Translations under genes and position numbers: made by a program
Notes under the pieces: model-generated
What the model saw: the letters and a program-made list of their open reading frames with translations, nothing else
The model's database searches: none
Told to the model about the DNA's origin: nothing
NCBI GenBank assembly: GCA_016839745.1
Contig: JAEOTS010000080.1
Span: 1 to 64,000 of the forward strand
Direction of reading: 5' to 3'
Origin: Promethearchaeota archaeon
Lineage (GTDB): Archaea; Asgardarchaeota; Lokiarchaeia; Sigyniarchaeales; SOKP01
DNA: 64,000 nt
Shown: positions 1 through 64,000 of the stretch, piece by piece
How positions within the stretch are numbered: position 1 is the stretch's first letter
Layout: the number at the start of each line of letters is the position of its first letter

Positions 1-1304
1 AAAATACGGTTTTCAACTTCTGTTTTGAATTCATCATACCAAGAAGCTTCTTGGACCTTTTTAAATAAATCGAATTCAAAAAGCATGCTAATTATCAGGC
101 CGGTTTTTCCTTTTGGAGCTAGAGAGGAATCTCGAAGCGCAGGAATTGAAATTTCATAAGTATTCAATTTGCAAAACCTATCTAACCACTGTAGAATTTC
201 TTCTTTTGAGGTATTTTCAAAATTTTCGATTAATGATTTTAGTTCCGAACGATTAATTTCTCCAAGACCTCTTTTCGATGGAGTGTAAAAGAAGTGTCCG
301 TGTGAAATAGATTTATATTTTTCTATTGGTTCATCAACTCCGATGAACAAACTAAATACCGAATCTCCACCACGATGGGAAATAAATTTTTCTTTTTGAT
401 CTTTAATTTTGCGAGAAATTTTATCATCTAAATTGTCGGTATTAACTCTCTTGTATAATGTCTTTAGATCCGCGCCCCAAATGAGATAATCATAGGGATA
501 TAAATTGCCATTGATATCGATTACTTGATTCATTGAAGGAATAATTTTGGAGATTTCTGTTTCAGTTTGGATTTTCCCTCCCCATTCGATAATCTTTTGT
601 TCAATAGCTCTAGGTATTTGACCTGTACCACCCATTGGGTAAATATAATCAAGATAAACGTAAAAATAGCCCATAGCAAAAGATGTAGGAGTATTTTTAA
701 AAAAATGTTGGCCAATTATATCAGTAAGAGGTCTGTATGACGACATTTTTTCTAAAAATTCTTCAACGGGTTCATCTAGGCGATTCATACGCCGGACCGT
801 TAACAAGAATTTTCCCAAATATGGAAGTAGTTCTTTAAATAGAAATTTTCTATCTTTCTTGAGGTCTTTTAAAAGGGGGTTGTCTATCCCATATAAAACG
901 GCCATATCTTTCATCATTTTTTCTATAAATGAGAAAATTCTTTGGATATCTTCTATCTTTTCAGGATACAATTTTTCTAGTAAGATCTTATAGTCAACCA
1001 AACTATCTTCCGAATGGATATTAATAACATCGCTTTCAATCCCAACAGAGATAGGACTGTTAATAATCTCTAGTTTAATTCCTAGATCATTTAAAAAAGG
1101 TTTAATAATACCAGAATTTTCTATCGATCTTGCAGCTGTATCGAAGAAAAATCCATCTCGTTCAATTGTATTAACTAGACCTCCAATTTCTTTATTTTTT
1201 TCAATTAAAAGGACATCATACTTTGCCCTCGATAAATAGGCAGCAGCGGTTAAACCTGCCATACCTGCCCCGACTATAACTATTTTTTTATCTTTATCAT
1301 TCAT
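1..1304 (-). CDS. Phytoene desaturase-like FAD/NAD(P)-binding oxidoreductase (3' end outside window)
   Basis: The minus-strand frame is open from an ATG at 1302-1304 to the window edge, so the C-terminus is missing. The N-terminus has the Rossmann dinucleotide-binding motif VGAGMAGLTAAAYL followed by an acidic residue and IGG, typical of CrtI/amine-oxidase flavoproteins. A central segment reading YPMGGTGQIPRAIE, near positions 600-640, is characteristic of CrtI and retinol-saturase-like enzymes. The start overlaps the stop of the upstream dehydrogenase by four bases (ATGA), so the genes are co-translated. By family it should desaturate or isomerise a polyene or isoprenoid chain using FAD; the real substrate cannot be read from sequence. 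Possible partners are the SDR and SnoaL-like proteins directly upstream. Confidence 0.8.
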   Translation of the reverse strand, partial: MNDKDKKIVIVGAGMAGLTAAAYLSRAKYDVLLIEKNKEIGGLVNTIERDGFFFDTAARSIENSGIIKPFLNDLGIKLEIINSPISVGIESDVINIHSEDSLVDYKILLEKLYPEKIEDIQRIFSFIEKMMKDMAVLYGIDNPLLKDLKKDRKFLFKELLPYLGKFLLTVRRMNRLDEPVEEFLEKMSSYRPLTDIIGQHFFKNTPTSFAMGYFYVYLDYIYPMGGTGQIPRAIEQKIIEWGGKIQTETEISKIIPSMNQVIDINGNLYPYDYLIWGADLKTLYKRVNTDNLDDKISRKIKDQKEKFISHRGGDSVFSLFIGVDEPIEKYKSISHGHFFYTPSKRGLGEINRSELKSLIENFENTSKEEILQWLDRFCKLNTYEISIPALRDSSLAPKGKTGLIISMLFEFDLFKKVQEASWYDEFKTEVENRI

Positions 1305-2248
1305 TCAAGACCACCTAATTTGATGCTTAAACTCCAGAGCTCATCTGCGACCTCCCTATCCAATGCAGGAGGTGCTGGTTCTTCTTCTGAAGTAAGACGG
1401 AAAAACTTACCGCTCACTCCATTAATTTCATTTGACACGCCGAGATAATATAAAGCTTGAGCGGATATCTCAGGTGATTTTGCAGCTCGATCAACAAAAT
1501 GATGTTTAAAAAATCGATAAATTTTTCCGTTATTTTCTCCCATGTTTGTTTTCACACTTCCAGGATGCATTGCATTTATTGATACTTCGCTATCTTTGAA
1601 ATAATCGTCAAATGAAATCATTGAAAGAAGTTGAGCTGTTTTTGCTTTCCCATAACTACGCAAGCCTGAATAATGATGATCCTCCCAATCAAGATCATCT
1701 AAACTCAATCCAAGAATAGCAAAACGGTGACCTTCAGAATTTACAAGTATAATCCTTGTATTACCTTGGGTTTTTAGTTTATCCTTTAATATATAATTTA
1801 GAATAAATGACCCGAGATAATCTACTTGAAAAACAAGTTCGATATTGTCTTCAGTAAATATCTTTTTAGTAGAATAAACGCCTGCATTATGGATAAGTAT
1901 ATCTATTTTTATATCAGAATCTAAAAGTTCGTATCCTACTTTCTGTACATCAGAGATGCGGGTAAAATCTGCAATTTTATATTCACATTCTATACCAAAA
2001 TCTTGACGAATTTCTTCGCAAATCGTAAATGATTTTTCTTCATTTCGATTTATCAGTATAAGATTAGCACCATGCAAAGCATATTTTCTTGCAGTATAAT
2101 AACCAATTCCAGATGTTGCCCCCGTGATAACTACTAATTTTTCTTTAAAGTCTTCATCACATTCTTTTATCTCCGCCTTTTTATTCCTCCGCATAGCCCA
2201 CATTTGGGATAACTTATATTCTTTCCAGTACTTATTCACGCGAATCAT
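1301..2248 (-). CDS. Short-chain dehydrogenase/reductase, retinol dehydrogenase-like
   Basis: This 315-residue protein has the classical SDR fold signals: GATSGIG for cofactor binding near residue 42, an NAG motif (HNAGVY) near residue 120, and the catalytic YGKAK (YxxxK) near residue 200. A basic residue after the second strand (NRN) suggests NADP(H) preference. The C-terminal third resembles the retinol dehydrogenase/WW-oxidoreductase group. It has about 35 extra residues before the Rossmann fold. It overlaps both neighbours by four bases, giving a tight three-gene operon with a SnoaL-like protein and a CrtI-like desaturase. It likely oxidises or reduces a lipophilic alcohol or ketone; the substrate is unknown. 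Confidence 0.85.
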   Translation of the reverse strand: MIRVNKYWKEYKLSQMWAMRRNKKAEIKECDEDFKEKLVVITGATSGIGYYTARKYALHGANLILINRNEEKSFTICEEIRQDFGIECEYKIADFTRISDVQKVGYELLDSDIKIDILIHNAGVYSTKKIFTEDNIELVFQVDYLGSFILNYILKDKLKTQGNTRIILVNSEGHRFAILGLSLDDLDWEDHHYSGLRSYGKAKTAQLLSMISFDDYFKDSEVSINAMHPGSVKTNMGENNGKIYRFFKHHFVDRAAKSPEISAQALYYLGVSNEINGVSGKFFRLTSEEEPAPPALDREVADELWSLSIKLGGLE

Positions 2249-2685
2249 CCGAATCTTTTCTTTATAAATTTCCTATATCTATCTGCAAGGAAGGGAATGT
2301 TATCGATTATATCACCCCAAAGATCGTAATAATCCCTTTGTTCAATGATTTTACCATCTTCATTTAAAGTTAATCTGCTTGCTCCGAATAATGTCGAATT
2401 AGGATACCTCTTAAAACTTAATGACATTTCCCATTCAAAAAAAATAATATTTCCTTCAAACAGAATGTGGACAATTTTCATTTTCAAATCTTTAGATCGC
2501 TCAGTTAATCGTTCGGTCATTGGTTTAAATTCTTTCATGCCCTGGATTTCTTGAATCGTATCGCGAAAATAGATATTATCGTCATAATATGGGAGGATAT
2601 GTGACCAATCAGGCTTGCCATTAGTATTGTAAATATTAGTCCATAGTTCGACAAATTGGTCCTTACTTTCAATTCTGATACTCAT
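2245..2685 (-). CDS. SnoaL/NTF2-like domain protein
   Basis: A 146-residue single-domain protein with the pattern of the NTF2-like superfamily: an N-terminal helix (FVELWTNIY), a DDNIYFRDT strand region and a GMKEFKPM helix, then a long curved sheet ending in EQRDYYDLWG. Members of this fold include SnoaL-type cyclases, ketosteroid isomerases and non-catalytic ligand-binding proteins. It is the first gene of the operon with the SDR and the FAD desaturase and overlaps the SDR start by four bases. The context suggests it handles the same hydrophobic substrate. No specific catalytic residue can be assigned with certainty. Confidence 0.7.
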   Translation of the reverse strand: MSIRIESKDQFVELWTNIYNTNGKPDWSHILPYYDDNIYFRDTIQEIQGMKEFKPMTERLTERSKDLKMKIVHILFEGNIIFFEWEMSLSFKRYPNSTLFGASRLTLNEDGKIIEQRDYYDLWGDIIDNIPFLADRYRKFIKKRFG

Positions 2686-2973
2686 TAGAACCTTTCATAA
2701 TTTTGTAATTAAGAATTTATATTCAATTAAAATAAAAATTAACCATTTAAATACAATTCATTAATAAATCATAATATCACCTTATTTGAATAAAAATGTT
2801 AAAAGATAATTTGCCTAAATATTCTGGATTAAGCAAAACAAGTAATTATAAAATCAAGAAATATGATATAAAAAAAATAGGATTTAACATTAAAAAAACA
2901 AACAATCAAGTTCATGATCGTTCTATCCATACCAGCTAAAAGTTAATTCCATTTTCCTATTTTCTTTGATGAT

Positions 2974-3807
2974 TTAAGGTTTTAGTAACTCCTTAATTTT
3001 TTCTAATCTTTTTTCTCTTGAAAGATTATCATTTATGGGATTTAAATCGCCATAAAGACTTTTATGGTATACCCCCCTTGCTTCTTGATGAAAAATCCCT
3101 ATAGTGAATCGATGTGCTTTCCTTGCGATCTGTAATGCTTCTTCTTTTGATCTGGGTTTTTTATCTAAGTATTCAATTTTATCTTTGTATTCTTCCCACT
3201 TGTGGTAGGGCATTGCGGGTTGCAGAACTTCGATAAAGGAGAATCCCTTATGCTCTATAGCTGTAACTAAAGTTTCAGTCAGATGTTTGATATCTCCTGC
3301 ATAGCATCTTGCCACAAATGTTGCACCAACCTCAATAAGTAATGAAATAGGATTGAGGGGAATCTCAAAACTTCCCTTTGGAGTTGATGGTCCTTTCCAT
3401 CCTGGTTCTGTTAAACTTGAGAATTGTCCAGTAGTTAATGCATAAACACTATTATTATGCAAAACTAGTGTAATATCTTGATTTCTTTTAGCGGCATAAA
3501 GCGTATGAGCTAAACCCTCCCCCAAACCGTTTCCATCGCCAGAAAATGTGATAATTCTTAGTTCTGGATTAGCGATCTTTATTCCTTCTGCGTTTGAACT
3601 GTTTCTACCATGCAATCCATAAATCCCACTCAAATTTACATAATCAAATATTTTTGCATGGCAACCTATTCCTGAAGAAATTACAATTTCTTCCCTCTTT
3701 ACACCCTTCCTCTCTAATTCAAGAACTGCATTTTGGAACGCAGTACGAATACCATAATTTCCACATCCAGGACACCATGTAATTTCAGCGTTGGTTTCAA
3801 AACCCAT
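2974..3807 (-). CDS. 2-oxoacid:ferredoxin oxidoreductase, beta subunit
   Basis: A 277-residue thiamine-diphosphate-binding subunit. The N-terminal WCPGCGNYG motif supplies cysteines for the [4Fe-4S] cluster, with a further cysteine in GIGCHAK. The TPP/Mg motif is GDGNGLGEG with the following HNNSVYALTTGQ. The length and order match the beta subunits of two-subunit archaeal OFORs. It lies one base downstream of the gamma-alpha subunit stop, so both form an operon. The complex oxidatively decarboxylates a 2-oxoacid to acyl-CoA with ferredoxin reduction in the cytoplasm. Whether pyruvate, 2-oxoglutarate or a branched-chain oxoacid is preferred is not decided by the sequence. Confidence 0.9.
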   Translation of the reverse strand: MGFETNAEITWCPGCGNYGIRTAFQNAVLELERKGVKREEIVISSGIGCHAKIFDYVNLSGIYGLHGRNSSNAEGIKIANPELRIITFSGDGNGLGEGLAHTLYAAKRNQDITLVLHNNSVYALTTGQFSSLTEPGWKGPSTPKGSFEIPLNPISLLIEVGATFVARCYAGDIKHLTETLVTAIEHKGFSFIEVLQPAMPYHKWEEYKDKIEYLDKKPRSKEEALQIARKAHRFTIGIFHQEARGVYHKSLYGDLNPINDNLSREKRLEKIKELLKP

Positions 3808-3808
3808 T

Positions 3809-5470
3809 CTATTTCAGCACCTCTCGAATTTGTGTTGATAATTCAATCGGATCAAATGGACGACCATCATAACGCTTTATTGTTGTTCTCACTTTTATAC
3901 CCGTCTTTTCTACTAAAAGCTGAGTAAATTGTCCAGAGATATTTTGCTCAACTACTATGTTGTCTTGATCTTTGAATTCTTCTAACTCCCAAGTTGGTAA
4001 TGGACTTAAGTATATAGGTTGAATTGTAGTTGGATTTAGTTTACCATACCTAAGAGCTTCTAAAACGCTCATATAGGTTGAGCCAAAACAAAAAATATTA
4101 GTTGGATGCTCCCCGCGGATAATGTTTACAGTCTCTTTATCTTTCAGATAATTTAATAGCGCACTCACTTTTCGATTTCTTTTTTCGTGCATTTTAGCAA
4201 TTAGTTTGGCATCCTCAGTAGTAATTCCATACTCGTCATGCTCATAACTATTCCATTTTATAACCTCATTAGAAGGTGGAAAGAGCATTGGTGAGATACC
4301 GTTGTCTGTATCGAGATACCTACTATATTTACCATTATTGTGAAGACTAGCGGCAGCCCATTTTGCTTTTGCTGGGTCAATCTCGACTGTCATTGCACTC
4401 TCTGATAGATGCTTTTCAGTTAGTAATATACCTGGTGTTTGAAATTTCCAAACGAGATCTAACATTTCAGCAGTTAAATAAAACGCGTCCTCGACCGTTG
4501 CGGGAGACGCTACAATTCTTAAAAAGTCCCCATGTCCAGCAGTGAGGGCAAATGAAAGGTCAGCTTGCTCAGTATAAGTTGGTACGCCAGTCGCAGGTCC
4601 AGGCCTTTGAGACAATACTATTAGAACTGGAGCCTCAGTAATTCCTGCTAAGGAATAACCTTCTACCATAAGAGCAAAACCTCCTCCACTTGTACCAACC
4701 ATCGTTTTTGCTCCTGTAAAGGTAGATCCTACAGCCAAATTTATAACTGCAATTTCACTCTCGGCGTGAACTACTGCCAGTCCAAAATTTTCTGCTTGTC
4801 TTGCGATAAAATGCAGAATTGTAGAAGCAGGAGTCATTGGATAACCATAATATATATTTAATCCTCCAGCAATCGCTCCAAGGCTAATAGATTCATTTCC
4901 TGTTATAATCTTTCTCTCTTTATCACCCCGTTCTAATGGGAATTTGCTTTCACAGTCTTCTTTTACCATATCATAGATACTACCAGCAAACCTAATATTA
5001 TCCTCAATGCCTCGGGGGTATTGCTCACTAATTATCTGATTCATTTGCTCTTTACTAAAACCAATAGTGCTTGATAAAACAGCTACTGCCCCCACACCAT
5101 ACATAAGTTTTTTCATTGGATATTTATCTGCCTCAGAACTTAAAGGAATACCAATTCCATTAATATTACCTAATTCATCCGAATTATATACCATTATACC
5201 ATTATCTGCGAGATCATTCAAATGAGTCTCACAGCTCCTCTTATCAAAGTTGACAACTAGGTTAGATTTCATATAATGACTTGTAAGCCATCTTGTTGAA
5301 GTGCTCACTACAGAAAAGTTATGTCCTCCTCGAATTAGGCTCATATAATCATCCATTTGAAAAACATGACGGTTCAAACTAGAAAAGATATGAGCAGCCA
5401 CTGAACCGGCCTTTTTTACACCTTCCCCAGCTTTCCCTCCAATTAAAAATGTGAAAACATCTTTTGACAT
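3809..5470 (-). CDS. 2-oxoacid:ferredoxin oxidoreductase, fused gamma-alpha subunit
   Basis: A 553-residue protein whose first ~175 residues are the gamma domain (IGGKAGEGVKKAG and a GGHNF motif) and whose remainder is the alpha domain. The alpha domain starts at the GNESISLGAIAGG segment and has the CoA/2-oxoacid signature YPMTPAS, a variant of the YPITPSS motif of archaeal enzymes. GTSGGGFALM and the ADLSFAL region follow the family pattern. This gamma-alpha fusion is the usual arrangement in Sulfolobus-type two-subunit OFORs. The ATG is preceded by GAGGT about 11 bases upstream. The beta gene follows after one base. Confidence 0.9.
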   Translation of the reverse strand: MSKDVFTFLIGGKAGEGVKKAGSVAAHIFSSLNRHVFQMDDYMSLIRGGHNFSVVSTSTRWLTSHYMKSNLVVNFDKRSCETHLNDLADNGIMVYNSDELGNINGIGIPLSSEADKYPMKKLMYGVGAVAVLSSTIGFSKEQMNQIISEQYPRGIEDNIRFAGSIYDMVKEDCESKFPLERGDKERKIITGNESISLGAIAGGLNIYYGYPMTPASTILHFIARQAENFGLAVVHAESEIAVINLAVGSTFTGAKTMVGTSGGGFALMVEGYSLAGITEAPVLIVLSQRPGPATGVPTYTEQADLSFALTAGHGDFLRIVASPATVEDAFYLTAEMLDLVWKFQTPGILLTEKHLSESAMTVEIDPAKAKWAAASLHNNGKYSRYLDTDNGISPMLFPPSNEVIKWNSYEHDEYGITTEDAKLIAKMHEKRNRKVSALLNYLKDKETVNIIRGEHPTNIFCFGSTYMSVLEALRYGKLNPTTIQPIYLSPLPTWELEEFKDQDNIVVEQNISGQFTQLLVEKTGIKVRTTIKRYDGRPFDPIELSTQIREVLK

Positions 5471-5609
5471 GATAGATATAACCTCTTTTAATTTAAGAAA
5501 TGATAATTTATCGATAATTAATTAAAAAACAGTTTTCTAATAGTATATAAATCTATTGCTTATATTCACTCAACTCTGCATTAAATAAAGATAAGTTAAG
5601 GTTTAAGAT

Positions 5610-6830
5610 TCACTTTGTAAGCATGTCAAATAAATCTAGATATCTTTCCACATGCTTAATTAATAGGAATTCATTTTTTATTTTGAGATGGCCAGCTTCC
5701 CCTATTTCTCTTGCTTTGTCTGGATTTTTTAGAATATAAGTTATTTTTTCAGCAGTCTCTTCAATGGTGTCAACTAAGAACCCATTTTCTCCATCATCAA
5801 TTTGAAGTTTAATTCCCCCGACATTTCCCCCGATAACCGGGATTTTTTTCCACATCCCTTCAGTTACTGTAAGACCAAAACCTTCTTTAATCGATTTTTG
5901 AAGAATCACCTGAGATAATCGTTGGAATGCATTAACTTCAATATCACCTACGCCATCCAAATTGCTTAGTATGATAATATCGGGATCGTTTTTAGCATAA
6001 TCCTTTACTTTTTCCAGCCATTCTACACCTTCTGGATCGTCGTGAGCTAAGCTTCCTATTAAAACTAGGCGAATAGGATGCTTTTCTTTAACGATTCTGT
6101 ATGCGTCAATAACTCCTAGAGGATCTTTCCAAGGATCAAATCGAGAAACTTGCGTAACTAACGGAAGGTCTAAAGGTACAAACTTTTCTACGATTTTTTG
6201 AGCCTGAACCTCTGGAATGTCTTTATTTTTAACAGAGAAAGGATCAATCGATGGTGGAATTTGGTATATGAGATTGTGGCTTTTTTTTCTGGCATATTCC
6301 ATTTTAGTAAAGACCAAAGCATCATATAAAGACAAATAATCTGATATCATACCCCAAGCTTGAGGATTTGGGTTTGCAGTGTCGATGTGACAACGCCAAA
6401 TCCATTTCCCTTTTTTATCTTCTGCGAAATTAATAAGCGGACAAGGTTGAGGATCATGAATGATATTAAAATCAGAATCGGGACGAATTTGATCGTAGGT
6501 AGATTTAGCTTGTTCGATATAGTCGTTTACTTCTTTGTCACTAAAAAATATTTCCATATTTCCTTGCAATGCATTATGCATTTTTTTGGAAATGTCGAAA
6601 AAACTTTCTGGTGCGGTAAATACCTCCCAGCTACCCTCAATTCCTAGTTCGTTCATTAAGGGAATCATATTTTGTAGAATTTCTGCAACACCACCACCAT
6701 ATTTTGTAGCATTTACATGTAAAACAGTTTTACCTTTGAATTTGTGAGCCTTTTCCTTTAATTCATTAATAGTTTTTGCGCCTAAAAGTAGAGCATATGC
6801 TTCTAATATTGATTCAGAATTCTTTTTCAT
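5610..6830 (-). CDS. treT: Trehalose glycosyltransferring synthase, GT4 family
   Basis: A roughly 406-residue retaining glycosyltransferase. The N-terminal half has LHVNATKYGGGVAEILQNMIPLM, typical of TreT, and an IIHDPQP segment; the C-terminal half has the nucleotide-sugar part VTQVSRFDPWKDP and EGFGLTVTEGMW. TreT reversibly makes trehalose from NDP-glucose and glucose. An ATG at 6828-6830 is preferred over the in-frame GTG nine bases upstream; no clear ribosome-binding site separates them. It is divergent from a solute-binding protein, permease and ATPase set. In Thermococcus litoralis treT sits inside the trehalose/maltose transporter cluster, so a role in processing imported trehalose is a good inference. 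Confidence 0.85.
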   Translation of the reverse strand: MKKNSESILEAYALLLGAKTINELKEKAHKFKGKTVLHVNATKYGGGVAEILQNMIPLMNELGIEGSWEVFTAPESFFDISKKMHNALQGNMEIFFSDKEVNDYIEQAKSTYDQIRPDSDFNIIHDPQPCPLINFAEDKKGKWIWRCHIDTANPNPQAWGMISDYLSLYDALVFTKMEYARKKSHNLIYQIPPSIDPFSVKNKDIPEVQAQKIVEKFVPLDLPLVTQVSRFDPWKDPLGVIDAYRIVKEKHPIRLVLIGSLAHDDPEGVEWLEKVKDYAKNDPDIIILSNLDGVGDIEVNAFQRLSQVILQKSIKEGFGLTVTEGMWKKIPVIGGNVGGIKLQIDDGENGFLVDTIEETAEKITYILKNPDKAREIGEAGHLKIKNEFLLIKHVERYLDLFDMLTK

Positions 6831-7099
6831 AAATTTCACTATTTTAACTTTTAAGTAATATTTATTATTGTCATGAATAAAAAGTTTAGTTATGGACTCT
6901 ATTGTCTAATTTCTATGAGTTAAGATTATACTTAGTACAGGCTTACCTTAAGCATTTTTTATTTTTGATTTATGAAAAGATAGGATAAGATTTAAAAGAT
7001 TATTTATCGTATTTTTTCTCTGTCTTACTAATTTTTAAGTATCGACAAAATTATAAAAAAAAAGTAATAAAAAAAAAATCCAAAAAAGTGAAAATATAC
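6831..7099. promoter_or_regulatory. Divergent intergenic region between treT and the sugar ABC operon
   Basis: About 270 bases, very AT-rich, with no open frame of note. It must hold the start signals for both the leftward treT gene and the rightward importer. A TATA-like stretch GATTTAAAAGA lies near 6989-6999, and a GTGA that could pair with 16S rRNA lies at 7088-7091, eight bases before the importer ATG. Co-regulation of synthase and importer from this region is likely but no operator palindrome was identified with confidence. Confidence 0.4.
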
Positions 7100-8563
7100 A
7101 TGACAAAATACAACAAAAAAGCACTTATTGTGCTTGCAAGTCTCGTATTTTTAATGACATCAACATTTTTTCTCTTTCCAATAAAGGTACAAGCAAAACC
7201 AGTTAGTTCTCAAGTACCCATGTTGACTATTTATGTTACTGATCAACAAATGGCTGGTGTCGAATTTGTCAAAGCCGATTTTCTTGCGTCACCTCTCGGT
7301 AGTGGCGTAACAGATGTAACTGTTACATCTACAGGAACTACTGCCAATGACCAGTTAGCTTTTCTACAGACCTTAATGGGGGGTGGAACTGCTACAGCGG
7401 CAGTAATTGGTTTAGATGTAGTTTGGACTGCATTATTTGCTAGTAATGGTTGGATTATTAATCTTGACTCATATTTAGATCCCAATGAAATGGACGATTA
7501 TGTAGCGGGATTAGTTGACGCTGGAACCTGGAACGGTCACTTATACGCGTATCCGTATTTTAATAACTTAGGTATCTTGTTCTATAGAACTGATTTATTA
7601 AATCTACATATGCCAGGTTGGACAGAAGCCGATTTTGATACGTGGGAGGAGTTAAATGCAACAGCTAATTATATTCTTAACAACCAAAGTGGCTTATTGA
7701 CTGCAGCTGATGCTGATTTAGTAGGATACATTGGACAACTCGACGCTTATGAAGGTGGTGTAGTCAACTTCTTTGAGATTATTGGAAGCAACGGTGTTCT
7801 TGACGCAGTCACTAGTGCTGGTGATGTAAATGTAAATACTCAAGATGTAAAAGACGCAATGACCTTCTTTAAAGCGTTAGTACCTCCTCAATATACTGGG
7901 GTTCAAGGTAATCAATACATTATCCCACGCTATGGCCTTGTTCATGACGAAGGATCATCAGTGGGTAAATGGTTAGCAAATGAATCGATATTTATGAGAC
8001 AATGGCCGTTTGCATACGGATTATCGGAAGACAATAACATGGACTTTGGTCTAGCACCATTACCTCATTTTGCTGGTGCAACAGGTTACAGAACTTCAGC
8101 GGTAGGAGGCGCAATTTTAGCAGTTCCAGCTGCAACAACAGGTACTGCAAGAGAAGCTGCCGTTAATCTTACTAAATTCCTTGGAGATCAATTAGCTCAA
8201 GAAGCAGAACTTACAGAAGTTTCAAATTTCCCTGCTCTTACATCAGTTTATGCTAGCCCCCCTACGGGACAGGAATGGATTATGAATTTCACGGATCAGT
8301 TACCCTTAACTTTATCACGACCTGTACATGAAGATTATCCTCTCATTTCAAATGTGATAGCTGATTACTTCAGTGATTTATTAAGTTGTCAAAAGAGTGT
8401 TGACGATGCATTATTGGAAATGGATCGCGATATAAAAGAAATAATTGGAGAAGCACCTGTTCTTCCTGGACTTGAAATTCCAGGATATAGCATTGCGATA
8501 CTAGTTATGACGACTGCCTTTTCTATTGGATTAATTGTAGTATTAAGAAGAAGACATAGGTAA
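7100..8563 (+). CDS. Extracellular sugar-type solute-binding protein with C-terminal membrane anchor
   Basis: A 487-residue family-1 (MalE-like) binding protein. It starts with a signal peptide (KKALIVLASLVFLMTSTFFLF, cleavage probably after VQA), followed by two lobes with patterns such as GLDVVWTALFASNGWI and AYPYFNNLGILFYR. The C-terminus is a proline/glycine stretch (LPGLEIPGY), one hydrophobic segment and an Arg/His-rich tail, so the protein is tethered by a transmembrane helix rather than a lipid. ATG 7100 is chosen over GTG 7088 because the latter lies in a GTGA ribosome-binding position. It heads the operon with the permease fusion and ATPase. Trehalose or maltose is the likely ligand given the divergent treT. 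Confidence 0.85.
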   Translation: MTKYNKKALIVLASLVFLMTSTFFLFPIKVQAKPVSSQVPMLTIYVTDQQMAGVEFVKADFLASPLGSGVTDVTVTSTGTTANDQLAFLQTLMGGGTATAAVIGLDVVWTALFASNGWIINLDSYLDPNEMDDYVAGLVDAGTWNGHLYAYPYFNNLGILFYRTDLLNLHMPGWTEADFDTWEELNATANYILNNQSGLLTAADADLVGYIGQLDAYEGGVVNFFEIIGSNGVLDAVTSAGDVNVNTQDVKDAMTFFKALVPPQYTGVQGNQYIIPRYGLVHDEGSSVGKWLANESIFMRQWPFAYGLSEDNNMDFGLAPLPHFAGATGYRTSAVGGAILAVPAATTGTAREAAVNLTKFLGDQLAQEAELTEVSNFPALTSVYASPPTGQEWIMNFTDQLPLTLSRPVHEDYPLISNVIADYFSDLLSCQKSVDDALLEMDRDIKEIIGEAPVLPGLEIPGYSIAILVMTTAFSIGLIVVLRRRHR

Positions 8564-8629
8564 GAGAATAATTTAATACATCTAAATTTTAATTTTTTTT
8601 TTTAATTATAAAATATATTTTAAAAAAAA

Positions 8630-8633
8630 GGAG
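8630..8633 (+). promoter_or_regulatory. Ribosome-binding site of the permease fusion gene
   Basis: GGAG in an A-rich context ten bases before the ATG at 8644. It fixes that start within the 80-base gap after the binding-protein gene. Confidence 0.6.
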
Positions 8634-8643
8634 ATTTTTAAAC

Positions 8644-10836
8644 ATGGAAACTGTTTCAGTTGAAAAATATGAATTAGTGAAAGAATTCGAAAAACCTCCT
8701 AAAGATACAAGATTTGTTGTATCATTATTAATCCCAGGAATAATAATTTTTGCTTTAGCCATATTGTTTCCTATTATTACAGGGATTTTCATCAGTTTTA
8801 CTGATGCTAGCCCATCTACGGGATTATTTGGAAAATATCTAACATTAGATAATTATTTTAAACTTTTAATACAAGGAGAATTCCATACACGCTACTTTTG
8901 GCAATACACATATCAAACATTGTTTTTTTCGATTTTTTCCCTTTCAATAGAGTTTTTCTTAGGTTTAATATTTGCTCTAATTCTAAACAAAAAATTTAAA
9001 GGTAGAGGCATCGCGAGAGCTACAATTTTAATACCGTGGGCAATTCCTACTGTAGCATCTGCTACAATATATAGGTTTGAAATTTTTAATACTGCTGATG
9101 AAAACGGATTAATTAATAGCCTTATTGTTTTCTTTGGAGGTCGTCCAATTGATTTCTTTGGACCTGATGCAGAAATATTTAGTCTTGGGAATATATTAAT
9201 AATAATAATTATCGTTTTAATAATCGTCCTGGTAATAATTGGAGCTCTCGCTATAGTAAGAAGAAGTATAAAGGCATCTATTAAGAAAATACTTATTATC
9301 GTATCGATAATTCTACTGTTAGCTTTATTGTCTTTTGTATCTTTTGCGACACGGGGAGATCCAACATCTTTAGTAGATCTGGAAGTTACAATGACGATGT
9401 TCACATCAATTTTCATTGATGTTTGGAAAACGACGCCTTTTATCACATTATTAATTTTAGCATCTTTACAAATTGTACCGAAGGATTTATATAAAGCAGG
9501 CGATATAGCTGGAGCATCTGGTTGGCAAAAATTTAGGTATATAACATGGCCTTTAATTAAACCAGGAGTAGGAATTGCGTTAATTTTTCGAATGATGCAA
9601 GCTCTTAGAGTGTATGACGCTATAGTAGTGTTTAATGATGACAGCGTTAATTCCATGACTTCCCATTCAGTTCTTTTGTGGTTAAGCGGTGATTATGGAA
9701 AGGCTTCAGCAGTTTCAGTTTTATTATTAGGTTTTATAGCAGTATTTGCATTAGGTATAACGATATTGACAAGGAAAAAGAAGAGAAGCAAATCATCAAA
9801 GAATACTTCTTTTTTACCCAACGTAGAAGCTAATGATGTGTTAAAATCAGAAGTTAATCCTTTGACTGGTGAGTTGAAAAAGGAAAATATAATTAATGAC
9901 GCCAATTTTGAGACGAAAATTGAACCAATATCCGAGTCCACAGTTAAATGGTATATACGGAAGAGACATATTAAAAAAGGATTTTTTATCTTTTTAGCAG
10001 TGTTTATGTGTCTCTTCTGCGCGGGTCCTTTTATTTGGATAGTATTAAGATCTTTTAGAGACCCTTACATTGTACAAACAGAGTTTGAATTATTTCCAAA
10101 ATACCTTTCATTTGGAGCGTACGAAGTAATATTTCAAAGTGCCGAAGTGACTGGTGTCGCATTTGAGAGAGCGCTTTTAAATGGATTAATATTGTCAGGA
10201 ACAACAGTTGTAACAGTAATTATTGTTGGTTCATTTATTGCTTACGCTATAGCAAAATTTGACTTTAAATTTAAAAAAGGTCTAAATAGTTTTATATTCT
10301 CAATGAACAGCTTACCACCTCTTATTATAATAATACCTTTCTATATTCAGATTATTAGTATAGCGACTATATTCCCATTCTTTGACTTACGGGATAATTT
10401 ATTAGGATTGGTTTTACCTTATGCTGCAATCAACCTGCCATTGGCTATATTCATTCTAGTCGCGTTTTTTAGGGAAATTCCTGAAGATTTGTGGAAAGCT
10501 GCAAAAGTTGATGGTGCTTCGAACTTTCAAATTTTTAGAAAAATTATCTTTCCATTAACTATACCTGGTATTTTTACAAGTGCGATCTTAGTATTTATTG
10601 CTTCTTGGAATGAATTGCTATTCGCTCAAATATTTTTAACAGATCCTTTAAATCACACGGTACCACGTGCTATTTTAAGATATACAAGGAACCTTCAGAG
10701 TTTAACAGCAACATGGGATACTGACATCGCTTTATTAGCAGCAACAACTATAGCAACAATACCGTTGGTAATAGTCGTTTTAATATTTCAGAAGAAAATT
10801 GTAAGTGGTTTAACGAGAGGTGCCGTGAAAGGTTAA
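8644..10836 (+). CDS. Fused MalF-MalG-type sugar ABC transporter permease
   Basis: A 730-residue protein holding both permease subunits in one chain. Residues ~20-380 are MalF-like, with the EAA-loop motif AGDIAGASGWQKFRYITWPL. Residues ~440-730 are MalG-like, with the EAA loop AAKVDGASNFQIFRKIIFPL followed by ASWNELLFA. A hydrophilic, lysine- and asparagine-rich linker of about 60 residues joins them, which places it in the cytoplasm and keeps both halves in normal topology. The MalF half has an additional pair of very hydrophobic segments around residues 180-240. In most bacteria and archaea these are two genes. The ATPase follows 21 bases downstream. Function: import of the sugar delivered by the upstream binding protein. 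Confidence 0.9.
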   Translation: METVSVEKYELVKEFEKPPKDTRFVVSLLIPGIIIFALAILFPIITGIFISFTDASPSTGLFGKYLTLDNYFKLLIQGEFHTRYFWQYTYQTLFFSIFSLSIEFFLGLIFALILNKKFKGRGIARATILIPWAIPTVASATIYRFEIFNTADENGLINSLIVFFGGRPIDFFGPDAEIFSLGNILIIIIIVLIIVLVIIGALAIVRRSIKASIKKILIIVSIILLLALLSFVSFATRGDPTSLVDLEVTMTMFTSIFIDVWKTTPFITLLILASLQIVPKDLYKAGDIAGASGWQKFRYITWPLIKPGVGIALIFRMMQALRVYDAIVVFNDDSVNSMTSHSVLLWLSGDYGKASAVSVLLLGFIAVFALGITILTRKKKRSKSSKNTSFLPNVEANDVLKSEVNPLTGELKKENIINDANFETKIEPISESTVKWYIRKRHIKKGFFIFLAVFMCLFCAGPFIWIVLRSFRDPYIVQTEFELFPKYLSFGAYEVIFQSAEVTGVAFERALLNGLILSGTTVVTVIIVGSFIAYAIAKFDFKFKKGLNSFIFSMNSLPPLIIIIPFYIQIISIATIFPFFDLRDNLLGLVLPYAAINLPLAIFILVAFFREIPEDLWKAAKVDGASNFQIFRKIIFPLTIPGIFTSAILVFIASWNELLFAQIFLTDPLNHTVPRAILRYTRNLQSLTATWDTDIALLAATTIATIPLVIVVLIFQKKIVSGLTRGAVKG

Positions 10837-10857
10837 AAAAATAAAGGTGAAAATTAG

Positions 10858-11958
10858 ATGGTCGTTATTAAATTAGAAAAAGTAAATAAAAAATTTGCTC
10901 CTGATGTTCATGTTTTAAAAGACATTGATCTCGAAATTAAGGATAAGGAATTCATGGTACTTGTTGGACCTTCGGGTTGTGGGAAATCTACCTGTTTAAA
11001 TGTAATTGCAGGGTTAGAATATGTGACAGATGGTCGCGTATTTTTCGATGATGTGGAGGTTACTCATGTACCTCCAAAAGAGAGGAGGGTTGCCATGGTT
11101 TTTCAAAGTTATGCTTTATATCCTCACATGAATGTTAGAGAAAATATGGGATTCGCTTTAAAAATAGATAAAATGGATAAAGAAGAGATCACTCGAAGAG
11201 TTAAAAGTGCCGCTGAATTATTAGGCATAGGAGAATTACTGGATCGAAAACCTGGTGAGCTTAGTGGGGGTCAACGCCAACGAGTAGCTCTGGGTAGATC
11301 TATTGTTCGTAATCCAACGGTGTTTCTCTTTGATGAGCCATTAAGCAATTTAGATGCAAAATTGAGAATCCAAATGCGTGGTGAAATAATTAAATTACAG
11401 AAGCAACTTAAAATCACCCAAGTCTATGTTACTCATGATCAAGTAGAAGCTATGTCCATGGCTGATCGAATAGCGATTTTAAATGATGGTAAATTTCAGC
11501 AAATAGGAACGCCTACAGAAGTATATAACACACCTAATAACCTTTTTGTTGCAGGATTCATCGGATCACCTACAATGAATTTCATTGATGTGAGACTTAA
11601 TGAGAGGACCGGAGATACGGTTGAATTTGCAGATTTTACTTTTGAGCTAACAAATCAACTTGCTGAAAAAATTAAAAATTCCCCCTCAACTCAGCTAGTA
11701 CTAGGTATTCGACCAGAACATATTAAAATCACACCAGAACCTCATGAAAAATCATTTGAAGTAGATTTGAGTGTTGTAGAATATCTTGGACCAGAAACTT
11801 TGGTAAGGTTTGAACTTTCAGAAAACATCGTTGCTTTAGCGGCACCAACAGGCTATTATCCAGTAAAAATGGGTGAGAAATCTTTTGTTTCTTTTCCGAA
11901 GGAGAAAATTTACATATTTAATAAAGATACAACGCAAAATATATTATATGAAGCATAA
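10858..11958 (+). CDS. Sugar ABC transporter ATP-binding protein, MalK/UgpC-type
   Basis: A 366-residue ATPase with Walker A GPSGCGKST, Q-loop FQSYALYPHM, signature LSGGQRQRVALGRS, Walker B VFLFDEP, D-loop SNLDAKLR and switch histidine in VTHDQVEA. The C-terminal ~120 residues form an OB-type regulatory (TOBE) domain with LGIRPEHI, as in MalK and TreV/MsmK. A GGTGA ribosome-binding site precedes the ATG. It is the third gene of the importer operon and would energise the fused permease at the cytoplasmic face. Confidence 0.93.
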   Translation: MVVIKLEKVNKKFAPDVHVLKDIDLEIKDKEFMVLVGPSGCGKSTCLNVIAGLEYVTDGRVFFDDVEVTHVPPKERRVAMVFQSYALYPHMNVRENMGFALKIDKMDKEEITRRVKSAAELLGIGELLDRKPGELSGGQRQRVALGRSIVRNPTVFLFDEPLSNLDAKLRIQMRGEIIKLQKQLKITQVYVTHDQVEAMSMADRIAILNDGKFQQIGTPTEVYNTPNNLFVAGFIGSPTMNFIDVRLNERTGDTVEFADFTFELTNQLAEKIKNSPSTQLVLGIRPEHIKITPEPHEKSFEVDLSVVEYLGPETLVRFELSENIVALAAPTGYYPVKMGEKSFVSFPKEKIYIFNKDTTQNILYEA

Positions 11959-11983
11959 CTATTAAACAAACATATAGAAAACT

Positions 11984-12469
11984 GTGAGTATCATTCCATT
12001 TATAGCCAATCTTTACGATAAAGCAAAAGAAAATAATGTACTCTCCGGAATAATAATATTCGACATTATTGCATTTCTATCTTATGTTGTAAATCCTTTT
12101 AGTTTTTTTTATGCTGGCGATATCGATCTGATCTTTGGAGGGATAGTAGCTTTACTTTTTGCTCTTAAAAATAGAAAAGAACATCAATCTACGTTAAAAA
12201 CGGGTTTATATGTAGGTTTTTTCGGTGCTATCCTTTCAGCGGTTTCAATTGCTGTCTTTGAATGGGTTTTTTTTATCGTGGTTATAGGATTCAGTTTTGT
12301 TTACTTTTTATCATTACTAGTAACATTTCTACTCATAGCAATCCCTATTGGATTGGTTCTTGGATTGGTAATAGGATATATTTACTATCGTAAGAATCTC
12401 AAGTCTAGTAAATCTAAATCAAATTCTAAGTATACTGATGAATATCTTGAAAATATGTTAAAAAAGTAA
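11984..12469 (+). CDS. Small multi-pass membrane protein, unknown function
   Basis: 161 residues with a GTG start 25 bases after the ATPase stop and no upstream ATG. It has four predicted hydrophobic segments (around residues 18-36, 40-58, 70-95 and 105-135) and a lysine/serine-rich cytoplasmic tail. The pattern of glycine-rich helices (GLYVGFFGAILSAV, GLVLGLVIGYIYY) is like DUF5518-type archaeal membrane proteins, but that is only a resemblance. The position suggests it may be read through from the sugar importer operon; no role in sugar uptake is shown. Confidence 0.6.
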   Translation: MSIIPFIANLYDKAKENNVLSGIIIFDIIAFLSYVVNPFSFFYAGDIDLIFGGIVALLFALKNRKEHQSTLKTGLYVGFFGAILSAVSIAVFEWVFFIVVIGFSFVYFLSLLVTFLLIAIPIGLVLGLVIGYIYYRKNLKSSKSKSNSKYTDEYLENMLKK

Positions 12470-12488
12470 ATATTATTTTTTTTTAAAA

Positions 12489-12707
12489 TTATCGAGCTTT
12501 ACTAACTCCTAGAATTTTTCGACAATGTGGACAAAAGAAGACAGTTGTCATAAAAGCCACTGGTGCTAATGTAACTTTAATTGTACTTACTTTTTGATGC
12601 ATACCAGATCCCCCTTCTAATAAATCTTCAATATCGATTTCTTCTTCACAATATGGACAAATTGGATTTAATTCGCTCTTAAATTCGAACTTCTTTGTAA
12701 AGGACAT
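12489..12707 (-). CDS. Small zinc-ribbon protein
   Basis: A 72-residue protein with two CxxC knuckles (CPYC near residue 18 and CPHC near residue 61), which can form one zinc ribbon. The ATG at 12705-12707 is preferred to the GTG 15 bases upstream, because GTGGA sits about nine bases before it. It is convergent with the preceding membrane protein and single-gene. Zinc ribbons of this size in archaea are often nucleic-acid or protein-binding; no specific function can be given. Confidence 0.65.
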   Translation of the reverse strand: MSFTKKFEFKSELNPICPYCEEEIDIEDLLEGGSGMHQKVSTIKVTLAPVAFMTTVFFCPHCRKILGVSKAR

Positions 12708-12986
12708 AGTAATTAATTCCACTAATGTATATTTAAAATTATGCTTTGTCGCTTTGAAGTTTTAGAAATCTATTATCATTTGTTTCACGAGCTTTTAAAA
12801 TCTTATACTAAATTTTTTAAAACACAATTCCTTCTAAGAAGTAAGTTTATATCATAATTGTTATAATAATACTAATACAAAATACTAATTTAACGTAAAA
12901 TTTATAATTACGATTAGCATTTACCGAATCTGCTAATGAATTAAAAGAATTAGGAATTAACTCTATTAAATAGGGATAATAAAACC

Positions 12987-13244
12987 ATGCAAATCTACGA
13001 ATTAAAAATAAATAAAAACACATGCACTGGATGCAACGCGTGTGTCGTGAGTTGCCCTATAAATTTCAATGAATTAAGAAAAATGAGCTATTTAAACGAA
13101 AGTAACGCTGTTATACTAGTTAAAAACGGAATAGCGGTACCTATTTATATCGAGGAGAGAGAGGTTAATTGCGACGGTTGCGGTGTATGTGTTAAAATGT
13201 GTCCTCAAGTTGCAATCAGAATTGAAAATGTGGAGAAAGATTAA
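12987..13244 (+). CDS. fwdG: Two-cluster ferredoxin of formylmethanofuran dehydrogenase operon (FwdG-like)
   Basis: 85 residues with two complete [4Fe-4S] motifs, CTGCNACVVSCP and CDGCGVCVKMCP, each followed by proline. It is the first gene of the operon ferredoxin-polyferredoxin-FwdD-FwdB-FwdC, with only two bases before the next gene. In methanogens FwdG and FwdF bring electrons to the tungsten subunit. The name is given by position and size, since small ferredoxins are hard to separate by sequence. A GGGAT ribosome-binding-like element precedes the ATG. Confidence 0.7.
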   Translation: MQIYELKINKNTCTGCNACVVSCPINFNELRKMSYLNESNAVILVKNGIAVPIYIEEREVNCDGCGVCVKMCPQVAIRIENVEKD

Positions 13245-13246
13245 AA

Positions 13247-13963
13247 ATGTCGTTTCCTAAAATTTCTAGAACAATTACAAAAGAAATGGAACATATTAAA
13301 GTTCAGTTCCTTACTGAAAATTTAGAGCTTATCTTAAATCGAGAGAAATGTGTTGGATGCGGAACTTGCGCTCGTGTTTGTCCCAAGGATGCAATTTCTC
13401 GTGGACCAGTAGGTATGTCGCGCCGTTTCCCCACAACAGAAGATATAATACCAGAACTTTACGATCCTAAGCTTTGTGTCTTCTGTGGAACTTGCGTTTA
13501 TTGCTGTCCTTTTGGAGCTTTAACCATGAAAAAGGATGGCGAAATTATTAATTTAGCCGATATCCCACTTGTAGCTCAAAAAGTAATGCCAACCCTAGAG
13601 TTTGAAACTAAAAAATTATTGAACGATAGAATCGCAAAACAATGGGCTAAAGCCAAAGTGAAAATCATTGACGAGGAATGCGCTAAAGGATGTGGTTCCT
13701 GCGCTGAAGTTTGTCCATCAGGTTCGATTGAAATTGCTAAAAGAGCCGAGCATGGCTGGGAAATGTCGAAGAATGTGGAGGTTGTAGACGAGGACGCGTG
13801 CGTAGCTTGTGGAGCCTGTGATAACGCTTGCCCAACAGGAGCGTTGGTTCTTGAAATAACCGATATTCATACTTCGGGAGAATTTGAAGAACGCTATTGG
13901 CCGCCTTTAATAGAAAGATTGAAAACTTTAAGATGGAGTACAAAGGAGGAAGCCGAAAAATGA
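13247..13963 (+). CDS. fwdF: Polyferredoxin of formylmethanofuran dehydrogenase (FwdF-like, four clusters)
   Basis: 238 residues carrying four [4Fe-4S] motifs: CVGCGTCARVCP, CVFCGTCVYCCP, a CAKGCGSCAEVCP version with one extra residue, and CVACGACDNACP. Methanogen FwdF has about eight clusters, so this one is roughly half size. It probably wires the W-bis-pterin active site to soluble ferredoxin. Its stop codon overlaps the FwdD start (ATGA), so translation is coupled. Confidence 0.75.
   Translation: MSFPKISRTITKEMEHIKVQFLTENLELILNREKCVGCGTCARVCPKDAISRGPVGMSRRFPTTEDIIPELYDPKLCVFCGTCVYCCPFGALTMKKDGEIINLADIPLVAQKVMPTLEFETKKLLNDRIAKQWAKAKVKIIDEECAKGCGSCAEVCPSGSIEIAKRAEHGWEMSKNVEVVDEDACVACGACDNACPTGALVLEITDIHTSGEFEERYWPPLIERLKTLRWSTKEEAEK
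13942..13950 (+). promoter_or_regulatory. Ribosome-binding site deciding the FwdD start
   Basis: AAAGGAGGA ends nine bases before the ATG at 13960. It supports that start rather than the longer open frame beginning at 13897, which would overlap FwdF by 67 bases. Confidence 0.7.
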
Positions 13964-14355
13964 GTTTAGATACCTTAATTCTTTTAACTGGACGCACTAT
14001 AAGTCAAGGAGTAGCTCTTGAAGGCGGAAAAGCATCAAGAGAGAATGTTCGAGCTGCAGGTATTTGCACATTTGATGCTGATGACTTTAAAAAACTCGAT
14101 TGTATTGTTGGGACTCCAGTTAAAGTTATAACAGATTATGGAGAAGTTACAGTATATTCTACAATAACAGAAGAAGGACCTCATCCCGGTATTATTTTTA
14201 TTCCGATGGGCCCTTGGGCAAATCAACTTGTAAATCCTAGTTCTCAAGGATGTGGTACTCCCACTTATAAAGGGATTAAAGCAAAAGTGGAAGTTGTAAA
14301 AAATGGAAAAGTATTGGGTGCCCTTGAGTTAATAGGAAAATTAAAAGAAGCTTAG
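13960..14355 (+). CDS. fwdD: Formylmethanofuran dehydrogenase subunit D
   Basis: 131 residues from the ATG that overlaps the FwdF stop. It matches the small molybdopterin-dinucleotide-binding subunit: TGRTISQGVALEGGK at the N-terminus and IIFIPMGPWANQLVNP with a following GCGTPTYKG segment. In methanogens FwdD completes the cofactor pocket of FwdB, as the C-terminal domain does in formate dehydrogenases. The next gene, FwdB, starts 11 bases downstream after a GAGGAG site. Confidence 0.9.
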   Translation: MSLDTLILLTGRTISQGVALEGGKASRENVRAAGICTFDADDFKKLDCIVGTPVKVITDYGEVTVYSTITEEGPHPGIIFIPMGPWANQLVNPSSQGCGTPTYKGIKAKVEVVKNGKVLGALELIGKLKEA

Positions 14356-14366
14356 AGGAGAAAAAA

Positions 14367-15692
14367 ATGGTTGAAAAAGTAAAAACGATTGTAGATGTTT
14401 GTTGTCCATTTTGTGGTACTCTCTGCGATGATCTCGAGGTAGACGTTGATCTAAAAACCGATCAGGTGGTAGAAGTAAGAAATGGTTGCCAAATTGGCAC
14501 TAAAAAATATTTTTCATCTAATCCAAGCGATCATCGATATACAAAACCTTTAATTAGAAAAAATGGAGAACATGTAGAAGTCTCGTGGGACGAAGCAATT
14601 GATAAAGCCGCTGATATTCTGGTAAAGGCTCAAAGACCGCTGCTTTATGGATTTTCCAGCACCGAATGCGATGCTCAAAGTAGAGGCGTTGAGTTAGCAG
14701 AGATGTTAAACGCGATATTGGATAATACGGCTTCAGTTTGTCACGGTCCAAGTTTGCTAGCAATTCAAGATGTCGGAGCTTCCCTAGCTACTTTGGGGGA
14801 AATTAAAAATAGAGCAGATACAATTATTTTTTGGGGATCAAATCCAGTTCATGCTCATCCAAGGCACTTAAGTCGATATAGCGATTTCATTAGAGGTTAT
14901 TTTAGAACTGATGGAAGAAACGATAGATATATTGTGGTTGTTGACCCACGATATACTCACACAGCACAAATTGCTGATAAATATATTAAAATAAACCCTA
15001 GTGAAGATTACGAACTAGTTCAAGCAATAAGAGCAGTGTTAAGAGGATCTGATTTAGATGTAAAAGAGATTTCTGGCGTCCCTATAGAAGATATTAAGGA
15101 ATTAGTAGAGATTTTAAAATCAAGTAATTTCGGAGTAGTTTTCTTTGGCATGGGCTTAACCCAGAGTTTAGCGCATCATCGTAATGTAGATACCGCCATA
15201 CGCTTAGTTACTGAATTAAACGATTATACTAAATTCCTTTTAATTCCAATGCGGGGACACTATAACGTTGCAGGAGCAAATCAAGTGTTTGCGTGGAATA
15301 CGGGCTACGCCTATTCGATCGACTTTTCACGAGGCTATCCTCGCTATAATCCAGGAGAATTTTCTTCCGTTGATCTTCTAATGCGGGACGAAGTGGATGC
15401 TTCTTTAATTGTTGCATCTGATCCTGGAAGTAATTTTCCCGCAGCTTCAGTAAAAAACTTATTTAAACATCCTCTAATTGCAATCGAACCACATAAAACA
15501 CCAACTTCAGCATTTGCTGACGTTGTATTACCCGCAGCTATCGCTGGAATCGAATGTGAAGGAACTGCGTACCGAATGGACAAAGTTCCTTTAAGGTTGA
15601 GGAAAGTAAAAGAAGCACCAGGAGAGAGTTTATCTGATAAAGAGATTTTAGAAAGATTAATTGAAAAAGTGAAAGAGAAGTTGGGTGAATAA
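14367..15692 (+). CDS. fwdB: Formylmethanofuran dehydrogenase subunit B, tungsten/molybdopterin catalytic subunit
   Basis: 441 residues, close to the size of methanogen FwdB. CCPFCGTLCDD plus a later cysteine in RNGCQIG supply the [4Fe-4S] cluster. The metal ligand is cysteine in ASVCHGPS, where some methanogens have selenocysteine. FWGSNPVHAHPRH and later VVDPRYTHTA are cofactor-binding patterns of the molybdopterin oxidoreductase family. It reduces CO2 to formate, which FwdA then condenses with methanofuran; this is the first step of the archaeal methyl branch of the Wood-Ljungdahl pathway, or the last step in the oxidative direction. FwdA is not in this window. Confidence 0.92.
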   Translation: MVEKVKTIVDVCCPFCGTLCDDLEVDVDLKTDQVVEVRNGCQIGTKKYFSSNPSDHRYTKPLIRKNGEHVEVSWDEAIDKAADILVKAQRPLLYGFSSTECDAQSRGVELAEMLNAILDNTASVCHGPSLLAIQDVGASLATLGEIKNRADTIIFWGSNPVHAHPRHLSRYSDFIRGYFRTDGRNDRYIVVVDPRYTHTAQIADKYIKINPSEDYELVQAIRAVLRGSDLDVKEISGVPIEDIKELVEILKSSNFGVVFFGMGLTQSLAHHRNVDTAIRLVTELNDYTKFLLIPMRGHYNVAGANQVFAWNTGYAYSIDFSRGYPRYNPGEFSSVDLLMRDEVDASLIVASDPGSNFPAASVKNLFKHPLIAIEPHKTPTSAFADVVLPAAIAGIECEGTAYRMDKVPLRLRKVKEAPGESLSDKEILERLIEKVKEKLGE

Positions 15693-16505
15693 ATGGTGGA
15701 TGAGATTAAATTAAAAATAAAGAAAAAACTTGAATTTCCTTTAGAAGCAGATAGTATTACCCCAGATAACTTTGCAGGGAAAACTGCAGCTGAGATAAAA
15801 AAATTACCCTTATACTATGCAACAAAAAAGGTAAAAATAGGAGACTTTTTTGATATATCTGGAAAATCAACTGAGGTTGCTAATACTAAGATCATCATGG
15901 ATGGTGATTTATCTAACGTTAAACGAATTGGTGAAAAAATGACGGGTGGAGAAATAGAGATAAATAGCGATGTGGGTATGCACATCGGAAACAATATGTC
16001 TGGTGGAAAAATAGTAGTTCACGGAAATGCTGACGATTGGGCTGGTGCTATGCTTCAAGGAGGTGAACTCGAAATTAATGGAGACGCTGGACATTACGTT
16101 GGATCCGCTTATAGAGGATTTTGGCAAGGTATGAAAAACGGTATTATCAAAGTTAAGGGAAAAGTAGGAGTGGAGGCCATGCTTTGGGCAAAGAGTTCAA
16201 AACCCGCAAACAAATGGCCAACATTATATTGTGGTAGCGCAGATTCTTTTTTGGGAATTCATAATCATGGCGGTACTATAGTTGTTGAAGGAAATGTGGA
16301 TCGCTGTGCCGGAGCAGACCAAGCGTGGGGGAGCATTGTAATCAAAGGAAAAGTTTCTAGACTTCTACCTTCATATAAGAAAGTCGGAGAAGTCAAAGAG
16401 GTTCAACTTCCAAACGGAGAAGTGATTAAAGGAAAATTTATTGAGTATAGTGGAGATCACACCATTAAGAAAGAAACTAACGGCAGATTATACGTTGCTG
16501 CTTAA
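15693..16505 (+). CDS. fwdC: Formylmethanofuran dehydrogenase subunit C
   Basis: 270 residues with repeated GG(x)GxG-type turns (for example MTGGEIEINSDVGMHIGNNMSGGKIVV and GNADDWAGAMLQGGELEING, in pieces) that build a right-handed beta-helix like the C-terminal domain of glutamate synthase. It starts directly after the FwdB stop. In the methanogen complex FwdC bridges FwdB/D and FwdA. It is the last gene of the operon; the following 190 bases contain a T-rich stretch and a short 7-bp inverted repeat. Confidence 0.9.
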   Translation: MVDEIKLKIKKKLEFPLEADSITPDNFAGKTAAEIKKLPLYYATKKVKIGDFFDISGKSTEVANTKIIMDGDLSNVKRIGEKMTGGEIEINSDVGMHIGNNMSGGKIVVHGNADDWAGAMLQGGELEINGDAGHYVGSAYRGFWQGMKNGIIKVKGKVGVEAMLWAKSSKPANKWPTLYCGSADSFLGIHNHGGTIVVEGNVDRCAGADQAWGSIVIKGKVSRLLPSYKKVGEVKEVQLPNGEVIKGKFIEYSGDHTIKKETNGRLYVAA

Positions 16506-16697
16506 TCTTCTTTAGTAACCGTTTTTATTTTAGACTATTTCTGTTAAAAATATTATTTTAACAATATTTGCTAACATAGTATTTAGACGACAAAATTTTC
16601 GTGTTGTTTAGATAATTAAAAAGACAAAATTAATATTGCTAAATTACTTAAATTCTTCTTAAATAGAAATTCGTTTATAAAAATCAGTGTTTATTTA

Positions 16698-19600
16698 ATG
16701 AAAAAATTAAATATTAGGAACAAAGAAGTTCATATACTAGTCTTATTTGGCTTACTTGCTTTACTGTTCGTTTCCGTGAACCTTGCGAAAAACTATTTTC
16801 CTCAAGGAAACTACATTTTTGACGATGAATTACCAAGATCAGCAGCAATTTCAATTAATATAGTCTCACCCACTGCTAACGATAATTTTAGTTCTACACC
16901 ACCTGATTTTGTAGTTGAGATAGACGATGCCGTTAATCCTATAGATACGATGTGGTATACAATCGATGGAGGTGCAACGAATATTACCTTCCTAACGAAT
17001 GGAACTATCGATCAAAACAATTGGACAGCTCTTGCCGATGGTCCAGTAACTTTAACTTTTTACGCTAACAATAGTATTTCTGAAATTGATTCCGCGTCAA
17101 GAAGCATTAACAAAGATACTGGCGCTCCAGTAGTCACCGTTACTTCGCCTACGGGAGGAGACTATTTTGACGCAACAGCACCAGCTTACATTGTGGAAAT
17201 AAGCGATACTGATAGCTCTATAGATACAATGTGGTATACGATCGATGGAGGTATAACGAATATTACCTTCATAACAAATGGAACTATCGATCAAAACAAC
17301 TGGACTGCTCTCGGAGATGGTCCTGTTACAATTATGTTCTATGCAAACGATTCTGCCGGAAATCTAGACTCGGATTCAGTAATAATAAATAAAGATGCAA
17401 CCGATCCAACAGTTTCTATTACTTCCCCGACAGGAGGAGAATATTACGACGCTTCAGCACCTAGTTTTACAGTTGAGATTGTAGAAGTCAATCTTGATAC
17501 GATGTGGTATACGATCAATGGAGGTGTCACGAATATTACATTCCTAACAAACGGAACTATCGATCAAAACAACTGGACTGCTCTCGGGGATGGCCCTGTT
17601 ACGATCGCGTTCTATGCGAACGATTCTGCGGGTAATATAGGATCAGATAGTAAGATTGTAAATAAAGACACTGGCAATCCAATAGTCACCATCTCGTCGC
17701 CAACTGGTGGAGAGTATTTTGACGCGACAGCACCAGCTTACATTGTAGAAATAAGCGATACTGGTAGTCCTATAGATACGATGTGGTATACGATCGATGG
17801 AGGCGTAACGAATATTACCTTCCTAACAAATGGAACTATAAATCAAGTTGAATGGACTGCTCTCGGGGATGGCCCTGTTACGATCGCGTTCTATGCGAAC
17901 GATTCTATTGGTAATATAGGATCAGATAGTAAGATTGTAAATAAAGATACAGGGGATCCAACAGTGTCTATTACTTCACCAACTGGTGGAGAGTATTTTG
18001 ACGCGACAGCACCAGCTTACATTGTAGAAATAAGCGATACTGGTAGTCCTATAGATACGATGTGGTATACGATCGATGGAGGCGTAACGAATATTACCTT
18101 CCTAGCAAACGGAACTATCGATCAGAACAACTGGACAGCTCTCGTTGACGGAATTATAACAATGGTTTTCTATGCGAACGATTCTGCTGGAAATGTTAAT
18201 TCTAATACAGTAATCGTGAATAAAGATGCAACCGATCCAACCGTTTTTATTACTTCGCCAACGGGGGGACAATATTTTGACGCTACAGCACCTAGTTTTA
18301 CTGTTGAGATAACTGACGACAATCTTGATAAGATGTGGTATACGATCGATGGAGGAGCGAACATTATGTTTACATTAAATGGATCTATCGATCAGAACAA
18401 CTGGACACTTCTTGCTGACGGTTCTGTAACGATAATATTTTATGCTAACGATTCTGCAGGTAATGTTAACTCTGATACAGTAAATGTGAATAAAGATACT
18501 ACTGCTCCAACGCTCAATATTGTTTCTCCGCTCCTTGGTCAAACATTTGGTGCAGCAGCACCAAATTTTATCGTAGAGATTGACGATGATATCCTTGATA
18601 CAATGTGGTATACGATCGATGGAGGTGTAACGAATATTACATTCCTAACAAATGGAACTATAGATCAAGTTGAATGGACAGCCCTCGCTAATGGCCCAGT
18701 GATCATAACTTTTTATGCAAATGACAGCTTTGGTCACATGAATTTTGCTTCAAGAAATTTTAATAAAAACGCTGAAGCACCAAATATTAACGTAGTATCA
18801 CCAACCTCAGATTCTTATTTCGGAATATCGGCTCCAAATTTTATTGTTGAGATAACCGATGGCGATCTTGACACGATGTGGTATACAATTGATGGAGGTG
18901 TAACGAATATTACCTTTACTGTTAATGGAACTATCGATCAGAATAATTGGACTGCGCACATTGACGGTGCTGTGACATTAATTTTCTACGCAAACGACTC
19001 GGTAGGTAATTTTGCTTCTGAACTCGTTCTCATCAATAAAGATACGGTTGCTCCGACGGTTAATATAATATCTCCGTCATTGCTTCAGCTACTGGGCATT
19101 AATTCACCAAGTTTTATAGTTGAAATTGATGACCCTATTTTAGACGCAATGTGGTATTCTCTTGATATGGGATTGACTAACTATACATTTATGGCTAATG
19201 GAACCTTTAATCCATCAGCTTGGGGTTCTGTTGCCAATGGAACAGTGACGATCTATTTCTATGCAAATGATTTAGTTGGTAACGAAGCATTTGATTCAGT
19301 TGTTGTAAGAGTAGACAAAATAATTCCGACGATAACAGTTAATCTGCCATTAGATGGTAGCGTGATAGGAACTCGACCTATTATTAATATTACTGTAAAC
19401 GATACAAACGTAGATTCGATTTGGTACAGCGTAGACTCAAATATTATGGCATTAGCTAATAATTCTGACCAGTTATTGAACCTATTGATCTGGAATGCTT
19501 TACCAGAAGGTCCGTTCACAATTGAGTTATATGCTAATGATACAGCAGGAAACCTAAATAATTTCTACACGATAAATCTTATTAAAGATATTTCTGCACC

Positions 19601-20336
19601 TATAGTTAGTATTGTACATCCTCTACCTAATGCAACATATAGCAGCAACTCTCCACAGATCACATTAACTATTAACGATGCGACACTCGATACTACTTGG
19701 TATTCAATTGTAGCAACTAGTTATACATTCGAATTTACAGCCACCATCGGAACCAATGTTATAACCATTAACCAAGCAGCGTGGAATTCTCTTTTAAATG
19801 GGCCAGTTACGATTGAATTCTATGCCAACGATAGCCTTGGAAGAATCTCATCTGATAATATTACGGTAATTAGGAACGCACCATTAATTACTATTGAACT
19901 TCCTCTACCTGATGCAACATATGGTAGTAGCGCTCCACAGATCACATTAACTATTAACGATGCGACACTCGATACTACTTGGTATTCAATTGTAGGAACT
20001 AATTATACATTCGTATTTACAGCCAACAACGGAACCAATGTTATAACTATTAACCAAACAGCGTGGGATTCTCTTTCAAATGGGCCAGTTACGATTGTAT
20101 TCTATGCCAACGATAGCCTTGGAAGAATCTCATCTGATAGTATTGCGTTAAATAAAGAAGTAACAGAGGTTTTTGACCTCTGGTCAGAGCTTATTGCGTT
20201 CCTATTAAGCCCAATAGGACTTACAATTATTGGTTCTGTTATAGCAATTGTAGTAATAGCAATTATACTTAAAAGACGGAAAACTCATAGAACCAGTGAT
20301 AAGGAAGTACGAAAAATCGAAAGTTTATGGGACTAA
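16698..20336 (+). CDS. Large surface protein with 12 Ig-like repeats and C-terminal membrane anchor
   Basis: 1212 residues. An N-terminal hydrophobic segment (residues ~10-30) acts as signal or anchor. About 12 repeats of ~90 residues follow. Each begins with a P-x-v-x-I-x-SP motif, continues with a FDATAP-like segment, DTMWYTIDGG, NITF, NGTIDQNNWTAL and ends with FYANDSAGN and NKD. Repeats 1-6 are nearly identical; 7-12 are more diverged. The C-terminus has a hydrophobic helix (LTIIGSVIAIVVIAIIL) then basic residues. Many NxT/NxS sequons suggest N-glycosylation. It is probably an extended cell-surface stalk or S-layer-associated protein. It seems to start without a ribosome-binding site, as in leaderless archaeal mRNAs, with TTTATAAA about 25 bases upstream. 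Confidence 0.85.
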   Translation: MKKLNIRNKEVHILVLFGLLALLFVSVNLAKNYFPQGNYIFDDELPRSAAISINIVSPTANDNFSSTPPDFVVEIDDAVNPIDTMWYTIDGGATNITFLTNGTIDQNNWTALADGPVTLTFYANNSISEIDSASRSINKDTGAPVVTVTSPTGGDYFDATAPAYIVEISDTDSSIDTMWYTIDGGITNITFITNGTIDQNNWTALGDGPVTIMFYANDSAGNLDSDSVIINKDATDPTVSITSPTGGEYYDASAPSFTVEIVEVNLDTMWYTINGGVTNITFLTNGTIDQNNWTALGDGPVTIAFYANDSAGNIGSDSKIVNKDTGNPIVTISSPTGGEYFDATAPAYIVEISDTGSPIDTMWYTIDGGVTNITFLTNGTINQVEWTALGDGPVTIAFYANDSIGNIGSDSKIVNKDTGDPTVSITSPTGGEYFDATAPAYIVEISDTGSPIDTMWYTIDGGVTNITFLANGTIDQNNWTALVDGIITMVFYANDSAGNVNSNTVIVNKDATDPTVFITSPTGGQYFDATAPSFTVEITDDNLDKMWYTIDGGANIMFTLNGSIDQNNWTLLADGSVTIIFYANDSAGNVNSDTVNVNKDTTAPTLNIVSPLLGQTFGAAAPNFIVEIDDDILDTMWYTIDGGVTNITFLTNGTIDQVEWTALANGPVIITFYANDSFGHMNFASRNFNKNAEAPNINVVSPTSDSYFGISAPNFIVEITDGDLDTMWYTIDGGVTNITFTVNGTIDQNNWTAHIDGAVTLIFYANDSVGNFASELVLINKDTVAPTVNIISPSLLQLLGINSPSFIVEIDDPILDAMWYSLDMGLTNYTFMANGTFNPSAWGSVANGTVTIYFYANDLVGNEAFDSVVVRVDKIIPTITVNLPLDGSVIGTRPIINITVNDTNVDSIWYSVDSNIMALANNSDQLLNLLIWNALPEGPFTIELYANDTAGNLNNFYTINLIKDISAPIVSIVHPLPNATYSSNSPQITLTINDATLDTTWYSIVATSYTFEFTATIGTNVITINQAAWNSLLNGPVTIEFYANDSLGRISSDNITVIRNAPLITIELPLPDATYGSSAPQITLTINDATLDTTWYSIVGTNYTFVFTANNGTNVITINQTAWDSLSNGPVTIVFYANDSLGRISSDSIALNKEVTEVFDLWSELIAFLLSPIGLTIIGSVIAIVVIAIILKRRKTHRTSDKEVRKIESLWD
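16850..20150 (+). repeat. Tandem coding repeats (about 12 units, ~270-280 bp) of the Ig-like surface protein
   Basis: Units share the DNA word for TMWYTIDGG and the NDS-AGN region. The strongest copy pair is 17701-17825 and 17980-18104, identical over 125 bases at a spacing of 279 bases (93 codons). A second recent pair is near 19615-19760 and 19895-20040. Such identity at third codon positions points to recent unit duplication or gene conversion. Confidence 0.85.
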
Positions 20337-20483
20337 ATCTATTACACACTTTTTTTTTATTTTTCAGTTTTATTTCTTTGTTAATTTGATTATAATGAAT
20401 AAAAGTTGATTTTATTGGTTATGAGATCAATATTTATTTAAGAAGTCTTGATTATCTACCTCAATTAAGAAAAGGTCAGTATC

Positions 20484-21293
20484 ATGTTTCAAAAAAAAGT
20501 TAAAATTACGAGAATTTTCAAAGAAGAAAGAAAGGAAGAACTGGACACCGTTTTACTAGAAAGCCCGATTGATTTTTTTATCAATTCGAAACCGTTGGTG
20601 AATATAATCTGTCTGAATAAAGATTTAAAGGAATTAACGGTAGGTTTCTTGTTTTCTATCGGGATTATAAATGATATGAACGATATCAGTATAATAAAAA
20701 TTGATAACATAGAAGGCCGGGTTTACGTCGAGTTGGTAGACTCTATAGATTTTAATTTGGAAAAGATGGAGCTTACCCCAATCAGCAGAATTATTGATAC
20801 TACTTGTGGAATTCCTTCTCCTTGGCGTAATTTGATTAAAGAGAAATTAATTGAGACTGACAACATACTAAATTTGGACACAGAATTTACAGTGAGCTCA
20901 GAACTCATTTTTTCATCAATAATAGAGATGCAAAAAAATACGCTCTTATTTAGAGAAACGGGAGGTTGTCATGGGGCTGCGATATTCGATCTTTATGGTT
21001 CTCTTATAACAGTTAAAGAAGACATAGGAAGACATAACGCTATAGACAAAGTAATTGGCGCGTTACTATTGAAAAAAGAGCCTTTTGACAATAAAATTCT
21101 TACTTCAACAGGGAGGTTAACTGGGGATTCAGTTCTTAAAGCAGTAAGAGCACAAATTCCAATTGTAGCTTCTTTATCCGCAGCTATTGAATCAGGTATA
21201 AGACTGGCTGATTCTTATGGGATTACTTTAATTGGATTTGCTCGAGGCAAGAAGATGAATATTTACACACACTCTAAAAGAATAAAGCTTTAA
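20484..21293 (+). CDS. fdhD: Formate dehydrogenase accessory sulfurtransferase FdhD
   Basis: 269 residues with the family hallmarks ETGGCHGAAIFD, EDIGRHNAIDKVIG, STGRLTGDSVLKA and SLSAAIESG. FdhD passes sulfur from a cysteine desulfurase to the Mo/W bis-pterin cofactor, forming the sulfido ligand of formate dehydrogenases. Only one cysteine is present in the loop that usually carries a CxxC pair (here TTCGIPS). No formate dehydrogenase is in the window, but the W-enzyme FwdB, which also has a sulfido-type site in methanogens, is encoded 5 kb upstream. Service to FwdB is an inference. Confidence 0.88.
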   Translation: MFQKKVKITRIFKEERKEELDTVLLESPIDFFINSKPLVNIICLNKDLKELTVGFLFSIGIINDMNDISIIKIDNIEGRVYVELVDSIDFNLEKMELTPISRIIDTTCGIPSPWRNLIKEKLIETDNILNLDTEFTVSSELIFSSIIEMQKNTLLFRETGGCHGAAIFDLYGSLITVKEDIGRHNAIDKVIGALLLKKEPFDNKILTSTGRLTGDSVLKAVRAQIPIVASLSAAIESGIRLADSYGITLIGFARGKKMNIYTHSKRIKL

Positions 21294-21452
21294 CTATACA
21301 ATTATTGTTAAACAGCTTCAAGACTATAATCTTTTTTTATTTTTAATTTACCCAATATTAGCAAGTTAGAATAGAATTAAAAACTTTAATTTCTATATTA
21401 TCATATCTAGCTTAATGTAATTTACTTATAATATTAAATGGGAGAAAAAAAA

Positions 21453-22052
21453 ATGAAAATAAAATATCTTTGGATTTTGGTAATAATTGGTGGCGCGATT
21501 TTAATGATCGTTGGCAGTGCAGTCGGAAGCCAGTTTTACACAAAACTTCTAGAACAGTTAATTCTTGCTGGTTTCATTGGTCCAGAATTCATACCACTCG
21601 TCTCATCAATAATGATCGTCTTAGGATACATAGCTTTATTTGGAGGATATTCGGTTCTTGTGGCTGTATTCTTGATATTAATTAAAATGGGTAGAGTGGG
21701 AAGAATAATCATAACGATTGCGACTGGCTTTGGAATTTTGGGATTAATCATTTACGGTGTTTCGTGGGCAGTAGGATATTATGGTATTGCCCTCAATCCT
21801 ACTTGGCAAACGATTCTAGATCAAGTTCATGGTCTTTTTACTTTCGATTCGGGTTTGGCTTTAGCAGGGACTGCAATTGTAGTTGTGGGTACGTTTTTAT
21901 TAAAAAGAGCTGAGAAAGCTGACAAAGAAGAAGCAAAAGATGACAAAAAATCTTCATCTAATAGTCCAGGAAGCAAGCATTGTCCTAATTGTGGTGCAAA
22001 ATTACCCGCTTATGCGAACTTTTGCAACAAATGTGGAAAAAGTTTCGATTAA
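21453..22052 (+). CDS. Membrane protein with C-terminal zinc ribbon
   Basis: About 199 residues. Hydrophobic segments lie near residues 5-25, 45-80, 85-115 and 135-155, followed by a charged lysine/aspartate-rich linker and a C-terminal CPNCGAKL...CNKCGKSF zinc ribbon of the double-Cys type. The ATG at 21453 is preferred over the in-frame ATG 15 bases upstream, because GGAG at 21441-21444 then sits eight bases before it. Zinc-ribbon-tailed membrane proteins are common in Asgard archaea, but this one has no assigned role. Confidence 0.7.
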   Translation: MKIKYLWILVIIGGAILMIVGSAVGSQFYTKLLEQLILAGFIGPEFIPLVSSIMIVLGYIALFGGYSVLVAVFLILIKMGRVGRIIITIATGFGILGLIIYGVSWAVGYYGIALNPTWQTILDQVHGLFTFDSGLALAGTAIVVVGTFLLKRAEKADKEEAKDDKKSSSNSPGSKHCPNCGAKLPAYANFCNKCGKSFD

Positions 22053-22238
22053 ACAACTCTTTCTTTTCTTTTTTATTAGCTTATTGATAAATTAAATAAG
22101 TATTTTCAGTTAAATTAAGAGGAAATCTAAAATATAATGTCATACACTCAAATAGTAAAGTTTTATATCTCAAATCTTATATAATAAGATCTAGGGTTAA
22201 TATAATCTAAAATAATTAGCCTTCTTGGAAGGATGAAA

Positions 22239-23825
22239 ATGAATATTGAGATTTTTGGCGGTGTTGGAGAAATTGGAGGGAATAAAATATTTGTCAACAT
22301 TGGTGATAAGAAATTCCTTTTTGATTTTGGACTTTCTTTTAGTGAGAACCAAAAATACTTCTCAGAATTCCTCAATCCTCGTAAATTAAACGGGATAATT
22401 GATTATTTATATTTAGGACTCTTACCTCCGATAAATAAGCTATATAGAAATGATTTAATCACCCCCTTTTCAGAAGTATTGAATTCTGATCCATATAATA
22501 TTATAACCACTGACGAAAATATCGTTGATGCTTTTTTTCTCACTCATGCTCACCTCGATCACTATAAGTTTGTAGGTTTTCTCAAACAAAATACACCAAT
22601 ATACATGAACTGGATCTCAAATACGATATTAGAACATCTTATTAATACTTCTAAAGATACTCTCTTACCCGAGGTTTTGAATTTCTACGAATCTTTTAAA
22701 ATGGTTCCCAAAAAGAGGCAAAGTGGTAATGAAGAAATCGAATATAAAAGAGCAACAAAACCTGATTTCAAGCCATCAGACATCAAGAGACCAATAAGAA
22801 TCATGAAAGAGGGGACGCCTTCAAGGTTTAAATCCTCTCAAGGCGAGATAAACATTACTCAGTTTCAGACAGACCATTCAATTCCAGGTGCGTGCTCCTA
22901 TATAATTGAAAACGACGGGAGAAGTATAATTTATACTGGTGATTTTAGAAGACACGGATTTCATAGCGAATGGGTTGACGATTTCATTAAACTAGCTCAC
23001 GACGCTAATCCTGTATCGATTATAACTGAAGGTACAAGAGTTCCTTCCGTTGAAATCTTTAATAAAGGCTCTTATCGTGACGATGAGCAATCTGAAAGCG
23101 AGGTTAAAAACAAGTCGAGTACTATTATAAAAAATCATCCAGGACTAATTCTTGTGAGGTGTCCTTCTAGAAACCTCGATAGGATATTGTTATATTATTC
23201 CCTCGCGAAAAAGTTCAATAGAAGATTCGCAATTACTCCAAAGTTATTTCATTTAATAGATAGTTTTCGAACGAAATTTGATGATATGGAAGAAAGTCGC
23301 ATAAAATATTATTATAAAACTTATAATCTTCCAGATTATAGCGATAAAAACTTTGTAGTGTATTTACCACGTAAGGGTTGGGGCAAATTTGAAGCAGCAG
23401 ATTATAGAGAAGCTTTCCAAAATGATATTTTTAAGATTGACAACTATATTACATATAAGGATGTGAAAAAAGAACCTGAAAAATATTTGCTTTACCTCGA
23501 TTATTTTATGTTAAACGAATTAATTGATATCGATCAGAAACCGAATAGTACCATATTCTTAAACTCAACTACAGACCCATTTAGTGAAGAAATGAATATT
23601 CAAGAGGAGAAGCTAAATGCGTGGTTAGAAAGATTTAATATATCAAAAACAGAAACGATCCATTCTTCTGGACATTGTAACGTCGACGAATTAATAGATT
23701 TTCTGCAGAAGTTCGACGCTGATAATATCATTCCTATACATACAGAACATCCCGAAACTTTTCAAGAATTTGGATTATCTGGAAAAGTTATTTTGCCTGA
23801 AAAAGGAAAAAATATACTCTTTTAA
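22239..23825 (+). CDS. Metallo-beta-lactamase-fold hydrolase, RNase J/beta-CASP-like
   Basis: About 528 residues. The N-terminus GGVGEIGGNKI and the metal-binding HAHLDH near residue 105, then TDHSIPG, YTGDFRRHG and a late SSGHCN/IPIHTEHP, follow the RNase J and beta-CASP nuclease pattern. Metals (usually two zinc ions) would be bound by these His/Asp residues. A beta-CASP cap domain is probably residues ~240-430. It most likely acts on RNA as exo- or endonuclease; this is family knowledge, not shown. ATG 22239 is favoured over 22233, since GGAAGG directly abuts the earlier one. Confidence 0.75.
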   Translation: MNIEIFGGVGEIGGNKIFVNIGDKKFLFDFGLSFSENQKYFSEFLNPRKLNGIIDYLYLGLLPPINKLYRNDLITPFSEVLNSDPYNIITTDENIVDAFFLTHAHLDHYKFVGFLKQNTPIYMNWISNTILEHLINTSKDTLLPEVLNFYESFKMVPKKRQSGNEEIEYKRATKPDFKPSDIKRPIRIMKEGTPSRFKSSQGEINITQFQTDHSIPGACSYIIENDGRSIIYTGDFRRHGFHSEWVDDFIKLAHDANPVSIITEGTRVPSVEIFNKGSYRDDEQSESEVKNKSSTIIKNHPGLILVRCPSRNLDRILLYYSLAKKFNRRFAITPKLFHLIDSFRTKFDDMEESRIKYYYKTYNLPDYSDKNFVVYLPRKGWGKFEAADYREAFQNDIFKIDNYITYKDVKKEPEKYLLYLDYFMLNELIDIDQKPNSTIFLNSTTDPFSEEMNIQEEKLNAWLERFNISKTETIHSSGHCNVDELIDFLQKFDADNIIPIHTEHPETFQEFGLSGKVILPEKGKNILF

Positions 23826-23890
23826 TAATAATTAAAAAATACTTTAACACCTAATAGGTGTTAACTTTCATTTGTTTGACTCTTGAATTT

Positions 23891-25261
23891 TTATCCAGAT
23901 TCACGAATTATTTGGCGTCTTATAACAAAAATTAAATAGATTACGCTGATTCCAAGGAATATCAAAAAAATACTACCAAATGGAATTTCTTCTCCAAGTG
24001 GCTCCACCACATCTATTACTATAAATGTAACGCTGTCAATTACGAAATTTCCGTAGTCGTCTGTGAAATTTACAATATAAACATACGATCCTACATCAAA
24101 TCCATTGGGGATGTTGTAGTTAATTGTGTTTCCGCTTGTCCATGCATTTGGGCCAGCAACATTTCCCGTTCCCTGTAGATCGATAGTATAAGTGCCTGGA
24201 TTTGTATCAGTTGCTGTCCAAGATATATTTCGCCCCATGTATCCGATTTCAAGGGTAAAATCGCTCGGAGCGTTTGATATTATCGGATCCTCCATATCAA
24301 CCGTTTCTCGAACTTGAATTACAGCCAGACCATTATCGCTATCTGCCACATAGGCATAATCGCCACTCACATAAACTCCATATGCAACTCCATCGGTATC
24401 TTCGTATATGGGCATTCCAGGGTTTGTCGGGTCGGAAACATTGATAATCGCTAAACCTGATGTATAATCTGCCACATATGCATAATCTCCGCTCACATAA
24501 ACTCCTTGGGCCTCTCCAGTTGTATTTTCGTAGACTGGCGTTCCTGGATTTGTAGGGTCGAAAATATCGATCACTGCCAAGCCGGAAGCACCATCCGCTA
24601 AATAAACATAATCTCCGCTAACAAAAACGCCTACTGTATATCCAGTTGTGGATTTGTAGATGGGTAATCCAGGATTTGTCGGGTCGGAAATGTCGATGAC
24701 AGCTAAACCAGTATCTTGAGTCGCTACATAAGCGTAATCTCCACTCACGAAAACATCGAGTGCATACGATGTCGTGTGTTCATAGACGGGTGCTCCCGGG
24801 TCTGTTGGGTCGGAAATGTTGAAAACCGCCAAACCGGAAAGACCATTTGCTATATAGGTATAATCTCCGCTCACATAAACACCTTGAGCAATCCCAGACG
24901 TGGGTTTGTAGACGGGCATCCCCGGATCAGTTGGGTTGGAAATATCGAAAATTGCCAAGCCAGAAGTACCACCCGCAACATAGGCGTAATCTCCACTCAC
25001 ATGCACATCAAACGCATAATCGCTCGTGGGTTCGTAGACGGGCGTTCCCGGGTTTTTAGGGTCAGTAATATCGATAACTGCCAAACCTGAACTACCATGA
25101 GCCAAATAAGCGTAATCACCGCTCACATAAACGTTACTTGCCCCTCCGGTCGTGTCTACATAGTAAACGGAAGAGTCATGGGGTGATAGTGCATTAATAA
25201 TTTCGTCAGTATTCTTTCCTTCTATTGGAGTTTTGATATTTCTCTGTACACCTTTTAACAA
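23891..25261 (-). CDS. Secreted seven-bladed LVIVD beta-propeller with Ig-like domain and C-terminal anchor
   Basis: Seven 42-residue LVIVD repeats (consensus VSGDYAYVAD..SGLAVIDISDPTNPG.PVY) occupy residues ~40-335, enough for a seven-bladed propeller. A single beta-sandwich domain follows (FTLEIGYMGRNISWTATDTNPG), then GEEIPFGSIFLIFLGIS and a basic tail that would anchor it. The reading frame starts with TTG at 25259-25261. The frame is open for another 28 codons upstream and encodes a typical signal peptide (KIIFFLIILYISSSIA), but has no ATG, GTG or TTG there. The true start is probably a rare codon around 25310-25345 or the sequence has an error. Confidence 0.8.
   Translation of the reverse strand: MLKGVQRNIKTPIEGKNTDEIINALSPHDSSVYYVDTTGGASNVYVSGDYAYLAHGSSGLAVIDITDPKNPGTPVYEPTSDYAFDVHVSGDYAYVAGGTSGLAIFDISNPTDPGMPVYKPTSGIAQGVYVSGDYTYIANGLSGLAVFNISDPTDPGAPVYEHTTSYALDVFVSGDYAYVATQDTGLAVIDISDPTNPGLPIYKSTTGYTVGVFVSGDYVYLADGASGLAVIDIFDPTNPGTPVYENTTGEAQGVYVSGDYAYVADYTSGLAIINVSDPTNPGMPIYEDTDGVAYGVYVSGDYAYVADSDNGLAVIQVRETVDMEDPIISNAPSDFTLEIGYMGRNISWTATDTNPGTYTIDLQGTGNVAGPNAWTSGNTINYNIPNGFDVGSYVYIVNFTDDYGNFVIDSVTFIVIDVVEPLGEEIPFGSIFLIFLGISVIYLIFVIRRQIIRESG
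24300..25140 (-). repeat. Seven coding repeats of 126 bp in the LVIVD propeller gene
   Basis: The word encoding SGDYAY recurs at 24357, 24483, 24609, 24735, 24861, 24987 and 25113, an exact 126-base period (42 codons). The repeats are diverged by substitutions only, with no indels. Confidence 0.85.
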
Positions 25262-25558
25262 ATTTGGAATTGCAATAGAAGATGAAATGTATAGAATAAT
25301 CAGGAAGAAAATAATTTTTCTTGATTTCTGCGTTGATTTACACCACTATCTTTGATTATCTTAAAAATTTATTTTAGGATTTTTAATTGATCTTTTTTAT
25401 ATTCTAAGATATTATTCTTTATATATTCTTCAAATCTATCAGTTTTACCAAATTGAATTCACAAAATTTTTAATTAAATTTAGTATTAGAATAATTATTA
25501 TTGTTCCAAAAGTTGAAGCACTAAAGAAATAATTTAATATTTGAAAAGAGGATTAATT

Positions 25559-26455
25559 ATGGCAAAAGTTGATGAATTTAAAATGTTCGCGGGTTGCACA
25601 ATCGGGAACCGGATTCCTTTTATAGAAGCTAGCTCCCGTAAAGTGTTTGATAAACTTGGTATAAAAACTTCTGACGCGGCTTTTGCGTGCTGTCCTGATC
25701 CAGTTGGATTTCACGCAATTGATCATACAAGCTGGTTAGCTATGGGAGCTCGTAATCTTGTTCTTGCTGAAGCTGAAGGAAAAGACATTATATCGCTATG
25801 CAATGGTTGTTTTCAAACTTTAAAGCTTGTGAACTCAGAGTTAAATCACGATGATCACGAGAAAGAAAAGATAAACAAAATTTTGGGCAAAATAGGAAAG
25901 GAATTTAAAGGTTCCATTAATGTTAAACATTTTGTTGAAGTTTTACACGACTACGGTCCTGAAAAAATTAAAGAATTCGTCACTCACGACTTTTCAGGGG
26001 TTAAAATCGCATGTCATACAGGATGCCACTATAATAGACCATCTGAGATTGTTCAAACTGACGATCCTATGGAGCCTAAAAAGTTAAGGGAACTAGTAGC
26101 AGCTACAGGAGCAACACCAGTTGAATATGACGAAGAGTTTATATGTTGTGGAACAGGAGTTGGAAACGCTGAACCAGAAGTATCAATGCAAATGCTAGCA
26201 AATAAGTTATCCAGTGCTATCAAAGCTGGAGCTGACGCTTTTGTCGTTATTTGCCCTGCTTGCTTTCAACAATTAGATACCAATCAAAAAAAGGCAGGAA
26301 CTCAATCTAATAATACGTTTGATATTCCCATTTTATACTTAACGGAATTGTACGCTTTAGCTTTCGGATTTAATTCCGACGATCTTGGTTTGAAATTCCA
26401 TCGGGCTCGTTTATCCAGCTTTCTTGAAAAGTTTGGGCTTAAAAAGAAAGAATAA
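25559..26455 (+). CDS. Heterodisulfide reductase subunit B-like CCG-domain protein
   Basis: 298 residues with two CCG-type cysteine clusters: a first set with GCTIGNR, ACCPDP and CNGC, and a second with CHTGCHYNRP, ICCGTG and CPAC. In HdrB these hold two noncubane [4Fe-4S] clusters for disulfide reduction. The ATG at 25559 follows GAGG and is better than the TTG 18 bases upstream. No HdrA or HdrC is adjacent, so the electron partner is unknown; related solo HdrB proteins exist in anaerobes. Downstream lie a dehalogenase-like hydrolase and a methyltransferase on the same strand. Confidence 0.82.
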   Translation: MAKVDEFKMFAGCTIGNRIPFIEASSRKVFDKLGIKTSDAAFACCPDPVGFHAIDHTSWLAMGARNLVLAEAEGKDIISLCNGCFQTLKLVNSELNHDDHEKEKINKILGKIGKEFKGSINVKHFVEVLHDYGPEKIKEFVTHDFSGVKIACHTGCHYNRPSEIVQTDDPMEPKKLRELVAATGATPVEYDEEFICCGTGVGNAEPEVSMQMLANKLSSAIKAGADAFVVICPACFQQLDTNQKKAGTQSNNTFDIPILYLTELYALAFGFNSDDLGLKFHRARLSSFLEKFGLKKKE

Positions 26456-26511
26456 CCAAATCTTTTTCTTTACTATTTTTTTTATATACAAAGAAAAATT
26501 AAGTTTATTTG

Positions 26512-27408
26512 ATGAACATATTAAGAACTCCTGATGAGAGATTTAATACCATTCTAAATTTTCGATACACACCTTGTTTTACTGAAACTCTAAATGGTTA
26601 TGAATATGTAAGAATGCATTATATTGATGAAGGGCCAAGAAATGCAAAATATACCTTTCTATGCCTGCACGGTCAACCAACTTGGTGCTATCTATATAGA
26701 AAAATGATTCCTATTTTTTTAAATGCCGGTTATAGAGTAGTTGCTCCAGATTATTTTGGATTTGGAAGATCAGATAAACCAGTTGAGGACGAAGTCTATA
26801 CATTTGATTTTCATCGAAATTCTATAATTGAATTCATAAACCATTTACAATTAAAAAATATCATTTTAGTAGTTCAAGATTGGGGAGGATTAATTGGACT
26901 TACTTTACCTATGGAAATGCCAGATACATTTTCAAAGTTAATTTTAATGAATACCGCTTTAGGAACGGGCGAGGGCGTACCGTCCCCTGGCTTTAAAGCC
27001 TTTCGAGGTTGGGTAAACAAAACTCCAGATATGGATGTTGGTCGATTGATGCTTAGAGGTGCACCAATTTTAACCCCTGAAGAAATGAGAGCCTATGACG
27101 CGCCTTTTCCCGATATTACGTACAAAGCAGGGATACGAAGATTCCCCAATTTATTCCCGACTACGTACGATGCTCCTGGTGCGGAAATCTCTAGAAGGGC
27201 TCGAGATTGGTTTCAAAAAGAATGGTCTGGAGAATCCTTCATGGCCGTTGGAATGCAAGATCCTGTTCTTGGCCCTTCAGTTATGCGAAATCTGAGAGCA
27301 ATAATTCCTGGATGTCCTAAACCGTTAAGATTAAAAGAAGCAGGACATTTTGTGCAAGAATGGGGAGATGTTGTAGCTATAAAAGCGTTAGAAACTTTTA
27401 ATTTATAG
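26512..27408 (+). CDS. Haloalkane dehalogenase-like alpha/beta hydrolase
   Basis: 298 residues. HGQPTW forms the oxyanion region, the nucleophile is aspartate in VVQDWGG, the acid is probably the aspartate in GMQDPVLG, and the base is histidine in AGHFVQEWG. This triad and the aspartate nucleophile match subfamily I haloalkane dehalogenases (DhlA/DhmA type). The second residue of the cap, FPNLFPTT, also fits. Subfamily members may also hydrolyse epoxides or other substrates, so dehalogenation is likely but not certain. ATG 26512 is used rather than the TTG three bases earlier. Confidence 0.8.
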   Translation: MNILRTPDERFNTILNFRYTPCFTETLNGYEYVRMHYIDEGPRNAKYTFLCLHGQPTWCYLYRKMIPIFLNAGYRVVAPDYFGFGRSDKPVEDEVYTFDFHRNSIIEFINHLQLKNIILVVQDWGGLIGLTLPMEMPDTFSKLILMNTALGTGEGVPSPGFKAFRGWVNKTPDMDVGRLMLRGAPILTPEEMRAYDAPFPDITYKAGIRRFPNLFPTTYDAPGAEISRRARDWFQKEWSGESFMAVGMQDPVLGPSVMRNLRAIIPGCPKPLRLKEAGHFVQEWGDVVAIKALETFNL

Positions 27409-27445
27409 ATGATACGATAAAATAATATTCTAGATTTCATCCATT

Positions 27446-28012
27446 ATGCCTTTTAATTTTAAAAATCCATCGAAATCATTTGCTTGGTTCTATTCGTTAT
27501 TTTGCCCAATTTATGGGAGAAAATTCTATAAGGAGTTATTACCAGCATTAAAATTAAATGGAACAGAATCAATTTTAGATTTTGGTAGTGGAACTGGCGT
27601 TTTAGCAAAAAAGATTATCAAAGAATTATCAAATGGCGGAACCCTAAGTTGTTTAGATTTATCAGAGGCTTTTCTGAATAGGGTTCGTAAAAAACTACGT
27701 AAATATACAAATGTGAACTACATATTAGGAGATATACAAGAGATGAATATGTCATCTAATACGTTCGATAAAATCGTCATTACCTGGGTAATTCACCATA
27801 TAGAAGATGAGGTTAGGCTTGGTTTATTACAAAGCATAGTTAGTACTTTAAAACCAAATGGAGAAATCTATGTAATAGAATTCTTAGCACCCCCTCATGG
27901 GATTCCTGAAATAGCTTTAATTGAGCTTTTTAACGGAATTGGGTTATCTGGAAGAATAGAATATAGAAAGAAGAATACAGGATTATTTGAATTCAAGAGA
28001 AAGCAAAATTAA
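27446..28012 (+). CDS. Class I SAM-dependent methyltransferase
   Basis: 188 residues with motif I ILDFGSGTGVLAKK, a following acidic residue in CLDLSEAFL, motif II GDIQEMNM and WVIHHIED, similar to UbiE/COQ5-type methyltransferases. The C-terminal part is short, with FEFKRKQN at the end, so the substrate-binding subdomain is minimal. It starts 37 bases after the dehalogenase-like gene on the same strand. The substrate cannot be predicted. Confidence 0.8.
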   Translation: MPFNFKNPSKSFAWFYSLFCPIYGRKFYKELLPALKLNGTESILDFGSGTGVLAKKIIKELSNGGTLSCLDLSEAFLNRVRKKLRKYTNVNYILGDIQEMNMSSNTFDKIVITWVIHHIEDEVRLGLLQSIVSTLKPNGEIYVIEFLAPPHGIPEIALIELFNGIGLSGRIEYRKKNTGLFEFKRKQN

Positions 28013-28058
28013 GAGAACTAAGAAAAATAGTTCCTAAAATAGAAAAAATTTGGTTTAT

Positions 28059-29372
28059 TTAAATCAATTCAGCGAATAGATTAAATCCGTTCACCTCGTA
28101 AATTCGAACATTTACAAAGGATCCATAGATTCCTTTAAAATTCTCAATAAATATATTTTTATAAGCGTAATTTCGACCAAAAGCTTGATTTATTCTAAAC
28201 CCGTCGTGTAAGACTAACATCTCACCTTCCCAGTTCTTCCAGGTAGTATTTATATCGTCCAAGGATTCGCGGAAGACCTTAGAAAGTATTTTTGACCGTT
28301 TTTTTATAATTTTGCTATTTACTTGTTCCATACTTTTAGCTTTTGTTCCAGGTCGAGGTGTAAACTTAGAAATATTAAGAATTTCGGGGTTTAACCATTT
28401 AATTAAATTTATAGTTTGATTGAAATCTTCTTCGGATTCTCCGGGAAAGCCGCAAATTATATCTGTTGATATAGTGAGCGATGGAAACTCCTTTCTAAGG
28501 ATTTTTAATTTATCTGTTATATCTGAGATACGGTAATAACGGTTCATGCGCTTAAGAATTGAATCGCTTCCAGATTGAATAGGGATATGCAAAAATTGAT
28601 ATACTTTTTTTAGTTTGAAAATCGAAAGTAACTGCTCAAATTCGTCAACTAAAAATTTAGGATTAAGCATACCTACTCTCAGGAAAAATTCATAATCTAA
28701 TTCCACAATCTTAGTAATTAAATCAATTAGTTTTACATTTTGATATTCGTACGTGCTACAATCTTGGGATGTCAAATAGATTTGCTTAATTCCTTGCTTT
28801 AATTGATGTTTTACGTTTTCTACAATATTTTGAGGTTCGTAGCAATTTAGACGACCTCGAGCATTTTTAACGCAGCAATATGTACAAGCACCCAAACAAC
28901 CTTCAGATATTGGAACTATTCCAGTGATTTTATTTTTAGGGTATTCAATTAGAAACCTTGATTTATCAATTACAGCTTTGGATTTAATAACGAGATTTTT
29001 TTTCCCTGATTTTATTTCTCGGAGAATAAAAGGTATTTCGTCTAAATTATCTAAATCAATAATAGCTGAGAAATTTGGGATAATCTTTTTAATCACATCA
29101 ATGTAATTATCCTCAATATGTGGTAAGCAACCCGCTATTACGAAATATTTGGTTACTTCTTCTTTATACCTTTCGTACAATTCTTTTAAACGGGATTTGA
29201 TTTTGTTTTCTGTTTGTTGCTTCACAGCACATGTATTTATAAACACAAATTCAGCGTCTCTAAGGTTTTTTTGAGAATACCCCGCTTTATTTAAAACACT
29301 TGAGATAATGTAAGAATCTGCTTTATTTGAAGTACACCCGTACGTTTCTATATAGTAAGAATTCTTTTCCAT
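28059..29372 (-). CDS. tRNA N6-threonylcarbamoyladenosine (t6A37) methylthiotransferase, archaeal/eukaryotic type
   Basis: About 437 residues. The N-terminal UPF0004 domain has YIETYGCTSNKAD, INTCAVKQQTE and AGCLPH, giving three cysteines for the auxiliary cluster. The radical-SAM cysteines are in GCLGACTYC. A C-terminal TRAM domain ends the protein. It matches CDKAL1/e-MtaB, which adds a methylthio group to t6A at position 37 of ANN-decoding tRNAs. The ATG at 29372 is preferred over the TTG 16 codons upstream, since the conserved domain begins right after it. Confidence 0.85.
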   Translation of the reverse strand: MEKNSYYIETYGCTSNKADSYIISSVLNKAGYSQKNLRDAEFVFINTCAVKQQTENKIKSRLKELYERYKEEVTKYFVIAGCLPHIEDNYIDVIKKIIPNFSAIIDLDNLDEIPFILREIKSGKKNLVIKSKAVIDKSRFLIEYPKNKITGIVPISEGCLGACTYCCVKNARGRLNCYEPQNIVENVKHQLKQGIKQIYLTSQDCSTYEYQNVKLIDLITKIVELDYEFFLRVGMLNPKFLVDEFEQLLSIFKLKKVYQFLHIPIQSGSDSILKRMNRYYRISDITDKLKILRKEFPSLTISTDIICGFPGESEEDFNQTINLIKWLNPEILNISKFTPRPGTKAKSMEQVNSKIIKKRSKILSKVFRESLDDINTTWKNWEGEMLVLHDGFRINQAFGRNYAYKNIFIENFKGIYGSFVNVRIYEVNGFNLFAELI

Positions 29373-29531
29373 GCGTGAGTAAAATGCTTTTGAGTTAGTA
29401 CTTAATAAAATGAAGTGCAAGTAAAAAATTTTTAAGAATAGAAGACAAAAAAGAGATGAAATAATGAAAATTTTTTTAATAAAACCTTCTATTATAAGAA
29501 TTAATTAGTTTGAATAATTAAGTTGAGTAAT

Positions 29532-29969
29532 ATGACAAAATATGCTTACTGTAAAGTTTGTGATAAAGAGGTTGATCAACCCGTAAGAAAACCAATGGAA
29601 ACTTTTCATAAAATCATATGGGTTATTATTTCCATTGCCACAGTAGGTATTGGGGCAATTATTTTCGCGATTATCTACACAAATAGGAAGAAGGTATATT
29701 GTGAAAAGTGTCGAACAAAAGTAGAGTTTTCAAGTGAACCCCATAAAAAACCGGAAGAAGATGGAGAACCCTTAACACAAAGAGAAAGAATATTAAAAAA
29801 AGCTGGAAAGGCAAAGGAGAAGAAAGCCAAAGAAGAAAAAGAACCTCCTTCGGAAATTACTGACGAAGAAGAAAAAGAGCAAACTTTCTGCCCCTATTGT
29901 GGTGAGGATATTGAAGCAGGGATTAGTCGGTGTCCATACTGTCATTCATCCCTAAAGACATCATATTAA
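29532..29969 (+). CDS. Membrane-associated double zinc-ribbon protein
   Basis: About 145 residues. An N-terminal zinc knuckle (CKVC), a single hydrophobic segment (IIWVIISIATVGIGAIIFAII), a CEKC pair, a highly charged lysine/glutamate-rich linker (residues ~75-115) and a C-terminal CPYCGED...CPYC ribbon. The two first CxxC pairs may form one ribbon interrupted by the helix. The ATG at 29532 is taken over the TTG nine bases before it. Function unknown. Confidence 0.65.
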   Translation: MTKYAYCKVCDKEVDQPVRKPMETFHKIIWVIISIATVGIGAIIFAIIYTNRKKVYCEKCRTKVEFSSEPHKKPEEDGEPLTQRERILKKAGKAKEKKAKEEKEPPSEITDEEEKEQTFCPYCGEDIEAGISRCPYCHSSLKTSY

Positions 29970-30089
29970 AATCACTTCTACCAATTTTATCAATCACACA
30001 ATATTTAAATAGGAAAATAATTCAAATAAACTAAAATAACATCATAATAATATAAATATGAAAATCTAATATAATTAGAGGAAATTAAA

Positions 30090-30860
30090 ATGCCACGCAA
30101 ATCGCGAAAAGCACCAACGAGAGATGCTGATCCTTTAGATCAGTATAGTACCTGGGATTTACGCATTGCTAAAACCATATATTATTCTATAATTATTGCC
30201 TCAGCAGTTACAATTCTTGGTATCTGGTTAACAATTATAGGATGGCTTGTTGAATCAGGTAGATGGGAAATAGTGGTGGGTTGGGGACCAGGCGCTGGTG
30301 CTCTTATTATTGTTGGGATTGTAGTACTCCATCTATTCTTGCTAGTTCTTTTCTATGTGTTATTTAGAGGTGGAATATTAAGGCTTTGCCAAAGATTATT
30401 CAAAGACAGAGTATTGGCGAAAAAATACGAAGACTACACTACGCTCAGGCTTTTAATAGCTGTTACATTGATAAGCGTCTACATTTTTCTTATAACCCTC
30501 GTAGTCGTTATTTTACCTTCGTTTTTCTGGGAAATAGTAGCAAATTTCTGGATTAATATTGTATTTAAGTTTAATCCTGGCGAATGGGTTCTCTTTATTG
30601 GGATAGTCTTATTTGTAATAGTAATGCTGATTTATATAGGGATTGTACTTTGGAACCATGGAGTGTTCGCTGTACTTAAACGCGTCAAACGAATAGAAGA
30701 AGAAATGGAAGTCGAAGATGAAATAAAACGAGAAGAACTGAAAGGAGCGGACGACGAAACACTTCAGAAAATATACGAAAAACAAACGGGTAAACAAGCA
30801 ATCTATCGGGGAAAAGAGACGAAAGGATTTAGATCTTGGAAAAAAAGCATGCTATCGTAA
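30090..30860 (+). CDS. Four-helix membrane protein with charged tail, unknown function
   Basis: 256 residues. Hydrophobic segments lie at roughly 30-52, 70-95, 118-143 and 165-190. The N-terminus is basic (PRKSRKAP) and the last ~65 residues are charged and likely helical (RIEEEMEVEDEIKREELKG), suggesting a cytoplasmic coiled coil. AGAGGAAA precedes the ATG. I do not recognise a family. It is followed by a hairpin terminator-like element. Confidence 0.6.
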   Translation: MPRKSRKAPTRDADPLDQYSTWDLRIAKTIYYSIIIASAVTILGIWLTIIGWLVESGRWEIVVGWGPGAGALIIVGIVVLHLFLLVLFYVLFRGGILRLCQRLFKDRVLAKKYEDYTTLRLLIAVTLISVYIFLITLVVVILPSFFWEIVANFWINIVFKFNPGEWVLFIGIVLFVIVMLIYIGIVLWNHGVFAVLKRVKRIEEEMEVEDEIKREELKGADDETLQKIYEKQTGKQAIYRGKETKGFRSWKKSMLS

Positions 30861-30900
30861 AAAATTAAGAAATAAAAAAATTTTATTTATTTTATTATTT
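30858..30900. repeat. AT-rich intergenic repeat, copy 1
   Basis: 43 bases that recur at 31468-31510 with a single mismatch. This copy begins at the stop codon of the membrane-protein gene. The composition is simple (A-tract then T-rich), but the match is too long for chance similarity of AT-rich DNA to be the first explanation. Confidence 0.5.
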
Positions 30901-30960
30901 ATTTATTTTTCCGAACAGTTTTCATACGAGTTCTCCTAAATTCTTTAGTTTTGTGATACT

Positions 30961-31015
30961 CTTAAGGAGGGATTTTAAACTTTTTTTTTTATTAAAAAGG
31001 TTTAAAATTTTTAAG
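30961..31015. terminator. Hairpin between convergent genes, possible bidirectional terminator
   Basis: Arms ATTTTAAAC (30972-30980) and GTTTAAAAT (31000-31008) pair perfectly, and the flanking T-run and A-run extend the stem; outer CTTAA/TTAAG also pair. It lies in the 211-base gap between the rightward membrane-protein gene and the leftward 98-residue gene. T-tracts on both strands fit archaeal termination. Confidence 0.4.
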
Positions 31016-31071
31016 ATTCTAAGATTTTCCATGCTTTCTGAAAGGAGTTCTAAGTGAATGAATGAATTTTT

Positions 31072-31368
31072 TTAAAACCATTCTTTATTTTGTTCTATCC
31101 AAGTTTTAATTAAATTAACCATTCTTGAGTAGTCGAACGCATCAACTTGGTCATCTGAATAATCGTCCCTTAAGACAAGGTTCGCGTTGTAGGTTCCAGA
31201 GATACTCTTCCCGAACCTTGAGTCGTTATATTGCCCTTCAATTTCGTCGAGTAGATAATCATAGTTTAGCATAATATCTAACGGATCTTTTGCTTCCCTG
31301 ATTTTATGTATCAAATCAAGGATTTTACTACCTTTTTGGGGGGTTTGATTTATTTTCATTCCTGACAT
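31072..31368 (-). CDS. Hypothetical protein, 98 residues
   Basis: A soluble, mostly helical-looking protein with a high content of acidic residues (for example DDYSDDQVDAFDYSR) and a C-terminal tryptophan-rich end (IKTWIEQNKEWF). No motif or family is recognised. ATG is at 31368, with a second ATG three codons later. It stands alone between a convergent gene on the left and another leftward gene. Confidence 0.5.
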   Translation of the reverse strand: MSGMKINQTPQKGSKILDLIHKIREAKDPLDIMLNYDYLLDEIEGQYNDSRFGKSISGTYNANLVLRDDYSDDQVDAFDYSRMVNLIKTWIEQNKEWF

Positions 31369-31467
31369 TTTAAAGCTTATTATTTTTTCTTCAAACCCTA
31401 TTTCAAATAGTTCTTAATAAATGAAAAATAGTAAAAAAAAAAAATTAAGAGTAAAGGATACAAAACA

Positions 31468-31510
31468 TAAAAAATTAAGAAATAAAAAAATTATATTTAT
31501 TTTATTATTT
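31468..31510. repeat. AT-rich intergenic repeat, copy 2
   Basis: Matches 30858-30900 in the same orientation with one mismatch. This copy is just beyond the stop of the leftward lysine-rich protein gene, so the two copies lie at 3' ends of genes but in opposite orientation relative to transcription. Confidence 0.5.
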
Positions 31511-31516
31511 TTACTT

Positions 31517-32440
31517 TTACCTTCTCATCATACGTGGATTTCTAAACAAATCCAATTCAGTTTTGGGAATTTTGTAATCCGAGGTACCGGTTGCTTTCAT
31601 CTTTTTGAACAGTCTTTTGACTACTTTTCTTGCCTCGTCCATGAAATTACATGCTAATCCAAACAATATCATATATCTCAAAAATGTCTTGTCTTTTGCG
31701 TAAGTTTCGTCGAAAACTTCTATTCCGTATTCTTTTTTTATTGGTTTTCCATCTACACGTGCAATCAATTTTTTCCCGATATACAACTTATAATTCCTAC
31801 CGGGACCAACTACTCCTTTTGCTAAGACCATTTGGAGTTTATCATCCTTTTGTTCAGGAAGGAGTGGGAAAGTCCAACGAGTGCCGATGAATCTCCATCC
31901 CCTTACGAAACGAATTAAGCTTTTCACACCAGGGATTTGTGCGTAGAACACGGGTGCGGCGTGTTTAATCTCAAAACTTTGAATGATGGAATGAGCAACG
32001 CTTAACTCAACACCACCCTTAAAATTACCTCCCTTAGCCTTAGAATCCATTGTCTCTTCCATTATGGTGAAATATCTACAAACAAGCCTTTTCTCCTCGA
32101 TTGGGCTTTCTTCCCACTGTTCTTTGTTAAAGGCAATAATGCTCTTCTTTTCGTCATCTATTGAAATGACGCCTTCAATGTCGAAGTTTTTTGAAAACCA
32201 ACGCGTTTTCGCAGTATATTTTAATTGTTGGTGAACTCCTAACTCTTCGTCGTGTAATCGCGTCCTCCAAAAATTAACGTCTATCTTTTTGTAGACTATT
32301 TTTTTAGAAGGAGCTTTAGGAGCTTCGGGTATTTTAGCGTCAGGTGCTTTCGTTGCTGCTTTTTTCTTCTTTACGGGAGTCGTTCTTGCTTTTTCTCGCT
32401 CTTTCCTTACTTTTTTATCTTCTTCTGGATCTTGTTCCAT
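31517..32440 (-). CDS. Lysine-rich-tailed protein of unknown function
   Basis: 307 residues. The first ~50 are a low-complexity Lys/Ala/Pro tail (KVRKEREKARTTPVKKKKAATKAPDA, in parts) reminiscent of histone or ribosomal-protein tails. The rest is a mixed alpha/beta domain with KLYIGKKLIARVDGK and a C-terminal helix (FLRYMILFGLACNFMDEARKVVKRLFKK). The second half recalls tubby/LURP-one-like barrels, which end in a buried hydrophobic helix, but this is a weak pattern match. No neighbours suggest a pathway. Confidence 0.6.
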   Translation of the reverse strand: MEQDPEEDKKVRKEREKARTTPVKKKKAATKAPDAKIPEAPKAPSKKIVYKKIDVNFWRTRLHDEELGVHQQLKYTAKTRWFSKNFDIEGVISIDDEKKSIIAFNKEQWEESPIEEKRLVCRYFTIMEETMDSKAKGGNFKGGVELSVAHSIIQSFEIKHAAPVFYAQIPGVKSLIRFVRGWRFIGTRWTFPLLPEQKDDKLQMVLAKGVVGPGRNYKLYIGKKLIARVDGKPIKKEYGIEVFDETYAKDKTFLRYMILFGLACNFMDEARKVVKRLFKKMKATGTSDYKIPKTELDLFRNPRMMRR

Positions 32441-32585
32441 GAATAATCACTTTTCTGTTTTCTGTTACTTATTAATTTTAAAAATAAATTTCTTAGTAAT
32501 AATAATATGATCTGCGGTTAAAAATTTTATTCACATAATTCTATTAAATTGAGTTGCGAAAAGAAAAATTTAAAAAAAGGTGGAG

Positions 32586-34826
32586 TTAAGGTTCGAAAGT
32601 TATTTCACATCTATCGGAGTCACAAAATTTCTCCCCTATCGCCCTATCCTTTGTCTCATCCAAGAACAATGGTTTAATATTAGTTGTCAATTCTTCATAT
32701 CTCTCTTTAGTAATTTCTTCGTAGGGTGCTTGCTTATAACCGTGCTCTTTTATTGGCAAGAAGCTCGCGCTTTTTAACTTATCTTCAAAACACTCAAGAA
32801 CATGCTTTATTTGATTTGCCTCTTCTTTCGTAAAAGTAATGGTAATAGAAACCTGGTTGTCGGACCAATATTTTTGATAATCTGCGGCATTTTCAGCTTG
32901 CTCCCATATTGAAACTTCGTTTTTAGAGCGCTCAAAATATTTTTCATGGACTGGAAATTCGACTACAACGGTGTTAGGAGAATATGAATCGTCTTCAACG
33001 AAGTAACCCGCTTTTTTAATTAATTCTATTAAGTCAGAATTTTTTGAAATACGGATTCTTCTAATGTAATACTCAGAATGAGGGTAATGAATTCCAGGAG
33101 GGACGCCGGGGAGCAAACTAACGGTCCCACTAGGCTTAACAGTGGTTATTTTAATGCTCTTTGGGATACAGAGCCAACCAGAATATTGCTCGTCTAATTT
33201 TTTTAAATACTTATATCCCTTCTCGCACCATTCCAACATAGTCCTCCTCCCATTTTTTACGAAAGCTTCTATAATTCCAGTCTGAGAAACTCCCATCCGC
33301 CTGTTTTTGAGCATAACAGCGTTAGTTTCTTGCCAATGTGTGTTTACAAGGGTTACAGATTTGGAGTATAAATAAGCAAACTTTAAAGTCTCTTGAAACT
33401 CCTCGTACGAATCGTGCCTAGAGGGGAAAGTTTCCACAAGACAACAAAGTTCGAATGATTCTAATGTCTGTTCTCCACAAGGATTGATGCCAGCAGCTTT
33501 CTTATCTTTATAATCGGGTTTGTCTCCCATTCTAGAATATGCTTTTGCGTTATCTAACCAAAAGATTCCAGGCTCTCCATTTACGGCAATTTGATCGGCA
33601 ATAAATGTATAATCTAATCCCTTAAAAGCAAAAACACTGTTATTACTGGCCCACCTATGGGAATAAAGTTTTTCTTCGTCTTGTTTAGAAGTAATAAAAT
33701 CAAAATCCGTAGCTTCTCCTAAAGCAATTTCAGCACTTCGTCTAACGTTTCCTGCAACAACGCATTTTCCTATTAGATTCATTACATCTAAGATATCAAT
33801 TGACGATATTTTTTGACCAATTCGAGCTTCTAATATTTTCTGAATATCTTTTAGCATATCTTTTAAAGGTCCTGGACCACTAGCAATTCCTCCAAATCCT
33901 CTGATAGGTTCTCCAGCTTTTCTTATTAAACTGAAATCGAATTCTGGAAGAGGCTTTCCTAAGAAGAATGCTTCTAAGTCAATTCTTAGAGCTTCTACCC
34001 ACCCTTCCCTACTATCAGGTATCTGAAATGTAAGTGATTCCTCTTTCGGTTTTTTTATAGTTATTTTATCTGCGCCTTTTGTGTCAAATCCTACGCCTAC
34101 ACCTAACATAAGCGCGTCCATAACGAACTCAAAGGATTTTGATAATTTTAAGTCGATATCTTCGGTAGATGCAAACCCACAGTTATTTAAAGACATGGAT
34201 CCATGACGTGCGATGAACTCCGTACCCATCATCCATAAGCCACGTCCAGGAGGAAGAAATTTAAAATTCCATATTTTAGTAAACATTTTTTGTGCGGATC
34301 GTTGAGCTTTAGAATCGCTCCAGGGCAAACTCAGCTTTATACAATGTTCTTTTTGAATTGAATAGCAACCTTCCACAACTCTTCTGATGGTCTCCCAAAA
34401 CTCTTCTTTTCTTCCCTCTTCTTCAATCATTCTCGCGTACGTTCGTTTGTACGTGATGTGTCCCAAAGGACCAAAGTCTGGTTGCTTTCCTTTAAAATTG
34501 TCCATAAAATCCTCGTCCAGCTTGAAGGATATGTTTTCCAGATTAATAGCTCGCGCAAATAAGTTTCGATATTTATTTAATCCACGCTGCGTTAACTCAA
34601 CGCATACCAATTCTCTAATGTAGTTCGTGGTGATTTCTTCGTATCCTAGCCCTATTATTATTCGAAGGACATCTTCAGTTACTTTTTCTGCGATGTTAAT
34701 GTCAAGTCCCGTCTCTTTGTTCAATACTTTGGCTATACTGGATACATCGAACTCTTTCTTTTCACCCTTTGAGTTGATAACATATTTAGGATACAAATCT
34801 ACTAACGAAAACGAATTATCAGTCAT
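32586..34826 (-). CDS. nrdJ: Adenosylcobalamin-dependent ribonucleoside-triphosphate reductase (class II)
   Basis: 746 residues, similar in length and order to the monomeric Lactobacillus leichmannii enzyme. Key residues are visible: the redox cysteines in NNCGF and in NPCGEQTLESFELCC, where the latter also gives the thiyl-radical cysteine and glutamate; KPSGTVSLLPGVPPGIH; and a C-terminal CDSDRC, a Cx4C shuttle pair like C731/C736. An N-terminal ATP-cone-like region (KYVINSKGEKKEFDVSSIAKVLNKETGLD, in parts) is present. It reduces NTPs to dNTPs with vitamin B12 and does not need oxygen. It stands alone, with no clear cobalamin riboswitch upstream. Confidence 0.9.
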   Translation of the reverse strand: MTDNSFSLVDLYPKYVINSKGEKKEFDVSSIAKVLNKETGLDINIAEKVTEDVLRIIIGLGYEEITTNYIRELVCVELTQRGLNKYRNLFARAINLENISFKLDEDFMDNFKGKQPDFGPLGHITYKRTYARMIEEEGRKEEFWETIRRVVEGCYSIQKEHCIKLSLPWSDSKAQRSAQKMFTKIWNFKFLPPGRGLWMMGTEFIARHGSMSLNNCGFASTEDIDLKLSKSFEFVMDALMLGVGVGFDTKGADKITIKKPKEESLTFQIPDSREGWVEALRIDLEAFFLGKPLPEFDFSLIRKAGEPIRGFGGIASGPGPLKDMLKDIQKILEARIGQKISSIDILDVMNLIGKCVVAGNVRRSAEIALGEATDFDFITSKQDEEKLYSHRWASNNSVFAFKGLDYTFIADQIAVNGEPGIFWLDNAKAYSRMGDKPDYKDKKAAGINPCGEQTLESFELCCLVETFPSRHDSYEEFQETLKFAYLYSKSVTLVNTHWQETNAVMLKNRRMGVSQTGIIEAFVKNGRRTMLEWCEKGYKYLKKLDEQYSGWLCIPKSIKITTVKPSGTVSLLPGVPPGIHYPHSEYYIRRIRISKNSDLIELIKKAGYFVEDDSYSPNTVVVEFPVHEKYFERSKNEVSIWEQAENAADYQKYWSDNQVSITITFTKEEANQIKHVLECFEDKLKSASFLPIKEHGYKQAPYEEITKERYEELTTNIKPLFLDETKDRAIGEKFCDSDRCEITFEP

Positions 34827-35353
34827 TTTTTTACCCGTTATTTGCCATAAAGATTAACACAATAATTTTATCGGCGTTATTAATAAAAACCAAAATTAAA
34901 CTGCCTTAACCTAATTTTTAATTTAAGATTCAATCTAATATAAAGATATTTATTGAAATATATTAAGCTATTGATGAACATCGTAGTTTTAACCGTTAGG
35001 TTAATTTGCTAAATCTATGTACCAATTGGTAATTCACGCATTAATTTTTACCGCTCTATTTGTTTAATTATTTTTTCTGATTAAGTCGAAATTACGTCGA
35101 TATTGTTATGTTAATAATTAGTGGATGATTTTTAAATAAAAATTGATGGCTCGATTTATGATTTTTTACCTCGACATAAATATGTTATTAGGTGCCATTG
35201 AAGATTATAAAAAAGGATATAATGTGAAAACTATAAACGTTAACTGTAACAATATTCTAAATCTTAAAGTTATAGAATTTAACTATTTTCAATGAGTCTA
35301 TCAAAAGATATAAATAACAAACCATAATCATTACTCTTAAATCCATAAATTTA
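34827..35353. other. 527-base intergenic region between divergent genes
   Basis: AT-rich, holds the promoters for nrdJ (leftward) and the peptide-type binding protein (rightward). A TATA-like GATATAAATAAC lies near 35308. One short frame (35146-35295, 49 residues) is open but has no recognisable features. No tRNA, riboswitch or clear inverted repeat was seen. Confidence 0.5.
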
Positions 35354-37885
35354 ATGGTGAAAAAAATGGACAAAAATGTTAAAATATTAACAGTTTTCTT
35401 ACTGTTAGGATGTACTCTGGCATTGTCCAGTATATTAGGTAGAGAATTTTGTAAATATCAAGAGAATCCTAATAAAGAATGGGATTTTTTTAATGAAATA
35501 AATCCTTTTCCTGAAGTATCAGCACCACCAACGACCCAATCACTTGTGGTTGGTACAAATGCTGGCCCTTTTGAATTAGATCCTCACTATTCTTGGGATA
35601 GCGCTTCATTTGATGTAATTGAACAAGTTTGTGAAGGTTTATACACATTTGATTTATCAGATGAGGCGGGTGGCTATCCTCCAGTACCGAATTTAGCATC
35701 TGCAATGCCTATAATTTCATCTAATTCATTAGAATACACTATTGCTCTCAGACAGAACGTAAATTTTACAGATGGTACCAAATTTAACGCGTCCTCTGTT
35801 GAATATAACTTCTATAGATTATTGCACTTTATGAATTGGTCTGGAAATTCTTGGTTACCACAAAACACTACAATGTGGAAACAAGATTTAGGATTTAACC
35901 GCCCATTACCCGCAACGACCGCATTAACTCAAATACGCGTTATATATCAAACATCCATCGGAGCACCTATCATTAATAATATTACTATTATTGATGAATA
36001 TACGATAAAAATGGGTTTAAGAGAACCGAAAGCATCCTGGCTATCGATGCTTTGTTTTGTGGGATCAAGCATTATGTCCCCTACTTATCTTCAAAGTCTT
36101 GACGATCCAGGTACATTAACAGTCAATGAGGCAATGGATGTGTATCTCAGCGACATTTTCGGAGCAAGTATAATAGGAACTGGACCATTTATTTATGATA
36201 CATATATAGCTGATGTCGAAGTAGGATTCGAACCTAATCCAAATTACTGGCAGGGAGCTCCTAAGCTCACAAATTTAACTTTTGCAATCATTCAAGATGA
36301 TACGACCCGAAACCAAGCGTTGTTATCTGGCGATATTGATATGTTGGGGGCTGGTGTTCTTCCCGCATTTTTGGATCAATTCGAAGCAGATCCTAATATT
36401 GACCTTATTAATGGTGGCGGTACGTTAAACACCCTATGGATAACATTCAAATATACGATTCCAAAAGTCGTAAGACAAGCGATCTCGTGGTGCTATGACT
36501 ATTCCTGGGTGATTGATGTAATTTACGATCGTCAATCAGTCAGGATGTTATCTCCTATTCCAGCGGGTCTTGTACATTCAAATTACAACTATGATTGTCC
36601 TACCTACGATCTTGCCAAGGCAAGGAATTACCTCCTTACTGATCCAACCTACGGACCTATTCTTAGTGGAGCGGGTATAACCGCAGCCAGTCCAGATTCA
36701 GCATGGATAAACCTTGCAGCTACAACTCCTCTTGAAAGTTATAACTTTACGTGGAATGCCGAAACTTCACGAAGAGGAGACGTTGGGTTTAGATTGAAGT
36801 ACAATATGGAAAGAATAGGAATGTTTTTGGATGTGGTAAGTGTATCTTGGGGCGAATTTATTGACAGATTAATATTCGACAGAGATAAGTTGGAAATATA
36901 TGTCATGGGTTGGCGACCAGATTATAATGATCCTGAAAATTTCATTCTACCAATATGGGACGAAGTTATTAATGGTGGAAACTATTATGAACCTGATTTG
37001 CACGGCCCTGGCGGTTTGTTCGATCAAATGCTTACAGAAACAAATTTCGCTGCAAGAGATGCTATTTTCCAAGAGATTCAACAAAAAATGATCGAAAGAG
37101 ATTTTCCTGGTATGTATCTCCTCACATCTATCAACTGGAATGCCCTTCAAACATATGTCAATGGATGGATCCCTAACCCTCTTCGTAGAGCATGGTTTTA
37201 TCCTGTATATCTCGGACTCGACGATTTAACACCACCAGATATTAATATACTTTTACCGGTATCCGATCAGATTTTTGGAATTGATGCTCCTACATTTATT
37301 ACAACTTTTATTGATGAATCCCCATTAGATTCTACATGGTATACTATAGATGGAGGATTAACAAATTATACCTATTCAGGATTAAGTGGAACTGTGGACC
37401 AAACCGCATGGAATGATGCGGGGACCAGTTTAATAAGCCTAACTTTTTATGCAAATGACACGCTGGGGAATGTCGGATCTGAGACTGTCAATATTTATAA
37501 GGATATAGTAGCACCAGATATTACTATACATTCACCGGTATCCGATCAGATTTTTGGAATTGATGCTCCTACATTTATTATAACTATTACTGATGATTCC
37601 CCATTAGATTCTCCATGGTATACTATAGATGGAGGATTAACAAATTATACTTTTTCTGGACTCACAGGAGCTATTATTCAAACTGTATGGGATAGCGCTT
37701 CTCAGGGAAATATCTTAATCACATTCTATGCGGAAGATGATGCTGGTAATATAGGAACGAGTAGTGTTACTGTAAAAAAAAGCATTTTATCTGAACCAAC
37801 TATTCCTGGATACGATGTATTTTTGATATTTGGAGTGATTTCCCTTGTAGCAATAATTTTAATCAAAAAAATAAAAAGCAAATAA
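35354..37885 (+). CDS. Family-5 (oligopeptide-type) solute-binding protein with two Ig-like repeats and C-terminal anchor
   Basis: 843 residues. Signal peptide near residues 8-28; the OppA/DppA-like core spans ~55-610 with LVVGTNAGPFELDPHY, LRQNVNFTDGTKF and SGDIDMLGAG patterns. Two ~92-residue Ig-like units follow, each with FGIDAPTFI, WYTIDGG and NYT, clearly related to those of the 1212-residue protein at 16698. The end is EPTIPGYDVFLIFGVIS with a lysine-rich tail. No permease or ATPase gene lies next to it, so the transporter partner is elsewhere or it only binds ligand. A second in-frame ATG at 35366, preceded by GGTGA, is an equally good start. Confidence 0.85.
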   Translation: MVKKMDKNVKILTVFLLLGCTLALSSILGREFCKYQENPNKEWDFFNEINPFPEVSAPPTTQSLVVGTNAGPFELDPHYSWDSASFDVIEQVCEGLYTFDLSDEAGGYPPVPNLASAMPIISSNSLEYTIALRQNVNFTDGTKFNASSVEYNFYRLLHFMNWSGNSWLPQNTTMWKQDLGFNRPLPATTALTQIRVIYQTSIGAPIINNITIIDEYTIKMGLREPKASWLSMLCFVGSSIMSPTYLQSLDDPGTLTVNEAMDVYLSDIFGASIIGTGPFIYDTYIADVEVGFEPNPNYWQGAPKLTNLTFAIIQDDTTRNQALLSGDIDMLGAGVLPAFLDQFEADPNIDLINGGGTLNTLWITFKYTIPKVVRQAISWCYDYSWVIDVIYDRQSVRMLSPIPAGLVHSNYNYDCPTYDLAKARNYLLTDPTYGPILSGAGITAASPDSAWINLAATTPLESYNFTWNAETSRRGDVGFRLKYNMERIGMFLDVVSVSWGEFIDRLIFDRDKLEIYVMGWRPDYNDPENFILPIWDEVINGGNYYEPDLHGPGGLFDQMLTETNFAARDAIFQEIQQKMIERDFPGMYLLTSINWNALQTYVNGWIPNPLRRAWFYPVYLGLDDLTPPDINILLPVSDQIFGIDAPTFITTFIDESPLDSTWYTIDGGLTNYTYSGLSGTVDQTAWNDAGTSLISLTFYANDTLGNVGSETVNIYKDIVAPDITIHSPVSDQIFGIDAPTFIITITDDSPLDSPWYTIDGGLTNYTFSGLTGAIIQTVWDSASQGNILITFYAEDDAGNIGTSSVTVKKSILSEPTIPGYDVFLIFGVISLVAIILIKKIKSK

Positions 37886-37899
37886 CCTTTTTTTTTTAT

Positions 37900-38913
37900 T
37901 TAAAGAAAGTCTGTGGAATTATCAGAAATCGTTTGATTGTTAATATTCCATAATGTCTCGAATTCTTCCATTAATAATTTATAAAGGTATGAATTTTCTC
38001 CCGCCTTCCATAACGGTATATAACCACCCTTTTGAGAATAAAGGTGAGGCATGTATAAAGCAAAATAATCGTTAAATACAGCAGTACATTTTATGGTTCC
38101 ATATAAAACGCGTTTAACTTCGATATTATCGCTTTTCTCTGCTATTTCCGAGAATGTTTTAAAATTAAATTTTATATCACTTCTGACTTTTTCCACAGAT
38201 ACTCCAGTTTTTTCATATATCATTTGTAATAACGCAGGATTTTCCTCGTGCATCATTAACATCTTAATTTTTAAACCATTACTAGCTTTATCTATCATGT
38301 GTTTTTCAAAGTCTTTACCACGCCTCCAAGCATCTAAAGTAATACCCATTAAATAGAATTTTTCTTCAGTACTTTTATAGATATCACTCCAATCGTCATG
38401 ACTTCCGAAAGTTTGCGTTTGCCCAAGAAAATCAAGAGCAATATCCTTTTCCTCAAGAGGTTTAAAGCCTGGAATACTTGGCTCTACTTTATAGTCATTA
38501 TCTTCCAAATTCTTAATAATTTCAATAATTGCATTAATATATTTTTTCTCTACATATGATCTCGCTTTTAAATCGTAAAATACGCTTCTTTCGTCTTTAA
38601 TATCAAAAGGAAGCTTATGACCCTCTTCAATTAGGATAACTACTGGTCGTACAGCGCATTGGGCAACAGCAAGTTCATAAAATACGTTTGGATTATCAAA
38701 TGAGAGGACAACGATGCATAAATCGGAAGTTCGTATTGAATTATATATTTGGCTAGAGATTTTACCAGTTTCAGGAATCTTATCAGACCTAATAAGTTCT
38801 ATGTTGAAAACTTTTAACGCAGGCTCAATAATAAAATCAAATACATCATCAGCGTGCTGCCTTATTTCTGAACCTTCTTCCCCTATTGGACTTATAACAA
38901 ATGCTTTTCTCAT
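37900..38913 (-). CDS. TIR-like/nucleoside deoxyribosyltransferase-fold protein with C-terminal PLD-like domain, defence candidate
   Basis: 337 residues. The N-terminal ~120 residues read AFVISPIGEEGSEIR, DDVFDFIIEPAL, SDLCIVVLSFDNPNVFYELAVA, the pattern of TIR-like and nucleotide-processing Rossmann domains seen in bacterial immune effectors. The conserved glutamate in FYELA is a candidate catalytic residue. After ~170, a second domain (FYLMGITLDAWRRGKDF, GLKIKMLMMHEENPALL) looks like phospholipase-D-like proteins without an evident HKD motif. ATG 38913 is preferred to the adjacent GTG and follows GAGGGAGAG. It faces a SIR2-TPR gene 0.8 kb away. Function in antiviral NAD or nucleotide depletion is inference. 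Confidence 0.65.
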   Translation of the reverse strand: MRKAFVISPIGEEGSEIRQHADDVFDFIIEPALKVFNIELIRSDKIPETGKISSQIYNSIRTSDLCIVVLSFDNPNVFYELAVAQCAVRPVVILIEEGHKLPFDIKDERSVFYDLKARSYVEKKYINAIIEIIKNLEDNDYKVEPSIPGFKPLEEKDIALDFLGQTQTFGSHDDWSDIYKSTEEKFYLMGITLDAWRRGKDFEKHMIDKASNGLKIKMLMMHEENPALLQMIYEKTGVSVEKVRSDIKFNFKTFSEIAEKSDNIEVKRVLYGTIKCTAVFNDYFALYMPHLYSQKGGYIPLWKAGENSYLYKLLMEEFETLWNINNQTISDNSTDFL

Positions 38914-39158
38914 CACTCTCCCTCGATTTTACTATTTTAAACTATTATAGTAACCTATTTATAAATGATTAGAAGAGAGATTAGAATTTAAGCTTTTTTT
39001 TTATCCTACTAAAGTTAGACCGAAGTTCCATGATTTTGACTTCTTGCCTAATGACTGCAACTTACCATTGAATATACAACTTATTTTTTAAAACTTAAAT
39101 TAATCTCTGAACTCCAATAAGTTTATAGAATTTGGTCGTAACAATCTTAATTATATTA

Positions 39159-39566
39159 TTATTTGAATTGGATTTTGCTTAATATATTTTTTATATCTTC
39201 CGGTTCATATCCTCTTTCTATTAATAATTTTTGTATACTCGTTGAATCAAGACCATAAAAAATATCTTCTTGATTTAGTTTTGAAAGTTCAATTCCAAGA
39301 TCATTTGGTAAAGATTTGTCAGTATCAAGTACATCTTTAATTTCATATAATCGCGGTAATAATATGTTTTCCAATCGTTCACGTAAATTTCTTGGAATTG
39401 GATATGCCGCTACAGTAAGATCGACGCATTCAACTATTCCTTTTAGTTGATGTTTATTCATTCTTGCCACCACATACAGCATCCCTTCTATTTTTTGGTC
39501 TTTAGTGATAAAGAAGATATCTCCTTCGTAATAATTATATTTAAGATTTTTAAGACTCATCTGCAT
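39159..39566 (-). CDS. Hypothetical protein, 135 residues
   Basis: A small soluble protein. The first half is a beta-rich segment (NYYEGDIFFITKDQKIEGMLYVVAR), the second half is helical, ending in IQKLLIERGYEPEDIKNILSKI, similar to a UBA-like or helical-hairpin tail. No known family. It sits between two defence-like genes and shares the direction of the TIR-like gene but with a 242-base gap. ATG 39566 or 39560 are both possible starts. Confidence 0.5.
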   Translation of the reverse strand: MQMSLKNLKYNYYEGDIFFITKDQKIEGMLYVVARMNKHQLKGIVECVDLTVAAYPIPRNLRERLENILLPRLYEIKDVLDTDKSLPNDLGIELSKLNQEDIFYGLDSTSIQKLLIERGYEPEDIKNILSKIQFK

Positions 39567-39749
39567 AATTTCTTTATTGAATTTCTTATTCTTTTAAAAA
39601 TAACAAGGATATAAATATTTAAGTAAAATAATGGTATATCAATTGTCTACGCTTATTATTTTCATTTAAAATGTAATTCTGACATAAAGATTAAATACGA
39701 ATTTATCAGATTTAATACTATTCAATAATTATTTTGCGGGATCGAATTA

Positions 39750-41624
39750 ATGAAACTTACAAATCTTACAATTAGAGATTTAATTACACCAGATTCGAAG
39801 TTAACATTCCTTGCTGGAGCGGGTTGTTCCATTGATCCTCCCTCTTGTCAGCCAGCAGGACGTGCTATGATGGATGCGATAATCGATTATACATGTGCTG
39901 AATCAGAAATTGAAGGAATTAAAAAGCTAGAAAAACTTCGATTTGAGGCACTTGTGGAGATAGTCCGAGAACAATTAGATAAGGAGTTAAAAATCATTGA
40001 TTATTATGGACTATGTGATAAACCGAATACTCAGCATTTATTTCTGGCTGACATGATCAATAAAGGGAGTTTTGTAATAACTACTAATTTTGACTTTTTA
40101 ATAGAATACGCATTAAAACAATTGGGAGTTCCAGATGATGATATTATTCCTGTTATAACGCGGGAAGATTTTGAAGAATTTCAAGATCCATATGAACAAC
40201 TAAAAAAAGGAAAGAAAACTGTGTATAAAATTCATGGTTCCACTAAAAACATTATTACAGAGAAATCTACGCGAGACTCGTTAATTGCAACAATTAAAGC
40301 ATTCGGTTCGAATAAAGAAGGAGAGAATGTTTTTCAACTTGAATCCTTTAAACAACCAGCATTCGCAAACATCACGGAGAATCGCTCTTTAGTGATAGTG
40401 GGCTATTCTGGCAGCGATGATTTTGATATTGTTCCAACTTTGCAAGTCTTGAAAAATCTCAACAATATTATTTGGATTAATTATGTTCACGATGATGAGG
40501 GGAAAGAGTTAATTTATGAAATTACTTCTTCTGAGCCAGAAGAATTTGACAAAGTTGATCAAATTTTAGTGGAAATTAAGCGAATGAATAATAAAGTTCC
40601 TGTATACAAAGTTAATGCGAATACACATAGAATAGTAAACGAGATTTTAGATTTCAAACCTAAATTAAGCTCAGAAAAATTCTCTGTTAATGCACTGGAT
40701 TGGTTAAAAGAAATAATTATAATACCAAGTGAAATGATGAAGTATTTTATATCTTATAAAATATATTGGAGTTTTGATATTTATAATAAAGCAATGACAT
40801 GTTCAGAAAACATTTTGAGAATTGCTAAAGAATTAGGAGATTTGAGGGGAAAAGCTATTGCTCTTAACAACATCGGGACAATTCATTATGCACAAGGTAA
40901 CTATCCAGAAGCATTGAAGCGGTACGAAGAGGTACTACAAATCGATGAGCAATTAGGAGATTTGAGCGGGAAAGGTAAAGATATTAATAACATTGGAGGG
41001 ATTTATGAAGCACAAGGTAATTATCCAGAAGCATTGAAGCAGTACGAAGAGGCACTACAAATCGACGAACAATTAGGAGATTTGAGCGGAAAAGCTATTG
41101 CTCTTAACAACATCGGAATGATTCATTATGCACAAGGGAACTATCCAGAAGCATTGAAACGGTACGAAGAGGCACTACAAATCGACGAACAATTAGGAGA
41201 TTTGAGCGGAAAAGCTATTCATCTTAACAACATCGGGGGGATTCATTATGCACAAGGAAACTATCCAGAGGCATTGAAACGGCAGGAAGAGGCACTACAA
41301 ATCGACGAGCAATTAGGAAATTTGGCACATAAAGCTGAATGTCTTAACAACATCGGGACATTTCATCATGTACAAGGGAACTATCCAAAGGCATTGAGGC
41401 GATATGAAGAGGCACTACAAATCGACGAGCAACTAGGAAATTTGAGGGGAAAAGCTATTCGTCTTAACAACATTGGAGAGATTTATGATGCACAAGGGAG
41501 CTATCCAGAGGCATTGAGGCGGTACGAGGAGGCATTACAAACTCTCATTGTAAAAGGATTAAGCGAATCACAAAATGCTAAGATTATTAAAGAAAATATT
41601 GAAAATTTAAAGAGTAAAAATTAG
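39750..41624 (+). CDS. SIR2-like NADase domain fused to TPR repeats, defence candidate
   Basis: 624 residues. Residues ~15-300 form a SIR2-like domain: GAGCS (23-27), TTNFD (111-115), catalytic-type histidine H162 in KIHGS and GYSGSD (218-223). This is the pattern of SIR2 proteins used in prokaryotic immunity that hydrolyse NAD+. A degenerate TPR at ~335-370 and six near-identical 40-residue TPRs (from residue 373, consensus NNIG.IHYAQGNYPEALKRYEEALQIDEQLG) make the sensor or scaffold half. It has no zinc cysteines of classical deacetylase sirtuins. Immunity is inferred from domain architecture and the neighbouring TIR-like gene. Confidence 0.8.
   Translation: MKLTNLTIRDLITPDSKLTFLAGAGCSIDPPSCQPAGRAMMDAIIDYTCAESEIEGIKKLEKLRFEALVEIVREQLDKELKIIDYYGLCDKPNTQHLFLADMINKGSFVITTNFDFLIEYALKQLGVPDDDIIPVITREDFEEFQDPYEQLKKGKKTVYKIHGSTKNIITEKSTRDSLIATIKAFGSNKEGENVFQLESFKQPAFANITENRSLVIVGYSGSDDFDIVPTLQVLKNLNNIIWINYVHDDEGKELIYEITSSEPEEFDKVDQILVEIKRMNNKVPVYKVNANTHRIVNEILDFKPKLSSEKFSVNALDWLKEIIIIPSEMMKYFISYKIYWSFDIYNKAMTCSENILRIAKELGDLRGKAIALNNIGTIHYAQGNYPEALKRYEEVLQIDEQLGDLSGKGKDINNIGGIYEAQGNYPEALKQYEEALQIDEQLGDLSGKAIALNNIGMIHYAQGNYPEALKRYEEALQIDEQLGDLSGKAIHLNNIGGIHYAQGNYPEALKRQEEALQIDEQLGNLAHKAECLNNIGTFHHVQGNYPKALRRYEEALQIDEQLGNLRGKAIRLNNIGEIYDAQGSYPEALRRYEEALQTLIVKGLSESQNAKIIKENIENLKSKN
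40866..41585 (+). repeat. Six 120-bp tandem repeats encoding TPR units
   Basis: Units start at 40866, 40986, 41106, 41226, 41346 and 41466, exactly 120 bases apart, with high identity at the DNA level including silent positions. This indicates recent expansion or homogenisation of the TPR array. Confidence 0.9.
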
Positions 41625-41662
41625 ATTAGGTCAGTATTCAGTGTGATGTAAGGATCAAAATC

Positions 41663-42034
41663 TCAAGACTGTTGTAGAAAATCCCAAGTACCAAGCGCCC
41701 CACCAGCTATAATCAAAAAAAAAGGAATCAAAAAATTAAAAGGTAGAATGGAAAAGGTTCCACTCATTGAAATCCTTGCTATCATCACGGCAAATATAAT
41801 TCCTATAACTCCTAAAATTAAACAAATAACACTTCCAGCTATTAGACTCTTGAATTCAATTAGCGCCCCCAATATAGCAAACAAACCGACTCCTCCAATA
41901 TAATATAGATACCCACACTGAGTGGGTGTGCCAATCCACCCAAGATTACACAAAAACAGCATGAAGAAACTTAAAAGGACGACCAAGAATCCCCCAAATA
42001 CACTTAACACAATACTCAATTTTTTTGTAGACAT
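41663..42034 (-). CDS. Small four-helix membrane protein
   Basis: 123 residues with four hydrophobic segments (about 7-30, 43-62, 65-88 and 97-118) joined by short loops, glycine-rich, no charged domain. Convergent with the SIR2-TPR gene. No family is assigned; it resembles many short archaeal integral membrane proteins of unknown role. Confidence 0.6.
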   Translation of the reverse strand: MSTKKLSIVLSVFGGFLVVLLSFFMLFLCNLGWIGTPTQCGYLYYIGGVGLFAILGALIEFKSLIAGSVICLILGVIGIIFAVMIARISMSGTFSILPFNFLIPFFLIIAGGALGTWDFLQQS

Positions 42035-42235
42035 TATTTCATGTTTTGAAAGTTAGTTTTCTACGATTTACATTGGATTGCATATCAGTAATAAAAAGTT
42101 ATATTTAAGTCATTGCATGATTCAAAACACTGAAATTAAGTATCGAATTATATATATTAATTAATTCAAACTTGATCTAGTAAGCTTAATAAGCTGACCT
42201 AACTGGAATCAATTATAAAAGAAAGGTAAATAAAT

Positions 42236-43138
42236 GTGCTAGATGAAATTGAAGTGTCTGATACGAGCAATTCTGGTGCGGATGTTTCAAAGGAAAAGAT
42301 TAATCTCCAATTTCATTGGTACTTAAGCATTTTCTTTATTATTTACTATTTGTCTTATGTGATCTCTGGAATCATTTTTATGACCTACATAATAAATGTT
42401 TTTATTCCGTATGTCTTATTAATAGACAATCTCATTGTCATTTTTACCAACATTTATTCGTTTCTGGCTTTAATTGCTTTACCATTAGTCATTATTGTTA
42501 GTTATTTATCCCGCTTATTAATTATAGGTTTAATAACTCGTTTTTTCTGGAGATTAACTGAGAAAAGGAGTCCAACTCGGGATGGCATAATCCCGCGAAA
42601 TATTCCTTCCAAAACCGCAAATTATTACCACATTCGATCTTTTATGATAAAATACGGAAAAAACGCTTTCATGAAAGGTGTTTTTCCGTGGTTATCTAAT
42701 TGGTACTTTAATTTTGTGGGAACCGGCATCATTAAAAAAGGCTCTACGTTAGAAGAATCAGTTGTCACAGATAAACACATGAATGTTGGAAGGAATTGCT
42801 ATGTCGGCGTTAATTCAGCACTATCATCTCATTTTGTAGAAGGAACATTTGGCAATATTGTCTATTTTGAAATCAAATTGGGAGAAAATACCACTCTTGG
42901 AGGATTTAACAACATTGCACCTGGATGTGAATTAAGCGATAACTCGTATTTGTTACCAATATCCGCAGCGACAAAACATAATAAGACTAAAGGGAATAAC
43001 TATTACTTTGGGATGCCCATACATAGAATATTCAAGAAAAAACTCATGAACTACTTAAAAGTGAGCGAACATGATTTAGAACGAGCTGAAGAATTAAGGA
43101 TCAGGCAAGAAAAAGAAAAATTAGAAAGAAATAAATGA
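42236..43138 (+). CDS. Type-A membrane protein with left-handed beta-helix domain
   Basis: 300 residues from a GTG start (an overlapping ATG two bases earlier hits a stop), preceded by AAAGGT. Two or three hydrophobic segments (~25-50, 60-105) are followed by conserved TEKRSPTRDGIIPRNI, YYHIRSFMIKYGKNAF and FPWLSNWYFNFVG. The C-terminal half has hexapeptide-type turns (VGRNCYVGVNS, LGENTTLGGFN, IAPGCELSDNS) forming a left-handed beta-helix, then YYFGMPIHRIFKKKL. It pairs with the next gene as a duplicate and with the N-half of the 635-residue protein at 51131. A transfer reaction (acyl or aminoacyl) at the membrane is likely from the fold. Confidence 0.75.
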   Translation: MLDEIEVSDTSNSGADVSKEKINLQFHWYLSIFFIIYYLSYVISGIIFMTYIINVFIPYVLLIDNLIVIFTNIYSFLALIALPLVIIVSYLSRLLIIGLITRFFWRLTEKRSPTRDGIIPRNIPSKTANYYHIRSFMIKYGKNAFMKGVFPWLSNWYFNFVGTGIIKKGSTLEESVVTDKHMNVGRNCYVGVNSALSSHFVEGTFGNIVYFEIKLGENTTLGGFNNIAPGCELSDNSYLLPISAATKHNKTKGNNYYFGMPIHRIFKKKLMNYLKVSEHDLERAEELRIRQEKEKLERNK

Positions 43139-43185
43139 GCGAATTGATAAAATTTTTAATAGACTTAAGAGGAAATTAATAGATT

Positions 43186-44106
43186 TTGATCGAAGATACA
43201 AGTGATTCTGGACCTGAACTCCAACGGGAAATTGTTCAATTTCAGTATCAGAAATATATGGCTTTCTTTTTTTTCATCTACATAGGTTCTTATTTAGCGC
43301 CAGTCATCGCTCTAATGTTTTACCTTTTCTTAGTTTTAAAACCTTTCTTTTTAGAAGTAGAAAATTTCATTGTTGTCCTAACTAGTTTTGATTCATTAAT
43401 TGTTTTTTTAACCCTTCCCCTTGTTGTAGTTGTCTTCTATTTATCCCACTTATATTTCTTAGGACTTTTTACGCGAATTTTATGGAGGTATACCGAAAAG
43501 AAAAGTTCTACACGGGATGGCATAATTCCTCGCAATATTAGGTCAAAGACAGTAGATTATTACCACTACCGAAGCTTTATGATTAAATACGGAAAGAATG
43601 CTTTCGTGAAAGGAATTTTCCCATGGCTGGCTAATTGGTTTTTTAATTTTGTAGGAGCAAGCGTTATTAATAAAGGCACAACTTTTGAGGAATCTGTTAG
43701 TAACGACCGAAATATTGAAGTGGGAAAAAATTGTTATATTGGAGTGAATTCGGCGTTAGCTTCTCACGTTGTTGAAGGTATTTTTGGTAACATCATCTAT
43801 TTTCAGGTAAAAGCAAGAGATAATGTTACGCTCGGAGGGTTTAATGTAGTGGGACCTGGAAGCGAGCTAAAAGAAAACTCTTATTTATTACCTATGGCTG
43901 CTGCGACTAAATTTAATACGACTAAAGGAGACAGCTATTATTATGGTATGCCATTACATCGCATATTTAAGAAAAAGCTCATGGGTTACTTAAAACTCAG
44001 TGAAGACGATTTAAACAGGGCAGAAGAACTAAGAATTAGGCAAGAAAACGCGAAACTCAACAGTTCAAAGAAAAAAGAAACAAACAATAAAGAAAAACAA
44101 AAATAA
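43186..44106 (+). CDS. Type-A membrane protein with left-handed beta-helix domain, second copy
   Basis: 306 residues, TTG start after AGAGGAAA, no ATG in reach. It repeats the architecture of the preceding gene almost motif for motif (STRDGIIPRNI, YYHYRSFMIKYGKNAF, FPWLANWFFNFVG, GKNCYIGVNSALASHVVEG, GGFNVVGPGSEL), with a longer lysine-rich end. The 47-base gap and similarity show a tandem duplication. It would sit in the membrane through its first ~100 residues with the beta-helix in the cytoplasm or at the surface; orientation is not clear from charges. Confidence 0.75.
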   Translation: MIEDTSDSGPELQREIVQFQYQKYMAFFFFIYIGSYLAPVIALMFYLFLVLKPFFLEVENFIVVLTSFDSLIVFLTLPLVVVVFYLSHLYFLGLFTRILWRYTEKKSSTRDGIIPRNIRSKTVDYYHYRSFMIKYGKNAFVKGIFPWLANWFFNFVGASVINKGTTFEESVSNDRNIEVGKNCYIGVNSALASHVVEGIFGNIIYFQVKARDNVTLGGFNVVGPGSELKENSYLLPMAAATKFNTTKGDSYYYGMPLHRIFKKKLMGYLKLSEDDLNRAEELRIRQENAKLNSSKKKETNNKEKQK

Positions 44107-44124
44107 AGACACGTGTTAAATAAA

Positions 44125-45039
44125 ATGACTGAAGAAGAAAATGATGAGCAAGAAGTTGTTAAGGAGGATAATGAAATAGATGATGATACAGAATTCATTA
44201 TAGACTTTACAACAAGCTCGGCAATAAATAGAGTTGGTTTGAAATTCTTAGTTGTGTATATCCCAATATTCTGGTTTAGCGGTCTTGCGGTTGCAACATT
44301 TTGGTATGGTTATACAATAAGTCCAGTACCTTGGATAATTAAATTGTTATTTTTACCTCTAATATTATTAGGTTTCAGTTTTCTATTTATCTTTAGTTGT
44401 TTCTTTTTTAGCAAACTTCTATTAATTTTCATAAACTTAATTCACTTTCCCAAAGAGGGAATATTCCGGGCTGAAAAGGGAAACATGGATTTTGAGTTTT
44501 GGATCCTCAGAACCGAGATAAAGAAGATAACGCTATGGTTAATACGAAATTGGCCTTTGCCGTGGATTGATGTTATCGCTTTTCGCTGGTTTGGTATAAA
44601 AATGGACTTTTCAAGCCATTTAAACGACGCGTGGTGTGATGCTGAATTCATTTCCTTTGGAAAACACGTTACCATTGGTCAAGGCGCTGTTATCATGAGT
44701 TCAATGGTAGTAGGCAATTACCTCATCATTAAAAAGATTAGATTTGACGATTATTCGCTCATCGGAGGTCAGAGTACTATCGCCCCTGGAACGCATTTTG
44801 GTGAAGATACAGTGCTGGGCGCGGTGTCTACGACAACATTAAATCAGGAATTAGAAGACGGATGGATTTATTCTGGAATCCCAGCAAGGAAATTAAAACT
44901 TAACAAATACGCTGAAATGCGGAGGGACATTATCCACAAAGTTGACGTTGACGAAGCAGAAAAAGTCGAAACCGAGCACGAAGTTAATATAGACGATGAT
45001 AAAAGACACCTTTTTAAAAAGAAGAGGGAGGATGATTGA
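44125..45039 (+). CDS. Type-B membrane protein with left-handed beta-helix domain
   Basis: About 304 residues. An acidic N-terminus and DFTTSSAINR lead into two hydrophobic segments (~45-70, 80-115). Then EFWILRTEIKKI, PLPWIDVIAFRWFGIKMDFSSHLNDAWCDAEF and hexapeptide turns (GKHVTIGQGAVIMSSMVVG, DYSLIGGQSTIAPGT, DTVLGAVSTTT) ending in WIYSGIPARKLK, typical of beta-helix acyltransferases. It matches the C-terminal half of the fusion protein at 51131. ATG 44125 is used; GTG 44113 in frame is possible. The downstream gene begins one base after its stop. Confidence 0.75.
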   Translation: MTEEENDEQEVVKEDNEIDDDTEFIIDFTTSSAINRVGLKFLVVYIPIFWFSGLAVATFWYGYTISPVPWIIKLLFLPLILLGFSFLFIFSCFFFSKLLLIFINLIHFPKEGIFRAEKGNMDFEFWILRTEIKKITLWLIRNWPLPWIDVIAFRWFGIKMDFSSHLNDAWCDAEFISFGKHVTIGQGAVIMSSMVVGNYLIIKKIRFDDYSLIGGQSTIAPGTHFGEDTVLGAVSTTTLNQELEDGWIYSGIPARKLKLNKYAEMRRDIIHKVDVDEAEKVETEHEVNIDDDKRHLFKKKREDD

Positions 45040-45040
45040 A

Positions 45041-45937
45041 ATGAGCGTTCCTAATTCTATGCGTATTGGTCCTTTTTGTGCGACGGTCTTAGCTAAAAAA
45101 AAATACTTGATATTATATATATTTTTGATTTGGATAAGTCTATTTCCCGCTATTTTGGAAATATGGTGGTATTGGCAGATGTTATGGTACGAGCCTCGAC
45201 CACTCCACTTTTACGTGTTTTTGCCACTCTATTTGTTCGTTATCTATGTTACAACTGTTATTGCCGCCATCTTTTTCACGAAAATTGTGTTAATGATCAT
45301 TAACATTTTCCATAAACCTAAAGAAGGAGTGTTTCTTCGAGATCCTTCTGATAAGGATTACCGTTATTGGAGCCTTAGAAACACGATTAAGAAATGGCCC
45401 ACTTGGCTCGCACATAAATTTCCATTTCCCTTCTTAGATAATATATGTTTTAAAATGTTTGGGGTTAAAACAAAATTTTCTAACTCACTTTTTGAAGGTT
45501 GGGTAGATACGGAATTCATGGAATTCGGTAAAAATGTTGTTGTTGGACAGGGTGCTATAATTCAATCTTCGGTTATCATAGGAAACCTTTTGATTATTAG
45601 AAAAACAACTATTGAAGAAAATGTAAGGATTGGAGCACACGTAATAATTATGCCAGGAACTCATATAGGAAAAAATTGTATTTTGAATACTTGGTCGTCT
45701 ACCATGGTCGGACAAGAATTGGAAGAAGGTTGGATATATAATGGAGGTCCGGCAAAAAAATTTAAGAAAAATAGGTTTTTCGAGGACATCCCAATTGAAA
45801 AACTTACTAAAAGCATTGGAGATTTGGATGGATTATTAAGGAAATACGACGAACAACGGGTCGCTAGAGTAACTAAAGAGCGGAAATTCCTTAAAATAAA
45901 AGATAAAGAGGAACATACCACTGAAGAAAAGGAGTAA
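45041..45937 (+). CDS. Type-C membrane protein with left-handed beta-helix domain
   Basis: 298 residues. The start at ATG 45041 is set by GGGAGGA at 45026-45032 and by the paralog at 53025, which begins with the same MS-P-SMRIGP. Two hydrophobic segments (~20-45, 60-95), then HKPKEGVFLRDPSDKDYRYW, FPFPFLDNICFKMFGVKTKFSNSLFEGWVDTEF and turns such as FGKNVVVGQGAIIQSSVIIG and VRIGAHVIIMPGTHIG. The end is charged. The next gene, a nitrilase-family amidase, starts one base after its stop, suggesting joint function. Confidence 0.75.
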   Translation: MSVPNSMRIGPFCATVLAKKKYLILYIFLIWISLFPAILEIWWYWQMLWYEPRPLHFYVFLPLYLFVIYVTTVIAAIFFTKIVLMIINIFHKPKEGVFLRDPSDKDYRYWSLRNTIKKWPTWLAHKFPFPFLDNICFKMFGVKTKFSNSLFEGWVDTEFMEFGKNVVVGQGAIIQSSVIIGNLLIIRKTTIEENVRIGAHVIIMPGTHIGKNCILNTWSSTMVGQELEEGWIYNGGPAKKFKKNRFFEDIPIEKLTKSIGDLDGLLRKYDEQRVARVTKERKFLKIKDKEEHTTEEKE

Positions 45938-45938
45938 C

Positions 45939-46727
45939 ATGAAAATCGGTTACGTACAAACTTCTCCAATTTTTGGAGAAATAACTCAAAACTTTGACCA
46001 AATTGAGAGTTTAGTGGGTAATTCTAAAGCAGACTTTATTGTTTTGCCCGAACTCTTCGCAACGGGATACACTTTCATATCTAAAGAAGAAGCGGCATCT
46101 ATGGCTGAAAATACTGAAGGAAAAACTTCCGAATTCTTAATGAGAATAGCTAAAAGAACGGGTGCTGTGGTTGTAGGTGGATTCATAGAAAAAGATGGTA
46201 ATCACATATTCAATTCGTCTATGATCGTATCTGATAGCGAAGTTCTTGGTACATATAGGAAACTCCACCTTTATTACAAAGAAAATAAGTGGTTTTCTCC
46301 GGGAAATAAACCTTTAGAAATATATAAAGTTAAAGATACAAGGGTGGGAATCATGATTTGTTTCGATTGGTTCTTTCCTGAGACTATCCGAAGTTTAACT
46401 CTTCTTGGAGCAGAAATTATCGCTCATCCCGCTAATTTAGTTCTTCCGTATTGCCAGAAAGCAATGATAACTCGATGTTTGATCAATCGCGTTTTCGCTA
46501 TAACTTCTAATAGAATTGGTAATGAAGCGAGAGGAGAGGATAATTTTACATTTACAGGGGGAAGCCAAATTACCTCTTTTAATGGTGAGGTACTATCAAC
46601 TGCGCCAAAGGATAAACCTTATATTGATTTTGTTGAAATAGAGATTACTCAAGCGAGAGATAAAAACCTTAACAAATATAATAATGTAATTAGTGATAGA
46701 AGAATTGAGTTTTATTCACTTGAGTAA
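45939..46727 (+). CDS. Nitrilase-superfamily carbon-nitrogen hydrolase
   Basis: 262 residues with the full catalytic triad: E38 in VLPELF, K108 in YRKLHLYY and C141 in IMICFDWFFPE. Family members hydrolyse amides (omega-amidase, N-carbamoylputrescine amidase) or run the reverse acyl transfer. GGAG precedes the ATG by a few bases, and it starts one base after the type-C protein stop. The position in an operon of membrane beta-helix transferases points to an amide-bond substrate made or removed by that system, but no substrate is determined. Confidence 0.85.
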   Translation: MKIGYVQTSPIFGEITQNFDQIESLVGNSKADFIVLPELFATGYTFISKEEAASMAENTEGKTSEFLMRIAKRTGAVVVGGFIEKDGNHIFNSSMIVSDSEVLGTYRKLHLYYKENKWFSPGNKPLEIYKVKDTRVGIMICFDWFFPETIRSLTLLGAEIIAHPANLVLPYCQKAMITRCLINRVFAITSNRIGNEARGEDNFTFTGGSQITSFNGEVLSTAPKDKPYIDFVEIEITQARDKNLNKYNNVISDRRIEFYSLE

Positions 46728-46751
46728 ATTTACTATCAAATTTTAAAAAAA

Positions 46752-48392
46752 TTAAACTTCTACAACATAAAGCGGCCATTTTTTTAAAATGCCTTTCGGA
46801 CTCTTCCCGTTTTTAACTTTCTCTAATATTTCAGAGCGAGTCGATAAGAAGTCTACGGGATTATTCTTAATAAATTCTAGTTCAATCTCATTATTTAAAA
46901 TAGCTTCTTTAAATTTTTTATTTTTAATACATTCCAATAAGATTTGACTATAATTTGCTAAATTAGAGCAATTACTCTTCTCGTTTGAATATAGAAATAA
47001 TCTTAAACCATTATTTACAGATTTTTTAGAGATTATTAGTAATAGAGAATCAATATTTGGAATGCATTTCTCTTTTAAGCAATTTAAAAGAAATCTAGGA
47101 TTTTGAATTTCGAAATTAGGAAAAGTAAAGTAATCCCCAGCATAGACTCGATAATTAGATTGTACTTCTATCTTATTTGACAATTTTATAGGATAATTTA
47201 ATTGAAAACTTGAACGGAAAATTCTCCCGTCAATTTGGGGAAGTCCGTCTTGATATTTAATTGAAATAACATCACTTAAATCTATATTGATTAATGCTTC
47301 TGAGTTGTCAAGACGTGAAACATAAAGCCTACCAAATTTATTTTTGGTTCTTGAAATCAACTCTTTTTTTCCTCTGTAATCTATTACTGGAAGTGAAAGA
47401 GGAAAGATATGCATTCTATCTAAAGTAGAGATATCAAAACCAGCTCCACTTAAACTTGAAGCAAATGGTCCAATCTCAGAAGCTACATAAAGATTAGTGA
47501 ATTTTTCTTTCCCTTTTTCCCATTTCATAAATTTTCGAATTAAATTCCAGTCAGATTTTGAAAGTGAACTAATGCTAAATATTAAAGTTGCATTAGCTAG
47601 CTTTTCAGATAGATCATTTTGAATTTGTTTTGAAGCATTAAATAATCCATTCTTTTCAATTTTTAATAGAAGGTCTTCAACTTTTGGATTTTGAGTTTTA
47701 TCTATTGAATCAAGTGATCTTTTAATCCCATCCTGGAGTCTAACAATATCTGCCCAACCTAAGATTGTTATTGCTGGAGCAGAAATAACTGAGATATTAT
47801 CCATTGTTAAAATTTCAGATAAAATCTCTAAATTCCTTGAATTTTTATATTCATATAAAAGATACGATTTTGGTTTAATAACAGATAACATAATTCTTTG
47901 AGAAAATTCTGAAGAGTAAAGCGAAATATATTTCTTGTCTTTATATGTTCTAGTTCCATCAAATTTTAATCTAGAAGGAACAAAAACAATAGCGGAAGAA
48001 TTTGAATTTAAACCACTCGATTCAAAAATTGCTTGCATACCAGGAGCCCACTGCCTTTTAGCAATATCTTTTGTCATGTGAAACCATTTTATCATCGACA
48101 AATTACTATTTGTAGTCCCTGAAGTATGACAAAAAACTAATGGTTTCGAAATTTTATTAGTTTTTAGATAATCATCGATCTTTATCGAGAAACTTCTTGA
48201 ATCAGTCAATCCAGATTTTATCTTATTGAAAATATCCTCAACAGATGACAATCCCGAAAGTTTTAATGATAATTCTTCATATTCTTCTCTAGTCCTTATT
48301 TCAAGCCAAGATTTCCAATTTATTTTTTTTATATCAGAAAAGGACTCATTGAATTTTTTCTGAATCTTCTCATCAAAATCTAATGACTCCAA
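46752..48392 (-). CDS. Adenylate-forming (ANL superfamily) enzyme, divergent
   Basis: 546 residues. The AMP-binding P-loop is present as HTSGTTNSN near residue 90, and the A5-like motif as VASEIGPF near 310, followed by GRLYVSRLDN and DVISIKYQDGLPQIDGR, where the aspartate would bind ribose. The layout recalls phenylacetate-CoA-ligase-like and LuxE/GH3-type adenylating enzymes. It starts with TTG after GGAGAG. It is 23 bases downstream of the Rieske oxygenase on the same strand, so both are probably one operon. The acid it activates is unknown; a free carrier protein was not found. Confidence 0.65.
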   Translation of the reverse strand: MESLDFDEKIQKKFNESFSDIKKINWKSWLEIRTREEYEELSLKLSGLSSVEDIFNKIKSGLTDSRSFSIKIDDYLKTNKISKPLVFCHTSGTTNSNLSMIKWFHMTKDIAKRQWAPGMQAIFESSGLNSNSSAIVFVPSRLKFDGTRTYKDKKYISLYSSEFSQRIMLSVIKPKSYLLYEYKNSRNLEILSEILTMDNISVISAPAITILGWADIVRLQDGIKRSLDSIDKTQNPKVEDLLLKIEKNGLFNASKQIQNDLSEKLANATLIFSISSLSKSDWNLIRKFMKWEKGKEKFTNLYVASEIGPFASSLSGAGFDISTLDRMHIFPLSLPVIDYRGKKELISRTKNKFGRLYVSRLDNSEALINIDLSDVISIKYQDGLPQIDGRIFRSSFQLNYPIKLSNKIEVQSNYRVYAGDYFTFPNFEIQNPRFLLNCLKEKCIPNIDSLLLIISKKSVNNGLRLFLYSNEKSNCSNLANYSQILLECIKNKKFKEAILNNEIELEFIKNNPVDFLSTRSEILEKVKNGKSPKGILKKWPLYVVEV

Positions 48393-48415
48393 AATGCTCT
48401 CCGAGAATAAAATTT

Positions 48416-49405
48416 TTATTTAGTATATAATTCAATCAATTCTTGTCGTCGTTTCCTATAAAATACAATTGGAATATCTCCTTGAATGAGTTTTTCTTCC
48501 ATTTGTAATTCAGTTTTTATCGGTTGCTGGGTTATAACAACCCTTCGATCTTGGTGTAAAATCTTAATACTTGACTTTTTTCCAATCCAATTAACTAAAG
48601 TTTTCAAAAGTGGAATTCTTACTAATTTCTGATAAAATCTCATATAAAATAAAGTATTGTTTTCATCAACTGGAACAAACGCAATAAAAATGCGTGCTTT
48701 TGTTGCAAGATTGAGTTGCCATAAATGGGGGAATCTAAAGGTAAGATGAAACACTTTAAAATCTTCTGGAAATTCTTGAGGCGTAAAAGGTTTAGTTTTC
48801 CCATCATCTTTTACATTATATGTCCACGCAAGAAACCCTCGCTTATCCTCCATTTCTTCAACGAGAGGGCCATGTACTAGAGTCCGGTGCCCTCTTCCAA
48901 TTGTATTATAATGTACAAAAGGAAGATGTACTACATCTAATTGGTTTTCAATTGCTCTAGAGTAGTGAACTGGCCAAACTTCTGTATAGGTGGAATAACT
49001 AAATTTTTTATCAATATCTTCAAAGAAGGGAAGGGGAGGATATTCGCTCAAAGTATCTCCCCACCATATCCAGATAAAACCATGATCTTCTTCTGTGGGG
49101 TAAGAATGAACTTTAAAACGTTCAGGAACGGGTGAACTTTTTCCATTAGCGGGGATAATTGTAGTTCTACCTGAGGAGTCGTATTGAAGTCCATGAAATG
49201 GGCATTCTACAGTTTCACCATCTTGGCATATTTTACCTATACTCAGTGCTGCACCTCGATGTACACATTTATCTTTCAAGCATATAATTTCATTTTTCTT
49301 GTTACGCCAAAATACCATTTTTTCGCTTAAACGAGTTATTCCAATGAGTTTACCACGAGGAACTTCTTTTGATTCTAATACAGCATACCATTGATTTGGA
49401 ATCAT
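48416..49405 (-). CDS. Rieske non-heme iron oxygenase, alpha subunit type
   Basis: 329 residues. The Rieske [2Fe-2S] ligands are C47, H49, C68 and H71 in CVHRG and CPFHG. The mononuclear iron site is visible as N154-QL-D157-VV-H160-LPFV-H165. It resembles vanillate demethylase/PaO-type oxygenases, which hydroxylate or demethylate aromatic or polycyclic substrates with O2 and a reductase. No reductase is adjacent. It is notable beside anaerobic-type enzymes such as Fwd. The ANL-type gene follows in the same operon. Confidence 0.88.
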   Translation of the reverse strand: MIPNQWYAVLESKEVPRGKLIGITRLSEKMVFWRNKKNEIICLKDKCVHRGAALSIGKICQDGETVECPFHGLQYDSSGRTTIIPANGKSSPVPERFKVHSYPTEEDHGFIWIWWGDTLSEYPPLPFFEDIDKKFSYSTYTEVWPVHYSRAIENQLDVVHLPFVHYNTIGRGHRTLVHGPLVEEMEDKRGFLAWTYNVKDDGKTKPFTPQEFPEDFKVFHLTFRFPHLWQLNLATKARIFIAFVPVDENNTLFYMRFYQKLVRIPLLKTLVNWIGKKSSIKILHQDRRVVITQQPIKTELQMEEKLIQGDIPIVFYRKRRQELIELYTK

Positions 49406-49611
49406 AATTAAATTAACACTATAATCTCTTATTTTTATTTATTCTTCCTATAAACTAAAAACAATACGATTCAGTTTGAATGAAATTTCATTTCACTTCA
49501 AAGTAATACGAAAAGACAAACATAATAAGCTTATTTAAAATATAATTGTATTGAAGAAGAACGATCCGAACTTTAAGTGATTGATAAAATAAGTTAATAA
49601 ATGCATAGAAG

Positions 49612-50619
49612 ATGAGAGCTGCCGTATTTGATGGACAACAAATATCAGTTAAGGATGTACCAATACCAAAACTTGGAAATTCTCAAGTTTTAATTCAAAT
49701 TAAAGCGTCAGGAATATGTGGGACCGATATAGCCATAGTAAAAGGAGATTTGCCAACGCCATCTCCGCTTATTTTAGGACACGAGTTTGCAGGTGAAGTT
49801 ATAGAAGTCGGTAAGAAAGTTGACTCAAACTGGGAAGGAAAACATGTCACATCCGAAATTAATACCAACATCGATTTCAGCTGTTATTACTGTCAACGAA
49901 AAATTTTTTCCCAATGTCTATCACGCAAAGCCTTAGGTATAGATATTAACGGCTCCTTTGCTGAATACATAGTTCTTGAGCCATATTTGCTTCACGAAAT
50001 ACCGAGAAAGATTTCTTACAAGGAAGCAACGTTTATAGAACCTTTAGCAGCAGCGTATCAAACATTTGAAATGATGCCATTAGCTGATGACGACAAAGTT
50101 ATCGCAATCTATGGGCTTGGAAAATTAGGTTTATTGCTAACCCAAGTCGCCTTAGTTAAGGGATTGGATGTAATAGCAGTTGATGGTTCAGAAAAAAAGC
50201 TTTCTATGGCTGAACAGTATGGTGCAAAGCAATTAATTAACCGTCATGAGGTAGAAAATATAAGTGATGAGATCAAAAGTTCAACTGATAATCTTGGAGC
50301 AGATATTGTCGTAGATACTACAGGCAATCCAGAAGCTCTTATAGATATCGTTGCTTCGTGTAAAACACGAGGTAAAATCCACATTAAAAGTACTCATGGA
50401 TTAAGAACTCCAATCAATCTTACTGATATAGTAGTTCGAGAAATCACAATTTACAGCAGTAGGTGTGGTCCATTTGATAAAGCAATTGAGGGATTAAGCT
50501 CTGGAGATATTAAAGTTAAAAATTTAGTTTCCAAAATGTATGACTTAGAAAAAATTAGAGAAGCATTTGCTGCTTACGATGAAAATCCGGATTTTATAAA
50601 AGCAGTTATCATAATTTAG
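49612..50619 (+). CDS. Zinc-dependent medium-chain alcohol/threonine-type dehydrogenase
   Basis: 335 residues of the MDR family: GICGTDIAIVKG and GHEFAGEVIEVG carry the catalytic zinc ligands (Cys, His-Glu), and IYGLGKLGLLLTQVA is the nucleotide motif. The structural-zinc loop has only three cysteines (C-x2-C-x7-C), with aspartate in place of the first cysteine, similar to the acidic substitution known in Sulfolobus ADH. Substrate is not defined; sugar alcohols, threonine or long-chain alcohols are possible. The 3' end overlaps the convergent YkgJ-type gene by 11 bases. Confidence 0.85.
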   Translation: MRAAVFDGQQISVKDVPIPKLGNSQVLIQIKASGICGTDIAIVKGDLPTPSPLILGHEFAGEVIEVGKKVDSNWEGKHVTSEINTNIDFSCYYCQRKIFSQCLSRKALGIDINGSFAEYIVLEPYLLHEIPRKISYKEATFIEPLAAAYQTFEMMPLADDDKVIAIYGLGKLGLLLTQVALVKGLDVIAVDGSEKKLSMAEQYGAKQLINRHEVENISDEIKSSTDNLGADIVVDTTGNPEALIDIVASCKTRGKIHIKSTHGLRTPINLTDIVVREITIYSSRCGPFDKAIEGLSSGDIKVKNLVSKMYDLEKIREAFAAYDENPDFIKAVIII

Positions 50620-51004
50620 TAAACAGTACCTGTTTTTCTAAAAATCTAACGATCTTTTTACATGTATTCATGTGAGATTGTTTATTTGGATAAAACATTT
50701 CAGGTCTCGGGCATTCTTGGTCTAAAACGCATATTTCTTTATCAGAATCGTATATTAAAGGATAAAAACGACATCCTTGTGGTCTCACTCTATAAACTTG
50801 ACATAATTTAGATGTAACATCAAAGAAAACGCAAAATCCATCTGCATTTTTTAATTGGAGCAATCCATCTGTTGTTTTTATTACAAAATCGTTTGTTCGC
50901 AAGTTCTTAGGATCAGAATTTTTAATTCGGTTAACATCCCGAGCAGAAAGAATCATTTCTGTTTCACGACAACAATTACCACAATCTACACATTTGTTTT
51001 TCAT
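50609..51004 (-). CDS. YkgJ-family cysteine cluster protein
   Basis: 131 residues with the CxxCGNCC N-terminal cluster and later cysteines in GFCVFF, LCQVY, PQGCRFYP and QECPRP, matching the YkgJ (zinc- or iron-chelating) family. In archaea these small proteins may help Fe-S or metal handling; the reaction is not known. It converges with the dehydrogenase gene, overlapping by 11 bases. Confidence 0.8.
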   Translation of the reverse strand: MKNKCVDCGNCCRETEMILSARDVNRIKNSDPKNLRTNDFVIKTTDGLLQLKNADGFCVFFDVTSKLCQVYRVRPQGCRFYPLIYDSDKEICVLDQECPRPEMFYPNKQSHMNTCKKIVRFLEKQVLFTKL

Positions 51005-51130
51005 AGTTAGCTTATCTTTTCTACTATTTATTAATACTTAATAAGGAAAAAACAAATTTTTTTAAACTATAAAAGTAATCTTTTATCTTAATTATACTTT
51101 AATCGAGTATTTTTTTTGATTTGATAAATC

Positions 51131-53038
51131 ATGGCTGTTGAGGGTAAAGCAGAGGTGTCTACTGATTCTAAAGCCTCTGAAGATTCAGAAGAAGAACCCA
51201 TTATAGAAGAAGTGAGAATGCAATATACTCTCTATTTGATACTCTTTTTTATTATTTACTATATATCGTGGATCGGTCCCAGCTTTATTTTTATGACGTA
51301 TTTCATGATGGTTTTTCGAGAATATTTTTTAGAGGCTCCCACTTTTATCGCTATTTTTACGGAACTAAATCCGCTTTTAGCTTTACTTTTAATGCCTTTG
51401 ATTATAATTCTATGTTATTTAGTGCGCATTATTTTCATAGGGCTTACCACTAAGATTATTTGGGCAATAACTGAAAAAATATCGCCATCGAAAAATGGAA
51501 TAATACCCAGAAACATTAAATCTAAAGCAGCAGATTATTACCACATAAGATCCTTTATTTTAAAATACGGCAAAAATATATTTACAAAAGGAATCCTTCC
51601 TTGGCTTTCAAACTGGTTTTATAATTTTGTGAAAGCCAGCAAAATTGGAAAAGGTACGACAATAGAAGAATCTTTAGTAAATGATAAATTTATAACTGTC
51701 GGAAAAAACTGCTATATTGGAGTTAATTCAAGCCTCGCGACACATGTTGTTGAGGGAATTTTTGGCAATATCTCGTATTTTGAAGTTAAACTGAAAGATA
51801 ATGTTACTTTTGCAGCGATGAATCAGATCGGTCCTGGATCTGAAGTTTTCGAGGATAGTTTTTTATTACCCTTAGCATCAGCTCAAAAGCATGTGACAAT
51901 AGGGAAACAGGGAGGTAAAAATTTTGGGTATTACTTTGGACTTCCCGCTAGGAAAATTTTTAAAAAGAAATTAAAGGAATATATTGGCTTAAATCCTGAA
52001 GATTTAGAAAGAAATGAGAACTTAGAAGAGTACCTTTCTAAGAAAAACGAGACAAAGTCAAAAATTAAACAAAAGAGTATTGAAAAAATCGAAGCGGAAG
52101 ATCCTAACGAAACTAGTAACAATGATACTAAGGACCAAGTAAAGGAAAATCCTATTGATATCAATAGTTTAACTAAAGAAGATTTAGCCGTCGACTTTAC
52201 AACTAGCAGTGCTATTAGCAGAATAAATATAAAGTTTTTAGCTGTTTACATACCAATTTTTTGGTTAAGTGGATTAATGGCAGCAATATTTTGGTATGAA
52301 TATACCCGATTTTTTGGACTCTCAACAATATTATTTCTACCAATCGCTCTCTTTTTAATGATTTACATATTTATTATAGGAGTGCTGTTTTTTAGCAAGC
52401 TGCTGCTAATTTTTATCAATTTATTGCATAAACCCCGTGAGGGAGTTTTTTTAGCTGAAATTGGTGATAAAGACTACGAATTTTGGATGATGAGGACAGA
52501 ATTAAAAAAAATTGCCCTTTGGTTTCTTAGAAACGCTCCACTACCTTGGATAGATGTAATTGCGTTTAGGTGGTTTGGTATACGGATGGATTTCTCAAGT
52601 CATTTAAACGATGCGTGGTGTGATGCCGAGTTTGTAGATTTTGGTCGAAATGTATTAATAGGGCAAGGAGCTACAGTGATGTCCTCAATGATAATTGGTA
52701 AATATTTGATAATTAAAAGAGTAATATTTGAAGATTACGTTCTAGTAGGTGGACAAACAACCATCGCCCCCGGTACGATAATGAGACACGATGGTTTTAT
52801 TGGTGCTATAAGTACTACGACATACAATCAAGTTCTTGAGCCTAATTGGATATATTTCGGAATTCCAGCCATTAAGCTTAAAAAAAATAAATATGCCGCG
52901 ATAAGACGAGATATCATAACAAAACGCAGCGTTGATGATGAGACGAAAATCGAGGAGACTACAGATGTTTACGTCGATGATGATAAAAAACAATTAATAA
53001 ACACAGAAGAATCGGAGGATAATCATGTCAATTCCTAG
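51131..53038 (+). CDS. Fused type-A/type-B membrane beta-helix protein
   Basis: 635 residues. Residues ~30-295 are type A (GIIPRNIKSKAADYYHIRSFILKYGKN, in parts, and GVNSSLATHVVEG). A charged lysine/glutamate linker runs to ~345. Residues ~350-620 are type B (DFTTSSAISR, PLPWIDVIAFRWFGIRMDFSSHLNDAWCDAEF in parts, GGQTTIAPGT). It thus joins in one chain what 42236/43186 and 44125 encode separately. Its stop overlaps the next gene, a type-C copy, by 14 bases. The fusion is good evidence that A and B act together in a membrane complex. Confidence 0.8.
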   Translation: MAVEGKAEVSTDSKASEDSEEEPIIEEVRMQYTLYLILFFIIYYISWIGPSFIFMTYFMMVFREYFLEAPTFIAIFTELNPLLALLLMPLIIILCYLVRIIFIGLTTKIIWAITEKISPSKNGIIPRNIKSKAADYYHIRSFILKYGKNIFTKGILPWLSNWFYNFVKASKIGKGTTIEESLVNDKFITVGKNCYIGVNSSLATHVVEGIFGNISYFEVKLKDNVTFAAMNQIGPGSEVFEDSFLLPLASAQKHVTIGKQGGKNFGYYFGLPARKIFKKKLKEYIGLNPEDLERNENLEEYLSKKNETKSKIKQKSIEKIEAEDPNETSNNDTKDQVKENPIDINSLTKEDLAVDFTTSSAISRINIKFLAVYIPIFWLSGLMAAIFWYEYTRFFGLSTILFLPIALFLMIYIFIIGVLFFSKLLLIFINLLHKPREGVFLAEIGDKDYEFWMMRTELKKIALWFLRNAPLPWIDVIAFRWFGIRMDFSSHLNDAWCDAEFVDFGRNVLIGQGATVMSSMIIGKYLIIKRVIFEDYVLVGGQTTIAPGTIMRHDGFIGAISTTTYNQVLEPNWIYFGIPAIKLKKNKYAAIRRDIITKRSVDDETKIEETTDVYVDDDKKQLINTEESEDNHVNS

Positions 53039-53984
53039 TAGCATGCGTATTGGACCTCTAATACCAACTATTCTGATAAAAAAGAGCTACTTAATATTTT
53101 ACTTTATCATCGTGTGGTTCAGTTTTATTCCACTTTTCTTGGAATTATGGGTCTATTGGAAATTTTTGTGGAATTATACCCGACCGATTCATTTCTACAC
53201 TTTCCTACCTTTATTAATTATTCCCATGTACGTAACTCTTGTTTTTAGCGCAACTTTTATAGCTAAAATATTTCATTTAATAGTTAATGCAATCCACAAG
53301 CCTAGAACCGGCGTATTTCTAAGGCATCCAAGCGACAAAGATTACCGTTATTGGTGTATAAGGAATGTTATAAAAAGATGGCCGTTTTGGCTCAGTCATA
53401 GATTTCCCTTCCCTTTTTTGAATAATATCTGTTTTAAAGTATTTGGGGTCAAAACAAAATTTTCAAATTCTCTTTTTGAAGGCTGGGTAGATACAGAGTT
53501 CATAGAGTTCGGTAAAAATGTCGTCGTTGGTCAAGGAACTATAGTACAATCTTCCATGATAATCGGAAACCTTCTTATTATAAAGAAAACAATAATTGAA
53601 GACGATGTGAGGATTGGATCTCACGCAATTGTTATGCCGGGCACACACATCAAAAATAGAAGCGTATTAGCAAGTAATTCAGTCACTACAGTTGACCAAA
53701 AACTCGATGAGGGCTATATATACGTCGGAGTTCCGGCAAAGGAATTGAAGAGAAATTATTTCTTTGAAGATGGACTACAAGATAAACTCGGTCAAGTTGA
53801 AGACGTGGAAGCATTAAGAGAAAAATACGAAACAATGTATCTTAAGCGTGTCGACGAGAAACCCAAATACAAAGAACGAAAAGAACTGAAAAGAAAGACG
53901 AAAGCGCAAGAACAATATTGGTATGGGCTTGAAACTGAAGAAGGAGACGAGGACGATGTATATGACGACACGTTTACCATTTAA
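53025..53984 (+). CDS. Type-C membrane protein with left-handed beta-helix domain, second locus
   Basis: 319 residues, closely parallel to 45041-45937: SIPSSMRIGP start, two hydrophobic segments, HKPRTGVFLRHPSDKDYRYW, FPFPFLNNICFKVFGVKTKFSNSLFEGWVDTEF (in parts), FGKNVVVGQGTIVQSSMIIG and VMPGTHIK. The tail is longer and ends in an acidic stretch (EEGDEDDVYDD). GGAGG lies about eight bases before ATG. It overlaps the A-B fusion gene, so translation is coupled. Confidence 0.8.
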   Translation: MSIPSSMRIGPLIPTILIKKSYLIFYFIIVWFSFIPLFLELWVYWKFLWNYTRPIHFYTFLPLLIIPMYVTLVFSATFIAKIFHLIVNAIHKPRTGVFLRHPSDKDYRYWCIRNVIKRWPFWLSHRFPFPFLNNICFKVFGVKTKFSNSLFEGWVDTEFIEFGKNVVVGQGTIVQSSMIIGNLLIIKKTIIEDDVRIGSHAIVMPGTHIKNRSVLASNSVTTVDQKLDEGYIYVGVPAKELKRNYFFEDGLQDKLGQVEDVEALREKYETMYLKRVDEKPKYKERKELKRKTKAQEQYWYGLETEEGDEDDVYDDTFTI

Positions 53985-54019
53985 ATAAAATAAAAAAAAA
54001 ATAATAGTTATTTTGCTTA

Positions 54020-54418
54020 CTATTTCTTTTCTTCTCTAAGATAAAAGAAGATATCGAAGACTAATATTACTATAATCACTATTGTGTCTAACCAATGGAA
54101 AATCAGATTAGTTGCCGAACGAGTTACATATATATTTGAGGTAAGATTGACTAAGGCTATTATAATAAGGAATACAATTGCAAATTGGAAAAGGATTTTG
54201 ATCTGATCCCATTCTCCGTTAAGGATTCCAAGCACAATTGCGATTCCAATAGCGATTAAAGCTCCACCAAAAAGGCGCCAAAAGTGAGGATCAAAATAGG
54301 GGGCATCGTTAAGAGAATAAACGCTCTCCGGAAGGAACACGTACATTATTCCATAGATAAATCCTACGATCATGTTAATAATTAACACGATTTTCATTTC
54401 TTTAGATATTTCTGCCAT
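54020..54418 (-). CDS. Small four-helix membrane protein
   Basis: 132 residues with four hydrophobic segments (~9-28, 45-63, 72-92 and 105-127). A conserved-looking PYFDPHFWRLFGGALIAIG loop-helix resembles DUF4345-type and related small membrane proteins. Convergent with the type-C gene. Function unknown. Confidence 0.6.
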   Translation of the reverse strand: MAEISKEMKIVLIINMIVGFIYGIMYVFLPESVYSLNDAPYFDPHFWRLFGGALIAIGIAIVLGILNGEWDQIKILFQFAIVFLIIIALVNLTSNIYVTRSATNLIFHWLDTIVIIVILVFDIFFYLREEKK

Positions 54419-54593
54419 GACTTATATACCTTTAATGTAGTTTAATAGAAAAATTATGAATAATCATTAAAAATACTATGCGAGATGTCTATATAAGCTT
54501 TTACAAAAATGTGAATTACACTAAATCCTTTGCAAAATTACAAAAAGAAAAAGAAGATATATAGAATAGGAGGTAAATTGGTTTAGGTGTGGT

Positions 54594-54755
54594 TTAACGA
54601 GAAGCCATAAATCTAGCCTTTTTCCTCCGCTTTCTATATTTTTTATGGGATGTGAATCCCTGAACTACTGTTATAGTACCAAAAATTGAAATCAATAGTA
54701 GAGCCAATAATGTTATTTTAGGTATTATTTTTGATCTATTCATTTTTTTCATCAT
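54594..54755 (-). CDS. Short single-pass membrane protein with polybasic tail
   Basis: 53 residues (start ATG 54753-54755, with a second ATG right after). One hydrophobic helix (ITLLALLLISIFGTITVV) is followed by a strongly basic end (HKKYRKRRKKAR). It fills half of a 560-base gap. The helix plus 12 basic residues is not expected of random AT-rich sequence, though codon statistics cannot be judged by eye. It could be a small anchored protein or a remnant of a C-terminal anchor. Confidence 0.45.
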   Translation of the reverse strand: MMKKMNRSKIIPKITLLALLLISIFGTITVVQGFTSHKKYRKRRKKARFMASR

Positions 54756-54846
54756 CGCTCTTTTTTTTAGATTTGTGTTAATTGGTATTTATCTCACGAT
54801 TTCATTTTTAGATTTACCTTCGAAACTTTCCACAAAGTCCGAATAT

Positions 54847-54951
54847 TTACATTTTATTCCGTCGGTATACTAATATCAAAAGTCCAACAGCAATAACACA
54901 AAATCCACAGAATGAAAAAAAATCTAAAATAAAATAAGGAGAATTAAACAT
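54847..54951 (-). CDS. Possible 34-residue single-pass membrane peptide
   Basis: A short frame with a hydrophobic helix (FCVIAVGLLILVY) and RRNKM end. The frame stays open upstream into the AlaX gene in another frame, so it might also be the decayed tail of an anchored protein. Low confidence; no ribosome-binding site was clear. Confidence 0.25.
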   Translation of the reverse strand: MFNSPYFILDFFSFCGFCVIAVGLLILVYRRNKM

Positions 54952-54979
54952 TTGTTCCCAGAAATTAAACCCAGTAAAA

Positions 54980-55687
54980 TTATTTGAGGACAAAATACAA
55001 TCTTCTATTGTTCTTTCCCTTATTTACCGTTTTAGTCATCTCAATTTCGCCGATTTCACTTAGACTATTAATGTGGGTTCCACCGTCCACTTGTTTATCG
55101 ATTTCCCCAATTTTAACTATGCGAAATTCCTGTAAATTTTTAGGTAAGCCGACTGCTAATCTTGCAAGCTCGGGTTCTTCTAAAACATCGGCTCGCGACA
55201 TCGTTTCGACGGTGATTGGAAGGTCCTGTTTGATTATTTCGTTAGATTCTTCAACAAAGGTCTGCAGTTTTTCTGGAGAATAATTCTCCATAGAAAAATC
55301 CATTCTTGCTTTATCCAATTCAATTTGATTACCAGTGATTTTAGCGTTCGCTCTGCGATACAATATATTTGAAACGAGATGGCAGGCAGTATGGTATCGC
55401 ATGTAAGTATATCGCCTCTCCCAATCGATTTCGCACGAAACTATATCTCCTTCTTTTAGTCCCGGTTTTTCTAATTCGTGGCTAATTTCTCCTGAAAATT
55501 TACCGACATAGACTACCTTGAATTTCTTACCATTCTTGATCATATAACCCTCGTCCCAAGGTTGACCGCCTCCTTTAGGGTAGAAGGCGGTTTTATCAAG
55601 AACCACATATTTATCGTCTTTTACGGATACAACCGTGGCATCCCATTTCTTTAAATAGGAATCACTCATGTATAAAGTATCAGTCAT
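54980..55687 (-). CDS. alaX: Alanyl-tRNA editing protein AlaX
   Basis: 235 residues with the editing-domain motifs: GGGQPWD (39-45), zinc ligands H99 and H103 in HTACH and DGGTHINSLSEIG near 205. It deacylates Ser-tRNA(Ala) and Gly-tRNA(Ala) in trans. The position before GGTH that is usually cysteine is aspartate, so the metal site differs from the common one. The size and an N-terminal beta-barrel region fit AlaX-M. It stands alone. Confidence 0.88.
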   Translation of the reverse strand: MTDTLYMSDSYLKKWDATVVSVKDDKYVVLDKTAFYPKGGGQPWDEGYMIKNGKKFKVVYVGKFSGEISHELEKPGLKEGDIVSCEIDWERRYTYMRYHTACHLVSNILYRRANAKITGNQIELDKARMDFSMENYSPEKLQTFVEESNEIIKQDLPITVETMSRADVLEEPELARLAVGLPKNLQEFRIVKIGEIDKQVDGGTHINSLSEIGEIEMTKTVNKGKNNRRLYFVLK

Positions 55688-55739
55688 AAGGTTGAATAAA
55701 GAAGGATTTACTTAAAACATTAATGAATCTCGATTAAAA

Positions 55740-56600
55740 TTAACTAAATATTAATCTTAATGATGTTATAAGTATCCATAGCATAATATTTACGGTCAAT
55801 ATCCATTCTACCAAAGGATTAAATAGGGTGATAGCTAATAGAAGTAACTCAAGACCAGTTGCGTAGCCTATTATTATATGATACAACTTATATTCGTTGC
55901 TCTTCATCATCAAGAAGGTATAAAGGCATATGGTTGCAATAGATCCAAGAAAGCCGACTAAAGTAACAGTTCCGTGAAAGAGCATAAACACATCCGGGTA
56001 GTCTGGATCTGGTAAGATTCCAACTAAAGCAACGCTAACGGAGCTAATAACCGCCACCGTTGTAGCAATTCTTCGTACAAATTCGTTTATCCCAATCAAC
56101 GTTTTCTCAAGATAGAGAATGAAGGGAATGGTTAAACTTCCACTTGATACGAAGGCAATGCTGAAAAGAGTTTTGGCGATCCCGTTCCCCAATGAACTTA
56201 CCGTATCCTCTAAGGGATTATAACCAGGAGTAACAAGAGCGGCTAAGGTAATGAAGACAATTGCAAACGAAACTCCAATCAGTCCAAAGACGCATTCGAT
56301 CTTAGACAGATGAGCATCAACAATATGGCGTAACCGTTCGTTTGAAAGATCTTTACTCATCAGATCTCTAATAATCTCTGATTTAGGATTTATTTTTAGC
56401 TTGTTGACAATTCCTTTTACGCCCTTTACTGTTCTTGTAATTGTTACGATTCTAGCTTTCTGCCAAAAGGATATAATACTCCCTTCAATAGTTACTATTC
56501 CGTTGATCACTGAAGTTTTGATATTCGTTAATCCTAAAGATTTTTCTTTTGAAATTTTAGCTTCTACATTATCTTGGATTTCTTCATCTGAGTTTACCAT
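55740..56600 (-). CDS. BON domain plus DUF998-type membrane protein
   Basis: About 286 residues. Residues ~10-75 form a BON-like domain (NIKTSVINGIVTIEGSI, KARIVTITRTVKGVKGIVNKL), which in other proteins binds lipid. Then six hydrophobic segments with VTPGYNPLEDTVSSLGNG and LPDPDYPDVFMLFHG, patterns of DUF998 membrane proteins. ATG 56600 with GAGGGTG five bases upstream is favoured over GTG 56621. The combination may tether a lipid-sensing domain to a membrane protein of unknown function. Confidence 0.7.
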   Translation of the reverse strand: MVNSDEEIQDNVEAKISKEKSLGLTNIKTSVINGIVTIEGSIISFWQKARIVTITRTVKGVKGIVNKLKINPKSEIIRDLMSKDLSNERLRHIVDAHLSKIECVFGLIGVSFAIVFITLAALVTPGYNPLEDTVSSLGNGIAKTLFSIAFVSSGSLTIPFILYLEKTLIGINEFVRRIATTVAVISSVSVALVGILPDPDYPDVFMLFHGTVTLVGFLGSIATICLYTFLMMKSNEYKLYHIIIGYATGLELLLLAITLFNPLVEWILTVNIMLWILITSLRLIFS

Positions 56601-56766
56601 TTTTACACCCTCATTTTTCACGATATCTGCTAATAAAGCTCTATTATTTGAAAAATAAAAGGTTTACGGCTAGTTAAAGTCAAATCCTTAATAATAATTT
56701 ATAAATAGAGTTAAGAGAATACCAATATCAAATTTAATATTTTTAATATTTTTTTAGCTTATTCTA

Positions 56767-56919
56767 TCAATCGTTCTCATAAAGTTCTCCAGGCTTAGCA
56801 CCGCAGAAAGCTTCGAGTTTCAAAAACTTCATTTCTTTGGAGCAATTGGGGCAAAAGTATTTGCCTGGTTCTTTAGCAGTAAACGAATACCCACATTCTT
56901 TACAAACTACAGCACTCAT
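56767..56919 (-). CDS. Small rubredoxin/zinc-ribbon-like protein
   Basis: 50 residues. CKECGYSF and CPNC near residues 6-30 form one zinc ribbon; a further cysteine occurs in FCGAKPGELYEND. ATG is at 56917-56919. It lies in an 820-base stretch without longer genes, and the CxxC spacing and the KYFCPNC context are like zinc-ribbon proteins, so it is very likely a gene. Confidence 0.6.
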   Translation of the reverse strand: MSAVVCKECGYSFTAKEPGKYFCPNCSKEMKFLKLEAFCGAKPGELYEND

Positions 56920-57147
56920 AATATTCTATTCTTGATTTAACATTTAAAATGTTCTTATTATAAATTAGAAATTAGCTAATCCTTAATTAAAGGAAAGATA
57001 AGACGAAATTAGGTTATTCAAATATTTCAAAAGTTTAAATTTTTCACCCTTTAACCGTTGGCGAGGTTGTCAACACACATCTAATTTTTTTATGTTTGTC
57101 TCATTCTTAAAAGGGTAAATCATTTTGATTTATGGTTATACTGTTTA

Positions 57148-57267
57148 TCATTTGAATCGCAGAGTAAAAAAGCGCGTAAACTTTTGACATACGTTACAAT
57201 AATAGAATCCTTCTTTCATGCCATCAATTTTAGTCCTACAATTTAAACAAAATATCATGCTAATCAT
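57148..57267 (-). CDS. Tiny zinc-ribbon protein
   Basis: 39 residues (or 36 from the inner ATG at 57256-57258) with CLNC and CNVC and the spacing of a single zinc ribbon (14 residues between pairs). Basic and aromatic C-terminus (KFTRFFTLRFK). It precedes, on the opposite strand, the LRR gene. Short length limits certainty. Confidence 0.5.
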   Translation of the reverse strand: MISMIFCLNCRTKIDGMKEGFYYCNVCQKFTRFFTLRFK

Positions 57268-57449
57268 GCATAAAAGCTTACGGTTAGTATTAAAAGTTGA
57301 AATTATAAGATATAGGTAGACTCCGATATTGGGAAATATTAGAAAAATAATAGGAATTTAACGTAAAACTATATATTTTAAATAATTTATAATAATCCTT
57401 ATAGCCACCTATTAAAATTATATCTGAATTTTTATTTTAAGTGAACTAT

Positions 57450-58484
57450 ATGCCATCTTTTGAATACAAAGGCGAAAAATACGAAGTTAAGGATGGTTTT
57501 CTAGACCTTGGTCTTTTAGAAATTAGCGATATCTCTGAAATTAAAGGTCTAGATAAACTTAAGATAAAACATTTAGAACTGAGTTCCAACGAGATTGCCG
57601 AATTAGAAGGATTGGAACAGCTCAAGGATCTCGAAATCTTAAATTGCGGGAGTAATAACCTTTCTGAAATATCTGGACTTGAAACTCTCTCCAATTTGAA
57701 AATATTGCACCTAGCATCTAATCAAATTACAGAAATAAGAGGCCTTGACCAACTGACTGAACTAACAGAGCTATACTTAAGAGGGAATCAAATTCTACAA
57801 TTAGGCGGTTTGAATTCTTTAATTTCACTTCAAAAACTAGATTTGTCTTGGAACATGATTACAAAAATAGAAGGGTTCGATGCCTTACAAAACCTAGAAG
57901 TATTATGGTTAGCGGGAAATCAGCTCACAAAAATCCAAGGACTGAAAAACTTAAAAAATCTAAAAGTCCTGAATTTAGCTGGAAACCAAATATCTGAAAT
58001 CCAAGGGCTTGAGCATCTGAAGAATATAAATGAGATCTACCTTAACGATAACAAAATACGAGAAATTAAGGGATTAGAACATCTTTCCCAATTGGAAACG
58101 CTATGGATTACAGCAAATAATATCGAAAAGATTTCTAATCTAGATAAATGTAAAAACATACAAGTATTAAACTTAAAAGATAATGACATCAACGAAATTA
58201 GTGGTTTATACTCCTTGACTAAGTTAAATAAGTTATTTCTCTCTGGGAACAATGTTTCCTCAATTAAAGGCCTCGAGATCCTCCAAAATTTAGAAACTTT
58301 AGATTTAGGAAACAATCAGATTAAAACAATCAGAGGGTTAGAATCCTTGATGGCATTAAAGGATCTATGGATACAAGGAAATGATATTGACGAAAATTTG
58401 CTAAACCAATTAGGAGGACTTGACACAAGCGGTTGCGCCATAGAACCACTAAAATTTGTTGAATACTGCTTAATTAATTTGTAG
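57450..58484 (+). CDS. SDS22-type leucine-rich repeat protein
   Basis: About 344 residues, composed of 13 consecutive 22-residue LRRs with consensus L..L..LxLxxNxIxxIxGL, preceded by a ~40-residue cap (FEYKGEKYEVKDGFLDL). No signal peptide or membrane segment, so it is cytoplasmic. SDS22-like LRRs act as protein-interaction scaffolds, for example with PP1-type phosphatases in eukaryotes; here only binding can be inferred. ATG 57450 is used; an in-frame GTG lies three codons earlier. Confidence 0.88.
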   Translation: MPSFEYKGEKYEVKDGFLDLGLLEISDISEIKGLDKLKIKHLELSSNEIAELEGLEQLKDLEILNCGSNNLSEISGLETLSNLKILHLASNQITEIRGLDQLTELTELYLRGNQILQLGGLNSLISLQKLDLSWNMITKIEGFDALQNLEVLWLAGNQLTKIQGLKNLKNLKVLNLAGNQISEIQGLEHLKNINEIYLNDNKIREIKGLEHLSQLETLWITANNIEKISNLDKCKNIQVLNLKDNDINEISGLYSLTKLNKLFLSGNNVSSIKGLEILQNLETLDLGNNQIKTIRGLESLMALKDLWIQGNDIDENLLNQLGGLDTSGCAIEPLKFVEYCLINL

Positions 58485-58507
58485 ATGACCGTTTAATTGA
58501 GAGAATA

Positions 58508-59281
58508 TTAAATTTCTAAAATATTATTGATGGTTTCTTTTATTTTTTGAAAGCTTATAGAATTCTCAGAAATGTCAATAATAGGTTTACCCTCTAAATC
58601 AAATTTAGTTAGAAGTTCATCTTCAGGTATTAATGTGAGGACTGGTAATTCGTATTCTCCAAGCTTACCAAGAATATTTGCTATCTCACCTTTCACTCTA
58701 TTGATTATTATCCCTATTCTTTTATAATTTGTGAACTTTTTAGCGCTCTCACTGATTGATTTTGCCGTTTCTACGCTCCTTAAAGAAATATCGGTCACGA
58801 TTAGGAGTATATCGACAGAATGTATTACCATTCGATTAATTTGTTCAAGACCCGCTTCGCAATCTATCAAAACGACATCAAAATCGCTAGAAATCGACTC
58901 TATAACTTTTCGAAGCAACATATTTGAAGGACAGAAGCAGCCTGGGCCTTCGGGTTGACCAATTGAAAACAAGCTAAAATCTTTACTTTCTTTTATAGCA
59001 TTATAAACCTTGAAATCTATTGTCTCAGCTAATGATTGGAAATCTTCCTTTTTACTAATTGTGTTATCAATTAAATCAGCTCTTATTTTTTCGAGACTTA
59101 TCTCTGGGACTAATTTAACCATTTGACTAAGATGTGGATGGGTTGGATCAGCATCAATCAATAGTAGTTTATACTTACAGGATGTGGAAATGACCTTAGC
59201 AATAAGGGTAGTTACAATTGTTTTGCCTACGCCTCCTTTTCCGGCGATAGCGACTATAAGTGGGGTTTTTTTCAGCTCCAT
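58508..59281 (-). CDS. cooC: CooC-type P-loop ATPase for nickel insertion
   Basis: 257 residues of the MinD/ParA/SIMIBI class with deviant Walker A GKGGVGKT (14-21), LLIDADPTHPHL, and VLIDCEAGLEQINR. The CFC pair (C115, C117) in GQPEGPGCFCPSN matches the CxC motif with which CooC dimers bind a nickel ion for CO dehydrogenase. It follows, 31 bases downstream on the same strand, a stand-alone acetyl-CoA synthase domain protein. Its client could be that protein or a CODH/ACS elsewhere. Confidence 0.8.
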   Translation of the reverse strand: MELKKTPLIVAIAGKGGVGKTIVTTLIAKVISTSCKYKLLLIDADPTHPHLSQMVKLVPEISLEKIRADLIDNTISKKEDFQSLAETIDFKVYNAIKESKDFSLFSIGQPEGPGCFCPSNMLLRKVIESISSDFDVVLIDCEAGLEQINRMVIHSVDILLIVTDISLRSVETAKSISESAKKFTNYKRIGIIINRVKGEIANILGKLGEYELPVLTLIPEDELLTKFDLEGKPIIDISENSISFQKIKETINNILEI

Positions 59282-59312
59282 TATATGATTCCATTTACAT
59301 ATTTTTTTAAAT

Positions 59313-60074
59313 TTAAATCTCTTCTCGAGAAACTAACACTTGTTTGACATTGTAGCATTCTTCTTGATATGGGCATATTTCACAACCCCAATCGTAGTCA
59401 CAATCAATTCTTTTTCTCCATTCGTCAATTTTTTTCTTCCATTTCTCCTTAACTTTAGATAATATATCTGAAGAGAGCACAACAAATTGTTCAATAGAAC
59501 TTGGATAAGAATTAATAAAGATAACTTCTACTGATTTAATTAAATCTTTGAATTTTTGTTTATACAAATTAATAATCACATTACCTAAGAACTCGAACGA
59601 AAACCCTTTCTGGAGTGCGGATGTACTTATTCTACACCAAAATCTACGAGGTATTGTTCGAATTGAAAACCCTTCGATTCCATTTGATATAAAATTCAAT
59701 TGTCTTAGTTCGTCTTCATTTATATGAGTATTATCTTGAATTCCTATTAATAATATAATCCCAAAATCAATAGCCGGCTCTTTAATCTTATTTACTTCCC
59801 TTCCTAATAACGAGATTTTTCCATGATTGATTAAATTAATCTCCTTAATTGGAATTACTATCGAAAATGATTTTTTATTCATGCCACCAAGCTCTAAACC
59901 AGTTTCCTCTTCAAGTATTATTTCCTTGTATTTATTCAATCCTATTTTGATTTTGAAATTAGTTAATGAATTGGTTTGGTTTAAGCGTGATGGATAGGAA
60001 AATAAAGTTTTACCACTTTTCTGTTCTTGTTCTAAGAAATCTCTTATCTTTTCAATATTAGTTTTATTTTCCAT
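59313..60074 (-). CDS. Stand-alone acetyl-CoA synthase (CdhC) C-terminal-domain-like protein
   Basis: 253 residues. TGLELGGMNKKSFSIVIPI, GKISLLG, FISNGIEGFSIRTIPRRFWCRIS and QKGFSFEFLGNVII follow, in the same order, the segments of the ACS beta subunit just before its A-cluster (ELGG..PSFEL, HxFxNYAEG, DIIWIRIS, GFRLKHIGE). The end holds cysteines C225, C231, C234 and C240 (GCEICPYQEEC), like the A-cluster CTLC. It lacks the ferredoxin-like and methyl-binding parts of full ACS. Nickel binding or sensing is plausible but not shown. The adjacent CooC strengthens the link. Confidence 0.65.
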   Translation of the reverse strand: MENKTNIEKIRDFLEQEQKSGKTLFSYPSRLNQTNSLTNFKIKIGLNKYKEIILEEETGLELGGMNKKSFSIVIPIKEINLINHGKISLLGREVNKIKEPAIDFGIILLIGIQDNTHINEDELRQLNFISNGIEGFSIRTIPRRFWCRISTSALQKGFSFEFLGNVIINLYKQKFKDLIKSVEVIFINSYPSSIEQFVVLSSDILSKVKEKWKKKIDEWRKRIDCDYDWGCEICPYQEECYNVKQVLVSREEI

Positions 60075-60272
60075 TAAATTGTTTACCTTATTTGGTATAA
60101 TCCAGTATTTTATTATAATGAACGGGTATTATTCTTTATTTAGGTTTTAACCGTTTTTTAAGATTTGTATTATTGATTTTGTCGTTAACCCACTATAAAG
60201 AAGAAGTCTTTTATAATCGAGAGTAGAATAAAAATTAATAGAAAACATAATTACTTGAAAAGATGATAAAAA

Positions 60273-60992
60273 ATGACTTTGCATTCTGAAGAGGAGGAAA
60301 AAAATCCAACCTGTCACCAATGTGATAGTTTTAAATATTGTGTTATTGGCAGAGTGAATAACAAAAAAGATAACTGTCCAATGAAGATTTCTCCAGAAAT
60401 TGAGAAAGAAGCTCTTGAATTGTACGAAAAAGATGATTTCGTAAAAAAATCGACTGGCGTAGCTTCTATTGTAGAAGCTAAAGGATATATTAAATGGCCG
60501 AGATTAAAAGATACAATTGAATACGCTAAAGGAATGGGTTATAGCAAATTAGGTTTAGCATTCTGTGTAGGATTACACGCTGAAGCAGAAGAAATTGCTA
60601 AGATTTTAATTGATTATGGTTTTAAGGTTGTATCGGTTTGCTGTAAAACAGGTAGCGTCCCAAAAACAAAAGTAGGCGTCCCTGAGGAATATACAATGTT
60701 TTCTAAGACGGGATACCCTATCGGAACGATTACTTGTAATCCTGCAGCCCAAGCATTGTTATTTAATAAGACTAAAACAGACCTAAATATTATAATCGGT
60801 TTATGCGTAGGACACGATATAACCTTTACTCATTTATCTAACGCACCAGTTACTACATTAATCGCAAAAGATAGATCCTCGCCTCATAATCCAGCCGCGT
60901 GTTTGCTCAATCACTATGGCAAAACTTTCTTTTCAATGGATCTTAGTGAGATGAAACGGGAAGAATTTGAAAAGAAGAAGAAAACTGGATAA
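60273..60992 (+). CDS. DUF1847 metal-binding protein
   Basis: 239 residues. The N-terminal CHQC, C23 and C35 give a cysteine cluster; then YAKGMGYSKLGLAFCVGLHAEAEEIAKIL and VSVCCKTGSVPK, CNPAAQA and GLCVGHD follow the DUF1847 pattern. The role is unknown; the cysteines suggest Fe-S or metal binding. It is rightward and divergent from the CooC/ACS-like operon. Confidence 0.8.
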   Translation: MTLHSEEEEKNPTCHQCDSFKYCVIGRVNNKKDNCPMKISPEIEKEALELYEKDDFVKKSTGVASIVEAKGYIKWPRLKDTIEYAKGMGYSKLGLAFCVGLHAEAEEIAKILIDYGFKVVSVCCKTGSVPKTKVGVPEEYTMFSKTGYPIGTITCNPAAQALLFNKTKTDLNIIIGLCVGHDITFTHLSNAPVTTLIAKDRSSPHNPAACLLNHYGKTFFSMDLSEMKREEFEKKKKTG

Positions 60993-61104
60993 ATTTACAC
61001 TTAAGATTGCACATTTATGTCCTAATCATAATAAAAAGGCTTATATATTCGAAGGTAGAGATAGATATAAAAATTTAATTTGGATAATAAAGTGATAATT
61101 TGTA

Positions 61105-62559
61105 ATGAATGAAACTAGTACTTTTACTGAATCTCTCGAAACAAGACATTCAAGATGGACTTTTCTTTCCAACGCTTTCGGTCTACTTTGCTCTACATTA
61201 ATAGGTGCTATTCAAGGGTTTACGCTTTTCTATTATGAAGCTGTTGTTGGATTAAATGCAACACTAGTCGCTATCGCCATGTTTCTCTTTTTGGTGTATA
61301 ATGCAGTGAATGACCCTATTTTCGGTTTTTTAATCGATCGGAATTTGAGATTTACGAGAAAATGGGGAAGACGATTTCCGTGGATCGTCATAGGCATCGT
61401 CCCTTGGGTCTTTTCCGTCTTTCTTCTCTTTTCAGTCCCAAATACCATCGATGGTTCTACGAATCCTGGGGCTGCTTTTGGGTGGCTATTACTATCATTG
61501 GCTTTACTTGACACCTTTGGCACGCTTGTGAATATTAATTACAAGACAATTCAAATAGAAAAATTTCGGACAGAGTACGAGCGTAATAGGTTCACAAAAT
61601 ATTATGCACCTCTCGACATCTTAGCTATTATCCTTGGAATGTTATTACCTCCTCTTTTTACTGATATGATTCCTGGCGATGCAAGAGCCAGTTATAGCAT
61701 GATGGCAGCGATACTCGCCGTAATAGCTCTTATTTTCGGTATTTTGTCTCTTCCTGGTAACCGTGAGGACAAAATTATGATTGATAGGCATTATTCACCC
61801 GAGTCTGTGAAGCGAATGAATTTTTTTAAAGCCTTTAAAGAAGCTATAAAAACGAAGAGTTTCGTGGTATGGTTTATATTTGGAATATGTAATGGAATAT
61901 GGATAGCCCTTGTCGTAACAAACATGTTGTATATAACAACTTTTGTCTTACAGGTTGGTGGCGATATGTTTCTTGTTATTTTAGGTTTAAATCTCGTAGG
62001 TACTTTGATATCTATTCCTATTTGGCTCAGGTATATCAGGAAAACAAACAATAATAAGAAAGCGTTCGTGGTTGCGGGTCTCTTATCATGTGTTGCGACA
62101 TTTCCATTGACATTCTTTCAGGGCCTTATTGATATAATAATCATGGCATTCATTCTTGGTCTAGCCCAGGGAGGCTTAAACTCATACATATACACTATAG
62201 TCGGTCCGAGTGTGACTGAGGATGTTATTGTTAAGATGGGAAAAAATCAAAAAGGAGTTCTCTTAGGGATTTCTGCAATGCTTCTTCGGCTTGTTGCATA
62301 TATTGACGAGGTTATTATTGCGGTCGTTCATGATACCACTGGGTTTATAGCAGGCAATGATACTTATGCGGACATGTTAGCAGCAGTTACACTTGCTGGT
62401 GGTGATATAAATTTAGTACTTATAGGTATTCGCCTTATCCAAGGTGTCATTCCAGGTGTGGTTTTACTCATAGGAGTTCTGGTTTTTTGGAAATTCTTCC
62501 CTATAACTCAAGAAAAGTTATTAAGTAATAAAGCTAAGATGCTAGAACTCGGATTTTAA
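61105..62559 (+). CDS. GPH-family (MelB-like) major facilitator transporter
   Basis: 484 residues with about 12 hydrophobic segments. FLFLVYNAVNDPIFGFLIDR near residue 70 is the typical NDPxxG motif of glycoside-pentoside-hexuronide symporters, with RKWGRRFPWI following. These usually carry sugars with Na+ or H+, but Asgard members may move other solutes. Single gene, with a TATA-like TATAAAAATTTA ahead. Confidence 0.85.
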   Translation: MNETSTFTESLETRHSRWTFLSNAFGLLCSTLIGAIQGFTLFYYEAVVGLNATLVAIAMFLFLVYNAVNDPIFGFLIDRNLRFTRKWGRRFPWIVIGIVPWVFSVFLLFSVPNTIDGSTNPGAAFGWLLLSLALLDTFGTLVNINYKTIQIEKFRTEYERNRFTKYYAPLDILAIILGMLLPPLFTDMIPGDARASYSMMAAILAVIALIFGILSLPGNREDKIMIDRHYSPESVKRMNFFKAFKEAIKTKSFVVWFIFGICNGIWIALVVTNMLYITTFVLQVGGDMFLVILGLNLVGTLISIPIWLRYIRKTNNNKKAFVVAGLLSCVATFPLTFFQGLIDIIIMAFILGLAQGGLNSYIYTIVGPSVTEDVIVKMGKNQKGVLLGISAMLLRLVAYIDEVIIAVVHDTTGFIAGNDTYADMLAAVTLAGGDINLVLIGIRLIQGVIPGVVLLIGVLVFWKFFPITQEKLLSNKAKMLELGF

Positions 62560-62616
62560 TAGTTTAAAAATTTTTTTTTTTCTTTTTTAATAGGAACAAT
62601 CTTGTTTCTAAATCGT

Positions 62617-62683
62617 AATTACCAACGATCAATACAACTGACACGATACTCCCGACGATCTATTCCATTGGGGATTGGTAATT
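62617..62683. other. Inverted repeat with T-tract in 422-base intergenic region
   Basis: AATTACCAA (62617-62625) and TTGGTAATT (62675-62683) are perfectly complementary around a 49-base loop, followed by a T-run. ACGAT words recur three times in the loop. It could end the transporter transcript, act as an operator or be a small structured RNA. Confidence 0.3.
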
Positions 62684-62777
62684 TTTTCGTTATCTTACTA
62701 GGTAGAACATGTATTTGCTAAAGAAATAAATTTTAATACTTCATACTATTTTATTTATTAATTTTGATGGGATGGAA

Positions 62778-62936
62778 ATGATTGATAACAAGGCTGTAGT
62801 GAACCAAGACAGCTGTCTTGGTTGTGGAAGGTGTATGGAAGCCTGCCCTAACGAGGGCATCACTATAACCATTACAGATCTTAGTTACATTGATAAACTG
62901 ATTAAAGATTTAGAAGCTCACATCGAAGTAAGCTGA
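62778..62936 (+). CDS. One-cluster 4Fe-4S ferredoxin
   Basis: 52 residues with CLGCGRCMEACP, one complete [4Fe-4S] motif, then a short C-terminal helix (YIDKLIKDLEAHI). Nearly the same arrangement (CLGCGRCERVCP, then LDQFIKRIESSV) ends the larger leftward protein at 63488, so the two share ancestry. TTTATTTA near 62751 can act as its TATA box. It lies just upstream of hypA and may be co-transcribed with it. An ATG two codons earlier (62772) is possible. Confidence 0.7.
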   Translation: MIDNKAVVNQDSCLGCGRCMEACPNEGITITITDLSYIDKLIKDLEAHIEVS

Positions 62937-62981
62937 TTTATAACGTTTAATCACAATAAAATATTTTTGAGGAAATGAAAA

Positions 62982-63431
62982 ATGCATGAATTTTCAATGG
63001 TGAATCAAATATTTAAGAGGTGTTTAGAAGTGGCAAGACAAAATAACGCCACCAAAATTAGCGAAATCAATATTGAAGTGGGAGATTTCGCATTAATTGT
63101 AGAAATATACGCTCAACAAGCTTTTGACATCTTAAAAAAAGGAAGTATTGCAGAAAATGCAATATTGGATATTAAACGAACACCTGGTGTGATTCATTGC
63201 AATTCCTGTCAACAAAATTCGAAAATTTGGTTCAGTAAAGAAAAAGAAAAAGCAGCAAATGAAGGAAGATTGGAGAAATATGAAAAGTACGAAAAAGAAG
63301 TTGCTGAAAAATCGTTGCTCGAAGCCGATCCTAATTTAGGAACGAATATTTTTCATTGCCGAAAATGTAACAGTTCTAATACTACTCTAATTGAAGGAAA
63401 AGGAATTGTAATAAAGGGTATTCGAACTTAA
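62982..63431 (+). CDS. hypA: Hydrogenase nickel incorporation protein HypA
   Basis: 149 residues beginning MHE, the nickel-binding N-terminus (His2). Zinc ligands are C73 and C76, then C126 and C129, with 49 residues between the pairs against about 12 in bacterial HypA and a shorter insertion in Thermococcus. The insert is charged and helical (KEKEKAANEGRLEKYEKYEKEV, in parts). HypA delivers nickel to [NiFe]-hydrogenase via HypB. No hydrogenase is in the window. GAGG is at the ribosome-binding position. Confidence 0.85.
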   Translation: MHEFSMVNQIFKRCLEVARQNNATKISEINIEVGDFALIVEIYAQQAFDILKKGSIAENAILDIKRTPGVIHCNSCQQNSKIWFSKEKEKAANEGRLEKYEKYEKEVAEKSLLEADPNLGTNIFHCRKCNSSNTTLIEGKGIVIKGIRT

Positions 63432-63487
63432 CAATAGAGATGATGAAAGAAGAATTATCTAAAAATATTTAGTTTTTTTTTCTATAA

Positions 63488-64000
63488 TTAAGATACATCT
63501 ACAGAACTTTCAATTCGCTTGATAAATTGATCTAATCTCTTAGGATCATCAAGATTTATATTAATAGCGCCATTTGGACAAACTCGTTCACAACGTCCGC
63601 ATCCTAAACACCTTTTCTGATCGATCACAGCCTTCCCGTTAATGATATTTCTGCCTACGAAGCAACACACATCAAGACAGATACCACATCCGATACACTT
63701 ATCTGAATCTACTTCCACAGTTAACCCCTCCATCCGTTTGAAACTCGTATAAAGCATCGCAGTAGAATTCTGCATTATTTTTCCGTTGATACAGCAGCAG
63801 GGACAACAGAAGCACATGGAAAGGAAATGCCCCGTATCCTCAACGCTAAGCGAAGTTGATTCATAAGCGAATCGACCAAAAGTTGGTACTAATCCACTTT
63901 CTATGGCTTTTTTAACATGTGTTTTTGCTTGTTCTCGAGTTATAAATCGGCCTTTTTCAGGAGCATGTTTTATATTCTTAACATCATCGCCTAAATACAT
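63488..64000 (-). CDS. Cys-rich two-cluster ferredoxin-like protein (5' end possibly outside window)
   Basis: At least 170 residues; the ATG at 63998-64000 touches the edge, so the true start may lie beyond it. A cysteine-dense patch CFCCPCCC occurs near residue 63. It is followed by two [4Fe-4S] motifs, CIGCGICLDVC, which lacks the usual following proline, and CLGCGRCERVCP, then a C-terminal helix. Proteins of this shape occur with methyltransferases and other anaerobic redox enzymes. Function is not known. Confidence 0.65.
   Translation of the reverse strand: MYLGDDVKNIKHAPEKGRFITREQAKTHVKKAIESGLVPTFGRFAYESTSLSVEDTGHFLSMCFCCPCCCINGKIMQNSTAMLYTSFKRMEGLTVEVDSDKCIGCGICLDVCCFVGRNIINGKAVIDQKRCLGCGRCERVCPNGAININLDDPKRLDQFIKRIESSVDVS

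Follow-up and report, generated by a model that had tools for sequence, protein, structure and literature searches.

An acetyl-CoA synthase middle domain standing alone with its own CooC-type ATPase is linked to HGD-D genes rather than to CODH/ACS in Asgard archaea

What does an archaeon do with a 253-residue protein that resembles one part of acetyl-CoA synthase (ACS) and is encoded next to an ATPase of the CooC type? This question is raised by a stretch of 64,000 nucleotides of a Promethearchaeota genome (contig JAEOTS010000080.1; hereafter the window), for which a preliminary description, made from the sequence alone, had proposed a reduced ACS in an operon with a CooC carrying a CxC motif. 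Both reading frames are present as described (Table 1). The ACS-like protein, which we call mini-ACS, is encoded by the first gene transcribed, and 31 bp separate its stop codon from the start of the CooC gene. An LRR gene and a DUF1847 gene are the neighbors of mini-ACS in the window. The latter (60273-60992) was dropped as a candidate part of the system, since DUF1847-type genes lie near mini-ACS in only a few close relatives. The window also encodes, ~3 kb from mini-ACS, a HypA-like protein of 149 aa (62982-63431, plus strand) that spans the 112-position HypA model and exceeds its length; it was dropped likewise, no HypA being found near mini-ACS at other loci. Next to the window's end, which it runs past, lies a ferredoxin-domain protein (63488-64000, minus strand) with an unusual FCCPCCC motif; by eye, the N-terminal region of its full-length relative (L054:3585-4757) resembles SCP2.

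Table 1 Features of the mini-ACS/CooC locus in the window.
Feature	Position	Strand	Basis
mini-ACS: ACS middle domain on its own, followed by a Cys4 tail, 253 aa	59313..60074	-	PF03598, AlphaFold2 model and PDB matches
CooC-type MinD/ParA-family ATPase, 257 aa	58508..59281	-	Best PDB match CooC1 (3kje); Pfam CbiA
ACS middle (A2) domain and following linker helix, mini-ACS residues 33-216	59427..59978	-	VIA-align
mini-ACS Cys4 motif, C225-x5-C231-x2-C234-x5-C240	59355..59402	-	Invariant in 48 homologues; HMMER alignment to 1mjg
Deviant Walker A KGGVGK, CooC residues 15-20	59222..59239	-	Sequence; kept across the mini-linked CooC set
CooC CxC metal site, C115-F-C117 in GPGCFCPSN	58931..58939	-	Aligned with GSQCYCREN of CooC1

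Sequence and structure searches agree on the origin of mini-ACS. Its sole Pfam match is CdhC (PF03598; 55 bits at a cut-off of 24, E = 1e-14), and the NCBIfam models of ACS beta match it down to 2e-15, as partial matches far under their full-length cut-offs. All significant hits of a PDB sequence search were ACS chains (best E = 8e-9), and the three others were insignificant (E ~0.5). An AlphaFold2 model, built on an alignment with 47 relatives, reached a mean pLDDT of 83 and a pTM of 0.79, and Foldseek matched it to 23 chains at E < 0.001, 23 of which were ACS. VIA-align superposed the model on ACS with Z-scores of 19-20 and an rmsd of 2.5-3.1 Å over 170-179 residues (19-21% identity), compared to Z = 2.6 for the best non-ACS row. 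On the strength of these four lines of matches we reject a chance similarity, and the homology to ACS proposed in the preliminary description is upheld by both profile and fold. The aligned part of the model (residues 33-216) corresponds to residues 314-495 of Moorella ACS and 4-177 of M. thermophila ACS. Given that A2 comprises residues 4-151 and A3 residues 186-397 of the M. thermophila protein (PMC11474084), the match covers A2 and the connecting helix. The catalytic A3 domain yielded no PF19436 match in the Pfam search of mini-ACS, whose reading frame stops 13 residues past the last cysteine. Mini-ACS is therefore the ACS middle domain, and the A-cluster domain is not included. Trp418 of ACS, which we take to be a residue of the CoA site, is not conserved in it.

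Downstream of A2, mini-ACS carries a tail of four cysteines (C225, C231, C234 and C240), all invariant in 48 Loki/Hel homologues, with the consensus R-x-D-C-x3-W-x-C-x2-C-P-Y-x3-C. The cysteine pattern is as noted earlier. A HMMER alignment to 1mjg, which ends at chain residue 509, places C231 and C234 on Moorella Cys506 and Cys509; both residues are [4Fe-4S] ligands in the A-cluster, and Cys509 in addition forms the bridge to the proximal Ni. After this CxxC the cysteine spacing departs from that of ACS and the CGC of the distal Ni is absent, so that of the full A-cluster ligand set (four [4Fe-4S] cysteines and the CGC) only the CxxC aligns. The AlphaFold2 model has a pLDDT of ~50-60 in the tail, too low to establish a cluster geometry. 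Of a segment said to run "before and into the A-cluster", what is present is A2, the linker helix and, from the A-cluster, its first CxxC; the rest of A3 is missing, in line with the absence of the remaining ACS domains that the same description had pointed out. In the Asgard family f17, mini-ACS is without the first cysteine of the motif. These f17 proteins (L043, L044, L045, L158) have an extra cysteine near the C-terminus and group with Helarchaeota-type forms, a grouping that, with the congruent CooC tree, hints at a transfer of the pair.

The tail raises the possibility that mini-ACS is itself catalytic, holding a Ni-containing Fe-S centre on its four cysteines that CooC would load, and carrying out acyl-CoA or methyl/CO chemistry with A2 binding CoA. 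The CxxC at the position of Cys506/Cys509, a CooC of its own with a CxC, and gene partners that act on acyl-CoA (see below) fit this proposal. We nevertheless consider it unlikely, as the A3 domain and the CGC for the distal Ni are both missing, sequence spacing offers no equivalents of Cys518 and Cys528, and there is no substrate channel partner. Judged by its sequence, mini-ACS lacks the complete A-cluster ligand set that is needed for the role of an ACS-type enzyme, and a catalytic role would have to obtain ligands from another subunit.

The second protein of the pair finds its closest PDB relative in CooC1 of Carboxydothermus hydrogenoformans (E = 1.8e-15). Its GKGGVGK sequence has the deviant Walker A of MinD-type P-loops. 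The CxC aligns with the CYC of CooC1, and GCFC does not vary among the mini-linked CooCs, which is a match at the level of the motif. In CooC1, Cys112 and Cys114 bind Zn at the dimer interface, where Ni, one per dimer, competes (PMC6006190). The ATPase and mini-ACS are strictly co-inherited, and their functional pairing is strongly backed. Among 70 genomes, 46 contain both mini-ACS and the mini-type CooC, 21 neither, none CooC only and three mini-ACS only (p = 5e-15), i.e., the mini-type CooC occurs in 46/49 genomes with mini-ACS and in 0/21 without. In G006 and G049, two of these exceptions, the contig stops at mini-ACS on the side where CooC would be expected; in G079 the contig end is ~0.3 kb away. 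Maximum-likelihood trees of the two proteins show the same three main clades, and separate mini-ACS from full ACS and the mini-linked CooC from CODH-type CooC; an apparent two-change result in the tree comparison stems from one unlabelled mini row (L039). We conclude that mini-ACS and its CooC are one old paralogous pair, found in Lokiarchaeia and one other Asgard family. Second copies of mini-ACS without an adjoining CooC were seen at L059, L060, L062 and L057 (the L057 copy being partial); the first three have in their vicinity, encoded on the other strand, a BadF activase and genes of the HGD-D family, whose members resemble 2-hydroxyacyl-CoA dehydratase and benzoyl-CoA reductase.

Could the gene be a decaying fragment? 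Compared with their orthologues in G008, mini-ACS has a dN of 0.12 and a dS of 0.67 (dN/dS ~0.19) and CooC a dN of 0.065 and a dS of 0.82 (dN/dS ~0.08). Changes at third codon positions dominate in both genes (first/second/third: 31/24/80 in mini-ACS, 20/14/87 in CooC). Together, these ratios and the third-position bias indicate that both are maintained as proteins. An ACS fragment or pseudogene was rejected in view of this purifying selection, the constant length, the invariant new cysteines and the clade of its own.

Homology to ACS and CooC suggests a further role, in which mini-ACS would imitate ACS and, as an adaptor of maturation, deliver CooC and nickel to CODH or ACS. We mapped full ACS (by PF19436) and CdhA in the genomes scored for mini-ACS. 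These are MAGs, incomplete and dominated in sampling by one family, and the Fisher tests count genomes as independent although they share ancestry. Contigs with names that carry mini-ACS belong to Lokiarchaeia/Lokiarchaeota and Helarchaeota MAGs, which places the host of the window in the Lokiarchaeia group of Asgard archaea; a contig scan found no relatives outside Asgard, its patterns being tight enough for distant members to escape. No significant association links mini-ACS to full ACS (p = 0.25 for 83 genomes, p = 0.05 for 70 genomes, p = 0.3 to 0.65 for those with a completeness of at least 90%). Mini-ACS occurs without full ACS in five genomes of that completeness (G007, G045, G047, G053, G060), and nine genomes have full ACS without mini-ACS. 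A weak association with CdhA (p = 0.002 for 83 genomes, 0.06 for those at least 90% complete) speaks for the adaptor. Against it, the presence of mini-ACS is independent of full ACS, no CODH/ACS operon was found at the mini-ACS loci examined or mini-ACS at the CODH/ACS loci examined, and other CooC-like proteins (~30% identical) are kept in most genomes, with or without mini-ACS. We thus regard a maturation adaptor as very unlikely, and the occurrence pattern does not support mini-ACS as an obligate CODH/ACS accessory. The genome of the window (89% complete) has CdhA on another contig (C38); full ACS was not found there, possibly owing to incompleteness.

Two side observations concern CODH/ACS itself. 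In the near-complete Lokiarchaeia G007 and G053, the latter a single contig, CdhA is present (in G053 at G053:C1:65156-67423) and a C-terminal ACS domain was not found. The Helarchaeota-type genome G082 encodes a divergent, third CdhC of full length (451 aa, PF03598 and PF19436; L046:7234-8586, minus strand); the distal-Ni CGC of this protein reads CRY, and it branches below the other ACS sequences.

The gene neighborhoods point elsewhere. We clustered the ORFs around ~40 mini-ACS loci and identified them by Pfam and NCBIfam. Four loci of one genus (L066, L067, L068, L070) share the run SCP2-like, HGD-D, HGD-D, GlcD, GlcF, mini-ACS, CooC, and two others (L035, L037) the run BadF activase, mini-ACS, CooC. 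At L043, mini-ACS follows three HGD-D and two BadF genes, with CooC and a URO-D gene nearby, and at L201 CooC is divergent from a BadF gene. Relative to control loci of the same phylum, gene densities per 100 kb near mini-ACS are far higher for BadF (3.3 versus 0), HGD-D (5.8 versus 0.5), GlcD (5.8 versus 0.2) and GlcF (6.0 versus 1.2). Wherever it lies in the genome, an HGD-D homologue is found in 46/49 genomes with mini-ACS and 6/21 without (p = 4e-8, Fisher test ignoring kinship). The contrast recurs inside genera (g5, g8, g12, g13), e.g., in G040 against G027/G035. The six genomes with HGD-D and no mini-ACS are G009, G013, G018, G026, G031 and G044, and some HGD-D operons contain activases without CooC. 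The HGD-D orthologue in the genome of the window (77% identical) lies on a different contig (C56), as does an SCP2-like gene. The HGD-D and BadF partners retain conserved cysteines, and the HGD-D proteins score under the equivalog cut-offs. In summary, the mini-ACS/CooC pair is linked to HGD-D systems and not to CODH/ACS; the tie to CODH/ACS implied by the preliminary description gives way to HGD-D, BadF and GlcDF partners.

The same gene runs bear on two further readings. A small protein with a Cys-rich tail might be a sensor or regulator of metal, CO or redox state, an option raised earlier that gained no support: Pfam and Foldseek revealed no DNA-binding or signalling domain in mini-ACS, and the gene is co-oriented next to metabolic enzyme genes in several lineages, which makes a sensor highly improbable. 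Alternatively, the CooC-like protein could be an ATP-driven reductase in the style of NifH, BchL or CfbC, with an inter-subunit Fe-S cluster at the CxC and low-potential electrons passing through a Cys4 cluster of mini-ACS to HGD-D, in place of BadF or in addition to it. It has the P-loop fold class of these proteins, the linked enzymes require ATP-driven reduction, and in the runs at L066-L068 and L070, HGD-D and CooC occur without a BadF activase. Since the CxC is the arrangement of CooC, NifH-type proteins having two widely spaced cysteines, and since BadF activases are often also present, we judge a reductase to be quite unlikely.

We tentatively favor, as a little short of probable, that mini-ACS and CooC serve an HGD-D-type redox system of Lokiarchaeia as a dedicated metallocentre accessory module, derived from ACS beta and CooC and no longer part of CODH/ACS. 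In ACS, the corrinoid Fe-S protein (CoFeSP) docks to the middle domain, for which an interaction with CoA has also been proposed (PMC12289521). By analogy, the A2 domain of mini-ACS could dock an HGD-D/GlcDF partner or its CoA thioester. The Cys4 tail would hold a [4Fe-4S]-type or metal-loaded centre that reuses the A-cluster CxxC position. At its CxC, the CooC dimer would bind Ni or a different metal, and it might load the Cys4 centre at the expense of ATP, as CooC does for CODH. From there, metal or electrons may pass to the HGD-D enzyme. A free A2 domain, a metal-binding tail, a CooC of its own and acyl-CoA redox partners are most readily taken together as a metal-accessory or electron-relay subunit of the HGD-D system, and mini-ACS may serve as a metal chaperone or an acyl-CoA-handling subunit. 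A bolder version, which we hold to be unlikely, would make this a new Ni- or Fe-S-dependent acyl-CoA redox system of Asgard archaea, in which A2 with a rebuilt, CooC-loaded site belongs, as a subunit, to an enzyme of the benzoyl-CoA-reductase/2-hydroxyacyl-CoA-dehydratase type.

ACS is regarded as one of the most ancient enzymes. In the ACS proteins with known structures, A2 and A3 are used together; here, A2 is found alone, in a widespread old Asgard lineage. We found no earlier description of stand-alone or ACS-like CdhC proteins in the open-access literature, and papers on the benzene "Magic" cluster, which includes GlcDF-like proteins, report no ACS-like or CooC-like gene. The pair suggests a metal-dependent component for HGD-D/benzoyl-CoA-reductase-like enzymes, in which none is known, and gives Lokiarchaeia one more candidate metalloenzyme system. 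With mini-ACS, the function of A2, be it the docking of CoA or of an Fe-S protein, can be studied on an isolated domain. For genome annotation, a CdhC/PF03598 match is in itself no proof that an Asgard archaeon possesses ACS.

Three known systems frame these results. With ACS/CdhC (M. thermophila 9c0s/9c0t, Moorella 1mjg/1oao), mini-ACS shares the A2 fold, the linker helix and the first A-cluster CxxC; unlike ACS/CdhC, it has neither A3, the CGC nor the full ligand set, it lies outside CODH/ACS operons, and its N-terminal helix and Cys4 tail are both new. The HGD-D family (HadBC, BzdN/O, double-cubane-cluster proteins), with its BadF-type activase, includes the partner genes of mini-ACS, and we know of no established HGD-D/BadF family member with an ACS-like or CooC-like component. 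With CooC, the nickel-insertion ATPase of CODH (CooC1, 3kje, and the related AcsF), the ATPase of the window has the deviant Walker A and the CxC in common, whereas the mini-linked CooCs differ from CODH-type CooCs of the same phylum in their separate clade, their mini-ACS partner and the GCFCP[SA]N around the CxC. A2, joined to a new Cys4 site and accompanied by a CooC of its own, looks like a recruit to a different, ATP-driven acyl-CoA system, and an ancient part of carbon fixation seems to have been reused in Lokiarchaeia.
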